Part shown: one piece after another, positions 1-37,530 of the stretch
How the letters are laid out: each line of letters begins with the position of its first letter
Numbering within the stretch: the first letter of the stretch is position 1
Origin: a virus
Virus record (IMG/VR): IMGVR_UViG_3300028417_000011
Span: 1 to 37,530 of that record
DNA: 37,530 nucleotides
Strand: one strand, 5' to 3'
Position numbers and translations under genes: made by a program
Notes under the pieces: model-generated
The model's input: only the letters and a program-made list of their open reading frames with translations
Database searches by the model: none
What the model was told of the DNA's origin: nothing

Positions 1-120
1 GTTTGTATAAGATTTGTGAGACCTAAAATCCGAAGGATTTTCGGTTTAAGCAAATCGGTTTGTTAGTATGTTTATCGTTTTGTTTCAAATCAAATTTAAG
101 CATAAATTTTATACGGTGTT
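1..120. repeat. attC-like hairpin element A (cut by window edge)
   Basis: This non-coding stretch ends at the GTT of the opening arm of the first host cassette. It holds a perfect small hairpin (AAAATCC 25-31, loop GAA, GGATTTT 35-41). An outer stem pairs GTATAA near position 5 with TTATAC near 109-114. The architecture, an outer GTATA/TATAC stem enclosing CCGAAGG-type mini-hairpins, matches element C at 36976-37100. Its 5' end lies outside the window. The integron-like reading is inferred from geometry; no integrase is visible. Confidence 0.5.
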
Positions 121-132
121 GGCATTAGTTTA

Positions 133-877
133 TTATTCTTTAAATAAACTTAAAAAAGATATGGTGTTTTCAATTTTAAGTTGAACACTTGGATTATCTA
201 TTGATTTATTGTCAAGTTTAAATGTATCAATAATACCTTGTGAAGCATTTTCGAAAGCTTTGGAATTTAATAATTTTTCACTTAATTTAAATACATATTC
301 CTCTTCTTTTATATTTGTTTTATATGGAACTTTATATTTAATAGCATATTTTAATAGAAAATTTAAATTTTTATCATTTTTAATTAAATCATTAATAATT
401 GAATTATCTATAACAGAACCAGCCCAATTTTGATTTTCAGCTTTATTGTGAGCATCTATGATTCCTCTACCATAAAGGCATCTAACAGAATAAGAACCTC
501 CTTTTTTATTCTCACTATTTCCATTTACAAATCGTATTTTTCCTTTTATTATAGAACCTCTGACAGGGAAATTATAAGAGACTTGTTTTCTGTTGAATTC
601 ATAAGAGACTTTTATTAGTTCTTTGAGTGCTTCTATACTACATTCATTAGTCCAAAATACAATTGTATCAGAAATATTTATGCAATTTAATGTTGAATTT
701 GAAACATCTGCCAATATTAGCCCAGACATTGGTTTTTCATAGTTACCTAAACTTAATGAAAATTCTATATCTCGAAAAACATGCCCCATTCTTCTAAATT
801 AGTATTTCGTCTTCATTGTTTAAAATGAACTCCTTAAAACCTAAAAGGTCGAAATATGCCAAATAAACTTCTTTCAT
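133..877 (-). pseudogene. Class III nucleotidyl cyclase-like protein, frameshifted
   Basis: The main frame (133-789, 218 codons) carries a cyclase-homology-like pattern: an ISDT motif after a hydrophobic strand, then FPVRGSIIKGKI, then a GRGIIDAHNKAE...NWAG segment. It lacks the family's opening strand. That strand is present just upstream in another frame: an ATG at 877-875 opens 27 codons including AYFDLLGFKEF, the usual start of these proteins, and stops at 796-794. A one-base shift around 790-800 would join them smoothly. The gene is therefore either broken by an indel or affected by a sequencing error. The catalytic metal residues look degenerate even in the intact frame, as in many proteins of this group, so enzymatic activity is uncertain. 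It is the second gene of host cassette 1. Confidence 0.6.
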
Positions 878-909
878 TTTTAGATTTTTAAAACCAGTGT
901 TAAACTTGT

Positions 910-1215
910 TTAATAAATGGAATCGTGAACAGGTAAAAGCATTGGTGCTCCATCCGTATCTTTGTAAAATGTGTCATAACCATTAATCTGACTTATGTTT
1001 ACATCAATAATTTGACCTGAATTTATTTTAACATTTATAGAACCGTCTTCATTTAGGGGAACTAAACCATAATTTTTATTCAATTCAAAACTGTCAATTA
1101 ATGGTTTTTCATTAGCGTATGTTTTTGGTATGAGTTCTAAATCTTTTAAAGTCATAAAAGTTAAATTAATTGCTATGATTGTTAAAACTCCTTTGGTGTA
1201 AGTGTCGATTTTCAT
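910..1215 (-). CDS. Small membrane-anchored hypothetical protein
   Basis: This 101-residue protein has a hydrophobic segment near residues 8-24 after a short polar N-terminus (MKIDTYTKG), which suggests a single N-terminal anchor or uncleaved signal. The rest is polar, with strands such as NVKINSGQIIDVNISQ, and would lie outside the membrane. I do not recognise the family. It is the first gene of host cassette 1, about 36 nt inside the opening arm and 33 nt upstream of the cyclase-like pseudogene, so the two were probably transcribed together. Confidence 0.6.
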   Translation of the reverse strand: MKIDTYTKGVLTIIAINLTFMTLKDLELIPKTYANEKPLIDSFELNKNYGLVPLNEDGSINVKINSGQIIDVNISQINGYDTFYKDTDGAPMLLPVHDSIY

Positions 1216-1258
1216 TTTTACTTATTTATAAAATTTATATTTTGTATTAATTAATGCC

Positions 1259-1301
1259 AACGGTTTAGGCTAGGAAAAGTTGCGATTGGTAAATCGTACT
1301 T
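1259..1301. repeat. attC-like hairpin element B, left half (interrupted by prophage)
   Basis: The sequence runs from AACGG into GGAAAAGTTGCGATTGGTAA and ATCGTACTT, where it stops abruptly. The missing half is at 36186-36270. Joined across the phage, the two halves rebuild a stem GGAAAAGT/ACTTTTCC plus CGATT/AATCG. The same element is intact, in inverted hairpin orientation, at 37406-37528. The final TACTT (1297-1301) is one copy of the phage target duplication. Confidence 0.7.
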
Positions 1302-1308
1302 AAGGGGG

Positions 1309-1408
1309 TAAAAACAACATGTACTAATCCTTTATTATATTTTTGCCTGATATTTCCCATAGAATAAGGCTTTTAACAAATATAGACAAAAAACCACATG
1401 TCCTAATA
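1309..1408 (+). promoter_or_regulatory. Left-end transposase binding sites (L1, L2)
   Basis: Two related sites are visible, AAAACAACATGTACTAAT at 1311-1328 and AAAACCACATGTCCTAAT at 1390-1407, with their ACATG cores 79 bp apart. The second matches, in inverted orientation, the right-end repeat around 36124-36144 (AAAACCACATGTCCTA). In Mu-like phages the transposase binds several such sites at each end to assemble the transpososome. Function is inferred from position and repetition. Confidence 0.65.
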
Positions 1409-1521
1409 GATTGAATTACCTTAAATTTTGCTTAATTTATTTAAAGGATTGTTAAATGCCCTTTTAAAGTTTCTTTAATATTTTATTAAAAACTGTTTAA
1501 ACTACTATTAAATAAGTGCTT

Positions 1522-1553
1522 AAAGGTATTTTAATAGTATTGATACCTTTTTA
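1522..1553. terminator. Terminator-like hairpin near the phage left end
   Basis: AAAGGTAT (1522-1529) pairs with ATACCTTT (1543-1550) around a 13-nt loop. The stem runs into further T on the plus strand, so it would best stop rightward transcription entering the prophage from the host. It may also end the leftward repressor transcript. Confidence 0.45.
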
Positions 1554-1630
1554 AGATTCAGAGTTAAATGCTTAATTTTAAATAGCAAACAACCATTTTT
1601 TATTTAGGGTAAATGAATAAAATGCAGTAG

Positions 1631-1665
1631 TTGGGTGTAGTGTTGGGTGTAGTTTTTGGGTGTAG
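1631..1665. repeat. Three direct copies of TTGGGTGTAG
   Basis: Exact 10-bp copies lie at 1631-1640, 1643-1652 and 1656-1665 (12-13 bp spacing). A weaker variant TTAGGGTGTTTG follows at about 1694. The spacing of a little over one helical turn suggests protein binding sites stacked on one face of the DNA. They sit between the left-end transposase sites and the 3' end of the repressor gene. Confidence 0.7.
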
Positions 1666-1762
1666 TTTTGCTAAATAATGGCTATTTTTAGCTTAGGGTG
1701 TTTGTATTTATACATTGTTTTAGCTGTAAAATATAGGTACTTGTATAAGGGGTAAATGTAAT

Positions 1763-2452
1763 TTAACTCATTGAATTTATGCGAATAATTGCCTTTACTA
1801 AAGCTAATGCTTTTATTCTTGATTTAAGTATATGTCGTTCTTGGTGATTTTTGTTTTGCGAAACTAATTTAACCCACTCTTCTCCTTTGTCACTATGTTG
1901 TATATATTTAACGGTGATATACTCTTCATCATCAGTTTCTACTGATAATAAGTACATTTCACCCCAAAATATATCATTTCCGATATCGTGTATTTGCTTA
2001 TACATAATAATATCTCCACTTTTAAGCAAGGGGTACATGCTATCTCCAGTAACTTTTATAGCTCCATCGCACTTGGGTAAGTTGGGTATTGATATGTGAT
2101 CTATTGGGTTTTGTGCCGAAACATCTTTAAATAATGGAACCAAACCAGCAACAGCTTCAATATCATACAATGGTATAAGTTGATTTCCATTGTTAATACG
2201 ATCTGTTTTTAAAGTATAAACTCCTTGAGCTTCATTTACTTCTGTAATGTCTTTTATCATTTTTCCCTTACCAGTAAGAAGCCATTCAGCATTAATGTCA
2301 GGATAATACGCTAATATATTCGCATATTTATCAGTACTTATTTCTCTGCTTTTATCTAAAAAGCCATTAGATAAGCCTAAATCTTTATGAAACTTATATC
2401 GTGTAATACCTTTAAAATCAATATATTGTTTGATTCTATCTGTTATTTTCAT
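1763..2452 (-). CDS. Phage repressor, HTH + S24/LexA-type peptidase
   Basis: This is the master lysogeny repressor candidate. The N-terminal 60 residues form a helix-turn-helix domain ending in the typical INAEWLLTGKGKM segment. Residues 90-225 form an S24 peptidase-like domain with nucleophile Ser138 in GDSMYPLLKSGDI, general base Lys182 in ITVKYIQ, and an Ala102-Gly103 cleavage site in VAGLVP. This layout is that of LexA/CI-like repressors that cleave themselves when RecA is activated, so induction by DNA damage is likely. I start it at the ATG at 2452. An open frame runs 46 codons further upstream but is hydrophobic, overlaps the operator and is implausible. The gene is transcribed away from the transposition operon, as in Mu. 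Confidence 0.85.
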   Translation of the reverse strand: MKITDRIKQYIDFKGITRYKFHKDLGLSNGFLDKSREISTDKYANILAYYPDINAEWLLTGKGKMIKDITEVNEAQGVYTLKTDRINNGNQLIPLYDIEAVAGLVPLFKDVSAQNPIDHISIPNLPKCDGAIKVTGDSMYPLLKSGDIIMYKQIHDIGNDIFWGEMYLLSVETDDEEYITVKYIQHSDKGEEWVKLVSQNKNHQERHILKSRIKALALVKAIIRINSMS

Positions 2453-2522
2453 ACTAAACTTAGAATATATTTGTATAATATTAGAATATATTAGTATATT
2501 TGTACTGCAAAGAACAAAATAC
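2453..2522. promoter_or_regulatory. Early operator/promoter region between repressor and ner-like gene
   Basis: TTAGAATATATT occurs twice as a direct repeat (2460-2471 and 2481-2492; 21 bp, two helical turns). Two Bacteroidetes -7 boxes of the form TATATTTG lie at 2466-2473 and 2495-2502. The second would start the rightward early transcript near 2509, 14 nt before the ATG at 2523. The first supplies a TTTG at a -33-like distance. The repeats overlap both boxes, which is what a repressor operator should do. Binding is inferred, not shown. Confidence 0.65.
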
Positions 2523-2792
2523 ATGAGCGAAAATACAAAATTAAAAACAAGATGTCCTAAAAAAGACACTACAAGTACAAAAAAGGACATTTCATTATCT
2601 AAAAATTATATGTTTTCTGAAACTGAAGTTGCAAAACTAGCTAACTGTTCGGTTTCATACGTAAAGAAACTTAGATCAGGCGTAGTAGATACTAAAAGTA
2701 ATCTTGCTCAAAGAGTCTTAGCTATAGATGAGTTAGCTAATAATAGTAAATCTATCCTAATACAAGAAATAGAACGAATAGTAAAACTATAA
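2523..2792 (+). CDS. Small HTH DNA-binding protein, Ner-like early regulator
   Basis: This 89-residue basic protein has a helix-turn-helix pattern around residues 33-56 (FSETEVAKLANCSVSYVKKLRSG) after a lysine- and threonine-rich N-terminus. It is the first gene of the rightward operon, directly ahead of the transposase and divergent from the repressor. Ner or Cro occupies that place in Mu-like phages. I start it at the ATG at 2523 because upstream codons in the same frame run through the promoter. A role in turning down the early promoter after infection is inferred from position. Confidence 0.65.
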   Translation: MSENTKLKTRCPKKDTTSTKKDISLSKNYMFSETEVAKLANCSVSYVKKLRSGVVDTKSNLAQRVLAIDELANNSKSILIQEIERIVKL

Positions 2793-2794
2793 GT

Positions 2795-4792
2795 ATGATT
2801 TACCTAGGAAGTACATTATGTTTAGAATACAGTGAACTTGTACCTGTTGTTATGAATAGAGATAATTTCTATCATCATAGGGGTAATGGTAATTTAACAG
2901 CTCATGGAGTGGGGGGTAACGGAAGAAAAGTATTGATTGAATATGAGTCAATGCCTAGTAAATACAAGGAAGCTACTAAAGAATACTATGGATGCCCTTA
3001 TATATATGCATCAAAACAACCAATTTTACAAAGTTTAGAGTTTGATACTAAAGCTCAGGACTTCTATCATAAATATACGCTTCCAAATGGTATTAAGTTA
3101 CCAAGTTCAAACTATAATTTAAATGGTAAGGCTCAAATTAACTATGTACAACGCTATACAGAGTGTGCTACTTGGTTAAATATGCTAATTAGATTGGTAA
3201 ATGATAAGGCCGCTTTAAAGCGTGAATTGAATATATCAATTGGTAAGTTTTGGGAAACAGCTTGCGATATGATTAAAACTAAGAAAGTAAGCTTACCAGC
3301 AACTCCTAAACGTTTAAAGATTAAGATTAAATACTATCAAATGGGCGGTTATGAAGCCCTTATAGAAAAACACAAGTTTGGTAACAGTTATAGTAAAAAG
3401 GTTGTTGGGGAAGTTGCTGAAGCTTTATTAAAAGAACTATTATCATTAAGAAATAAACACGCTGATACCACGATAGCTTCAGAATATAATAAATGGGCTA
3501 TTTCTGAGGGGTTAAAGCCCATAACCCCTGAAGCTGTTGGGTACTGGCGTAAAAAGTGGCATAACGAGCTTATTTTAGAGCGTGAAGGTATGGGTAAAAC
3601 ATATACTAAGCTATCTAAACAAGGTAAACGTAAACGCCCATCTGCACCGCTATTACTAATTAATTCAGATGACAATGTTTTGGATTTATACTTTAGAGCT
3701 AATGGCAATGATTGGCACAGGCCAGTATTGTATGTAGTTATTGATGCTTTCAATGATTATATTTTAGGTTACGCAATGGGAGCAAGTGTTACTAAGGAAT
3801 TAGTAAAAGAAGCTTATAGAAATGCCAATAGGCATGTAATGGAATTAACAGGAGATTCTTACTGCTGGCAACAATTACAAACCGATAGATGGGGTATTAG
3901 TGGTAAAAACACTACAGAACTTGAGCATTTTTATAACAGTATGGGAACATTTACGCCAGCTGGATTAAAAAACTCTCAAGCTAAATATGTTGAACGTTCT
4001 TTCGGTACAGTTTGGCATACAATGCTTAAAAAATTATTTCCAAATAACTATAGTGGCCATAACCTTACAGCAAAGCAAAAATTAAATCCTGACAACCTCA
4101 AACCAACTTATTTTCCTTCAATTGATGATGCTCCAGAGCAAGTAGATCTATTTATACAGGCTATGCGCCAAACAAAGCGTAAAAATTGCGAATTAACTCG
4201 CCAACAGGAGTGGGTAAAAGCATTTACTGAAAGCGAAAAATCACAAAGTAAACTGTTGTCTCCTGAAATGAGATTACAAATATTTGGTAAACGACACAGC
4301 TACACTAATAAAATTACATCATCAGGTGTAACGCCAATATTATTGGGTGAAAAGCGAATATATGAATTATCTCAAGATACCATTTTTGAGCATATAGACA
4401 GAAAAGTACAAGTAATTTATGATGATCATGATTTATCTACGGTTTTAATTACTGATGGTAAAGGTTTACGCTTCTTAGCTAATGAATATAAGTTATTGCC
4501 TAGTGCTATTGCAGATTATGAAGAAGGAGATAAAGCTAGAATTAATCATTTACTACAAGAAAAGAAAATAGTACTACCAAAAATACAACACTTAATAGAA
4601 AGCCGTAAAGAAGTACTTCAACGTGCTAAAATTGATGCGGAAAGTAGATTGAAAGCTGGAGTATTAGTAAAAGAAATTACTCATAAAGATCAAATGCTTA
4701 TTACAGCAGCTAATAATGGAGCTTCCATTGAAATTGAGCCTGAAAGTGATGAGGAGATAGATATTTATAAGTCAATATTAAATAGAAATTAA
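2795..4792 (+). CDS. Mu A-type DDE transposase
   Basis: This 665-residue enzyme joins the phage ends to target DNA during integration and replicative transposition. The catalytic core has Asp317 (VVIDAFNDYILG), Asp364 (LQTDRWG) and Glu400 (KYVERSFGTVW). The 35-residue gap between the last two is the classic DD(35)E spacing. The N-terminal ~100 residues resemble the site-specific DNA-binding domain of MuA. Residues after ~500 form the beta-barrel and the helical tail that in Mu contacts MuB. Length matches MuA (663). It starts 2 nt after the ner-like gene and is followed by the MuB homologue, forming the transposition operon. No key residue is missing. Confidence 0.95.
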   Translation: MIYLGSTLCLEYSELVPVVMNRDNFYHHRGNGNLTAHGVGGNGRKVLIEYESMPSKYKEATKEYYGCPYIYASKQPILQSLEFDTKAQDFYHKYTLPNGIKLPSSNYNLNGKAQINYVQRYTECATWLNMLIRLVNDKAALKRELNISIGKFWETACDMIKTKKVSLPATPKRLKIKIKYYQMGGYEALIEKHKFGNSYSKKVVGEVAEALLKELLSLRNKHADTTIASEYNKWAISEGLKPITPEAVGYWRKKWHNELILEREGMGKTYTKLSKQGKRKRPSAPLLLINSDDNVLDLYFRANGNDWHRPVLYVVIDAFNDYILGYAMGASVTKELVKEAYRNANRHVMELTGDSYCWQQLQTDRWGISGKNTTELEHFYNSMGTFTPAGLKNSQAKYVERSFGTVWHTMLKKLFPNNYSGHNLTAKQKLNPDNLKPTYFPSIDDAPEQVDLFIQAMRQTKRKNCELTRQQEWVKAFTESEKSQSKLLSPEMRLQIFGKRHSYTNKITSSGVTPILLGEKRIYELSQDTIFEHIDRKVQVIYDDHDLSTVLITDGKGLRFLANEYKLLPSAIADYEEGDKARINHLLQEKKIVLPKIQHLIESRKEVLQRAKIDAESRLKAGVLVKEITHKDQMLITAANNGASIEIEPESDEEIDIYKSILNRN

Positions 4793-4809
4793 TTAAAACA
4801 AGTAACAAA

Positions 4810-5673
4810 ATGAATGAAAATCAACAAATTTCAGATGCATTAAAAATGCAAATTACAAATGATTTAAGGCAGTATGTAGCTAATGTAGCTGGAGGTAGTG
4901 CCAATAAAGCAAGTAAGCTGTTAAAAAACATTAGTAACGGTTACATTAGTTTAGTATTAAATGAGAAATGGGAAAGCATAAGTGATGATGCTTGGCGTAA
5001 TTTACAAAAACAAGTTAGTAAAAAAGATGAGTGGGTTATTGTTGAAACTAGAGGTTATAAGTTTTTAAGCCAATTGTTTGTAGATGCTCGTTTACACTCA
5101 AATACGTTTGGTATTATAGGTAAAACTGGCTATGGTAAAACCGAGACGGCTAAACTAGTTTTAGAAGAAAATGTTTTTGTAGTAAAGGCAAATGAATATT
5201 TTACAAGTCGTGATTTCTTAGAAGAAATATTACGCTTAATGGGTAAAAATGGCGCTGGATATTCTATTGCAGGAATGATGAAGCAAATAATAACTAACCT
5301 ATTAAAACTTCAAAATCCATTAATAATAATTGATGAAGCAGATAAGTTGAACGATAAGGTGTTGTACTTCTTTATTTCATTGTACAATGCTTTAGAAGGA
5401 AAATGTGGCCTAATAATTATTGCAACTCCATATTTAAAGAAAAAAATTGATGATGGCTTAATGCGAAATAAGAAAGGCTATGCTGAAATATACTCTCGTA
5501 TTGGTAGAAACTTCCTAGAAGTTCCAAAACCTTCTAAAAACGATATAACTGCAATTGTACAGGCAAATGGTATCACTGATCCGCAAACTATAAATAGTAT
5601 TTACAACAGTTGTGGTGATGATTTACGTAGTGTTAAGCTTTTGGTACACGCTAACTTAAAAGCATCCGCATAA
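4810..5673 (+). CDS. Mu B-type transposition ATPase / target-site selector
   Basis: This 287-residue AAA+ ATPase has a Walker A at 104-111 (GKTGYGKT) and a Walker B with Asp175-Glu176 in LIIIDEADKL. The N-terminal ~75 residues form a helix-turn-helix-like domain (ASKLLKNISNGYISLVLNEKW), as in MuB. MuB binds target DNA, recruits the MuA complex and protects the phage's own DNA from self-insertion. Length is close to MuB (312). It follows the transposase by 17 nt and its stop overlaps the next start (TAATG). Confidence 0.92.
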   Translation: MNENQQISDALKMQITNDLRQYVANVAGGSANKASKLLKNISNGYISLVLNEKWESISDDAWRNLQKQVSKKDEWVIVETRGYKFLSQLFVDARLHSNTFGIIGKTGYGKTETAKLVLEENVFVVKANEYFTSRDFLEEILRLMGKNGAGYSIAGMMKQIITNLLKLQNPLIIIDEADKLNDKVLYFFISLYNALEGKCGLIIIATPYLKKKIDDGLMRNKKGYAEIYSRIGRNFLEVPKPSKNDITAIVQANGITDPQTINSIYNSCGDDLRSVKLLVHANLKASA

Positions 5674-6068
5674 TGCCAGTTTTAACACATATAGCCAAAG
5701 TAAAAAACGAAAACTTAACAGTAAAAAATAAAGTGCAAAATACACTTGGTTGGAGCAGTATAGAATATGCTGAGTTTCAAGAGAAAATGGGCTTAGACTA
5801 TTTAATGGAAGAGTTAGAAGGATGTTTAGACTATGTCAATTTAATAGCTAAAGAGAAACTATTTTGGAGCTGGTGGATTAACCATTGGGTGAAGCGTGAT
5901 ATTGCATTTTTAGCTGATGCTTATGGATTAAATGAACGTTGGTGTAGAAAGCTATATATAGCAAGAAACAACCCTAATTCAGCTTATTTTAACTTAAGTA
6001 TGAGCTTAATGAAACAAAGCTATGCTGTTATGATTGGAGAGCTTATAAAAGAAATCCATAATGATTGA
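5673..6068 (+). CDS. Early-operon protein of unknown function
   Basis: This 131-residue protein is not a family I recognise. The middle is aromatic and helical (LFWSWWINHWVKRDIAFLADAYGLNERWCRKLYIAR), and the LADAYGLNERWCRKLY portion could be a helix-turn-helix. The start overlaps the MuB stop by one base, and its end overlaps the next gene by 8 nt, so translational coupling in the transposition operon is likely. Confidence 0.75.
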   Translation: MPVLTHIAKVKNENLTVKNKVQNTLGWSSIEYAEFQEKMGLDYLMEELEGCLDYVNLIAKEKLFWSWWINHWVKRDIAFLADAYGLNERWCRKLYIARNNPNSAYFNLSMSLMKQSYAVMIGELIKEIHND

Positions 6069-6468
6069 AATTGTTACAACTTCAGTAGTAATAGCGTATG
6101 ATATAAGCTTGGATGATATAAGAGGTGAAAGTCGTAAAAAGCCGTTACCTGAAGCTCGTAGAATGATAGCTTTTTTATTATTTAAAAGCAGATTTAAACA
6201 AACAGAAATTGCAAATAAAATTAATTGCAGTAGATCATTAATTAGTAGAGCAGTTGAAAAACATTTATTTGAGCTTACTCATTATGAAGATGTTGCAAAA
6301 AAATACTTAAAAACAAAACGAATTATGAAAATCAATTTAGAGACAAGAATTAAACAATTAGAAAACTGGTTAACTGAAAATCCTGAAGCAGATTGGATTT
6401 TAAGACATGATAAAATTAAAGAGTTAGCAGATTTAAATGAAGAATTATCAGAATTATCAATTAATTAA
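6061..6468 (+). CDS. Stand-alone DnaA domain IV-like DNA-binding protein
   Basis: This 135-residue protein has residues ~10-80 that resemble the C-terminal DNA-binding domain of DnaA. A YDISLDDIRGESRKKPLPEAR segment corresponds to the basic loop region. RRMIAFLLFKSRFKQTEIANKI followed by NCSRSLISRAVEKH corresponds to the helix-turn-helix and the signature that contacts the DnaA box. The ATPase domain is absent. The C-terminal ~50 residues are a charged helix. It may bind host-type origin boxes or act as a regulator; either is inference. It overlaps the preceding gene by 8 nt. Confidence 0.65.
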   Translation: MIEIVTTSVVIAYDISLDDIRGESRKKPLPEARRMIAFLLFKSRFKQTEIANKINCSRSLISRAVEKHLFELTHYEDVAKKYLKTKRIMKINLETRIKQLENWLTENPEADWILRHDKIKELADLNEELSELSIN

Positions 6469-6478
6469 AAATAAAAAT

Positions 6479-7105
6479 ATGAACGTAGTAAATTTTAAAG
6501 CAAAAGACCAAGTTTGGCAAGATGAATCAGGTACTAATATACCTTACAACCGAATTAACAAAGTAGAACGTTTAATGGAGCGTTCAAGTGCTAAAATACT
6601 AAGAGAAGCTTTAGCTATAAATGCGAAGTTAGTTGCTTTTAGAGATACCATTAGTGATTTATCAATGGAGGCTTACGATGCTTTTATGGCATCTAAAAAG
6701 TCGTCTAAAAAAACAAAAGGGAATTTCACATGGTTTAATTTTAATAGAACTATAAAAATTGAAGTAAGCATTAGTGAGCCTATTAAGTTTGATGATCTTA
6801 CAATTGAAGCTGCTAAGAGTAAGTTTTATGCCTTTTTAGAAAAGAATGTTACCAGTAGTAATGATTTTGTAAAACCAATGATACTTGATGCCTTTCAAAC
6901 ACAAAGAAATGCTAAGCTAGATACTAATAGAGTGCTTAGTTTGGTACGTCATGAAGCTAAAATAAACAGTCCGTTATTTAGTGAAGCTGTAAAGCTTATT
7001 CAGCAGGCTATCAGAAGACCTAAAAGTAAAACATACTACAGAGTTTGGGTAAAAGATGAAGCTGGCCAATACAAAAATATTGAGTTAAATCTTTCAAGCT
7101 TATAA
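6479..7105 (+). CDS. DUF3164 family protein
   Basis: This 208-residue protein matches the DUF3164 family, found almost exclusively in Mu-like phages next to the transposition genes. Its WQDESG start, the long central helix (LMERSSAKILREALAINAKL), the GN..WFNFNRTIKIEV strand region, the LDTNRVLSLVRHE segment and the final SKTYYRVWVKDEAGQYKNI all fit. Function is unknown. I use the ATG at 6479; an earlier in-frame ATG at 6437 would overlap the preceding gene and adds a low-complexity extension. Confidence 0.85.
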   Translation: MNVVNFKAKDQVWQDESGTNIPYNRINKVERLMERSSAKILREALAINAKLVAFRDTISDLSMEAYDAFMASKKSSKKTKGNFTWFNFNRTIKIEVSISEPIKFDDLTIEAAKSKFYAFLEKNVTSSNDFVKPMILDAFQTQRNAKLDTNRVLSLVRHEAKINSPLFSEAVKLIQQAIRRPKSKTYYRVWVKDEAGQYKNIELNLSSL

Positions 7106-7109
7106 TAGA

Positions 7110-7304
7110 ATGAGTGTAGATATAAAAAAACTATCTGACGAGGAATTATCTGTAAATGGTAAGCGAGTATATAAAGATAGTAACGATAAGTGGGTAGGGC
7201 AAAACCTAAACAATATTGAGTCTAAGGCAGCCAATGAATATATAGCATCATTAGAACGCTATAATGATAAGAAAAATGAACTGAATGAAAGTACTAGGAG
7301 TTAA
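7110..7304 (+). CDS. Small hypothetical protein
   Basis: This 64-residue hydrophilic, charged protein (many Asp, Lys, Asn, Ser) has no recognisable domain. It starts 4 nt after the DUF3164 gene and overlaps the start of the ATPase gene by 20 nt, which supports it as a real operon member. Function is unknown. Confidence 0.6.
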   Translation: MSVDIKKLSDEELSVNGKRVYKDSNDKWVGQNLNNIESKAANEYIASLERYNDKKNELNESTRS

Positions 7305-8004
7305 ACAATTTCACCAAAAAACCTTTAAGCTTTTAGCACTAAAAGCAAGTAAGTTTAAAGGTATTTTAGGGAAAGTTCCTAAGTATTTTACAGCTGTAAT
7401 TTACGGCTTTAGCGGTAATGGCAAAACAGAGTTTAGCATTACACTGGCAAAAGAGCTATCCCAATTTGGGAAAGTATTATGGCTCTCCTACGAACAGCGA
7501 CACGGATATGATTTGCAAACAGCAACCAAAAGAAATGAAATGCAAGAAAACTCAGGTAAGTTTTTAGTAGCAGATCCTTTAGAGAATATTGAGGAAGGCA
7601 CAAGCTTAATAGCTGATTTAGATAACTATTTAAGTTCAAGAGGTAGTGCAGATTATGTGTTTATTGATAGCCTTGATTATACAGGTTTTACAATGGCAGA
7701 TTATAAATATTTGAAAAATAAATACTTTGGTAAAAAAGGCTTCATTTTCATAGCACACTCAACAAAAAATGGCATTCCAAATAAGGCAGTTACAAGAGAT
7801 ATCATTTTTGATGGTGGTATGGGCTTATTTGTAAAAGATTTTATTGCCTTTCCTGATAAAAATAGATTTGGAGGTTTTGAGCCGTATGTCGTATTTGAAG
7901 AGCAGGCAAAAGAACGAAACCCTTTGTTTTTTACGAAAAGGGTAGCAGCTAAAAAACCCAATAACAAACCAAAGGTAACTGTTAAAAGCACACCTGAAGA
8001 GTAG
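7285..8004 (+). CDS. RecA-like P-loop ATPase (AAA_24-type)
   Basis: This 239-residue protein has a Walker A at 41-48 (GFSGNGKT) preceded by the hydrophobic strand AVIY. A second strand ends in LWLSYEQRHG, and the Walker B-like YVFIDSLDY places Asp128 after a hydrophobic strand. The fold is that of small RecA-like phage ATPases that often assist recombination or replication. The C-terminus is lysine-rich (AAKKPNNKPKVTVKS). Its exact DNA substrate cannot be read from the sequence. The start overlaps the preceding small gene by 20 nt. Confidence 0.75.
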   Translation: MKVLGVKQFHQKTFKLLALKASKFKGILGKVPKYFTAVIYGFSGNGKTEFSITLAKELSQFGKVLWLSYEQRHGYDLQTATKRNEMQENSGKFLVADPLENIEEGTSLIADLDNYLSSRGSADYVFIDSLDYTGFTMADYKYLKNKYFGKKGFIFIAHSTKNGIPNKAVTRDIIFDGGMGLFVKDFIAFPDKNRFGGFEPYVVFEEQAKERNPLFFTKRVAAKKPNNKPKVTVKSTPEE

Positions 8005-8054
8005 GGGTTATTTGCAATAAACTAGCTGAAAGTATAGGGGTAGCTGCAATAAAA
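8002..8054. repeat. 20-bp direct repeat pair between early genes
   Basis: TAGGGGTTATTTGCAATAAA at 8002-8021 and TAGGGGTAGCTGCAATAAAA at 8035-8054 share TAGGGGT and TGCAATAAA, with starts 33 bp apart (about three turns). The first copy overlaps the stop codon of the ATPase gene. They lie in the 87-bp gap before the GemA-like gene, so a regulatory binding site is possible. Confidence 0.55.
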
Positions 8055-8091
8055 ACAAGTTAAAACACTAATAATAAACAAGTTAACAAAA

Positions 8092-8472
8092 ATGACACCA
8101 AAACAAGTAAAATATGTTAGACAAATTTTAACAAAGGAAGGCATTTCTTATATGGAAAATGACCTAGCACAAGAGTTTAGTAATAACAGAACTCGTGATA
8201 TTTCTAAATTAACACATCTTGAAACACAAAACTTAATTCACTCATTTGTAGATAAATCTCCAAAAGATAAAATGCAGGGTAAAATTATGAGTATGGCTCA
8301 TGAAATGCGCTGGGAACTTCCAAATGGTAAAATAGATTTAAAACGATTAGATGCTTGGTGTATAAAGCACACACCATTTCATAAGCCATTTGATAGGCTT
8401 ACAGTAAAGGAACTACCTAAAGTGGTTGGAATATTTGAAAAGGTGTATAAAAGTTATTTAAAAGCTATTTAA
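8092..8472 (+). CDS. GemA-like (DUF1018) early regulatory protein
   Basis: This 126-residue protein has a start (MTPKQVKYVRQILTKEGISY), a middle helix with THLETQNLIHSF, and a second half MQGKIMSMAHEMRW...LDAWCIKHTPFHKPFDRLTVKEL. These are consistent with the DUF1018/Gp16 family. In Mu, gemA and mor lie in the semi-early operon and GemA alters host gene expression and DNA topology. The match is by pattern only, so moderate. Confidence 0.55.
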   Translation: MTPKQVKYVRQILTKEGISYMENDLAQEFSNNRTRDISKLTHLETQNLIHSFVDKSPKDKMQGKIMSMAHEMRWELPNGKIDLKRLDAWCIKHTPFHKPFDRLTVKELPKVVGIFEKVYKSYLKAI

Positions 8473-8628
8473 ATGCCAATGGATGAATTTACAGGGCTGT
8501 GGTATCCTGCTACTAAAATTAAAACTTCAAATGCAGCGAAAAAATGCATGTGCAGCCATAAACACAATAGTATTGAAGTAAGTAGCAATAAATGTAATAA
8601 TTGTGATAAACCTTTAAATGAAAAATAA
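8473..8628 (+). CDS. 51-residue zinc-ribbon-like protein
   Basis: The small gene begins directly after the stop of the GemA-like gene and its stop overlaps the next start (TAATG). Two cysteine pairs, CMC with a following SHKH and CNNC 16-19 residues later, suggest a metal-binding ribbon. The rest is basic and polar. Function is unknown. Tight coupling on both sides supports it as real. Confidence 0.55.
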   Translation: MPMDEFTGLWYPATKIKTSNAAKKCMCSHKHNSIEVSSNKCNNCDKPLNEK

Positions 8629-9242
8629 TGAAAACTAAAAAACATCCAATACTAGATTTAATAGTTAATGAAAATGGCACTTTATTAATTTTCAAAGGTA
8701 AAGAGCTTTCTATTAAAACATATAAGCCTAGCCGATACAATTACATTATTAAGCAAGTAAATTTCGGCGGCAGAACACAAGGAGTTGCAAAACTTGTATG
8801 TGAAACTTGGAATGGTATGCGTGATGACTTTTCTCAATCTCTTCACAGAAAAGATAAAGATCCTTCTAATGATCACTACACCAATTTATATTGGGATATA
8901 AGAGGTAAAGTAAGAACGATACGAACAAAACGTAATAAGCTATCTCAAATTAAAAAATCAGAGCTACCAACAATTATTAAAAGAATAGTAGCTGGAGAAA
9001 CACTTAAAAATATTGCAAATAATTACAATACCAGCGATATGTCTATTTCTCGTATAAAAAAACGATTTGTAACTGATCCTAAAATGAAACTTAAAGAAGC
9101 TGTAATGGCTGCAAAAAATAAATACCAGCGTTCACAAGCTTATGCTAATTACTTAGGGTTTAAAACTCAATCTGAAGCCATTTCTAATTATGGGAAATAT
9201 AAGTTTCAATTACTAATAAATAAAATAGCAATAACATTATGA
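8628..9242 (+). CDS. HNH-like protein with C-terminal helix-turn-helix
   Basis: This 204-residue protein contains VAKLVCETWNG...SLHRKDKDPSNDHYTNLYW (about residues 53-89). That is the layout of phage HNH homing-type nucleases, where HxxD is followed by NxxxNLxW; His73 and Asn86 are in place. A helix-turn-helix-like stretch follows at ~118-142 (AGETLKNIANNYNTSDMSISRIKKRF). Whether it still cuts DNA is uncertain because the second histidine position is not clear. In this place it could be a free-standing homing nuclease or a DNA-binding regulator. Confidence 0.6.
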   Translation: MKTKKHPILDLIVNENGTLLIFKGKELSIKTYKPSRYNYIIKQVNFGGRTQGVAKLVCETWNGMRDDFSQSLHRKDKDPSNDHYTNLYWDIRGKVRTIRTKRNKLSQIKKSELPTIIKRIVAGETLKNIANNYNTSDMSISRIKKRFVTDPKMKLKEAVMAAKNKYQRSQAYANYLGFKTQSEAISNYGKYKFQLLINKIAITL

Positions 9243-9406
9243 GACAAATAGCAGCACAGGCCTATTTAAGAGGTTTTATAGTTGGAGTATTATTAAGTGC
9301 AATATTAGGCGGAATGGTAATTATAATATTATTAATAAGTATATCAAACACTTTAGATGAAAAAACTAACATACATAGAATACAAGAAATTGAAACGAGC
9401 AAATAA
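9239..9406 (+). CDS. Small single-span membrane protein
   Basis: This 55-residue protein starts at an ATG overlapping the preceding stop (ATTATGAG). Residues ~13-37 are strongly hydrophobic with small residues (GFIVGVLLSAILGGMVIII), followed by a short charged tail. A gene in an early phage operon with this shape may act at the host membrane. Function is unknown. Confidence 0.55.
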   Translation: MRQIAAQAYLRGFIVGVLLSAILGGMVIIILLISISNTLDEKTNIHRIQEIETSK

Positions 9407-9479
9407 GATTATTAAAAATGCAAAAATACTACTAATAATCACCTTTTTTTTAATGTTAATAAAAGCTTTAAATGGATAA
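9357..9479 (+). CDS. Possible nested small membrane peptide
   Basis: This 40-codon frame has a very basic N-terminal half (MKKLTYIEYKKLKRANKIIK) and a hydrophobic C-terminal half (ILLIITFFLMLI). It overlaps the preceding membrane gene by 50 nt in another frame and the next gene by 8 nt. Two small overlapping membrane frames in tandem are suggestive, but codon evidence is slight and it may not be translated. Confidence 0.35.
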   Translation: MKKLTYIEYKKLKRANKIIKNAKILLIITFFLMLIKALNG

Positions 9480-9798
9480 GATAACACTCGTATTAAATAC
9501 CGATGAGCTTAAAGTAGTAAATGGCATTTGGCAATTAGTTACTAAACAAAATTTAAACACCCCTGAGTTAAAGTTAATGTACGATATAACTTCAAAATTA
9601 GCTGTAAAGTTTAAACAAAAATATATTGAAAAGGAGTTTGTTGATGGTAATTTTAAAATGAAGTTAACGTATGCAGAATCTTACTTTTTAAACAAAACAT
9701 TAAACTACTATGCACAAGGGATGGATTTTGAAGAAAACCCTTATAAATGGAATGTAATACTGAAACAAATAAACTTTTTAACTCAAAAATTAGTATGA
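9472..9798 (+). CDS. Hypothetical protein
   Basis: This 108-residue helical, charged protein has no motif I recognise. It begins MDKITLVLNTDELKVVNGIWQL. It starts 8 nt before the end of the small nested frame and overlaps the next start by four bases (ATGA), so it sits in a tightly coupled early operon. Confidence 0.65.
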   Translation: MDKITLVLNTDELKVVNGIWQLVTKQNLNTPELKLMYDITSKLAVKFKQKYIEKEFVDGNFKMKLTYAESYFLNKTLNYYAQGMDFEENPYKWNVILKQINFLTQKLV

Positions 9799-10214
9799 AT
9801 ACTTACTTAATAATATTTAAAACATCAGGTAAAAAGTTATTGTTTAAATACAATTTAAACGGCTTTTTAATAGCGTTTAAAACTGATTTGGTAATGACTA
9901 AAGAGGGAGTTGACTATTTATGTAAACACTTTCCTTTTGAATTGGATCAGTTACAATTTTTTAGAACACATAAAGAATTTAGAGTTGAAGAAGTAAAACA
10001 AGATCTCAGCTTTCAAACATTTTGGAATACCTATAAACATAAGGTTGGAAATAAACCAAGAGCTGAGAAGCTTTGGAATGCGCTTAGTGAAACCGATAAA
10101 GCAAAAGCAATTAGTTATATAGCTACCTATAACAATCATTTACTAAACAACCAGGGAATTCAAAAATTATATCCTGAAACATATCTAAACCAAAAAAGAT
10201 TTGATAATGAGTGA
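9795..10214 (+). CDS. Protein with replication-organizer-like C-terminus
   Basis: This 139-residue protein has a C-terminal half reading SFQTFWNTYKHKVGNKPRAEKLWNAL followed by a helix and TYLNQKRFDNE. This FW..Y.KK.....A...W..L pattern with a final tyr-leu-asn and W/F-containing tail is common at the C-termini of phage replication initiation proteins. The N-terminal half is short and beta-rich, so no helicase or primase is present. I choose the ATG at 9795 (ATGA overlap with the preceding stop) over an earlier in-frame ATG at 9747. Confidence 0.6.
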   Translation: MNTYLIIFKTSGKKLLFKYNLNGFLIAFKTDLVMTKEGVDYLCKHFPFELDQLQFFRTHKEFRVEEVKQDLSFQTFWNTYKHKVGNKPRAEKLWNALSETDKAKAISYIATYNNHLLNNQGIQKLYPETYLNQKRFDNE

Positions 10215-10398
10215 TATTAGTTCAGCAATTAAAACGATTGAAACTAAAATACACGGTTTAAAAATTGAACTAAAAATATGGAATGATCCTCGTAATTTTT
10301 CACAAAGAATAATAGATGAAGTTACTATTGAGATTAAGGAACATAAAACCGCTTTAAAAGTATTAAAAAATGACACACAAACTAAAAATAACACCTGA
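10207..10398 (+). CDS. Small helical hypothetical protein
   Basis: This 63-residue protein is almost entirely predicted helix with heptad-like spacing (AIKTIETKIHGLKIELKIW ... EVTIEIKEHKTALKVL), so a small coiled coil is likely. It overlaps the preceding stop by 8 nt and the next gene by 29 nt. Function is unknown. Confidence 0.55.
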   Translation: MSDISSAIKTIETKIHGLKIELKIWNDPRNFSQRIIDEVTIEIKEHKTALKVLKNDTQTKNNT

Positions 10399-10651
10399 AT
10401 ACTTTATTCCAGCTGCTGCTGGTAACAAAGCATTTGAAGTACGTATAAATGATCGTAATTATCAATTAAATGACAAGCTTATACTTCAAGAGTGGAATGG
10501 AACTGATTATACTAAAAAGGAAATACACTGTTATATCACCTATATATTTTTAGGTGGTAAATATGGTTTAGAGGCAGGTTACTGCGTGTTAGGAACTAGA
10601 ATTATAAATGTAATTATACCAAAAAAACAACAATGGGAAATAACCAAATAA
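10370..10651 (+). CDS. DUF3850 / ASCH-like domain protein
   Basis: This 93-residue protein fits DUF3850: THKLKITPEYFIPAAAGNKAFEVRINDRNYQLNDKL is the typical start, followed by a strand YTKKEIHCYITYIF and a terminal GLEAGYCVLGTRI. The fold is related to ASCH/PUA domains, which bind RNA or modified nucleic acids. In phages these small proteins accompany early genes; the role is not established. It overlaps the preceding gene by 29 nt. Confidence 0.75.
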   Translation: MTHKLKITPEYFIPAAAGNKAFEVRINDRNYQLNDKLILQEWNGTDYTKKEIHCYITYIFLGGKYGLEAGYCVLGTRIINVIIPKKQQWEITK

Positions 10652-10779
10652 AACGATGTGCAAAAGGATTGCACCAGTATAAAGTACAAATACTAACTGA
10701 TTTAGGAGGCATTAAATATAAAGTATTTACTTGTGTTTTTTGTATGAAGCAAATTAAAAAACTAATAAAAAATGAATAA
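10633..10779 (+). CDS. 48-residue zinc-finger-like protein
   Basis: This frame has its ATG inside the end of the DUF3850 gene and a stop overlapping the next start by 8 nt. A Cys-X4-His pair near residues 9-14 and CVFC near 34-37 suggest a small zinc finger in a basic protein (many Lys). Function is unknown. Operon-style overlaps on both sides support translation. Confidence 0.5.
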   Translation: MGNNQIKRCAKGLHQYKVQILTDLGGIKYKVFTCVFCMKQIKKLIKNE

Positions 10780-10990
10780 TCAACAGTTAGCAGATAAGTG
10801 GATTGCTGAAATGCAAGAGGCAGGATTATCTTATAATCAAATGGCTGATGTTATTCAGCTGGCACGACAAAAGTTTAACGTATTAAGAACTACTTGCGAA
10901 TGTGGGAACCAACATCCATTAGTAGCCGAATTTGGTAAGTGCGGTTCTTGCTATACTAAAATACTTGGAGAAGATCCAACGTATAGTTAA
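10772..10990 (+). CDS. Small zinc-ribbon protein
   Basis: This 72-residue protein has a helical first half (NNQQLADKWIAEMQEAGLSYNQMADVIQLAR). A ribbon with CECG and CGSC pairs follows at about residues 42-60, a likely four-cysteine zinc site. It is the last member of the run of coupled early genes. A cassette-like hairpin element follows about 10 nt later. Confidence 0.6.
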   Translation: MNNQQLADKWIAEMQEAGLSYNQMADVIQLARQKFNVLRTTCECGNQHPLVAEFGKCGSCYTKILGEDPTYS

Positions 10991-11000
10991 CATTGTTTTT

Positions 11001-11086
11001 AACGCACCGTATATGGCAATGTAAGCCAAACAAAAATCTTTAATTGGAATATAAACTTGACTGGCTTATTTGCTATATACATTGTT
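11001..11086. repeat. attC-like hairpin element inside the phage
   Basis: The element runs from AACG (11001) to GTT (11084-11086). GTATATGGCAATGTAAGCC (11009-11027) pairs with GGCTTATTTGCTATATAC (11063-11080), giving an imperfect stem around a 35-nt terminal region. The CCGTATA...TATACATT-GTT architecture resembles the host element at 36976-37100 but is shorter (86 nt). It fits the size and imperfect palindromy of integron attC sites. That reading is inference. Confidence 0.5.
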
Positions 11087-11116
11087 AGCAATTGGGCGGT
11101 TTTAAAAACTGAAATT

Positions 11117-11335
11117 ATGAATGCAATACAAGTATTAGAAAAAACAACAGACTATGCTAAAAAGTACAGAATTGAAGCACAGCAATCTCTTGAAAGAAAT
11201 AAACATATGAACCAAATAGAAGGTGGTGAAAAAGTGCAACAAAGAATTATTGATGCTGTGCTGGTTGATTTTATAAACTACATTGGAATGAAATACGGTA
11301 TTGATTACGGAATTTATACAAAGGACTTGATGTAG
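11117..11335 (+). CDS. Cassette-borne hypothetical protein
   Basis: This 72-residue protein (MNAIQVLEKTTDYAKKYRIEA...) is mostly helical and ends with a tyrosine- and glycine-rich stretch (YGIDYGIYTKDLM). I do not recognise it. It is framed by GTTAGCAA at 11084-11091 and TTGCTAAC at 11341-11348, with its stop 5 nt before the closing arm, just like the host cassettes. I start it at the ATG at 11117; the earlier in-frame start at 11057 (TTG) would lie inside the hairpin element. Confidence 0.55.
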   Translation: MNAIQVLEKTTDYAKKYRIEAQQSLERNKHMNQIEGGEKVQQRIIDAVLVDFINYIGMKYGIDYGIYTKDLM

Positions 11336-11354
11336 CCTTGTTGCTAACTTAATA

Positions 11355-11745
11355 GTATAAAAGCTGTATGAATAAATATAAAAATAGTTTAATAATTAAA
11401 AACAAGTAAAATGGAAAACAATAGTGTAGTATTAAAAATTGAAGATTACAATTACTTAAGGGATTTTGAAAAAAACATTGTAAATGGTAAGGTGTTTGTG
11501 TATTCTAGTTGTTTTGGTTGGGGTGGACATTCTGAAACTAAACAATATTATACAAAAAATAAAGTAGTTACCGAGTTAGCAAACAATAATAAAAGTTTAG
11601 AAAAAGAAATTGATAAATTAAAAGTAGAAATAATAGAACTTAAAAATAAAAAAGATTTACAACCAAAAACAACTATTGAAGACATAAAGGAAATGAGCCT
11701 AATACAATTTTTAAGATGGAGAAGAAGTTAATATAGCTTTTATAC
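11355..11745. repeat. 11-bp inverted repeat flanking a single gene
   Basis: GTATAAAAGCT at 11355-11365 and AGCTTTTATAC at 11735-11745 are perfect inverted copies, with partial complementarity extending outward. They bracket only the gene at 11411-11731. Together with the adjacent cassette they suggest that this accessory stretch was built from IR-bounded modules. Confidence 0.6.
11411..11731 (+). CDS. Hypothetical protein with C-terminal coiled coil
   Basis: This 106-residue protein has an N-terminal part with small aromatic and cysteine residues (FVYSSCFGWGGHSETKQYY). The middle is a clear coiled coil (TELANNNKSLEKEIDKLKVEIIELKNK), and a basic tail follows (FLRWRRS). No family is recognised. 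It sits alone inside an 11-bp inverted repeat. Confidence 0.6.
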   Translation: MENNSVVLKIEDYNYLRDFEKNIVNGKVFVYSSCFGWGGHSETKQYYTKNKVVTELANNNKSLEKEIDKLKVEIIELKNKKDLQPKTTIEDIKEMSLIQFLRWRRS

Positions 11746-11832
11746 ATAGTTGGTGTTTTGTTTTAGGACAATTTAATTGTTGACAGAAAATAAGACACTA
11801 ACTATAAGAAAACAACAGTTAGCATAAACTTT

Positions 11833-11912
11833 AACGGTAATACGCTAAAATAAACTGCAACTATCCAATTAAAAAATGGTGTAGCGTAGCGAAATCTTTT
11901 TTATTGGTGGTT
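11833..11912. repeat. Second attC-like element inside the phage
   Basis: An 80-nt stretch runs from AACGG to GGTTGGCATTAG. The centre folds as CCAATTAAAAAA against TTTTTTATTGG (from about 11855 and to about 11907) around a GTAGCGTAGCG-containing loop. Its exit sequence GTTGGCATTAG is identical to the opening arm of host cassette 1 at 118. The matching closing arm was not found nearby, so it may be a decayed remnant. Confidence 0.4.
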
Positions 11913-12025
11913 GGCATTAGTATGACGCAGGTGGTAACACCGAGTAATATTAATTCACTAAACTTTCTTAAAATTGTTGTTGCTAATACCATTTAACCTG
12001 AATTATAAAACAATTTTTATACAAA

Positions 12026-12041
12026 TAAAAACAACATGTAC
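12026..12041 (+). promoter_or_regulatory. Internal copy of the left-end transposase-type site
   Basis: TAAAAACAACATGTAC is identical over 16 nt to the outermost left-end site at 1309-1324 and in the same orientation. It lies 20 nt upstream of the -7 box of the antirepressor promoter, where a bound protein would affect transcription. It may bind the transposase, or a regulator that shares its site. Confidence 0.5.
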
Positions 12042-12060
12042 CAAAATAAAAATTAATTTG

Positions 12061-12068
12061 TATATTTG
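12061..12068 (+). promoter_or_regulatory. Bacteroidetes -7 promoter box of the antirepressor transcript
   Basis: TATATTTG matches TAnnTTTG. Transcription would start about 3-7 nt downstream, essentially at the first base of the 19-bp stem beginning at 12071. The -33 region (around 12036-12042) is not a good TTG match and is occupied by the transposase-like site, which suggests activator dependence. Confidence 0.6.
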
Positions 12069-12070
12069 TC

Positions 12071-12191
12071 GTGACCAACCGTTTTTGGAGAAATCTGAAA
12101 ACAATTAATTACGATAAGAGTTCACCCAAGGTGAGCAGTTCCGAAAGGGCTGTACTTCCGTCCAAAAAACGGTTGGTCACACCTAAAGGTG
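12071..12191 (+). ncRNA. Structured leader RNA ahead of the BRO antirepressor
   Basis: A long closing stem pairs 12071-12089 (GTGACCAACCG, T5, TGGA) with 12161-12180 (TCCA, A6, CGGTTGGTCAC). The outer 11 bp are perfect and there is a single-base bulge in the T/A run. Inside are two compact hairpins: TCACC/GGTGA with loop CAA (12122-12134) and CAGTTCC-GAAA-GGGCTG (12136-12152), whose loop is a GNRA tetraloop. A third hairpin, CACC-TAAA-GGTG, follows at 12180-12191. The transcript from the 12061 promoter would begin with this RNA and reach the start codon at 12216. I do not recognise it as a known riboswitch class; it could be a cis-regulator or a processed small RNA. Confidence 0.7.
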
Positions 12192-12215
12192 GACTCGCAT
12201 ACAAAATTTTCAAAT

Positions 12216-12890
12216 ATGACCAATAAGAAAATGAGTACACAAATGGCGTTTAAATTTAACGCTACAAGTCAAGAGGTTCGCAGTCTAATAATAGACAGTG
12301 AGCCTTTTTTTGTTGCAAAAGATATTTGTGACATACTTGGTTTGTCAAATTCAAGAATTGCAACAGCTAATCTTGATTCTGATGAGAAAGCTGACGTAAG
12401 TTTAACTTACAGCAGCTCAAATGGAACTACACAAAATCGTAAAACTAAAGTAGTTAGTGAAAGTGGTTTATATGCCTTAATTCTTAAATCAAGAAAGCCA
12501 CAAGCTCGTGCTTTTAGAAAATGGGTAACCAGTGAAGTTTTACCAACTATTCGTAAAAAAGGGTATTATGGTATTATAAATAAACCTAGTAATTTTATAG
12601 ATATACGAGATGTGCCATTTACCAAACAGCAATTTAACGGTTTTAACATACGTGTAATAGAGTATAAAAACCAAAATTGGTATAGCTTGGTAGATATACA
12701 CCGTTGTATAGGTTCTCAAACCTGTATTACACAAGCTGCTAAAAAACTAAATACTAAAAAACCGTTGGCTAAAAAAATATGGTTGTTTGGTGCAACACAA
12801 CCAGCTTGGTACACTACAAAGTTAGGTTTTAAGCTTATAATTAGTGGTAGTAGAGTATTTGCAATTAGTAATCAATTAAAATTAAATTAA
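12216..12890 (+). CDS. BRO-family phage antirepressor
   Basis: This 224-residue protein has an N-terminal BRO-N domain (about residues 11-118): the FFVAKDICDILGLSNSR motif, the conserved KTKVVSESGLYALILKSRKPQARAFRKWVTSEVLPTIRKKGYY block and the closing glycine-tyrosine. The C-terminal ~100 residues form a second domain (FTKQQFNGFNIRVIEYKNQNWYSLVDIHRCIG...) that looks like a second, diverged BRO-like or KilA-C-like unit. Antirepressors of this type bind DNA or inactivate repressors and can trigger induction. The start may be the ATG at 12216 or the one at 12231. It is the first gene after the structured leader RNA. Confidence 0.85.
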   Translation: MTNKKMSTQMAFKFNATSQEVRSLIIDSEPFFVAKDICDILGLSNSRIATANLDSDEKADVSLTYSSSNGTTQNRKTKVVSESGLYALILKSRKPQARAFRKWVTSEVLPTIRKKGYYGIINKPSNFIDIRDVPFTKQQFNGFNIRVIEYKNQNWYSLVDIHRCIGSQTCITQAAKKLNTKKPLAKKIWLFGATQPAWYTTKLGFKLIISGSRVFAISNQLKLN

Positions 12891-12893
12891 GCT

Positions 12894-13115
12894 ATGAGTA
12901 CTATTAAACAAACCGCAAAGCAAGTAGAAGTATTTTTTAACAATACTATTACTAAAGAAGAATTTTCACAGTATATGCGCCAATTTTTACATGTAGTTGT
13001 TTTAAACCAATTACAAGCAGAAGAAAACACTAATAATGCCACTATAGAAAGCGGTTACTATTGGTTAACCCAGTTTATAGAACAAATAGACCCAATGCTT
13101 CAAAAAGAAATTTAA
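12894..13115 (+). CDS. Small hypothetical protein
   Basis: This 73-residue helical protein has N-terminal (TIKQTAKQVEVFFNNTITKEEFSQYMRQFL) and C-terminal (YYWLTQFIEQIDPMLQKEI) amphipathic helices. It starts 3 nt after the antirepressor stop and was probably cotranscribed with it. It could be a partner of the antirepressor; that is inferred only from position. Confidence 0.6.
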   Translation: MSTIKQTAKQVEVFFNNTITKEEFSQYMRQFLHVVVLNQLQAEENTNNATIESGYYWLTQFIEQIDPMLQKEI

Positions 13116-13175
13116 ACCCGTTAAAACAGCATTAATTAGTTTGTTTTAACTATTTTTAACTTAAAATTAAACATT

Positions 13176-13409
13176 ATGAAAAAAACAATTTTAACAATCG
13201 TATTAGTACTAATAACAATTATTTCGTGTAGTAAAGATTGTGATTATGTTAGGGATCACGAACTTATTAAAAGTTTAACAGATCAAATAGATGTGTTAGA
13301 AACTAAAATTAACAATACAACGCTTCAGACAGTTAAAGAAATTTACAGAAAGCAAATTGAAACTTTAAAAGAAGAGTTAGATGTTGCCGTTGTTGGTGAA
13401 TGTATTTAA
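13176..13409 (+). CDS. Small lipoprotein with coiled coil
   Basis: This 77-residue protein has a lipoprotein signal (MKKTILTIVLVLITIISC), with lipidated Cys18 after IIS. The remaining 59 residues form a coiled coil (HELIKSLTDQIDVLETKINN...IYRKQIETLKEELD) with a cysteine near the end. A prophage-encoded lipoprotein outside the lysis cluster may be expressed in the lysogen and alter the cell surface, for example in superinfection exclusion. That role is speculative. Confidence 0.7.
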   Translation: MKKTILTIVLVLITIISCSKDCDYVRDHELIKSLTDQIDVLETKINNTTLQTVKEIYRKQIETLKEELDVAVVGECI

Positions 13410-13506
13410 AAGCAACCATAGTAATAAATGGCTCTAATATGGTATATACTAAAAATTAACTATATTTACACTTCTCAAGGTAATTAAATAAACCGAAGCC
13501 AACGTA

Positions 13507-13532
13507 AAAACCCTCTTTATTGAGGGTTTTTT
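13507..13532 (+). terminator. Intrinsic terminator
   Basis: AAAACCCTC (from 13507) and GAGGGTTTTTT (from 13522) form a tight hairpin followed by T's on the plus strand. It closes the antirepressor/lipoprotein unit and isolates the next promoter. Confidence 0.8.
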
Positions 13533-13570
13533 GTTGCATAACTTTTTTTTAGTATTGGTATGGCATTTGT

Positions 13571-13578
13571 TAATTTTG
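13571..13578 (+). promoter_or_regulatory. -7 promoter box before the gene at 13590
   Basis: TAATTTTG matches TAnnTTTG and lies 12 nt upstream of the ATG, so the leader would be very short. A TTG at 13555-13557 is closer than the usual -33 distance, so the promoter may be weak or activated. Position directly after a terminator supports it. Confidence 0.5.
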
Positions 13579-13589
13579 TTTTTATCTAA

Positions 13590-13916
13590 ATGCAAAGAGG
13601 CAAACAAAAATTATACAATCCCATTGTACCCAAGTCGGTTACTGCAACTGGTGAAAAAGGCAAACGAAATAAAAGCATAGAGGCTCGTAGAGATGCAATG
13701 GCGCATCGTTATTATTTTCACGCTACCATTAACCGTTATAGATACGATGATTGTTTAGTAAATCTATCTACCGAGTTCTTTTTACAGCCTGATACTATTG
13801 TAAACGAATTGCAATTACGTTTAGACCTTATCAATAATTTAGCAACTAATCAAACTACCACTTCAGAGCTTCGTAAAAAATACCCTTTTTATAACTGGGT
13901 ATCTAAACTGCTGTAG
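13590..13916 (+). CDS. Putative HTH protein, candidate late-gene activator
   Basis: This 108-residue basic protein contains ARRDAMAHRYYFHATINRYRYDDCLVNLSTEFFLQPDTIVNELQ. The second half of that stretch resembles a helix-turn-helix (DDCLVNLSTEFFLQPDTIVNEL), as in Mor/C-type activators, although overall similarity is weak. Similar proteins recur in Bacteroidetes Mu-like prophages. It sits at the junction between early and late regions, where Mu encodes Mor and C. Its own promoter follows a terminator. Its 3' end overlaps the convergent tail terminator gene by 14 nt. Confidence 0.5.
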   Translation: MQRGKQKLYNPIVPKSVTATGEKGKRNKSIEARRDAMAHRYYFHATINRYRYDDCLVNLSTEFFLQPDTIVNELQLRLDLINNLATNQTTTSELRKKYPFYNWVSKLL

Positions 13917-14337
13917 CTTCGTGGTAAGCAGTTTTAAAACTTGTACTGTTTACTTTGTAGGCATCAGGGCGTTGCTCTTCCAAATTATTAATTCGTGCTA
14001 AAGGATTGAATTCAGCAGTTCGCCAACCTTGAAATTTTGAATATAACTTATCAACTGTATCTAAATATTCTAAACTTTTTAAACGGTCAGCTTCAGCAGT
14101 TATATTGCTTGTATTTCCTGTAAAATCAAAGCATAACTTAATTGTTACAATAGCATTAACCAATTGTAAAGTGTTGTTAATATTTTCAGATTGCGGCACC
14201 TGTATAGTAACCAATGCTGCTGGAAACACTACTGGCGGTCTGTCATAATTCATTTGTCCTTTATCCCAATCTACCCAAGGTATTTCAGGAAAATCAACCG
14301 CCATTTTTTTTACAATCTCATTAAATATATTTTTCAT
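13903..14337 (-). CDS. Tail terminator / head-tail joining-like protein
   Basis: This 144-residue protein has PPVVFPAALVTIQV and LVNAIVTIKLCFDF strands, a helix, and a terminal EEQRPDAYKVNSTSFKTAY. These resemble small alpha-beta tail-completion proteins that cap the tail tube and join it to the head. It follows the gpG-like gene in the same leftward operon (2-nt gap), which is the usual neighbourhood. The identification rests on context and general shape. Confidence 0.5.
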   Translation of the reverse strand: MKNIFNEIVKKMAVDFPEIPWVDWDKGQMNYDRPPVVFPAALVTIQVPQSENINNTLQLVNAIVTIKLCFDFTGNTSNITAEADRLKSLEYLDTVDKLYSKFQGWRTAEFNPLARINNLEEQRPDAYKVNSTSFKTAYHEATAV

Positions 14338-14339
14338 AA

Positions 14340-14852
14340 TTACTCGGTGTTAAAATTTCGTGTTAAACGATCTATTAAAATGGCATTTAAAAATTTGCTA
14401 TGCCCCATATATTGCCTTTTTGGCATTCTATAATTTACATTCCTTGTGTGCGATTTTACTTTTACACTTCTACCAGTTCCCATAAAATTACTATTGGTAA
14501 ATGAGCGTACTTTAAATGCTCCCTTTACTTGCCCACCTGTGTTATGAATTTTCGCATACGGCACTTTAGTACTTCCAGCAGTTACGGTAACTAAAGATGG
14601 TTTAACTGTTGAAGGTCTAATAGAGCGCATTAAAATTCCTGCAGCTGTTAATATGCGCCCTTTACCTCTTGTTTTTTTAGCTGCATATTTAGGTTTTAAT
14701 GGTTTCCAAGGTTTTTTATCCCATTCTTGTGTTTTAAATCTATCCTGAAAAAATTCAACAGCAGTTTCAGCAACAATATTTGGCACAGCTACATCAAACT
14801 TATGATCAAACTTTTCAAACCAGTTATTAATATTTTGCTCGTTATTATTCAT
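14340..14852 (-). CDS. Phage virion morphogenesis protein (Mu gpG-like)
   Basis: This 170-residue protein matches the gpG / phage_tail_S type: a helical start, then WKPLKPKYAAKKTRGKGRILTAAGILMRSIRPSTVK, VPYAKIHNTGGQ, and a terminal PKRQYMGHS segment. The LxxxGxLxxSI...YAxIHxxGG...PxRxFLG layout is diagnostic of this family of head-tail connector or tail-completion proteins. It is encoded leftward, downstream of the portal fusion. Confidence 0.8.
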   Translation of the reverse strand: MNNNEQNINNWFEKFDHKFDVAVPNIVAETAVEFFQDRFKTQEWDKKPWKPLKPKYAAKKTRGKGRILTAAGILMRSIRPSTVKPSLVTVTAGSTKVPYAKIHNTGGQVKGAFKVRSFTNSNFMGTGRSVKVKSHTRNVNYRMPKRQYMGHSKFLNAILIDRLTRNFNTE

Positions 14853-14999
14853 TTATTCTTTTTTAACTATCTTTGTTTAAGTTATTTGAGTTAGTGAGGT
14901 TTGGCAAGCTCTAGCGGAGTAAGAGAGCTAAACTGTCTTTAAAGAGCGTTACTCATTTAATTAACTCCGCATTTAAACCCTGGTCTATTAGGCTAGGGT
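14853..14999 (-). other. Structured gap between portal fusion and gpG genes
   Basis: No gene is visible. AAACCCT (14975-14981) pairs with AGGGTTT (14995-15001), overlapping the portal-fusion stop codon; on the plus strand a run of T's follows. A second hairpin pairs AGCTCT (14908-14913) with AGAGCT (14924-14929). In the direction of transcription these would form a hairpin right after the stop, which could attenuate the two downstream genes. Confidence 0.45.
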
Positions 15000-17639
15000 T
15001 TATTTTTTACTAAAAACCAACAATCCTCTTCTAAACTTTGTGATTACTTTTTTACTTTCTCTAAGTGTAAACCAAGTACTTAGTTTAAGTTTACCTTTAC
15101 TAATATCTCCAATAGTAATAACGGTTTTATCGTTGTAAATCTTAATGTAAACTATGTCTTCTAACTCCTTACCATTTAACCAAACTTCATCAGGTGTATT
15201 TAAAGCTTCTTGCATAGCAGCTAGTAATTTAATTCTATCTTTCTTTTTGCCAACAGTATGCCTGTTAAAGTTTTTTTGATCAACAATTAAAGGCCGTTTG
15301 TTATAATCTCTTACAACAGGGTTGCTATTAAACAGTTCTAATTTTTTATAAAAATCAGTTGCCAAAGTATTTGTAATAGGCATTTTTGCCGTTGCCGCAT
15401 TTTTAATGTTGCTGTATTGCAACAAATTAAAATCTGCTGCTCCTAGGCTATTTAATAAAGATGAGGCCATAGTAGGCAGTTTATGTATGTATTGCTGGTT
15501 GGCTGTAAATATTTGACCAATTGCTCCACGATTAACACCCCAACCTTGCGCTTTTTCTTTTGCAAATGCTGGACTTGCCAAATATGCATCTACTTTAGCT
15601 CTATCTGCTGCCAATTTAGAAGGGTTAAATTCGTGACGCAATCTTGGTACAATATAGCATCTACAGTTCCATCCGTTTGGTGGGAATAGTTTTGCCCAGC
15701 GTGGATCATTGGCTGGTAATATTACCCCTTCTAACAATTGATGTGATTGCCTAACGTGGCCATCACCAGCTGTAGTGTATTTCCAATACGGAAAAACATC
15801 AACTTGAGCCATTAAACGGTGATAGGTTGCTGCTGACTCTCCTGTTAATATTGCGGTATTATATTCAGTTAATAACCAATCTTTATTAAATATTTCAACT
15901 TGCGCTTTTGCCAATCTGTAAAACTCATCATAACTTTTGGATTTCCTAAATAACTCATTTAATAGCTGTGCTTCAGCTAAATTCTTAGCACCAGCAAATT
16001 TGAAAATGTTTTGCTCAAATGCTGTAAGCAACACAGGATCATCAATTCCATATTCAAAGCTTGGTGCATAGTTTAAGGCAATAAAATCTTTATCCCAACC
16101 CTTTTTAAAGCCTTTTAATAAGGTTTTAACAGTATAATTAAACAAGTCAAAGTCAAAATGAGCTTTCCCTTTCGCTTCATACATTCGCTTTATAAATAAG
16201 TCGTTATTAAAACTAGTATCTAAAGTTAGTTTAATTGTGTGGTGATTTCCACAAGTCGCCCCAATCGTCTCCGTTGGGGCGGATTGAAAAAGCTTTATAA
16301 ATTGTTTCCAGTATTTAGCAACTAATTTTACTTCTTTCTCTTCAATATCATCATTTTTCTTACTAGGCTTAGCTTCTTTTTTAGCAGCTTTTTTTTCGGA
16401 CTGTTTTTGCCCTGGTACTTCAAGTTCAGTTTCCGTTGTTTTAGAGGCTTCCAGCTTGGCATTCTTTAAAGCTTCGTAATTTTCAGGCTTTGGAACTCCA
16501 TAGGTTTCATACCAAAAATCATCATCAATAGGAAGGTTTAAATCAGTTACCATAGATTTGTGCAACTCAAAGCTTTCCTTCGTAGTTAGTTTCGTTTCTT
16601 CACCTTGAATAATGAAGCTTCCACCTTGCGTATTAAAACCGTGAGCTTCCAATATTTTAATAAAACGACTGTTTAATGTTTTACGAACAAAATTAATATC
16701 ACTTTCGTGCTTGTTATTATCTTGATCGCTGTGCGTTTGCGATTGTGAATAACCACTTGAGTCGCTACTTTCAACAGTTTCAGTAGTTCCTAGCAAGGCT
16801 TTACTTATCTCTTTGTTTAAGAACTTTAAAAAGTCAGGATGAATAGTTGTGTTTGCACCATTACTCTCCAGTATATTAACTGTAGTTCCATCAGGTCTAA
16901 TAATAACACCACCAGCACCAATATCTAAGGAGGTTTGCAATTTTACTCTTTGTGCTTCATCAAAACCATCCCAAGTAGCATCAATAATTGGTCTTCCAAA
17001 AACTTGTACAAACATAGCGTAATCACCAAGTCCACCACGTTTTAAAATAGCATATTGCGCTGCAGAAACTAACAAACCTAAATCTTTAATCTCGCCAACT
17101 TCCATTACTGTTTTAGCATAAATACCTTCTCTAATATTTACACCTTCATCCGTTGTATAGTCAAATGCCACAATGCCAGTTTCAGGCCTATAATTTAAGC
17201 GAGGTAATAAGTTTGCTGTTACTTCCCATTTTTCATTATGACCTTTAAAAAACTGTGGCTCTAATATAGAATATCCCCAAAACTTAGAATTTACAATTTC
17301 TTTTACAATGGTTTCAAATCCAATAGAATCAATTAACTCATTAATTTCATCAACAGCTTCACCATCTTTATTTATAAATTGCCAGTTTGCGGTGGTGGCA
17401 GCATCAATACGTTTGCCTGTAACAGCAATTACATGTCCATCTTGAACTACATCAGCATATAAATCATACAACAAACTTCTTCTTGGATGTCTAGCTTCCG
17501 CATTTTGCACAGCACTTCTCCAATTAGGAATATCTTGTGTTGTCCTGTTTACTGGTCTAACTTCAATTTTTTGTATTACAATACTGTTTGGCGCACCAGC
17601 AGGAGCTTTCACATTTTTACTATCTTTATTTTTTTTCAT
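15000..17639 (-). CDS. Portal (Mu gp29/DUF935) + gpF head protein + PBECR-like nuclease fusion
   Basis: This 879-residue protein joins three modules. Residues ~1-405 match the DUF935 portal (RHPRRSLLYDLYADVVQDGHVIAVTGKRI...). A lysine-rich linker (~405-440) leads to an SPP1 gp7/gpF-like minor head domain (~460-690) ending in HVRQSHQLLEGVILP and NGWNCRCYIVPR, with the CxC near 658-660. Residues ~752-879 look like a phage-Barnase-EndoU-ColicinE5-RelE-like (PBECR) domain: NFNRHTVGKKKDRIKLLAAM...PDEVWLNG...YIKIYNDKTVITIGD. In Mu, gp29 and gpF are separate proteins (gp30 is gpF). The portal is the DNA gate of the head; gpF probably assists head assembly. The nuclease-like tail may be carried in the virion or act on host RNA; that is inference. 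Confidence 0.85.
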   Translation of the reverse strand: MKKNKDSKNVKAPAGAPNSIVIQKIEVRPVNRTTQDIPNWRSAVQNAEARHPRRSLLYDLYADVVQDGHVIAVTGKRIDAATTANWQFINKDGEAVDEINELIDSIGFETIVKEIVNSKFWGYSILEPQFFKGHNEKWEVTANLLPRLNYRPETGIVAFDYTTDEGVNIREGIYAKTVMEVGEIKDLGLLVSAAQYAILKRGGLGDYAMFVQVFGRPIIDATWDGFDEAQRVKLQTSLDIGAGGVIIRPDGTTVNILESNGANTTIHPDFLKFLNKEISKALLGTTETVESSDSSGYSQSQTHSDQDNNKHESDINFVRKTLNSRFIKILEAHGFNTQGGSFIIQGEETKLTTKESFELHKSMVTDLNLPIDDDFWYETYGVPKPENYEALKNAKLEASKTTETELEVPGQKQSEKKAAKKEAKPSKKNDDIEEKEVKLVAKYWKQFIKLFQSAPTETIGATCGNHHTIKLTLDTSFNNDLFIKRMYEAKGKAHFDFDLFNYTVKTLLKGFKKGWDKDFIALNYAPSFEYGIDDPVLLTAFEQNIFKFAGAKNLAEAQLLNELFRKSKSYDEFYRLAKAQVEIFNKDWLLTEYNTAILTGESAATYHRLMAQVDVFPYWKYTTAGDGHVRQSHQLLEGVILPANDPRWAKLFPPNGWNCRCYIVPRLRHEFNPSKLAADRAKVDAYLASPAFAKEKAQGWGVNRGAIGQIFTANQQYIHKLPTMASSLLNSLGAADFNLLQYSNIKNAATAKMPITNTLATDFYKKLELFNSNPVVRDYNKRPLIVDQKNFNRHTVGKKKDRIKLLAAMQEALNTPDEVWLNGKELEDIVYIKIYNDKTVITIGDISKGKLKLSTWFTLRESKKVITKFRRGLLVFSKK

Positions 17640-17660
17640 TAATAAGCTTTTAAAAGGTTT

Positions 17661-18068
17661 TTAATAAGATGTTTCTCTTTTCGCATCGCTTGAAACGTGA
17701 AATAAAGTATCTTTAGTTTCATCGGTATTTAATGGCCAACCATCAGGCACTATTTTACCATTTTGTATTTTGCCAAGATTTGCAATAGCTTGTTTGTAAC
17801 GGCTTTCTCTAAACTCCATATCCGCATTTGCATTTGCTAAGGTTATAAAATGCCACGTAGCCATATCCTTTAACCACATTAATAAAGTTTTATCTCTACT
17901 GCTACCTGTTTCTCCAAAAATAGTTGCAATATCGTATCGGCTTAAATAGCCTTTTGCTTCTCCTTCAGCAGCTGCAATAGCTTCTGCCATTAGTTCAGCA
18001 TCGCCTCGGCTAATAACAGTAATTTGTTCAGTATATAAATGTGTTTTTAAATCGGCTTCTAATAACAT
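17661..18068 (-). CDS. Mu gp36-like protein (DUF1320)
   Basis: This 135-residue protein fits DUF1320: LLEADLKTHLYTEQITVISRGD, EAIAAAEGEAKGYLSRYDIATIF, then a KTLLMWLKDMATWHFI helix and a W-P segment near the end (DGWPL). In Mu gp36 lies among the head genes and is thought to help head-tail connection. It sits between the terminase and the portal fusion in the leftward operon. Confidence 0.8.
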   Translation of the reverse strand: MLLEADLKTHLYTEQITVISRGDAELMAEAIAAAEGEAKGYLSRYDIATIFGETGSSRDKTLLMWLKDMATWHFITLANANADMEFRESRYKQAIANLGKIQNGKIVPDGWPLNTDETKDTLFHVSSDAKRETSY

Positions 18069-18070
18069 AA

Positions 18071-19573
18071 TTAATAGTATTTATTTGATTGGTTTCTATT
18101 TCCTTTGCGAGTTTCAATTTTACCAGCATCGGCACTTGTTTTACTATCGATAATCCACTTAGCACCCTCAACAGCATCAGGAGCATCATCATTGGCTTTA
18201 CTTTTAGGACTTAATGCTAAAAATTGTCCTTCCGTATTTACCATGTGATCTGTGTCTTTTATTTTTTCATTAAATATAAGTTTGCCCATACGGTTTAATG
18301 GCTCTAAGCTACTTTCGATTCTATGAAATTTATCAGGCTTTTTACGTTCATCAGCTTTTGGGTGAATTGATATTCCGTGGCGTTTATTAGCTGCTACTAT
18401 TTCTAATTTAATAGGATCATCAATCCAAGGCCATTCAATCATATAGTACACAGGCAATTTTTTACCAAACTCTTTCTCAATTTCATAATTCCAGTCGAGC
18501 ATTTCAGCTGTGGTAACTTGCCCACAATACATATTTAAAACGTGGTACTCATCTTTCCAACGTCCTAATAAGCAAGTAGCTTTGTAATCTCCTTTTTTCT
18601 TGTACGATGGATCTGTGTAAGCAACTAAAAATTTGTACTGGTTAATTGGTTTCATTTTACTGTACACCAATTTTTTAAATACTTTACCATTTACAATAGG
18701 TGTATTGAAATATTCTTTTTGTTGTGAAGCCCAACTAATTTTACTTAAAGCTCTGTCAATTAACTCTTCCGTGTTTTTTTGAGGCCAAGTACTTTCACCA
18801 TCTTTATTTCTAATGTTTACAATCTCGTATTTATCAGCCATTTTCATAGCGTTTTTAATACAACAATGTTCTGCTATAATGTTTCCACAAAATATAATTA
18901 ACATAGGCTTAGAGATGGAACGAGTTGCATAAACAGCTTGCTCAAACCATTCCCATTTCTGATCAACAATATCAGGGTTACGGCAATCAACATCTGTATC
19001 AAAATCATCCATTAAAACAACATCAGGCCGTACTTCCTCGTTCCTAGATCCCCTAGGTGATTGCCCAGCACCAATTGCAACAAAAGAGCATCCACCTTTA
19101 GTTATAAATGCTTTCTCTTCCCAATCGCCATAAGTAGCTTGTTTGCCATAGTCATTTATAATTCGCTGGTTACTTTCAAAGTTAATTTTATAAGGCTTTA
19201 GTAATTTAATAGCACTATCAGCATTGGCAGAAATTAATAGAACTGATCGCTTTTTTTTGGTTAAAGCTAGTTTTATAACTTCCATCATTGTACGAGCTGA
19301 CTTTGCCAGTTCCCTGCTCCAAGGTCTTACTTCGTACCATTCAGGATTATTCATAACTCTGTTAGTACTTCTAATATGAAAGGTAGCAGGATTTGAAGAG
19401 TAATAATTTGGAAAGTAATATTTAAACCACGCTTCGTGGTTGGCTTCTAAGCGTTTAATACGTTTTAATTTTGCTTCTTGAGTTTCTGCCAAATCAACAA
19501 CAGTAGAACGTTGTAAATCTTTAACGTACTTATCCCAAAATGCAACGGCTTTATTATCACTTGCTATGCTCAT
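18071..19573 (-). CDS. Terminase large subunit (Mu gp28-like)
   Basis: This 500-residue protein is the packaging motor ATPase and nuclease. A DEAD-type start (NHEAWFKYYFPNYY...VRPWSRELAKSARTMMEVI, 83-100) takes the place of the Walker A, which is degenerate. Walker B is VVLMDD at 185-190, followed by FDTD. The C-terminal RNase H-like nuclease begins near LVAYTDPSYKKKGDYKATCLLGRW and includes a DDAPDAVEGA motif near the end that supplies metal-binding acids. It overlaps the small subunit gene by one base. Confidence 0.9.
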   Translation of the reverse strand: MSIASDNKAVAFWDKYVKDLQRSTVVDLAETQEAKLKRIKRLEANHEAWFKYYFPNYYSSNPATFHIRSTNRVMNNPEWYEVRPWSRELAKSARTMMEVIKLALTKKKRSVLLISANADSAIKLLKPYKINFESNQRIINDYGKQATYGDWEEKAFITKGGCSFVAIGAGQSPRGSRNEEVRPDVVLMDDFDTDVDCRNPDIVDQKWEWFEQAVYATRSISKPMLIIFCGNIIAEHCCIKNAMKMADKYEIVNIRNKDGESTWPQKNTEELIDRALSKISWASQQKEYFNTPIVNGKVFKKLVYSKMKPINQYKFLVAYTDPSYKKKGDYKATCLLGRWKDEYHVLNMYCGQVTTAEMLDWNYEIEKEFGKKLPVYYMIEWPWIDDPIKLEIVAANKRHGISIHPKADERKKPDKFHRIESSLEPLNRMGKLIFNEKIKDTDHMVNTEGQFLALSPKSKANDDAPDAVEGAKWIIDSKTSADAGKIETRKGNRNQSNKYY

Positions 19574-20031
19574 TATAATTTACTTTTTACAAAACCATCA
19601 ACATAAACACTTAGTTCTTGCGCCTTTTTTAAATCTACTTTTCTAACAAAATCAAGTAGTCCTGAACAGGCTTGAATAATCTCAGGTACTGAAGCTTCCT
19701 TTTCTAGTGTATCAATGTCTTTTAATAATTTCCTGCGAGCATCCGCTTCTTTAGAATCTGCAAATCGTTTCCCAGCATCTCTACCTCTAATAACTTCATT
19801 TAAAGCTTCCAGCTCTTCATATAGATTTGCTAATTGTTCTTGCCTTGTTAGTAAAATATTTTTTTGGAGTTTATCCCATTTACCCTCAGCATTCCATTTA
19901 TTAATTGTAGTTGCTGAAATGCCTGTACGTATTGCGGCTTCTTTTTGTGTTAAGCCCTCTCTAGTTATTAGAATTTTAGCATAATCTTTTAGCTGTTCTA
20001 ATTCCTTTTTTGTTCTCTTTTTAGCTGCCAT
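19573..20031 (-). CDS. Terminase small subunit (HTH type)
   Basis: This 152-residue protein has a helix-turn-helix at ~20-50 (TREGLTQKEAAIRTGISATTINKWNAEGKW) and helical regions after it (LLTRQEQLANLYEELEALNEVI). This is the usual build of small terminase subunits, which recognise DNA for packaging. It is the first gene of the leftward head operon and abuts the large subunit. I use the ATG at 20031; an in-frame TTG 9 nt upstream is possible. Confidence 0.75.
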   Translation of the reverse strand: MAAKKRTKKELEQLKDYAKILITREGLTQKEAAIRTGISATTINKWNAEGKWDKLQKNILLTRQEQLANLYEELEALNEVIRGRDAGKRFADSKEADARRKLLKDIDTLEKEASVPEIIQACSGLLDFVRKVDLKKAQELSVYVDGFVKSKL

Positions 20032-20219
20032 ATATAGCAAAATTGCACCTTATACTGCTAGCTTAAAAATTGAATTTTTGTAAGCATACATCTAGCTACA
20101 TACATAGCCTACACTAAGCGTATTACTTAATAATATCTAATTTTTTTTAGGGGTAAAAGCATCTTTAATTTGTTGTGAAGTTTGATGAAAATCATATTAA
20201 AAACCAAGTAAAATGTACT
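20032..20219. promoter_or_regulatory. Divergent late promoter region
   Basis: This 188-bp gap separates the leftward packaging genes from the rightward head genes. No clean TAnnTTTG box is seen on either strand. The features that stand out are the palindrome AAAAATTGAATTTTT (about 20069-20083) and TAGCTACATACATAGCC repeats near 20093. Absence of a consensus box fits promoters that need a phage activator, as Mu late promoters do. This is inference. Confidence 0.45.
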
Positions 20220-21236
20220 ATGAAAGTATCAAGTAAACGCTTTGTAATCTCAACAGAGACTAAAAATAAGAATGGCTTTAGAGTAAGAACTGAAGGGATT
20301 GGTTTAGAGGCTTTTAATTCTAATCCATTAATGCTATGGATGCATAAACGTCCTGAAGGTAAAAGTAAAGATGAAATATTGCCAATTGGGAATATAGTTG
20401 AAATTGAGCTTTCAGATGGCAAACTAACAGGAAAACTTGCTTTTGATGAAACTGATGCTTTTGCATTAAGCTTGTATGAAAAGGTTGAAAATGGCACACT
20501 TAGAATGGTAAGTGCTGGTTTATTGCCTTTAACGTGGAGTGAAGATATGAATGGCGAAATATGGTTAGAAACTTCCACACTATTTGAAGTTAGTTTAGTT
20601 GATATAGGCTCAAACGCTGAAGCCCTTGCCGTTACACTGTACCAAAAAGAAAAAGACAAATTTATTACCCTTTCCTATAACGAAATTTATAACACAAATT
20701 TAAAACCTGATAATACCATGAAATTAATTCAATTAAATGCACCTGAAGTATTGCCGTTATTAAAATTGGCAGATACAGCAACGCCAGCTGAAGTACAAGC
20801 AGCTATTAGCAAACTTGTAACATTAGCTGCAAAGGCAGAAACAGCTGAAGCCAGTGTTGTAACACTAACTGCTGAAAGAGATGACTTTAAAACAAAGTTT
20901 GAAGCTGAACAAGCGAAAGAACAAACCGCTAAAGTAATTGCGCTTGTCTCTAAAGCTGTTGAAGATCGTAAGATTGTTGAAGGTGAAAAAGAAAACTACA
21001 TAAAATTGGGAACTGCTGATTTTAAAAGTACAAAAGCCATTTTAGATGGTATGACTGGAAGCAAAAAAGTTACAGACCAGTTAACTGGTGATGAAAAACT
21101 TTCAGCAGATTTCACAAAACTAAGCTGGAGTGAACTAGAAGCAAAAAATATGCTTGTAACCTTAAAGGCGAAAGATATGCCACTGTTTAAGGAGAAGTTT
21201 AAAGCGGAATTTAACACCGAGTACAAAGAAAACTAG
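20220..21236 (+). CDS. Prohead protease fused to scaffold
   Basis: This 338-residue protein has an N-terminal ~165 residues matching HK97-type prohead proteases: catalytic His42 in LWMHKRPEG and Ser98 in MVSAGLLP, plus the FEVSLVDIGSNAEA strand. The remainder is a helical scaffold-like region (KLVTLAAKAETAEASVVTLTAERDDFKTKFEAEQ) ending in a lysine-rich tail. Mu gpI combines the two functions the same way. The protease matures the capsid and removes scaffold. I start at the ATG at 20220; an in-frame GTG at 20175 adds 15 residues unlikely to be coding. It lies just before the capsid gene. Confidence 0.85.
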   Translation: MKVSSKRFVISTETKNKNGFRVRTEGIGLEAFNSNPLMLWMHKRPEGKSKDEILPIGNIVEIELSDGKLTGKLAFDETDAFALSLYEKVENGTLRMVSAGLLPLTWSEDMNGEIWLETSTLFEVSLVDIGSNAEALAVTLYQKEKDKFITLSYNEIYNTNLKPDNTMKLIQLNAPEVLPLLKLADTATPAEVQAAISKLVTLAAKAETAEASVVTLTAERDDFKTKFEAEQAKEQTAKVIALVSKAVEDRKIVEGEKENYIKLGTADFKSTKAILDGMTGSKKVTDQLTGDEKLSADFTKLSWSELEAKNMLVTLKAKDMPLFKEKFKAEFNTEYKEN

Positions 21237-21300
21237 CAGCTACAAATAGATGCTTTATTAATAAAAAAGGAAACCTAAAAATTATTTAAAAAACCGAAAG

Positions 21301-22422
21301 ATGAAACACATGAAATTCAATTTAAAGAACTACTTATTTAACGTAGTAATGCTTTTATTTGTAGCCGCATTTTTTATGCCAATTACTCCAGCTGTAGCAG
21401 TTGGATCAGCAGCTACTGCATTTGTTACAGGAACAGTATTAAGTGCTGTACCTACAATTAACTTATCAATGATGGCCATTCAGGTCGAAATTTGGCAAAA
21501 TCATATAGAACAAGAATTGTTTAAAGATAATGGCTTTTTACGATTTAGTTGGAATGCAGATAATAACGTAATTAACTCTAAGGCCGTTCATATTCCACAG
21601 TCAGGTGGTAGCGGAAACGTAGTTAAAAATAGATCTACTTTACCAGCAACAATTCGCAAAAGAACAGATACAGATGTTATTTATTTGCTAGATGAATTTA
21701 CAACCGATCCTGTTGTGATTCCAAATGCAGATACACACGAATTAAGTTACGATAAACGTAACTCAGTATTAGGTGAAGACCGTGACAAATTAGTAGAGGC
21801 TGTGGCTGATGAAACTATTTACAACTGGTTAAGATCTCCTGTTTGGAATTCTTACGGTGCAACGGTATTACCAGCTGCAAGTATTTTACCAACAACTGGT
21901 GCAGCTGTTCCAGCAACAGCACCTGCTGCTACAGGAAACCGTAAAGCAGCCACCTTGAAAGATTTACAGACTGTTAAAACATTCTTGAAAAATCAAAAAA
22001 GATGGCACGAAGGTAAAATGTTTGGTATGTTAACGCCAAGTATGGAAGCTGAGTTATTCCCAGCTGACAGCGTTATTACAGCTACTTATATGCAATCTGT
22101 TACGGAAGCTGAGCGTAGAGAAGGTGTAATTTATAAAGTGCAAGGCTTTAAGTTAATGACTCGTAGCTCTGTTACAAGAATTCAAACGGATGGCACTATT
22201 ATTCCTATTGATGCAGTAGGAGCAACTACAGATGATGAAGCTTCATTATTTTGGTATAAAGATGCTGTAGAGTTTGCATTTGGTGGTGTAGAAGCATTTG
22301 AAGACTTAAAAAATCCTACTATGTACGGTGATGTTTATTCATTCTTAGCTCGTACAGGATCAAGAGCCAGACGAACAAACTATGAAGGTATTGCTCTTTT
22401 GAGACAAGTAGTATCTGTATAG
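21301..22422 (+). CDS. Major capsid protein with hydrophobic N-terminal leader
   Basis: This 373-residue protein matches the major head protein of Bacteroidetes Mu-like phages: MAIQVEIWQNHIEQELFKDN, HIPQSGGSGNVVKNRS, and the central DKLVEAVADETIYNWL with a conserved C-terminal FGGVEAFEDLKNPTMYGDVYSFLARTGS. An unusual leader of ~50 residues precedes the usual MAIQVE start. It begins MKHMKFNLKNYLFNVVMLLF and runs into a strongly hydrophobic, alanine-rich part ending near AVAVGSAATAFVTGTV. The leader looks like a signal peptide or membrane segment; a role in assembly with later cleavage by the upstream protease is inferred. Confidence 0.88.
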   Translation: MKHMKFNLKNYLFNVVMLLFVAAFFMPITPAVAVGSAATAFVTGTVLSAVPTINLSMMAIQVEIWQNHIEQELFKDNGFLRFSWNADNNVINSKAVHIPQSGGSGNVVKNRSTLPATIRKRTDTDVIYLLDEFTTDPVVIPNADTHELSYDKRNSVLGEDRDKLVEAVADETIYNWLRSPVWNSYGATVLPAASILPTTGAAVPATAPAATGNRKAATLKDLQTVKTFLKNQKRWHEGKMFGMLTPSMEAELFPADSVITATYMQSVTEAERREGVIYKVQGFKLMTRSSVTRIQTDGTIIPIDAVGATTDDEASLFWYKDAVEFAFGGVEAFEDLKNPTMYGDVYSFLARTGSRARRTNYEGIALLRQVVSV

Positions 22423-22423
22423 T

Positions 22424-22783
22424 ATGCTTGAACCAATCCTAATAGCCCTAGGAACATCCATAGCTACTGGTTTTGGTAGCTGGGTGTTCTTTATTAGAAA
22501 AAGAAAAGCTGAGGCGGTTGGCGTTGAAATTAAAAATGAAGGCTCTGAAAAGAGTAATGACCGCACAGAAATTGAAAATTACAAGTTAATAGCTCAAGAG
22601 TGGAGAGAGTCAGCTGAACGTTGGAAAGACCTAGCTGATGAATATCAAAAGGAATTGATTGAATCACGAAGAACACTTCCTAAAATGAGAGAAGAGCTTG
22701 ATGCAAATAAACGTGAAATTACAAATCTAAAAAGCCAGCTAACAAAAGCTAACAATAGATTAGCTGAATTAGAAAAGCACTAA
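22424..22783 (+). CDS. Holin- or spanin-like membrane protein with coiled coil
   Basis: This 119-residue protein has one N-terminal membrane span (LEPILIALGTSIATGFGSWVFF), a basic RKRK stop-transfer, then a long charged coiled coil (residues ~45-118, KLIAQEWRESAERWKDLADEYQKEL...). It lies directly ahead of the endolysin. An inner-membrane span plus periplasmic or cytoplasmic coiled coil fits a holin or an i-spanin. Which of these it is cannot be settled from sequence. The start is 1 nt after the capsid stop. Confidence 0.55.
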   Translation: MLEPILIALGTSIATGFGSWVFFIRKRKAEAVGVEIKNEGSEKSNDRTEIENYKLIAQEWRESAERWKDLADEYQKELIESRRTLPKMREELDANKREITNLKSQLTKANNRLAELEKH

Positions 22784-22786
22784 ACA

Positions 22787-23218
22787 ATGGTAACAAGTAT
22801 TCAATGTATTAATAAGTATGGAACTCCAACTATTCAAATGGAATTTAAGCATTTGATTTTATGGGATGTTCCTGAAAATATTAATCGTGCAATACCAGCC
22901 TTACCAAATAAAATTTATTGCAATAAAGATTTAATAGCTCCTTTATTAAAGGCTTTTCAAAATATAATTGATCGTGGTTTAACCAAGGAAGTAAAAACGT
23001 GGGATGGTTGTTTTAATATACGTAAAAAAAGAGGTGCAAAATCTTGGAGTACGCATAGCTGGGCAATTTCAATAGATATTAATGCCGCTTGGAATGCCTT
23101 TGGCAAACAGCCTCAAATGTCACCTGAATTGGTAAAATGTTTTACAGATGCTGGTTTTGATTGGGGTGGTACTTGGACAAAAAAAGATGGTATGCATTTT
23201 CAACTAAAAGCTATTTAA
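22787..23218 (+). CDS. M15 family peptidase, endolysin
   Basis: This 143-residue protein has the zinc peptidase signature of VanY/M15 L,D- and D,D-peptidases: SWSTHSWAISIDIN with His90 and Asp97, and DGMHFQL with His137. It lacks a signal peptide, so it depends on a holin. It would cut peptide cross-links in peptidoglycan at the end of infection. It follows the membrane coiled-coil gene by 3 nt and its stop overlaps the spanin candidate start. Confidence 0.9.
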   Translation: MVTSIQCINKYGTPTIQMEFKHLILWDVPENINRAIPALPNKIYCNKDLIAPLLKAFQNIIDRGLTKEVKTWDGCFNIRKKRGAKSWSTHSWAISIDINAAWNAFGKQPQMSPELVKCFTDAGFDWGGTWTKKDGMHFQLKAI

Positions 23219-23736
23219 TGAAATCTAAACTAAAAATATTATTATTCTTTTTCATTTGTTACTTGTATTTAAGTTGTAGCACTACTAAGCAAAAAAGTAG
23301 TGTTGCAACTAAAATAACTTATAAAGAAACAAAAACAGCAATAGTAAAAGAAAATTTGACAGTTAAAACAAAACAGTTTGGAGATACTTTAAAAGGTAGT
23401 ATGCCTTTGCCTAAGTTAGCTGACAAACCAGTAATATTGAGAGTTGAAAGTAGTGGTATTAGCTTAGATTTAGCACTTACAAAAACAACAGTTGCTTATA
23501 AGATAATTCCTAAAATAACTTCTACAACAACGATAAACAGCGTAAAGGAAACCGATACAAAAGCGGTGGCTGATGTTGTAAGGGTTAAAAAGGAAAAAGC
23601 AACACAAATTCAACAACCATGGAGACCACCTTGGTGGAGTTATTTATTAATTGTAGCAATTCTAATAGGTATTGTTACTTACTTTTCAAAACCTATTAAA
23701 AGCTTTTTATTACCCATTTTAAAACTATTTAAATAA
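23218..23736 (+). CDS. Unimolecular spanin candidate (lipoprotein with C-terminal membrane span)
   Basis: This 172-residue protein has an N-terminal lipoprotein signal with lipidated Cys20 (ICYLYLSC). A beta-rich periplasmic domain follows (LADKPVILRVESSGISLDLALTKTT...). The C-terminal membrane span (WWSYLLIVAILIGIVTYF, ~139-156) is flanked by basic residues. A lipid-anchored N-terminus in the outer membrane and a C-terminal inner-membrane span is the defining topology of u-spanins, such as T1 gp11. It lies immediately after the endolysin, completing a lysis cassette. The ATG at 23218 overlaps the endolysin stop; an earlier in-frame start at 23161 would lie inside the endolysin gene. Confidence 0.8.
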   Translation: MKSKLKILLFFFICYLYLSCSTTKQKSSVATKITYKETKTAIVKENLTVKTKQFGDTLKGSMPLPKLADKPVILRVESSGISLDLALTKTTVAYKIIPKITSTTTINSVKETDTKAVADVVRVKKEKATQIQQPWRPPWWSYLLIVAILIGIVTYFSKPIKSFLLPILKLFK

Positions 23737-24206
23737 TGAATAAAGAAAACACAAGAGAGAAGAAAATTGAACAAATGTTTGCTTTAAATCCTGAAATGGA
23801 TGAAGTATTTGTGACAAGCAATGATCTTGGTTTTACAGATGAAGTAAAGGCCAACAGCCACGCTCACGGTTTAAAAGACAAGAAAGTGAAAAAGTACACT
23901 CGTAAAGATGTACTTAAAAAACCACCAGCTAAAAGTAAAATTTTAGATCAAGGTGTAAAAAAATTAACTGCTGCTTTAGAAGAAGTAACAGATGTTGCTA
24001 TTTTAGAAGCTTTAAAAGCTGAAGAAGCTTCATTTGGAGATGAAGCTCGTAAAACAGCCATTGCAGCAATTGAAGATCGTATTAAGGCAATAACTGATGC
24101 TATTGATGTAGTTGTTGAAGGAGCTGGAAACGATGGAAATACTGAAGACAATTCAGATACTGGAGCAACTACAGATACTGAAGGTAATTCAGGTACTGAT
24201 AACTAA
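23736..24206 (+). CDS. Hypothetical, probable virion-associated protein
   Basis: This 156-residue protein begins with a basic region (EKKIEQMFALNPEMDEVFVTSNDLGFTD...KDKKVKKYTRKDVLKKPP). It continues with helices (LTAALEEVTDVAILEALKAEE) and ends in an acidic, glycine/threonine/asparagine-rich tail (DGNTEDNSDTGATTDTEGNSGTDN). It lies between lysis genes and the tail tube. Function is unknown; a head-tail linking or minor structural role fits the position. Confidence 0.55.
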   Translation: MNKENTREKKIEQMFALNPEMDEVFVTSNDLGFTDEVKANSHAHGLKDKKVKKYTRKDVLKKPPAKSKILDQGVKKLTAALEEVTDVAILEALKAEEASFGDEARKTAIAAIEDRIKAITDAIDVVVEGAGNDGNTEDNSDTGATTDTEGNSGTDN

Positions 24207-24238
24207 TAATAATTACAAACTATTTAAAATTATAGAAC

Positions 24239-24745
24239 ATGGCAAAATATAGTTATGGTATTGCAACCTTTTTATTTGGTGATATTGATCAAACCACTGG
24301 TTTACAAATAAACCCAGTTGAATTAAAAGAAGCTATTTATAGAGACTCTTTTAATATGACTGAAGAGGAGGGAACTACCACCGATCATTATTCAGAAATG
24401 GATACAACGCCAAAAGTTTCATTTACTGAAGTTGGTAAAGAAACGTTAACACTTCAAATTATGGAGTCTCAAGCAACAATGTTAGAACGTTTCCTTGGAG
24501 GAACAGTTGCAACATTGGATGGATCAAGTGCTTGGAGTAAACCTAGTGGAGCATCTAATATTGAGAAATTTTTAGATATTACTACGGTTGATGGAACACG
24601 TATTAGAATACCAAGAGCAAAAGTTACTGGTAGAAAAAATATGCAGTTTAGAAGAAATGGAATCTGGTTAATTGATGTAACAATTACACCATTAACACCA
24701 ATCTTAGGGACATTGGCAGCAATGGTTATTAATGATCCTGTATAG
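24239..24745 (+). CDS. Major tail tube protein
   Basis: This 168-residue protein has KYSYGIATFLFGDI, a KVSFTEVGKETLTLQIMES strand pair and a closing RIPRAKVTGRKNMQF with WLIDVTITPLTPI. These fit the beta-barrel of tail tube proteins. Its place right before the tail chaperone with a frameshift and a long tape measure is diagnostic. No sheath gene is found beside it, which points to a non-contractile tail. Confidence 0.75.
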   Translation: MAKYSYGIATFLFGDIDQTTGLQINPVELKEAIYRDSFNMTEEEGTTTDHYSEMDTTPKVSFTEVGKETLTLQIMESQATMLERFLGGTVATLDGSSAWSKPSGASNIEKFLDITTVDGTRIRIPRAKVTGRKNMQFRRNGIWLIDVTITPLTPILGTLAAMVINDPV

Positions 24746-25231
24746 ATGAAAGAAGATCCGCAAGTTGAACAATTTGCAGCTGATACCATTTTACAAAGGG
24801 GCGTGAAGGTTAAAATCCCCGCCCCTTTGTTATTGAGGTTAGTTGGTAAAAAAACATTTAGTCTAACAGTTTCTAGTCCTTTTGAAGGCACAATGCATCG
24901 AGTGGCCAGTTACTATTTAAGTACAGGAATAACTACAGATAAATTGGAAGGCATAACAACTGAAGCAGCTTTAGAGTTAATGGCAAAACACGGTAAAGCA
25001 ATTAGCAAAGCTGTAGCCGTAGCAATTCTAAATGGGTATGTAAGTGGATGGTTGTTTACTAAAATGTTAGCAAAGTATTTGCGCTGGCATTTAACACCTA
25101 GCCAGTTCTATTCATTTACAACATTGTTAATAATTCACGGAGGAATTCAGGATTTTATAAATACTACCAAATCGGTAAGGACGATGACAATAACACAACC
25201 GAAAAAGGGTCACAAAGTTCAAGGGGGTTAA
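24746..25231 (+). CDS. Tail assembly chaperone (short, G-like form)
   Basis: This 161-residue protein lies between tail tube and tape measure, the standard position of the G/GT chaperone. It is helical, with conserved-looking helices (ALELMAKHGKAISKAVAVAILNGYVSGW, FYSFTTLLIIHGGIQDF). The last ~25 residues (TTKSVRTMTITQPKKGHKVQGG) look less natural than the overlapping -1 frame, which suggests that many ribosomes shift before the stop (see next entry). Confidence 0.75.
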   Translation: MKEDPQVEQFAADTILQRGVKVKIPAPLLLRLVGKKTFSLTVSSPFEGTMHRVASYYLSTGITTDKLEGITTEAALELMAKHGKAISKAVAVAILNGYVSGWLFTKMLAKYLRWHLTPSQFYSFTTLLIIHGGIQDFINTTKSVRTMTITQPKKGHKVQGG

Positions 25232-25446
25232 AACAATTAGGTTTAAATAGCCCTTGGGGAATATTATATCAAATAATAAAAGAAACAGGCTGGAGCTTAC
25301 ATTATGTTTTGTGGAAAATTAACAGAGCTAACATTTTGTTAATGATTGCAGATCAAAGCAATGTGAAAAGCCTTAAGGAAGGAGAAGAAGAAGCAATACC
25401 GCAAAGTGGTAAAGATTTAGCAAAGCGATTTAACAGAAAAAAATAA
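24746..25446 (+). CDS. Tail assembly chaperone, -1 frameshifted long (GT-like) form
   Basis: A -1 frame open across 25150-25446 has no ATG, GTG or TTG suited to start it, ends at TAA 25444-25446, and continues smoothly from the chaperone: YKYYQIGKDDDNNTTEKGSQ, SRGLKQLGLNSPWG, ILYQIIKETGWSLHYVLWKI and a charged tail with KRFNRKK. Product length would be about 233 residues. Candidate slip points before the stop are CCG AAA AAG (from ~25200) and CAA GGG GGT immediately before TAA at 25229-25231; neither is a textbook XXXYYYZ heptamer, so the exact site is unknown. The tape measure starts 9 nt later. Confidence 0.65.
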
Positions 25447-25455
25447 CAGTAACTA

Positions 25456-28400
25456 ATGGAAAAGTTTGAGCCTGTAAATATTAATTTTGTAATTAACAAT
25501 GAAGAAGTAAAAGCTTCCTCCGATAAGGTAAAAAACGATATAAAGTCTGTTGGTCAAACTGCTGAACAAACAGCTGTAAAGGTTGACAATCAAATAAAAG
25601 GATCATTTAAAGGTGGTGCTGAAGGTGTAGCAGCTACTAATGCTGAACTATTAAAACAGCAACAGCTTTTAGCTCGTGCTAAACCACAATGGAATGGTTT
25701 AGGAAATTCTATAAATCAAATCACTAGGGAACTACCAGCTTTTTCATTAAGCGCACAAACAGGGTTTTTAGCTATTTCAAATAATATACCAATTTTAGCC
25801 GATGAAATAGGTCGGTTAAAAACAAGAAATGCCGCTTTAACAGCTTCAGGACAAAAAGCAGTTCCAGTATGGAGACAAGTAGTAAAAGGTATGTTAAGCT
25901 GGGGAACAGCCCTATCAGCAGGGGTTGTTTTATTAACAGTCTATGGTAAAGAAGTTGTACATTGGATAGGTGCAATTTTTAAAGGTAAAAATGCAATTGA
26001 TGCATTAAAAAAGAGTCAAGAATCTTTAAATAATGCTTTTAATAGTGGAAGTTATCAAAAAGCAATTAAAGATGTTATACAGCTAAAATCATACATTAAT
26101 TTAGCTAAAGAAGGTATAATTGATAAAGAAGCAGCTTTAAAGAAATACAATGATACTTTAGGTGACGTTTATAAAAAAACAAATGATTTAAGTGAAGCTG
26201 AGCGCATTGTTATTGAAAAAACTCCTGCCTATATAGAAGCAATGTTATACAAAGCAGCTGCAATGGCTGCAACAGCAGATGCTGCAAAACAATTAGTTGA
26301 AGACCAAAAGAAAATAAATAAATCTGAAGAAGAATTAGCCAAAGCAAAAGATAAAGCCTCTTTGTTTAGTGGTTTATCAGGTTTAGAAGGTATTACAAAT
26401 ACATCTTTTGGTACAACATCTACCAATCCAAAAGCAGCTGCAGATCAGGCTGTTTCAGGAATTAAAAAAACACTTGATAATATAAATAAAGATTCTAAGA
26501 AAAAGGTTGATACTTTTGCGAAGATAGTTGATCGTTTTAATACTAAAGCTGCTGAAATTGCAAAAGCCGCTGGTTTAGATATTTTTGGAGGAGCTGGAGG
26601 CGATAAAGGAAAAACTGTAAATCAATATCAAAATTTACTAGATAAATTAGCTGATTTAGACAAAGAATATTCTCGTAAATCTTTTACTAAAGATGAAGAA
26701 GAGCTGCAAGCATTAAAAGATAAGTTTGATAAAATTAGATTATTAGTACAACGATTTAATGCCGATCCTAAAAATAAAGCACAAATAATTGATTTGTCGA
26801 ATCTTAATAAGCTAGAGGAAAAAGCAACTGAAAGCTTAACCTACAGGCAAACTACAGAAAAGCTAAAAAATGAACTTACTGAGCAAAAAAAGTTGTTTGA
26901 TGAATTTGAAACGTATAAAAAACAATTTGGTATTGCAGCAGCTAAAGAAGAGTTTAAAGATAAAATAGGGGAAGCTCAAAGCTATTACGATTATTTAAAA
27001 CAGCAACAAAAAGAAAATGAAGCTGCTTATAAAGCAGTAGATAATGGCACAGCTACTGGTGGTCAAATAGAGCGAGTACAATTATTAAATAAGCAATTAA
27101 AAGCAGCTTCAGCTGAAGAAAAGAAATTGTTTAATGAACAGTTAGTAGCCTTACAAGATTATCAAACCAAGCGAAAACTACTTATTGAGAAATATGAGGC
27201 AGATAGAAAAAAATTAGAAGATGCAGGAAAAAAAGATGAAGTTGCAGAATTAGATCGTCAGCACAATGCAGAATTGGATAGTTTAGATGATGCCAATATT
27301 AAAAAATTGCAATCTTACAAGGAACTATTTAAAGGAATTGTTGGCTTAACAACTAAAGAGTCAAAAGTTGTTATAGAGCAGGCAAAGGCACTTATAGAAA
27401 CTTTAGAAATGAGTGCTGAGTTAAAAGCAGCTATTTTAAAGAAAATTGCAGAAGCTGAAAAGTTATTAGATGGTAATAAATTAGATAACATTTACAAATA
27501 TGCAAGTGCCATAACTGATTTAGGTGCAGCAGTTTCAAATTTAGGTGAGAGTTTAGGAAATAAAGGGTTAGCTGATGGAGGTGCATTATTAGCTGGTTTA
27601 GGTAGCAGTTTAGGAGAAGTACTAACTATTTTTGATAAAATGGATGGCAAAAGTTTTAGCGATTTGTCATCAGCTGGTAAAGCGGATGTTATTGCAGCTG
27701 GTATTTCAGGAGCAATTACACTGGTAGGTGTATTTGCTGGTGCTGCTCAAAAAAGAAAAGAAGCAGAAGAAGCATATTATCTAAGTGTTATTGGCTTTCA
27801 AAATCAGTATAATTTAAGCCTTCAAGAGCAAGTTCGTTTGCGTAGTATTTTAGATGAGAATGTATTTTTAAAAGACTATGAAGGCAGAATAACAGATGCG
27901 TTAAGCTCCTTGCATTTAGCGAATGAAGAATACCAAACAGCTTTAGATAACTTAATTAATAATGGCCAAGTAAAAGTTGGACAACGTAATGCAGTAGATT
28001 GGGGATCTGTTGGTGCAGCAGCAAGTGGTGGTGCAGCAGTAGGTGCAGCAGTAGGAAGTATTGTTCCTGTAATTGGAACGGCCATAGGAGCTTTAGTAGG
28101 AGGTTTGGCTGGAGCAATAGGAGGTTTATTCGGTGGAAAAAAGAAAAAGGATGTTTATACTAATATTTTTACTCAATGGCCTGAACTTATAGAAACTAGC
28201 GAAGATGGTTTAAGACGTATAAATGTTCAGTTAGCTGAAAGCTTATTAGCAAACGAACAAGTAAACGCTGAAACTGCTCAGATATTACAAAATATTTTAG
28301 ATTGGGATAAAGCATTAGAGGAAGCAAGAGCGCAAATTAAAGAAGTTATTTCTGAACTCTCAGGCTCATTAGGAACAGATTTAAAAGCAGTACTTGTTGA

Positions 28401-28995
28401 TGCTTTTGTTAGTGGTGAAAATGCAGCTATTAAAATGGGTGATACTGTTGAAAAGGTGCTAGAAAATATTTTAAGTAGTTTAATATTTAATGCTGTTTTT
28501 CAAAAGGCTTTTGATGATTTGGAACAGCAAATGGCTAATAGTTTTGACATTGGTGGTGATGGAAATTGGGTTGATGATTTTGCACGTTTCTTTGATGCTG
28601 CAAGCGGTTTAACAGATGAGTTTAATGCAGCAATGGCAGCTGCACAAGCTGAAGCTGCTAATTTTGGTTTTGATGTTTTTTCACCTGACAGTACCGAATC
28701 TCAGCAAGGTTTACAAGGTGCTATAAGAAGAGACCTTACTGAAGAAACAGGAAGTGAATTAACTGGCTTATTCAGAAATCAATACGATATTACAAAGCGA
28801 ATGTTTGAAATTACGGAAGCTTATTATGAAAAAGAGAAGTTACATCACAGCTCTATACTCAATTTAATAGCAATTAACACTAAAATTGAAAAAAATACAG
28901 CCAATACAGTTGGTCAGTTAGAACTAGCAGTTGTAGAGCTTAAAAGTATTGCTAAATACACACAAGAACATTATTATTTAGACTATAACGGATAA
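25456..28995 (+). CDS. Tail tape measure protein
   Basis: This 1179-residue protein sets tail length and probably helps DNA cross the membrane. A polar N-terminus with tail-chaperone-like helices is followed by a hydrophobic segment (~145-175, MLSWGTALSAGVVLLTVYG). Long coiled coils cover ~230-640. A second hydrophobic, glycine-rich membrane-like stretch lies near residues 855-895 (AASGGAAVGAAVGSIVPVIG followed by TAIGALVGGLAGAIGGLFGG). The C-terminus is helical. At roughly 1.5 angstrom per residue the tail would be near 175 nm, a rule-of-thumb estimate only. The gene follows the tail chaperone. Confidence 0.9.
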   Translation: MEKFEPVNINFVINNEEVKASSDKVKNDIKSVGQTAEQTAVKVDNQIKGSFKGGAEGVAATNAELLKQQQLLARAKPQWNGLGNSINQITRELPAFSLSAQTGFLAISNNIPILADEIGRLKTRNAALTASGQKAVPVWRQVVKGMLSWGTALSAGVVLLTVYGKEVVHWIGAIFKGKNAIDALKKSQESLNNAFNSGSYQKAIKDVIQLKSYINLAKEGIIDKEAALKKYNDTLGDVYKKTNDLSEAERIVIEKTPAYIEAMLYKAAAMAATADAAKQLVEDQKKINKSEEELAKAKDKASLFSGLSGLEGITNTSFGTTSTNPKAAADQAVSGIKKTLDNINKDSKKKVDTFAKIVDRFNTKAAEIAKAAGLDIFGGAGGDKGKTVNQYQNLLDKLADLDKEYSRKSFTKDEEELQALKDKFDKIRLLVQRFNADPKNKAQIIDLSNLNKLEEKATESLTYRQTTEKLKNELTEQKKLFDEFETYKKQFGIAAAKEEFKDKIGEAQSYYDYLKQQQKENEAAYKAVDNGTATGGQIERVQLLNKQLKAASAEEKKLFNEQLVALQDYQTKRKLLIEKYEADRKKLEDAGKKDEVAELDRQHNAELDSLDDANIKKLQSYKELFKGIVGLTTKESKVVIEQAKALIETLEMSAELKAAILKKIAEAEKLLDGNKLDNIYKYASAITDLGAAVSNLGESLGNKGLADGGALLAGLGSSLGEVLTIFDKMDGKSFSDLSSAGKADVIAAGISGAITLVGVFAGAAQKRKEAEEAYYLSVIGFQNQYNLSLQEQVRLRSILDENVFLKDYEGRITDALSSLHLANEEYQTALDNLINNGQVKVGQRNAVDWGSVGAAASGGAAVGAAVGSIVPVIGTAIGALVGGLAGAIGGLFGGKKKKDVYTNIFTQWPELIETSEDGLRRINVQLAESLLANEQVNAETAQILQNILDWDKALEEARAQIKEVISELSGSLGTDLKAVLVDAFVSGENAAIKMGDTVEKVLENILSSLIFNAVFQKAFDDLEQQMANSFDIGGDGNWVDDFARFFDAASGLTDEFNAAMAAAQAEAANFGFDVFSPDSTESQQGLQGAIRRDLTEETGSELTGLFRNQYDITKRMFEITEAYYEKEKLHHSSILNLIAINTKIEKNTANTVGQLELAVVELKSIAKYTQEHYYLDYNG

Positions 28996-30198
28996 ATGTA
29001 TAAAATTAATAACATAGCGTTAGATGATTTTGGAATTATACCAGGGCGAGTTTCAGGTGAAGGAATTGCTATAAAAGGTATGTTTGATTTACCTAAACGT
29101 ATTGGCGATACGTATAAAGATTGGGATGACTCTCAAAGTGTTGAGCCTTATGTTGATGCTGATGAGTTATTTTTTGCAGGGAGGACAATTTTGTTTGCTG
29201 GAATAATTTTAGGTACTAAAACAGAAGTTGAAAATAAGCTCACTATTTTTAAAACGGCCATTACTTCATTTACAGATGTTGTTCGTTTTGAAACTCCTTA
29301 TGGAACAGCGTGTGTTTGGATTAAAAAACTTACCCCAAAATTATACAGTGAAGGAGCAACTTTTATACTAGAATTAAGAGAGCCAGTTGTTGGCGCAACC
29401 TGTCCAATTTTATTTGAAAGTACCATTTATTATTCAGCTGAATATTCAGAAAGTACATTTAAAAATGATTGTGCTGCTGGTTATGATGGAAGTTCGGTAC
29501 AATTAACAGCTGTAGCTGGTAAATTCACTTCAACATATAGTCAAGCAGCTGCAGATCAGTTAGCAATAGATTGGGTAAAAGAAAATAAACAAGTGTACGC
29601 AAATACGCAAGGCACTTGTATTTTGCAACCACCTATATATTACAATGTTAAATTAGTAGGTGAACTTAAAAAGGATAATTGTGCCGTTGGATTTGAAGGG
29701 TCTATTGTTACATACGAAGTACCAGCTTTTAAATATAGTTCAACTGTTAGTCAGCTTGCTGTAGATACAATGGCACAAGCTGAATTAGATGCAACTTTAA
29801 CACAAGCGTATGCTAATGATAATGGATATTGTACAGAGTTGCCTGCTTTTTTCTTAGTAAAAGAAGAATTATGGTTTTGGCTTTGGGCTCCAGCTGGAAT
29901 TTATCAGTGGTTTGAGGTTGGCGAGAAAATAACAATAGGGCAAAATTATCATTTAATGTTGTTTGGTTTACAATTTTCGCATACAACTGTAGCTACTGAT
30001 ACGCCACAAAGTATTATAAATGATTTTGTAACGATAATTAATGCTACTTCATTTGAGGATTGGGATTTAATGAATCAAAGACCATCAACACTCGATGGTT
30101 GGAAAACTGTAGCAAGTTTAGAAGGAAACACTTTAAAATTACAAATACCAGGCGCATCTCAAGGAGGAGGAGCTACTACTTGGATAGATAACTCATAA
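28996..30198 (+). CDS. Distal tail-like protein with two DUF5977 repeats
   Basis: This 400-residue protein opens with YKINNIALDDFGI, the typical start of Dit-like proteins of Bacteroidetes phages. The N-terminal domain spans ~1-135. Two related repeats follow at ~145-208 and ~216-279 with the pattern YxxxxxxxFxKNxCxxGxxGSxVxxTxxAxxxxSTxSQxxADxxA...YANxxGxC. This is the DUF5977 domain, common in Bacteroidetes tail and surface proteins. A beta-rich C-terminal domain (~285-400) may bind a ligand or glycan. It directly follows the tape measure. Confidence 0.75.
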   Translation: MYKINNIALDDFGIIPGRVSGEGIAIKGMFDLPKRIGDTYKDWDDSQSVEPYVDADELFFAGRTILFAGIILGTKTEVENKLTIFKTAITSFTDVVRFETPYGTACVWIKKLTPKLYSEGATFILELREPVVGATCPILFESTIYYSAEYSESTFKNDCAAGYDGSSVQLTAVAGKFTSTYSQAAADQLAIDWVKENKQVYANTQGTCILQPPIYYNVKLVGELKKDNCAVGFEGSIVTYEVPAFKYSSTVSQLAVDTMAQAELDATLTQAYANDNGYCTELPAFFLVKEELWFWLWAPAGIYQWFEVGEKITIGQNYHLMLFGLQFSHTTVATDTPQSIINDFVTIINATSFEDWDLMNQRPSTLDGWKTVASLEGNTLKLQIPGASQGGGATTWIDNS

Positions 30199-30199
30199 T

Positions 30200-30565
30200 A
30201 TGTACACAATAGATAACATAGCGTTAGAAAATTACGGATTGTACATAAGTACACACCAAGGCCAAGCACATTTGCCTGAGCCTAAACAACAATTATTTAC
30301 TGTGTATGGAACTGAAGGGTATCAGATTACAAAGCGTAAAGCAAATGAGTTGGATTTAAGAGGGTTTATTATTGCAGATGATATAACTGATTTTATTGCC
30401 AAAACAACCAATTTAAGAACGTTATTTAATGCATCAGGCACAAGAGCTTTAGAATTAGATAATGGTATTATAACTTGTTTTTCAAAAGATGGTTTTAAAG
30501 TTGATAGTGTGAGAATAGTAGGGAATGTATATGCTAAATTTCAAATTAAATTAACTATTGTATGA
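30200..30565 (+). CDS. Second, short distal tail-like protein
   Basis: This 121-residue protein begins YTIDNIALENYGLYI, matching the start of the preceding gene (IDNIALxxFGI). It then has GTEGYQITKRKANELDLRGFI strands. It is a compact Dit-like domain without the DUF5977 and C-terminal extensions, so it looks like a duplicate. Its end overlaps the hub gene by four bases (ATGA). Two Dit-like proteins in tandem may form successive rings at the tail tip. Confidence 0.65.
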   Translation: MYTIDNIALENYGLYISTHQGQAHLPEPKQQLFTVYGTEGYQITKRKANELDLRGFIIADDITDFIAKTTNLRTLFNASGTRALELDNGIITCFSKDGFKVDSVRIVGNVYAKFQIKLTIV

Positions 30566-32259
30566 TTTTAAATATTTTATATAAAGCAATAGTTGTAGCA
30601 TCTGTTGAAATAGATGAAAAAACCGTGTTAACTAAAAAGTTAATGAATGAAGATAGGGTTATTTCTGAATTTACAACCAAAGAGATTCTCCCACTTCGTA
30701 TAGGTTGTTATATAGTAGTTGAAGGATTAAATTATACAATACGTAAGCTTCCTACCATTGTAAAAGTAAATGATAATACATTTAATTATACGGTGCTTTT
30801 TGAGAGCGAATTAGATACTATTAAAGATAAGTTATTAATTAGTTCTGATGGCCTAACTGAGTTTTCGTATGTAGGAACAGCTGAAGAGTTATTAACTATG
30901 TTAATAGCCAGTATAAATGAAATTAAAATAGGTTGGCAAGTAGGAACTGTAGATGTAACAGACTCTAAAAAAATTGACTTTGCAAATGAGAATTGTTATA
31001 CAGCTTTATATAAAATAGCTAACGAATTTAAATTTGAGTTTATAGTAGCAAATAAAACAATTCATTTACAAGCCGCTGTTGGAACACTTAAGTCTGTGAC
31101 ATTTGAATACGGAAAAACAAAAGGCCTTTATAGTATTGAACGAAGATTAATTGCTAATAGCGAATTATATACTCGTGTGTATGGATTTGGCTCTGAAAAA
31201 AATATACCGTACACCTATAGAGATAATGCAAAAAGATTGATTTTTGAAGAAGAGTTTTTAGAAAAAGAAGTTGGAGCTTATGGTGTAAAAGAAGGATATT
31301 ATATTAATGAAGATATTTATCCACAGCGCACAGGAACATTAACAGATACTTCTATTCAATTTATTGCTGAAGCTTATAATGTAACTGAAAGCTATATTAC
31401 AGATGCTACTATTGATTTTAATATCAATGATTATTTAATTGAGGGTTTAACAGCAAAAATAGTATTTAAAAGTGGCGATTTAAGTGGTTATCAATTTGAG
31501 ATTTGGAAATTTGATTCTGCAAATAAACGTATCTATATTAATCCGTACAGTGAAGCAAACGGATTTAATTTACCTAATGAAAATAGTTTACCTAAAATAG
31601 GTGACTCTTATACTTTGATAGACATTGAAATGCCACCAAGCTATGTTATTGCAGCTGAAGCCGAGTTAAAAGCAGCTACACAAGTGTTTTTAGATGAAAA
31701 TTCAATTCCTAAAACAATGTATGTTGTTAAAATGGATCAGAAGTTTATAAAAACATTAACTGAAGTAATTTCTATTGGTGATTTGGTAGGTATAAAAGAC
31801 AACCAAATGGGAATTGATAGAGCTATTAGAATTGCTCAATTAAGTTACCCACTGGTAAATCCAAATAAAAAAGAAGCAATTATAGCCGATGAAATACCAT
31901 ACATACAACGCCAATTAACTGCAAAACAAGCAGCAGCAAGTGCAAAGGCTATTGCAGCAGTGTACACTAAAATAGTCCAAGAAATAAACAATAAAACAAT
32001 AATTAATAATGAAGTAACTAATGAAACTACCATAGTTAATGAGCCAAATACCGTGCTTATAAATGGTAAAAAATTTAGATATGTAAAAGGCTATGATAAT
32101 ACTACCAATTTAGAAGTTTTAGAAACAGGAGATTTTATAATTGATAATTATTGGGATAGATATACGTATGTAAAAAAATGGTTGTTTTTGGGCGGTATAA
32201 AAGAAAAATCTGACAACTGGGATAGAATAGAAACAATTGATTTAACGCCAGCAATATGA
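30562..32259 (+). CDS. Tail hub / Tal-like baseplate protein
   Basis: This 565-residue protein has an N-terminal ~400 residues of beta-rich repeats typical of tail hub (gp27/Tal-like) proteins, with LLTMLIASI, FEFIVANKTIHLQAAVG and SVTFEYGKTKGLYSIER. The region ~445-500 is helical (AKQAAASAKAIAAVYTKIVQEI), then an asparagine-rich stretch (NNKTIINNEVTNETTIVNEP). The C-terminus has tryptophans (WLFLGGIKEKSDNWDRIE). It sits between Dit-like and fibre genes. Peptidase activity is not evident. Confidence 0.75.
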   Translation: MILNILYKAIVVASVEIDEKTVLTKKLMNEDRVISEFTTKEILPLRIGCYIVVEGLNYTIRKLPTIVKVNDNTFNYTVLFESELDTIKDKLLISSDGLTEFSYVGTAEELLTMLIASINEIKIGWQVGTVDVTDSKKIDFANENCYTALYKIANEFKFEFIVANKTIHLQAAVGTLKSVTFEYGKTKGLYSIERRLIANSELYTRVYGFGSEKNIPYTYRDNAKRLIFEEEFLEKEVGAYGVKEGYYINEDIYPQRTGTLTDTSIQFIAEAYNVTESYITDATIDFNINDYLIEGLTAKIVFKSGDLSGYQFEIWKFDSANKRIYINPYSEANGFNLPNENSLPKIGDSYTLIDIEMPPSYVIAAEAELKAATQVFLDENSIPKTMYVVKMDQKFIKTLTEVISIGDLVGIKDNQMGIDRAIRIAQLSYPLVNPNKKEAIIADEIPYIQRQLTAKQAAASAKAIAAVYTKIVQEINNKTIINNEVTNETTIVNEPNTVLINGKKFRYVKGYDNTTNLEVLETGDFIIDNYWDRYTYVKKWLFLGGIKEKSDNWDRIETIDLTPAI

Positions 32260-33875
32260 TAAGTATATTTAAAAAAATATTAGTAGAATTATTAACGGAG
32301 GTTGTTACCCCTCCTCATGTTGTTTCAGTAGATGCAAACGGATTATTCACAAAGACTCCGTTTGAAGCAAATCCTGTTTATACTATTGACATTGTTGCTA
32401 ATCAATTAAAGTTGTATAAAAACGCTGTAGAAGTTAACAGTATGGATTTAAGTATTTATTTAGACGACACAAATTTAGCGAGATTAGTCAGTGGAGTATT
32501 GGATGAGTCAACAGGAATTGTAACTTTCACAAGAGATGATTCAACTACTTTCACAATTGACATGAGTAGTTTAATTGGAGTTGTAGGTGGTGTAGCAAAC
32601 AGGCATCTTGATATTGCAGCTTTGATTACAGATCAACCAAACCAAACCAATCGAGAAATACATTATGTTGACGATGCAAGTGGTGACTATAAACTAACTT
32701 CAGGTTATGGATACTACGAATATTTAGGCACTACAAATGGAGATATGACTGATTATGTATTAATATCTTCAGGAAGTGGAAGTTCTGAAGAACCTCCTGC
32801 TGTTATGAAATTATTTTTAACAGTTAATTCAACAGATGTAAATTGGGGGGTTATTTTATGGGATTCAGTCGGATTTAATTATCAAATAATTGATAATAAT
32901 GATGGTAGTATTATTGATAGTGGTTTTTATACAGGTCAATTTTTTGGATATGATTTATCTGCTACAAGTGGTGATGTATCTGTATATATAGATGATTTAG
33001 GAATTAATAGTACTGTTGATAGATTTTATGATAATCCAAGTTTATTAAAACCAACTTATATAGATTTTTCTCTTATACCAAATATTAATAACTTATTTTT
33101 ATCAAATGCAGTCTGTACTTGTATATCGTCAAGTTGGGATTTGTTAACATCATTAACATTTTATGGAGGTACGTGGACTGGTTTAGATTTTAGTTCATCA
33201 ACAAAATTAACTTTCTTAAATCTAAGATTTACAACAACGTTTATTACTCCATTAGACATAAGCAATAATCCTGACATTACATATCTTCGTTTTAGTCAGT
33301 ATCATCCAATAAATGTTTCAAACCATCGTAAATTACAGACATTATGGTTAAGCGCAGATCATTCCCCTTTAGACCCTAATATAAACACAACTTATTTACC
33401 CGATTTAAGAGTACTATATTTATGGGGACAAAATGAGGATTATGATTTAACAGTAAGAGATCTATCATTAATTACGTCTTTATACATTAATGCAACTACT
33501 TTAATCGGTCTAAATACGTTAGTCAATATAATTGATTTTCATGCAAGACTATATAGCGTAGTTGATTTATCTGTAATACCAAGCGTTCAAACAATTGAAT
33601 TAATAAATACTGTTAACGTTACAATTGATTTGAGATTACTTGTAAATTTAACATCCTTCAATATGAATTATTATTCTGCTCTTATGACTAATATTTATAT
33701 AGATAATGGACTTAATTCACAAATAACAAAGTTTCAAAGAATTTACGGGACTGATACGAATATCGTAGACGTAACAGTAGACAACCCGATAGATGCAAAT
33801 AATGAAGTTTCACCATATTTACCAACTGTATGGGTAAAAGATTATTTAACAACACAACGATTTAATTGGATATAA
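32256..33875 (+). CDS. Tail tip / receptor-binding protein with leucine-rich-like repeats
   Basis: This 539-residue protein has an N-terminal part (~1-180) carrying VDANGLFTKTPFEANPVYTIDIV and a trimer-like GYGYYEYLG segment, probably for attachment to the hub. From ~270 it has a run of repeats of ~22-25 residues with the LxxLxLxxxxx(L/I)D pattern (KLTFLNLRFTTTFITPLDIS, KLQTLWLSADHSPL, DLRVLYLWGQNEDYDL, LVNLTSFNMNYYS). Leucine-rich solenoids bind ligands, so this is the likely receptor-binding tip. It overlaps the hub gene by four bases. Confidence 0.65.
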   Translation: MISIFKKILVELLTEVVTPPHVVSVDANGLFTKTPFEANPVYTIDIVANQLKLYKNAVEVNSMDLSIYLDDTNLARLVSGVLDESTGIVTFTRDDSTTFTIDMSSLIGVVGGVANRHLDIAALITDQPNQTNREIHYVDDASGDYKLTSGYGYYEYLGTTNGDMTDYVLISSGSGSSEEPPAVMKLFLTVNSTDVNWGVILWDSVGFNYQIIDNNDGSIIDSGFYTGQFFGYDLSATSGDVSVYIDDLGINSTVDRFYDNPSLLKPTYIDFSLIPNINNLFLSNAVCTCISSSWDLLTSLTFYGGTWTGLDFSSSTKLTFLNLRFTTTFITPLDISNNPDITYLRFSQYHPINVSNHRKLQTLWLSADHSPLDPNINTTYLPDLRVLYLWGQNEDYDLTVRDLSLITSLYINATTLIGLNTLVNIIDFHARLYSVVDLSVIPSVQTIELINTVNVTIDLRLLVNLTSFNMNYYSALMTNIYIDNGLNSQITKFQRIYGTDTNIVDVTVDNPIDANNEVSPYLPTVWVKDYLTTQRFNWI

Positions 33876-33878
33876 GAT

Positions 33879-34529
33879 ATGAAAGTAATTTTATTAAAAA
33901 ATAGACTTCAAATACTAAAAATTATTCCTGAAATATGGAAGGATCTGCCTAATTTTAATTTAATAAAAAAAGACATAAGACCAAATCAAAAATATGGAAA
34001 AGTAAATTTAAGTTGTATAGATAATATAAAAAAAACAGTAACAGTTCCTATAATAGATTTGTCAGATGAAGAGTATCAAGCTAAACTTCAAAATGAAGCA
34101 TTTGAAATAATAGAATCATTAAAAGATATTATTGCAACATTAGAGGTTGGAGCAAAAAAAATCGCAATAAATAAAGATGGATCAAGAGCTTACATTGAAA
34201 CTCAAGAGCGAATTTATGAGCGAAAATATAAAATGGCTAAAGGAGAATTGTTAGATGTTAATGATTTACTAAAAGATGAAGCGGTAGAATTTGGATACAG
34301 TTGGGATGACTATAAATTACTAATAATATCAAAATACGAAGCTGGAAGAGGTGCATTTGATTTATTTATGAGTATGATAGAACGATCCAGGAGCAAGGTG
34401 TTATTCTTTTTAGAAACAAATAAAAACTATAAAGCTATTGAAGTATTAGAATTAATGAAAAGCATTAAAACAACTACACCGATTTCAGAAATACTAGAAA
34501 CTATGAATCTAATATTAAAATATAAATAA
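33879..34529 (+). CDS. Hypothetical protein downstream of the tail tip gene
   Basis: This 216-residue protein has an N-terminus that is basic and beta-like (MKVILLKNRLQILKIIPEIW), then a helical acidic body (EIIESLKDIIATLEVG...YKAIEVLELMKSIKTTTPISE). It follows the receptor-binding protein gene by 3 nt, the place where phages often encode a fibre chaperone or anti-receptor accessory. Such a role is inferred only from position. No family is recognised. Confidence 0.6.
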   Translation: MKVILLKNRLQILKIIPEIWKDLPNFNLIKKDIRPNQKYGKVNLSCIDNIKKTVTVPIIDLSDEEYQAKLQNEAFEIIESLKDIIATLEVGAKKIAINKDGSRAYIETQERIYERKYKMAKGELLDVNDLLKDEAVEFGYSWDDYKLLIISKYEAGRGAFDLFMSMIERSRSKVLFFLETNKNYKAIEVLELMKSIKTTTPISEILETMNLILKYK

Positions 34530-35047
34530 TGAGTAACAAACTACAACGCCTTACAAAAAGATTAATGAAGCTTGAGCTTATTTTAAGTGCATTATTATTG
34601 GGTACTCCAGCAGTATTAATTTTAGTAAGTGGTGAGCTAAGGCCAAGTATTAGTAACTACCAATACTCAACTGCAATGCAACATTTTACATATTTATTAG
34701 GAGTTGCCTCTATAATGTTTGTTGTAAATGGCTCAATTTGGAATAAGCACTGGTATAACATTGTTTTAGGTGTTTCTTTAACTGGTGTAATATTTACACC
34801 CCATTTAGAGTTTCCAACGCTTCACAATGTATTTGCTGGCTTATTTTTTATAGGTAGTATATTTGTAATGATTTACTTCAGCTCTTCCAAACAACGCATT
34901 TATAAAGTTGCAGCAGGCTTATTTATAACAATAGGTTTACTTGGTCATTTTATAGCAAATTGGTACACATTATTTTTTGCAGAATGGATTGGGATATTGC
35001 CAATTACAGTTCACTTTATTGGTGAGAGTATAGGAAAGATAGATTAA
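34529..35047 (+). CDS. Polytopic membrane protein
   Basis: This 172-residue protein has about five or six hydrophobic spans (LELILSALLLGTPAVLILV, FTYLLGVASIMFVVNG, IVLGVSLTGVIF, VFAGLFFIGSIFVMIYF, GLFITIGLLGHFIANW). The build is like small DUF998-type membrane proteins. It shares one base with the preceding stop. It is not lytic-machinery-like; a lysogen-conversion or superinfection-exclusion role is possible but unproven. Confidence 0.65.
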   Translation: MSNKLQRLTKRLMKLELILSALLLGTPAVLILVSGELRPSISNYQYSTAMQHFTYLLGVASIMFVVNGSIWNKHWYNIVLGVSLTGVIFTPHLEFPTLHNVFAGLFFIGSIFVMIYFSSSKQRIYKVAAGLFITIGLLGHFIANWYTLFFAEWIGILPITVHFIGESIGKID

Positions 35048-35049
35048 TT

Positions 35050-35072
35050 AAAACCTTTGGAAGGCAGGTTTT
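35050..35072 (+). terminator. Possible terminator after the late operon
   Basis: AAAACCT (35050-35056) and AGGTTTT (35066-35072) form a 7-bp stem with a 9-nt loop immediately after the stop codon at 35047. It is followed by A's, not T's, on the plus strand, so termination would be weak. Confidence 0.4.
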
Positions 35073-35091
35073 AAAAAAGCCCTCCAGCGTT

Positions 35092-35193
35092 AAAAAAAGC
35101 TTCTGACACCTTTTTAAACAACCGAGCCAACGGCTACTGGAGGACAAAGTCTTCTAGTTGTCGTTGGCTTTTATTGTTTTAGGGTGTCAGAAG
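35092..35193 (-). ncRNA. Long hairpin, candidate small RNA at the phage right end
   Basis: An 11-bp perfect outer stem (CTTCTGACACC 35100-35110 with GGTGTCAGAAG 35183-35193) encloses AAACAA/TTGTTT, AGCCAACG/CGTTGGCT and an inner 10-bp stem ending in loop AAA near 35146-35148. On the minus strand a TATATTTG -7 box lies at 35203-35196 just upstream, and seven T's follow the outer stem (35098-35092). That gives a ~100-nt transcription unit with its own promoter and terminator. The inner stem has two G-U pairs if read as plus-strand RNA and two A-C mismatches if read as minus-strand RNA, so the functional strand is not settled. Confidence 0.55.
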
Positions 35194-35233
35194 TGCAAAT
35201 ATAGAATAGATTAAATTAAAAATAATAAAAACA

Positions 35234-36070
35234 ATGAAAAATTACAGTACTGCGCCTTTACCGTTTGTAGGTCAAAAACGGAATTTCATAAAAGTATTTA
35301 AACAAGAATTAGTTAAAAAAGAAGCCCCAAAAATTTATATTGATTTGTTTGGTGGAAGCGGTTTATTAAGTCGTGTTGCTAAAGATGTACATCCAACATC
35401 AAAAGTAATTTATAACGATTATGATAATTATAGAGAACGCTTAAACTCAATTACTAAGACAAACGCAATATTAAATGATTTACGCCCTTTGGTGGCTCAT
35501 ATTCAACAGAAAACTAAAATTGATATATCTACTAAAGAAAAGATAATTAAGCGCATAGCTAAAGAGACAGGCTTTGTAGATTACATTACATTATCATCAT
35601 CTTTACTTTTTAGTATGAAATATGTTTTATCACTTGAGCAGTTAAAAAAAGAAACATTATATAATCGCATACGAAAATCACCTATTCCTTTGGCTGAAGA
35701 TTACTTAAAAGGATTAGAAGTGGTTAGTTTAGATTATAAGATGTTATTTGAACAATATAAAAATTACGATAGTGTAGTGTATTTAATAGATCCACCATAC
35801 TTAAGCACCGACTGTTCTACTTATGCTAGTGATAATTATTGGAAGTTAAAAGATTATTTAGATGTGCTTAAAGTGTTGCATAATCAAAATTACTTTTATT
35901 TCACTTCAAATAAGAGTAGCATTATTGAGTTATGCAAATGGATTGGTGATAACACAGGAGCTGTTAATCCATTTGATAAAGCTAAAATTAAAACACATTT
36001 TACAACAATGAATCAAACTTCTAGTTATACGGATATGATGTTATTTAAGTGGAATCAGACTACAACATAG
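35234..36070 (+). CDS. Dam-like DNA adenine N6-methyltransferase (D12 class)
   Basis: This 278-residue protein has motif X at the start (PLPFVGQKRNF), motif I DLFGGSG at 37-43 (binds S-adenosylmethionine) and motif IV DPPY at 186-189 (catalytic). A helical target-recognition insert lies between (~75-165) and the C-terminal FYFTSNKSSIIELCKW fits the class. It is an orphan enzyme without a restriction partner. It occupies the right end, where Mu encodes Mom, another DNA modification. It probably protects phage DNA from restriction or regulates phage genes; recognition sequence unknown. The nearby hairpin may control it. Confidence 0.9.
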   Translation: MKNYSTAPLPFVGQKRNFIKVFKQELVKKEAPKIYIDLFGGSGLLSRVAKDVHPTSKVIYNDYDNYRERLNSITKTNAILNDLRPLVAHIQQKTKIDISTKEKIIKRIAKETGFVDYITLSSSLLFSMKYVLSLEQLKKETLYNRIRKSPIPLAEDYLKGLEVVSLDYKMLFEQYKNYDSVVYLIDPPYLSTDCSTYASDNYWKLKDYLDVLKVLHNQNYFYFTSNKSSIIELCKWIGDNTGAVNPFDKAKIKTHFTTMNQTSSYTDMMLFKWNQTTT

Positions 36071-36077
36071 TGTGTTT

Positions 36078-36110
36078 AAAAGGCTTTTAAAGCTATTTTA
36101 AAACCTTTTT
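36078..36110 (+). terminator. Terminator-like hairpin after the methyltransferase
   Basis: AAAAGG (36078-36083) can pair with CCTTTTT (36104-36110) around an A/T-rich loop that itself contains CTTTTAAAG. The T run on the plus strand fits an intrinsic terminator about 10 nt after the stop codon. Confidence 0.5.
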
Positions 36111-36117
36111 AGTATGT

Positions 36118-36178
36118 TTATAAAAATAGGACATGTGGTTTTTCAAACAGTTATAAAAATGGGACGTTTGGATTTTGC
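36118..36178 (-). promoter_or_regulatory. Right-end transposase binding sites (R1, R2)
   Basis: Two direct copies start at 36118 (TTATAAAAATAGGACATGTG) and 36151 (TTATAAAAATGGGACGTTTG), 33 bp apart (three turns), each continuing into GGxTTTT. They are inverted relative to the left-end sites: the reverse complement of the first gives AAAACCACATGTCCTA, as at 1390-1405. The outermost copy sits 9 nt from the phage end, the same offset as on the left. Confidence 0.7.
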
Positions 36179-36185
36179 GATTTTA

Positions 36186-36270
36186 TACTTTTCCGATGTT
36201 TATCGTTAGTTAGTAAAGTTAATCGTTTTTCTGTAATCAACATAATTTAGCAATTTTTTTAGCCATTGTT
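36186..36270. repeat. attC-like hairpin element B, right half
   Basis: The stretch begins with TACTTTTCC, the other copy of the TACTT duplication and the missing arm of the hairpin at 1271-1301. It ends CAATTTTTTTAGCCATTGTT, matching the end of the intact element D (TTTAGCAATTTTTTATGCGCGTT). Total length with the left half is about 120 nt after removal of one target copy. Confidence 0.7.
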
Positions 36271-36978
36271 AGGCATAGTTTTTTAATTCCAAATTTGAGA
36301 TATTATACTCATTTTCAATTAAATCAAGAGATGTTTCTTTAATGTATTTCCATTTTTCTATATGCCTTGACACTAAAAATGCACTTGTAAAATCTGTAAA
36401 AAAGTGCAATCTATTTCTTTGTTGGTTAATTTTTTTTAGTTCAAATAATAATTGACTATCAAGATTTAGATATTTCTGATAATTTTCATTTAGAGTATGT
36501 GCATAATTTATTGTCGAACAGTTCTCATAAAAAGCTCCGTAAAACTCATTGTTGCGGTCAAATAAATTTACTGATTCAAGTTTGTTTTTAAAAAAATCTG
36601 ACATTTTTATTGGGATTCCGCTATTTTGTAGTTTACTGATTTTTTTGTTAAATTTTGGATTCACTTTATGTACAATTATTCCTTTTTTTAATAATTGGGC
36701 TTTATTAAAAGTTTCAAATGCAACCGATATTTTAATATAATCTATCAACTTTTCTCCATATGATGTTTCCCAATAAATTTTAAGTTTATCTTCTTTTTTG
36801 TCTGATTTTAATTGTTTACAATATTCTTTGAAATTTTTAAATATATAAACGTTTTTTATTGTTCTCAATGAGTTATGTAATAGTTCATTAATTAAAAATA
36901 AGCTATGAATTGATTTTGCTTGATAAGCTACTATATCTTTACTGTATTTTGGTCGCATTTCGTCAAATTATGCCTAAC
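36268..36978 (-). other. Host gene cassette 2 (integron-like, one leftward gene)
   Basis: GTTAGGCATA at 36268-36277 and TATGCCTAAC at 36969-36978 are perfect inverted repeats. They obey the integron core consensus GTTRRRY (GTTAGGC) and RYYYAAC (GCCTAAC). One leftward gene fills the space; it starts 11 nt inside the arm and its stop codon TAA lies within the other arm. This is a textbook cassette geometry; the integrase is not in the window. Confidence 0.6.
36269..36958 (-). CDS. Hypothetical protein, cassette cargo
   Basis: This 229-residue helical protein (MRPKYSKDIVAYQAKSIHSLF...) is lysine- and asparagine-rich. KKINQQRNRLHFFTDF near residue 180 resembles the RNxxxHF signature of HEPN-like helical proteins, but the spacing is not exact, so this is only a hint. 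It has no signal peptide and no other recognised family. Its last codons TAT GCC TAA are part of the cassette arm. Confidence 0.6.
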   Translation of the reverse strand: MRPKYSKDIVAYQAKSIHSLFLINELLHNSLRTIKNVYIFKNFKEYCKQLKSDKKEDKLKIYWETSYGEKLIDYIKISVAFETFNKAQLLKKGIIVHKVNPKFNKKISKLQNSGIPIKMSDFFKNKLESVNLFDRNNEFYGAFYENCSTINYAHTLNENYQKYLNLDSQLLFELKKINQQRNRLHFFTDFTSAFLVSRHIEKWKYIKETSLDLIENEYNISNLELKNYA

Positions 36979-37100
36979 GTCCGGTATATAATTTCGTTAC
37001 GGACAAATCCGATAGGATTTTTCCGTTTAGAAACCAAATATAGCAAATAAGTGTGAAATTCCGATAGGAATTTCAGCCGTAATGAATTATATACCTTGTT
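36976..37100. repeat. attC-like hairpin element C
   Basis: The element runs from AAC to GTT, about 125 nt. The stem GGTATATAATTTCGTTACGG (36983-37002) pairs with CCGTAATGAATTATATACC (37077-37095), with one bulge and one mismatch. Two perfect hairpins with identical GATA loops lie inside: AAATCC/GGATTT (37005-37020) and GAAATTCC/GGAATTTC (37055-37074). Size and bulged palindromy match integron attC sites. Confidence 0.6.
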
Positions 37101-37408
37101 AACTGGCGTTATTTATCTTGTTTCTGCTTGGTTCTTTTTCAGCTCGTAGCATACAAATTGGTTTAATTTTAAGATTTCAGATTAGGTTTTGTTCAAAAGC
37201 GTGCAAATCCGATGACTGAATTTCGCAAAATAGGAGAGGAGTCGCAATTAAAAAACCAATTTTCAAAAATAAATCTTTTTCACAAGCAATTAATTCCGAT
37301 TAAGGTTAGCGAGGGTCGGCATTCCGGATTAAATTTCAGTTTTTTTCGGGAGCGATTTATTCCGCCCTGTTTGCGTTAGATTTTCTCTGTTTTTTTATGC
37401 CAGTTAAC
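37098..37408. other. Host cassette 3, without a gene
   Basis: GTTAACTGGC (37098-37107) and GCCAGTTAAC (37399-37408) bound 311 bp in which I see no credible coding frame. The content is moderately GC-richer than its surroundings with stretches such as GCGAGGGTCGGCATTCCGG and GGGAGCGATTTATTCCGCCC. ORF-less cassettes are known in large chromosomal integrons; the function of this one is unknown. Confidence 0.5.
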
Positions 37409-37528
37409 GGTTTAGAGCATGAAAAGTACGATTTATCAATCGCAACTTTTCACTTGTTAAATTTAGTTATTTTATTTGTTAGAAACATTCTGTTTTCCTT
37501 GATTTAGCAATTTTTTATGCGCGTTGTT
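37406..37528. repeat. attC-like hairpin element D (intact copy of the phage target)
   Basis: AACGGTTTAGAGC leads into a hairpin GAAAAGT-CGATT/AATCG-ACTTTTC (about 37419-37451) and ends TTTATGCGCGTTGTTAG, ~120 nt in all. It aligns end to end with the reconstructed element B, providing an unoccupied reference for the insertion site. Confidence 0.6.
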
Positions 37529-37530
37529 AG

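Follow-up and report, generated by a model that had tools for sequence, protein, structure and literature searches.

Integrons are systems that stockpile and shuffle genes, antibiotic-resistance genes among them, and the question raised by this locus is whether the small modules near its two ends are gene cassettes of such a system and, if so, which recombinase would move them. The window, by which we mean the whole stretch of 37,530 nucleotides that was analyzed, is the complete contig C224 of a 3.44-Mb draft genome in 448 contigs (about 91% complete). The sequence-only reading had described three modules with perfect 10-bp inverted ends running from GTT to AAC, spaced by hairpins of about 120 nt, and this description proved exact. 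Cassette 1 (118-1261, minus strand) has the arms GTTGGCATTA and TAATGCCAAC at 118-127 and 1252-1261; cassette 2 (36268-36978, minus strand) has GTTAGGCATA and TATGCCTAAC at 36268-36277 and 36969-36978; and cassette 3 (37098-37408, minus strand) has GTTAACTGGC and GCCAGTTAAC at 37098-37107 and 37399-37408. That reading had also noted that a single module fits the integron consensus GTTRRRY, which holds, the fitting arm being GTTAGGC. At position 11, all three cassettes have A on the start side and C on the end side.

The open reading frames of the cassettes encode 218 aa (133-789) and 101 aa (910-1215) in cassette 1 and 229 aa (36269-36958) in cassette 2, none of them with a family match, while cassette 3 lacks a convincing ORF. 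Searches with Pfam, PHROG and PADLOC returned zero matches for the window cassette proteins, as did an Rfam search of the window. Among the 248 other genomes of the family, no relatives of the 218-aa ORF were found, and the 229-aa ORF has one relative (54%), in genome G094, where the homologue has no arms and lies outside any array. All window cassette genes are on the minus strand, so that a hairpin follows downstream of each gene, in the manner of integrons, which the earlier reading had not noted.

Cassettes 1 and 2 are separated by a Mu-like transposable prophage of about 34.9 kb (1302-36185), with matches to MuA-type transposase, MuB, Mu portal/protein F, terminase and capsid, subterminal inverted repeats, and a 5-bp target duplication, TACTT, on either side (1297-1301 and 36186-36190). 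The prophage, which is not part of the cassette system, lies within an attC-like site, E2, and splits it into a left portion (1259-1301, minus strand) and a right portion (36186-36270, minus strand; 87% identity to an uninterrupted relative on contig C191). Given the TACTT flanks and the match of the rejoined E2 to the uninterrupted C191 relative, the three modules constitute one array with four sites, in the order E4-cassette 3-E3-cassette 2-E2-cassette 1-E1; modules 1 and 2 are neighbors once the prophage is discounted, a point absent from the earlier reading. With the prophage removed in silico, the three modules chain at a spacing of 117-119 nt and form two linked pairs, against 0.095 modules per shuffle and no chained pairs in 200 dinucleotide-preserving shuffles. 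The prophage also has tail genes and, near its right end, a DNA methyltransferase gene, and its Mu portal is fused with protein F and a PBECR2 nuclease domain.

The remaining attC-like sites are likewise on the minus strand. E1 (1-120), the site of cassette 1, is truncated at the contig end, has L'' GTATAA and L' TTATAC, and is part of the covarying alignment A2. E3 (36975-37101) has a fold z-score of -5.7 and a match of 68.9 bits to R1, the covariance model described below, whose training set includes E3. E4 (37405-37530) runs to the other contig end. Hairpin repeats enclose both ends of the contig, another point that the earlier reading lacked, and the assembly of this genome breaks within such repeats.

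Further copies occur elsewhere in the same genome. A BLAST search with E4 as query gave weak partial matches only, and a rule-based hairpin scan returned chiefly chance matches; the same was true of a search with the 10-base pattern CTAAACCGTT, which nevertheless pointed to contig C301. The minus strand of this contig, the end of which is 97% identical to E1, holds a second array; one of its cassettes, with arms GTTACCCAAC and GTTGGGTAAC, carries an outer-membrane-type protein gene, and a second has the arms GTTGGGCAAA and TTTGCCCAAC. Intact or decayed site copies are also present on C282, C191 and C288, some of them (C191, C288) solitary and degenerate. As separate observations, a C301 cassette protein (L083 141-971) shows a weak match of 16 bits to HamA of the Hachiman defence system, and a decayed, apparently solitary E2-type site in the region C191:34471-36298 (L118 14867-16694) adjoins a gene pair that resembles umuD/umuC, as judged from the translations.

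The structure of the sites was assessed on an alignment of 13 copies read on the bottom strand, that is, opposite to the genes. The alignment supports a fold that combines AAC/GTT ends with an L stem and an inner hairpin, with 28 pairs in total, 15 of which show changes on both sides; paired cells amount to 85%, a share that is 73.5% in shuffles and does not exceed 48% in slid controls. The bottom-strand structure had been named by hand and held under this covariation test, a first attempt with RNAalifold on the gene-strand alignment having returned no structure. Across the 13 reference copies, the L stem, which tolerates bulges, contains 28 G.T cells on the bottom strand versus 3 A.C cells. 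In genome G040, when sites were folded in the form they would take in a cassette circle, the bottom strand was better folded than the top in all 47 of 47 sites, with a mean of 9.8 of the 10 arm positions paired. The sites are thus imperfect palindromes of the attC type, with L''/L' and an asymmetry that favors the bottom strand. This bias is seen in folding, and the bottom strand would presumably also be the one used in recombination.

To what extent are such arrays present in related organisms? The covariance model R1, built from the 13 copies of the window's genome and applied with up to 14 candidates scored per genome, has matches in 208 of the 249 genomes from the window's family, Flavobacteriaceae. 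The best genomes contain long one-strand arrays, of about 68 kb with 71 full sites in G040, about 67 kb in G068 and about 58 kb in G101, so that family arrays reach about 70 kb and about 70 cassettes. As the training copies of R1 came from the window's genome, the cassette rule was also examined independently of the model. Adjacent cassettes of G040 have arms of 9-10 bp in 50 of 62 cases, and the arms of mismatched cassettes agree to that length in 1.2%, which bears out on a much larger array the earlier claim that arms match within and differ between cassettes. In 335 of 338 modules, drawn from 25 arrays, the arm measures 9 or 10 bp; at position 11, 92% have A at the cassette start and 80% have C at its end. 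The arm length is sharp because this A/C combination is a mismatch on the gene strand; on the bottom strand it forms a G.T pair. The sequence-only reading had taken the 10-bp arms as a sign of a non-classical system. That argument is weak, because pairing over 9-11 nt is also seen in known attC sites (PMC2727003), and arm length alone is not unusual. The R box is another matter, as GTTRRRY is found in 8.7% of 254 distinct arms.

A sense ORF is present in 56 of 60 G040 cassettes, and the ORFs mostly end within about 25 nt of the arm. The typical cassette consists of a single sense gene and, behind it, an attC-like hairpin of about 120 nt, although some cassettes have two genes or none. These are features of integrons: complementary GTT/AAC R boxes, present in 3/3 window cassettes, and tandem, co-oriented cassettes in which the gene ends just before the attC. 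Sampled cassettes of G040 encode DUF4253, RDD-family and WapI-like immunity proteins.

In G040, G068, G101 and G175, a tyrosine recombinase of the XerA/IntI superfamily, about 375-400 residues long, heads the array, on the same strand as the cassettes. Around 20 further recombinase genes of this kind we counted 93 R1 sites, all of them downstream of the gene and in a single orientation, compared with 4 sites, 3 of them in one place, in 20 random regions of equal size. At 80 named loci from GTDB genomes, 95 R1 sites were found, with one orientation in 95/95 and a downstream position in 93/95; arm chains, which require no model, occur at 33 of the 80 loci, versus 2 pairs in shuffled sequence. 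Sixteen main-clade loci extend 2.5 kb or more downstream of the gene, and an array is present in 14 of them. Many other recombinase contigs stop a few hundred bases past the gene, as the repeats would cause. For more distant relatives (Pontibacter, Rufibacter, Arundinibacter, Draconibacterium, Flavobacterium and others), 26 loci had enough flank; R1 hits or arm chains were seen at 19 of these and no array at the other 7, so that not every relative of this recombinase is an array integrase. A profile of the array recombinase matches in 162 of the 249 family genomes and in 109 of 365 phylum genomes, many of the matched proteins in the latter being without the N-terminal domain described below. 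In Lacinutrix neustonica HL-RS19 (L286 9989-11120), the recombinase beside a long array seems to be fragmented across frames while the array looks intact, possibly reflecting a recent loss of the integrase.

Linkage between integrase and array is thus observed in relatives, the window's own draft genome having yielded no recombinase of the array type among its 448 contigs (about 91% completeness). Two recombinase halves on C119 and C445 were considered for this role and rejected, as they represent the housekeeping xerC cut at a contig break. The window's array is hence, at present, an integrase-less piece, and both it and the C301 array correspond, on the draft assembly, to the definition of a CALIN, namely at least two attC sites with no integrase nearby.

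The identity of the array recombinase was examined by profile, motif, phylogeny and structure. XerA, known for resolving dimers at dif sites and not as a cassette recombinase, provides both the closest curated profile and the closest solved fold (NF040815; PDB 5hxy, 4a8e): array recombinases score 211-235 bits against NF040815, with a cut-off of 220. Against the integron integrase profile TIGR02249, they score 187-213 bits in two separate pieces, short of the cut-off of 265, whereas the positive control, IntI1 of plasmid R388, scores 507 bits. The motifs KGxxxR and HxLRH lie 58-59 residues apart in 103 of the 104 recombinases measured and 100 apart in 20/20 measured IntI, and the IntI insertion of about 42 residues, represented by an unmatched stretch of IntI4, is absent from the array recombinases. 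It should be mentioned that this IntI-specific additional domain, or patch, is used as a criterion for integron integrases (PMC2426708). The catalytic residues are conserved. In the tree, 21 IntI form a single clade with a support of 100/100, and the array recombinases all fall outside it. An AlphaFold model of the array recombinase (pLDDT 84.5) compares to XerA 5hxy with Z 25.1 and an rmsd of 13.5, the alignment covering the structures in parts only, and to IntI4 2a3v with Z 22.1 and an rmsd of 3.8 over 264 residues.

Array recombinases of Flavobacteriaceae also have an extra N-terminal region of about 95 residues, modeled as a domain with pLDDT 90.8. Matches to Pfam HARP (E 0.0021, 2/25) and DUF5710 (E 3e-5, 5/25) were obtained for a few members only, a comparison of the model with XPB gives Z 6.5 and an rmsd of 2.2 over 57 residues, and a Foldseek search with the domain returned no significant match; the modeled fold may hint at kinship to HARP/XPB, and we treat these similarities as leads. 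In L173 (18478-19608) and its relatives, residues 1-75 appear as a small beta-beta-alpha repeat type with an invariant Trp, and in shorter relatives that head arrays (L289, L293, L302) the N-terminal domain is missing from the match.

These results bear on the alternative that survives best, which we nevertheless consider very unlikely: that the window holds a classical integron array, in which an ordinary IntI absent from the assembly moves the cassettes, i.e., a plain CALIN. The anatomy is that of integron cassettes, the window's draft is incomplete, and canonical IntI does exist elsewhere in the phylum, above the TIGR02249 cut-off in 98 of 365 genomes. None of these 98 belongs to the window's family, however, and IntI was found in 0 of its 249 genomes although the sites are present in 208. 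Moreover, a different recombinase heads the arrays, R1 matches nothing around 20 IntI genes or on R388, and few R boxes conform to GTTRRRY. A cassette system with an integrase other than IntI is the reading that agrees with these observations, and the earlier suggestion of integron-like cassettes with a non-classical recombinase is supported by the array-linked enzyme outside the IntI clade.

IntI integrons, both class 1 and chromosomal (TIGR02249, NF011946), likewise have attC-type hairpins with a GTT/AAC core, arm pairing within each cassette, co-oriented genes, a tyrosine recombinase and an attI-like site at one array end, and a better-folded bottom strand. Here, in contrast, the recombinase is without the insertion, scores below the cut-off, branches outside the IntI clade and, in Flavobacteriaceae, bears the extra N-terminal region, its gene reads toward the array, the R box is seldom GTTRRRY, and position 11 carries the A/C signature. 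The real departures from classical integrons are the integrase, the R-box consensus and the conserved position 11. In Treponema integrons the integrase gene also points at the array, but the enzyme is an IntI (PMC3607928). CALINs (PMC9024848, PMC7923331) resemble the window's array in having several sites and an integrase absent from the assembly, but they are called with attC models of IntI systems, and the window's sites belong with another recombinase lineage.

Evidence for mobility was sought in cassettes repeated or shared between genomes. Within single arrays, identical cassettes recur with differing neighbors: a 644-bp cassette occupies four places in G101, and repeated cassettes of 612, 709 and 470 bp are present in G068, G028 and Lacinutrix, respectively. 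Between genera, G101 and Winogradskyella ursingii have a common cassette that is 99.9% identical over 916 bp, bounded on the left at C|GTT and ending on the right just past the next CGTT, and their recombinases are only 37% identical. G061 and G175 have a common 430-bp cassette with both ends at CGTT. In both pairs the bounds lie at C|GTT even though the flanking attC-like sites differ in sequence. Some other duplications end inside a hairpin or a gene, as expected where alignments enter a shared repeat or where homologous recombination also acts. Taken together, the duplications, the cross-genus sharing and the C|GTT breakpoints suggest that cassettes move as units. The sequence-only reading had named two observations that would count against it, a genome with no further modules following the same boundary rule and boundaries that do not move together; instead, modules of this type are present in the window's genome and throughout the family, duplicated and shared cassettes shift as units, and the covariance-model search that it proposed, with its look for a linked tyrosine recombinase, yielded arrays with such a gene at their head in relatives.

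The head of the arrays shows a comparable breakpoint. The first cassette begins about 40-65 nt past the recombinase stop codon in Flavobacteriaceae, and about 100 nt past it in Flavobacterium, and is preceded by a palindrome, for example GTGGATATAG..TATATCCAATT, followed by GTT. Five genomes are alike up to ..CCA(A/G)TTG|TTG and divergent beyond, which fixes the breakpoint at G|TT. Judging from these alignments, the palindrome is probably an attI-like site.

A second alternative, slightly less credible again than an ordinary IntI, is that the hairpins are dispersed palindromic repeats, REP- or MITE-like or of the terminator type, which lie between genes by chance, the cassettes being immobile. 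It would explain why the hairpins are repeated, AT-rich, stable and located just past stop codons, and why some copies, such as those on C191 and C288, are solitary and degenerate, but the 10-bp complementarity is cassette-specific and joins the ends of gene modules, not the ends of the repeats, duplications take in the gene and break at C|GTT, and the arrays start at one recombinase. The least probable alternative, that homologous recombination between near-identical hairpins grows the arrays while the adjacent recombinase serves another role, could draw on duplications that cover several cassettes (2.6 kb in G109) and on those with ends inside repeats, but it is at odds with the C|GTT bounds of the G061/G175 and G101/Winogradskyella cassettes between differing sites and with an attI-like junction that has the same G|TT breakpoint without an adjoining hairpin repeat.

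We therefore propose that the modules represent gene cassettes and that the system to which they belong resembles an integron but uses an integrase other than IntI, a reading to which we assign a probability of about 0.88 on the basis of comparative sequence analysis. The recombinase would bind the folded bottom strand of an attC-like site, through the R arms and the L stem. This site would be joined either to a second attC-like site or to the attI-like palindrome, in double-stranded form, that lies immediately 3' of the recombinase gene; strand exchange would take place at G|TT, releasing cassettes as circles and inserting them beside attI. The conserved G.T wobbles of the bottom strand correspond to A.C mismatches when the top strand folds, and would favor folding of the bottom strand, by which, we propose, the orientation of the cassettes would be fixed. 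Cassette recombination is deduced from comparison between genomes, and strand use, circles and catalysis are predicted steps of this scheme.

More broadly, these arrays probably represent a second integron lineage that extends across Bacteroidota and is common among Flavobacteriaceae. Its integrase would be XerA-like, would lack the IntI-specific domain and would recombine cassette sites that are folded and single-stranded; IntI itself may form a single branch within a larger group of cassette recombinases. A survey with IntI and attC models recorded one complete integron in Bacteroidetes proper, in Salinibacter ruber (PMC9024848). Our literature search, the scope of which excluded preprints and most subscription journals, found no published description of such a system, and it seems that a widespread second kind of integron has so far been overlooked. 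If this is true, current tools leave unnamed an integron platform whose recombinase is present in 65%, and whose sites are present in 84%, of the sampled Flavobacteriaceae genomes, and a large reservoir of mobile cassettes has been missed. The IntI insertion would then not be essential for recombining folded single-stranded sites, and the origin of integrons would become testable, as one could ask whether IntI emerged from inside a broader set of cassette recombinases.

Follow-up and report, generated by a model that had tools for sequence, protein, structure and literature searches.

The leader of a BRO-family antirepressor gene in a Mu-like phage very probably encodes a divergent c4-type antisense RNA, a cousin of P1 c4. 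We consider it highly likely that this RNA is cotranscribed with the BRO antirepressor and represses it, the leader alternating between two folds in a scheme that would have a role in lysogeny. The window, by which we mean the whole stretch of viral DNA analysed (37,530 nucleotides), had initially been annotated from its letters, with the proposal that a structured RNA gates antirepressor synthesis through an unrecognized switch. Gating by an RNA fold is strongly supported, compensatory changes being abundant in homologous leaders. The switch itself can be recognized, however: its design is that of the c4 antisense RNAs of P1 and P7, and the 19-bp stem at the centre of the initial annotation is only one of two states. 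That annotation had neither the alternative c4 fold nor the third stretch of complementarity, which lies at the BRO start codon.

P1 and P7 are enterobacterial phages whose antirepressor operons are silenced by c4, an antisense RNA of 77 nt; there this control has been established by experiment. The P1 record runs in the order C1 operator, promoter, a1/b1, C4 (48343-48419), a2/b2, icd and ant; as a positive control, Rfam recovered both C4 (RF01695) and the a1/b1 target (RF03163) in it. The c4-icd-ant operon is repressed by C1 together with C4 antisense RNA (PMC8198154), and processing of the C4 precursor by RNase P in P1 is cited in PMC12710915.

Profile matches to a transposase, a MuB-like ATPase and an S24-type repressor identify the window as the genome of a Mu-like phage, whose host we take to belong to the Bacteroidota from the promoter type and from a related phage in Litoribacter populi. 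The BRO protein is a predicted antirepressor: its Bro-N domain, shared with BRO/Ant antirepressors, scores above the Pfam cut-off, and this match together with that to PHROG anti-repressor Ant places a predicted antirepressor activity in the target operon, as in c4 systems. Its C-terminal part is common within this phage group. The S24-type repressor is its presumed target, through an inferred interaction. Between the repressor gene and an early gene lie near-identical direct repeats (TTAGAATATATTNGTATA, window 2460-2500), candidate operators for the repressor. The small ORF that follows BRO in the same operon is related (30% identity, 43 bits) to ORFs directly behind strong c4-2 RNAs in other host-family genomes, which links the BRO and c4-2 operon kinds independently of the RNA.

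Table 1. Positions in the window of the leader elements, the associated genes and the end-type sites
Feature	Position	Strand	Basis
End-type (transposase- or repressor-type) site over the -33 region of the c4 promoter	12026..12044	+	18/19 identical to 1309-1327; same place in L059
Putative -7 promoter box, TATATTTG	12061..12068	+	position relative to a1 conserved in 9/11 leaders
a1, upstream target copy, pairs with antisense segment	12071..12089	+	about -29 kcal/mol as duplex; covaries across 11 phages
c4-type core	12118..12196	+	full-length c4-2 match and 13-core covariation
Core outer stem	12118-12126/12188-12196	+	
Core inner stem	12130-12133/12180-12183	+	
Core GAAA hairpin	12135-12153	+	
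Core hairpin 3	about 12158-12172	+	
Antisense segment (a'/b'); 12172-12179 pairs with BRO start	12161..12180	+	duplex energy and pairing tests
a2, target on BRO mRNA, UGACCAAU, from U of AUG	12217..12224	+	eight fixed-register pairs, as in all 11 phages
BRO-family antirepressor gene (predicted), start ATG 12216	12216..12890	+	Bro-N 95.8 bits (Pfam cut-off 25.6); PHROG anti-repressor Ant
Small ORF, same operon as BRO	12894..13115	+	related to ORFs directly 3' of strong c4-2 RNAs
S24-type repressor	1763..2455	-	Peptidase_S24; PHROG transcriptional repressor
End-type sites AAAAACNANANGTCCTAA, left end, 79 bp apart	1310-1327, 1389-1406		
End-type site AAAAACNANANGTCCTAA in early gene	2543-2560		
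End-type site AAAAACNANANGTCCTAA at c4 promoter	12027-12044		
End-type site AAAAACNANANGTCCTAA, right end, inverted	36126-36143		

The same leader, in different sequence and with its own c4-2 match, was found on a phage contig (L056) whose transposase is 74% and whose BRO protein is 67–68% identical to those of the window. A scan with these two BRO proteins led to L059–L063 and L065, and a further scan, run after the hypothesis was fixed, supplied L143, L145 and L148 as a held-out test; together with the window and L056 these form the set of 11 phages used below. All 11 share the part order promoter, a1, core, a2 at the AUG, and the three held-out phages all fit the leader design. Other searches returned little: DNA similarity against phage records gave AT-rich chance matches only, the BRO protein recovered only its own BRO from 149 host-family genomes, and the transposase found one distant relative among 199 genomes. 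Most other BRO relatives had no c4 match. In L063 the AUG carrying a2 opens a three-codon ORF (L063:1460-1490, ATGACTTCCTAATGG), the stop of which overlaps the BRO start, suggesting translational coupling such as has been proposed for icd and ant of P1.

The 19-bp closing stem is indeed present, near-perfect apart from one bulged A, and worth about -29 kcal/mol as a duplex. As had been claimed, structure in the leader exceeds the AT-rich background: against dinucleotide shuffles the fold of 12069-12218 has z = -3.9 and that of 12026-12260 z = -4.1, and none of 200 shuffles was as stable as the native leader. The GAAA-tetraloop hairpin and the local hairpins were likewise found. The proposed -7 box is present, and a TAnnTTT box begins 10–12 nt 5' of a1 in nine of the 11 related leaders, but the TAnnTTTG pattern alone is unenriched in the window (67 found, 72 expected). 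The conserved position of the box lends no support to the worry that transcription might start so as to exclude the 5' arm of the stem.

We find the stem best read as a helix between the antisense segment and the target copy a1. As nested structures, the a1:antisense helix and the c4 core are mutually exclusive, and computation puts the difference in energy between the two folds at -2.2 kcal/mol for the window; for eight phages the values span -8.3 to +4.2 kcal/mol. Being exclusive and nearly iso-energetic, these folds make the leader bistable, with the closing stem as one of its states. What the analysis shows is the anatomy of the leader, its two competing folds (by computation) and the three-way covariation.

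If the window carries a c4-type RNA in which the 5' stem arm is a1 and the 3' arm the antisense segment, then a target copy must lie at the BRO start. This copy was found: UGACCAAU pairs with 12172-12179 through seven Watson–Crick pairs and one G-U pair. Furthermore, all 11 phages keep this pairing in a fixed register, the antisense segment base-pairing with all eight positions counted from the U of the AUG, and there are seven distinct targets among them. When tested in this register, own pairings fill all six variable positions while swapped ones average 3.1, and only one of 200000 permutations was equally good. Duplex energies at the AUG behave similarly, at -10.7 kcal/mol for own and -4.9 kcal/mol for swapped pairs (0 of 20000 permutations); 11 decoy windows between -30 and +300 gave no significant own-preference. 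With seven further non-BRO loci added, a1, a2 and the outer stem each gave 0 of 100000 permutations. Homologous leaders without compensatory changes were what the initial annotation had named as fatal to its claim; what an alignment of 13 cores revealed was that 23 of 25 pairs had two-sided changes and 92.7% of pairs were standard, against at most 51% in slid controls, and the claim stands. This alignment was fitted to a model, R1, and leans towards it, R1 having been built only from RNAs without BRO linkage; the fixed-register, duplex-energy and permutation tests are independent of the alignment. The pairing with a2 is 8 nt only, and the notion that a2 exceeds every other complementary run in its mRNA proved false once G-U pairs were allowed; position and covariation carry the argument. 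The three-way covariation is direct evolutionary evidence that base pairing of the antisense segment has been preserved.

In a transposable phage with end-type sites nearby, the inverted repeats might instead be DNA elements of transposition or recombination, or else an AT-rich coincidence. Covariation counters both, because the sequences change wholly between phages while pairing is kept, G-U pairs included; the repeats always lie between promoter and BRO start, the decoy windows were negative, and the fixed-register test needs no alignment. We regard this reading as largely refuted and assign it hardly any probability.

At its gathering thresholds Rfam returned nothing in the window, and the covariance search recommended at the outset was to that extent silent; when relaxed, it gave a full-length c4-2 alignment at 12120-12196 with 23 bits against a cut-off of 41, and no other match of note. 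RF01695 (C4) does not match the leader sequence. Matches to c4-2 are also present in homologous leaders (L056, 23.7 bits; L143, 33.5 bits; L148, 28.2 bits; cut-off 41). Since the window scores below that cut-off, we file it as a divergent c4-type RNA and not as a member of the curated c4-2 family (RF02944). It shares two structural features with the c4 clan (CL00128): a core built of an outer and an inner stem plus two hairpins, and an antisense segment complementary both to an upstream a1 and to a downstream a2 located where the target gene begins. Weak c4-2 matches at four other loci (L008–L011) had no a1/a2 context and look like chance. In L. populi (L057), which carries the related Mu-like phage, neither a BRO relative nor an R1 match was found. 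A second model, R2, whose training set includes the window itself, gave a false positive in the same genus (L140), antisense to an mfd-like gene, and R2 scores near 40 bits were therefore not taken as evidence for the window. A literature search yielded no account of c4 in Bacteroidota phages, the expected description of c4-2 lying outside its scope.

A compact structured leader ahead of a gene could also be a riboswitch sensing some ligand, or an attenuator of transcription, with no relation to c4. Rfam, however, offered no noteworthy match except c4-2, no terminator-like site was found on the + strand, and a target copy that tracks BRO codons 2–3 would be left unexplained; we judge this explanation very improbable.

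As in P1 and P7, a site or operator is followed by the promoter, a1, a core of ∼77 nt with an outer stem and two hairpins, and a2 where translation of the antirepressor operon starts, and the antisense segment occupies the loop of hairpin 3 together with the 3' flank of that hairpin. Unlike in P1 and P7, where a1 pairs in two short blocks, the a1 helix here is single and continuous over 17–20 bp, and a single 8-nt a2 spans the AUG and codons 2–3 in place of a2/b2 ahead of icd. An immI-type operon of the P1 kind has icd between c4 and the antirepressor, whereas here the BRO AUG is targeted directly and a small ORF comes after BRO; in the place equivalent to the C1 operator at the P1 c4 promoter lies the end-type site, a putative protein site. 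With c4-2 RNAs (RF02944) the leader shares the full-length structural match, a conserved CCUAAA and a GNRA hairpin; a1 and a2 flank the c4-2 core too, and a related small ORF lies downstream. In contrast, it is small ORFs and not BRO that follow those strong c4-2 loci that were examined, and a1 and a2 of these loci are similar in strength. Counting against the c4 reading are the score of 23 bits where 41 is the cut-off, the lack of a P1-style icd, and an order of fold stability that varies between phages.

Genomes of one host-family genus carry several c4-2 RNAs each, often ahead of small-ORF families (77–103 aa). The loci noted were L003, L005, L006, L007, L012, L014, L024–L053 and L136–L139; those examined carry duplicated a1/a2 targets around the core.

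From P1 and P7 we infer the transcription start, processing, action in trans and role in lysogeny of the leader RNA. The transcript would begin at or just 5' of a1. In the first fold, a1 would pair with the antisense segment over 17–20 bp and hide it, allowing translation of BRO; in the second, the c4 core would form and leave the segment exposed in hairpin 3 and its 3' flank, from where it would cover the AUG and codons 2–3 of BRO and block initiation. The segment might work in cis, or in trans once set free in an RNA of about 77 nt. In a lysogen the antirepressor would in this way stay off and the S24-type repressor would remain active, and escape from the c4-type RNA would favour lytic growth.

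The same two folds would also suit a leader acting in cis only, in which the antisense segment stays on the mRNA and cotranscriptional folding, a ligand or a protein decides whether the AUG is covered. Such a leader would fit the closeness of the folds in energy and the nearly constant distance from antisense segment to AUG (34–42 nt in eight BRO leaders). Nevertheless, the c4 core, in which the outer and inner stems are conserved, looks like the processed, trans-acting RNA of P1 and would be superfluous for a cis switch; this argument is not decisive, and we think the cis-only alternative unlikely without dismissing it.

The initial annotation had, correctly, placed a 16-nt copy of the left-end site in the -33 region: the repeat runs for 16 nt without a mismatch, and 18 of 19 positions agree between 12026-12044 and 1309-1327. 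Allowing up to two mismatches, the end-type motif AAAAACNANANGTCCTAA has five sites in the window against 0.4 expected. Similar sites are present in the L059 phage: a pair near one end with a spacing of 79 bp, a single site in the early region and another preceding the c4 promoter; the 79–80 bp spacing of the paired sites is common to the window, L056 and L059. At the L056 promoter the site is degenerate or lost, and none was found in leaders from phages whose transposase has diverged or was not detected. The transposase may gate the antirepressor through the promoter site. We suggest, tentatively, that these leaders may form a distinct start-codon-targeting c4 branch, the precursor being a bistable switch set by the strong a1 helix, and that in transposable members a phage-end site on the c4 promoter may couple occupancy by transposase or repressor to the RNA decision. 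A 28-nt inverted repeat (96% complementary; window 1274-1301 and 37424-37451) lies outside the end-type sites, its right copy ∼1.3 kb beyond the rightmost of them.

The findings extend c4 logic to Mu-like and other Bacteroidota phages, below Rfam's threshold, in a variant whose antisense target is the start codon plus codons 2–3, and they give the exact base pairs of a putative lysogeny switch. The layout a1, core, a2 is a recipe for locating further c4-type RNAs, and the same searches yielded a related scaffold for which no Rfam family match was found in 11 loci scanned.

This second scaffold is the strongly conserved, different leader of four other BRO relatives (L147, L149, L150 and L192). 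Its logic is that of the c4-type leader, with an upstream copy, a folded core, an antisense segment and a copy 5' of the start codon; in sequence it runs AACCCCGUG ... UUGUAAUGG hairpin ... CGGGAAGUGG, with an outer stem GCGGC/GCCGU, and it precedes BRO as well as other phage genes. Besides the four BRO leaders, it was noted at L241–L287 (for example L287:3543-3635:-, L250:8962-9055:- and L278:6698-6793:+). In a pattern scan it turned up on 49 contigs, roughly 30 with a strong outer stem. Among 25 aligned cores, two-sided changes occur at 12 of 23 pair positions, and the scaffold is probably an undescribed subfamily.
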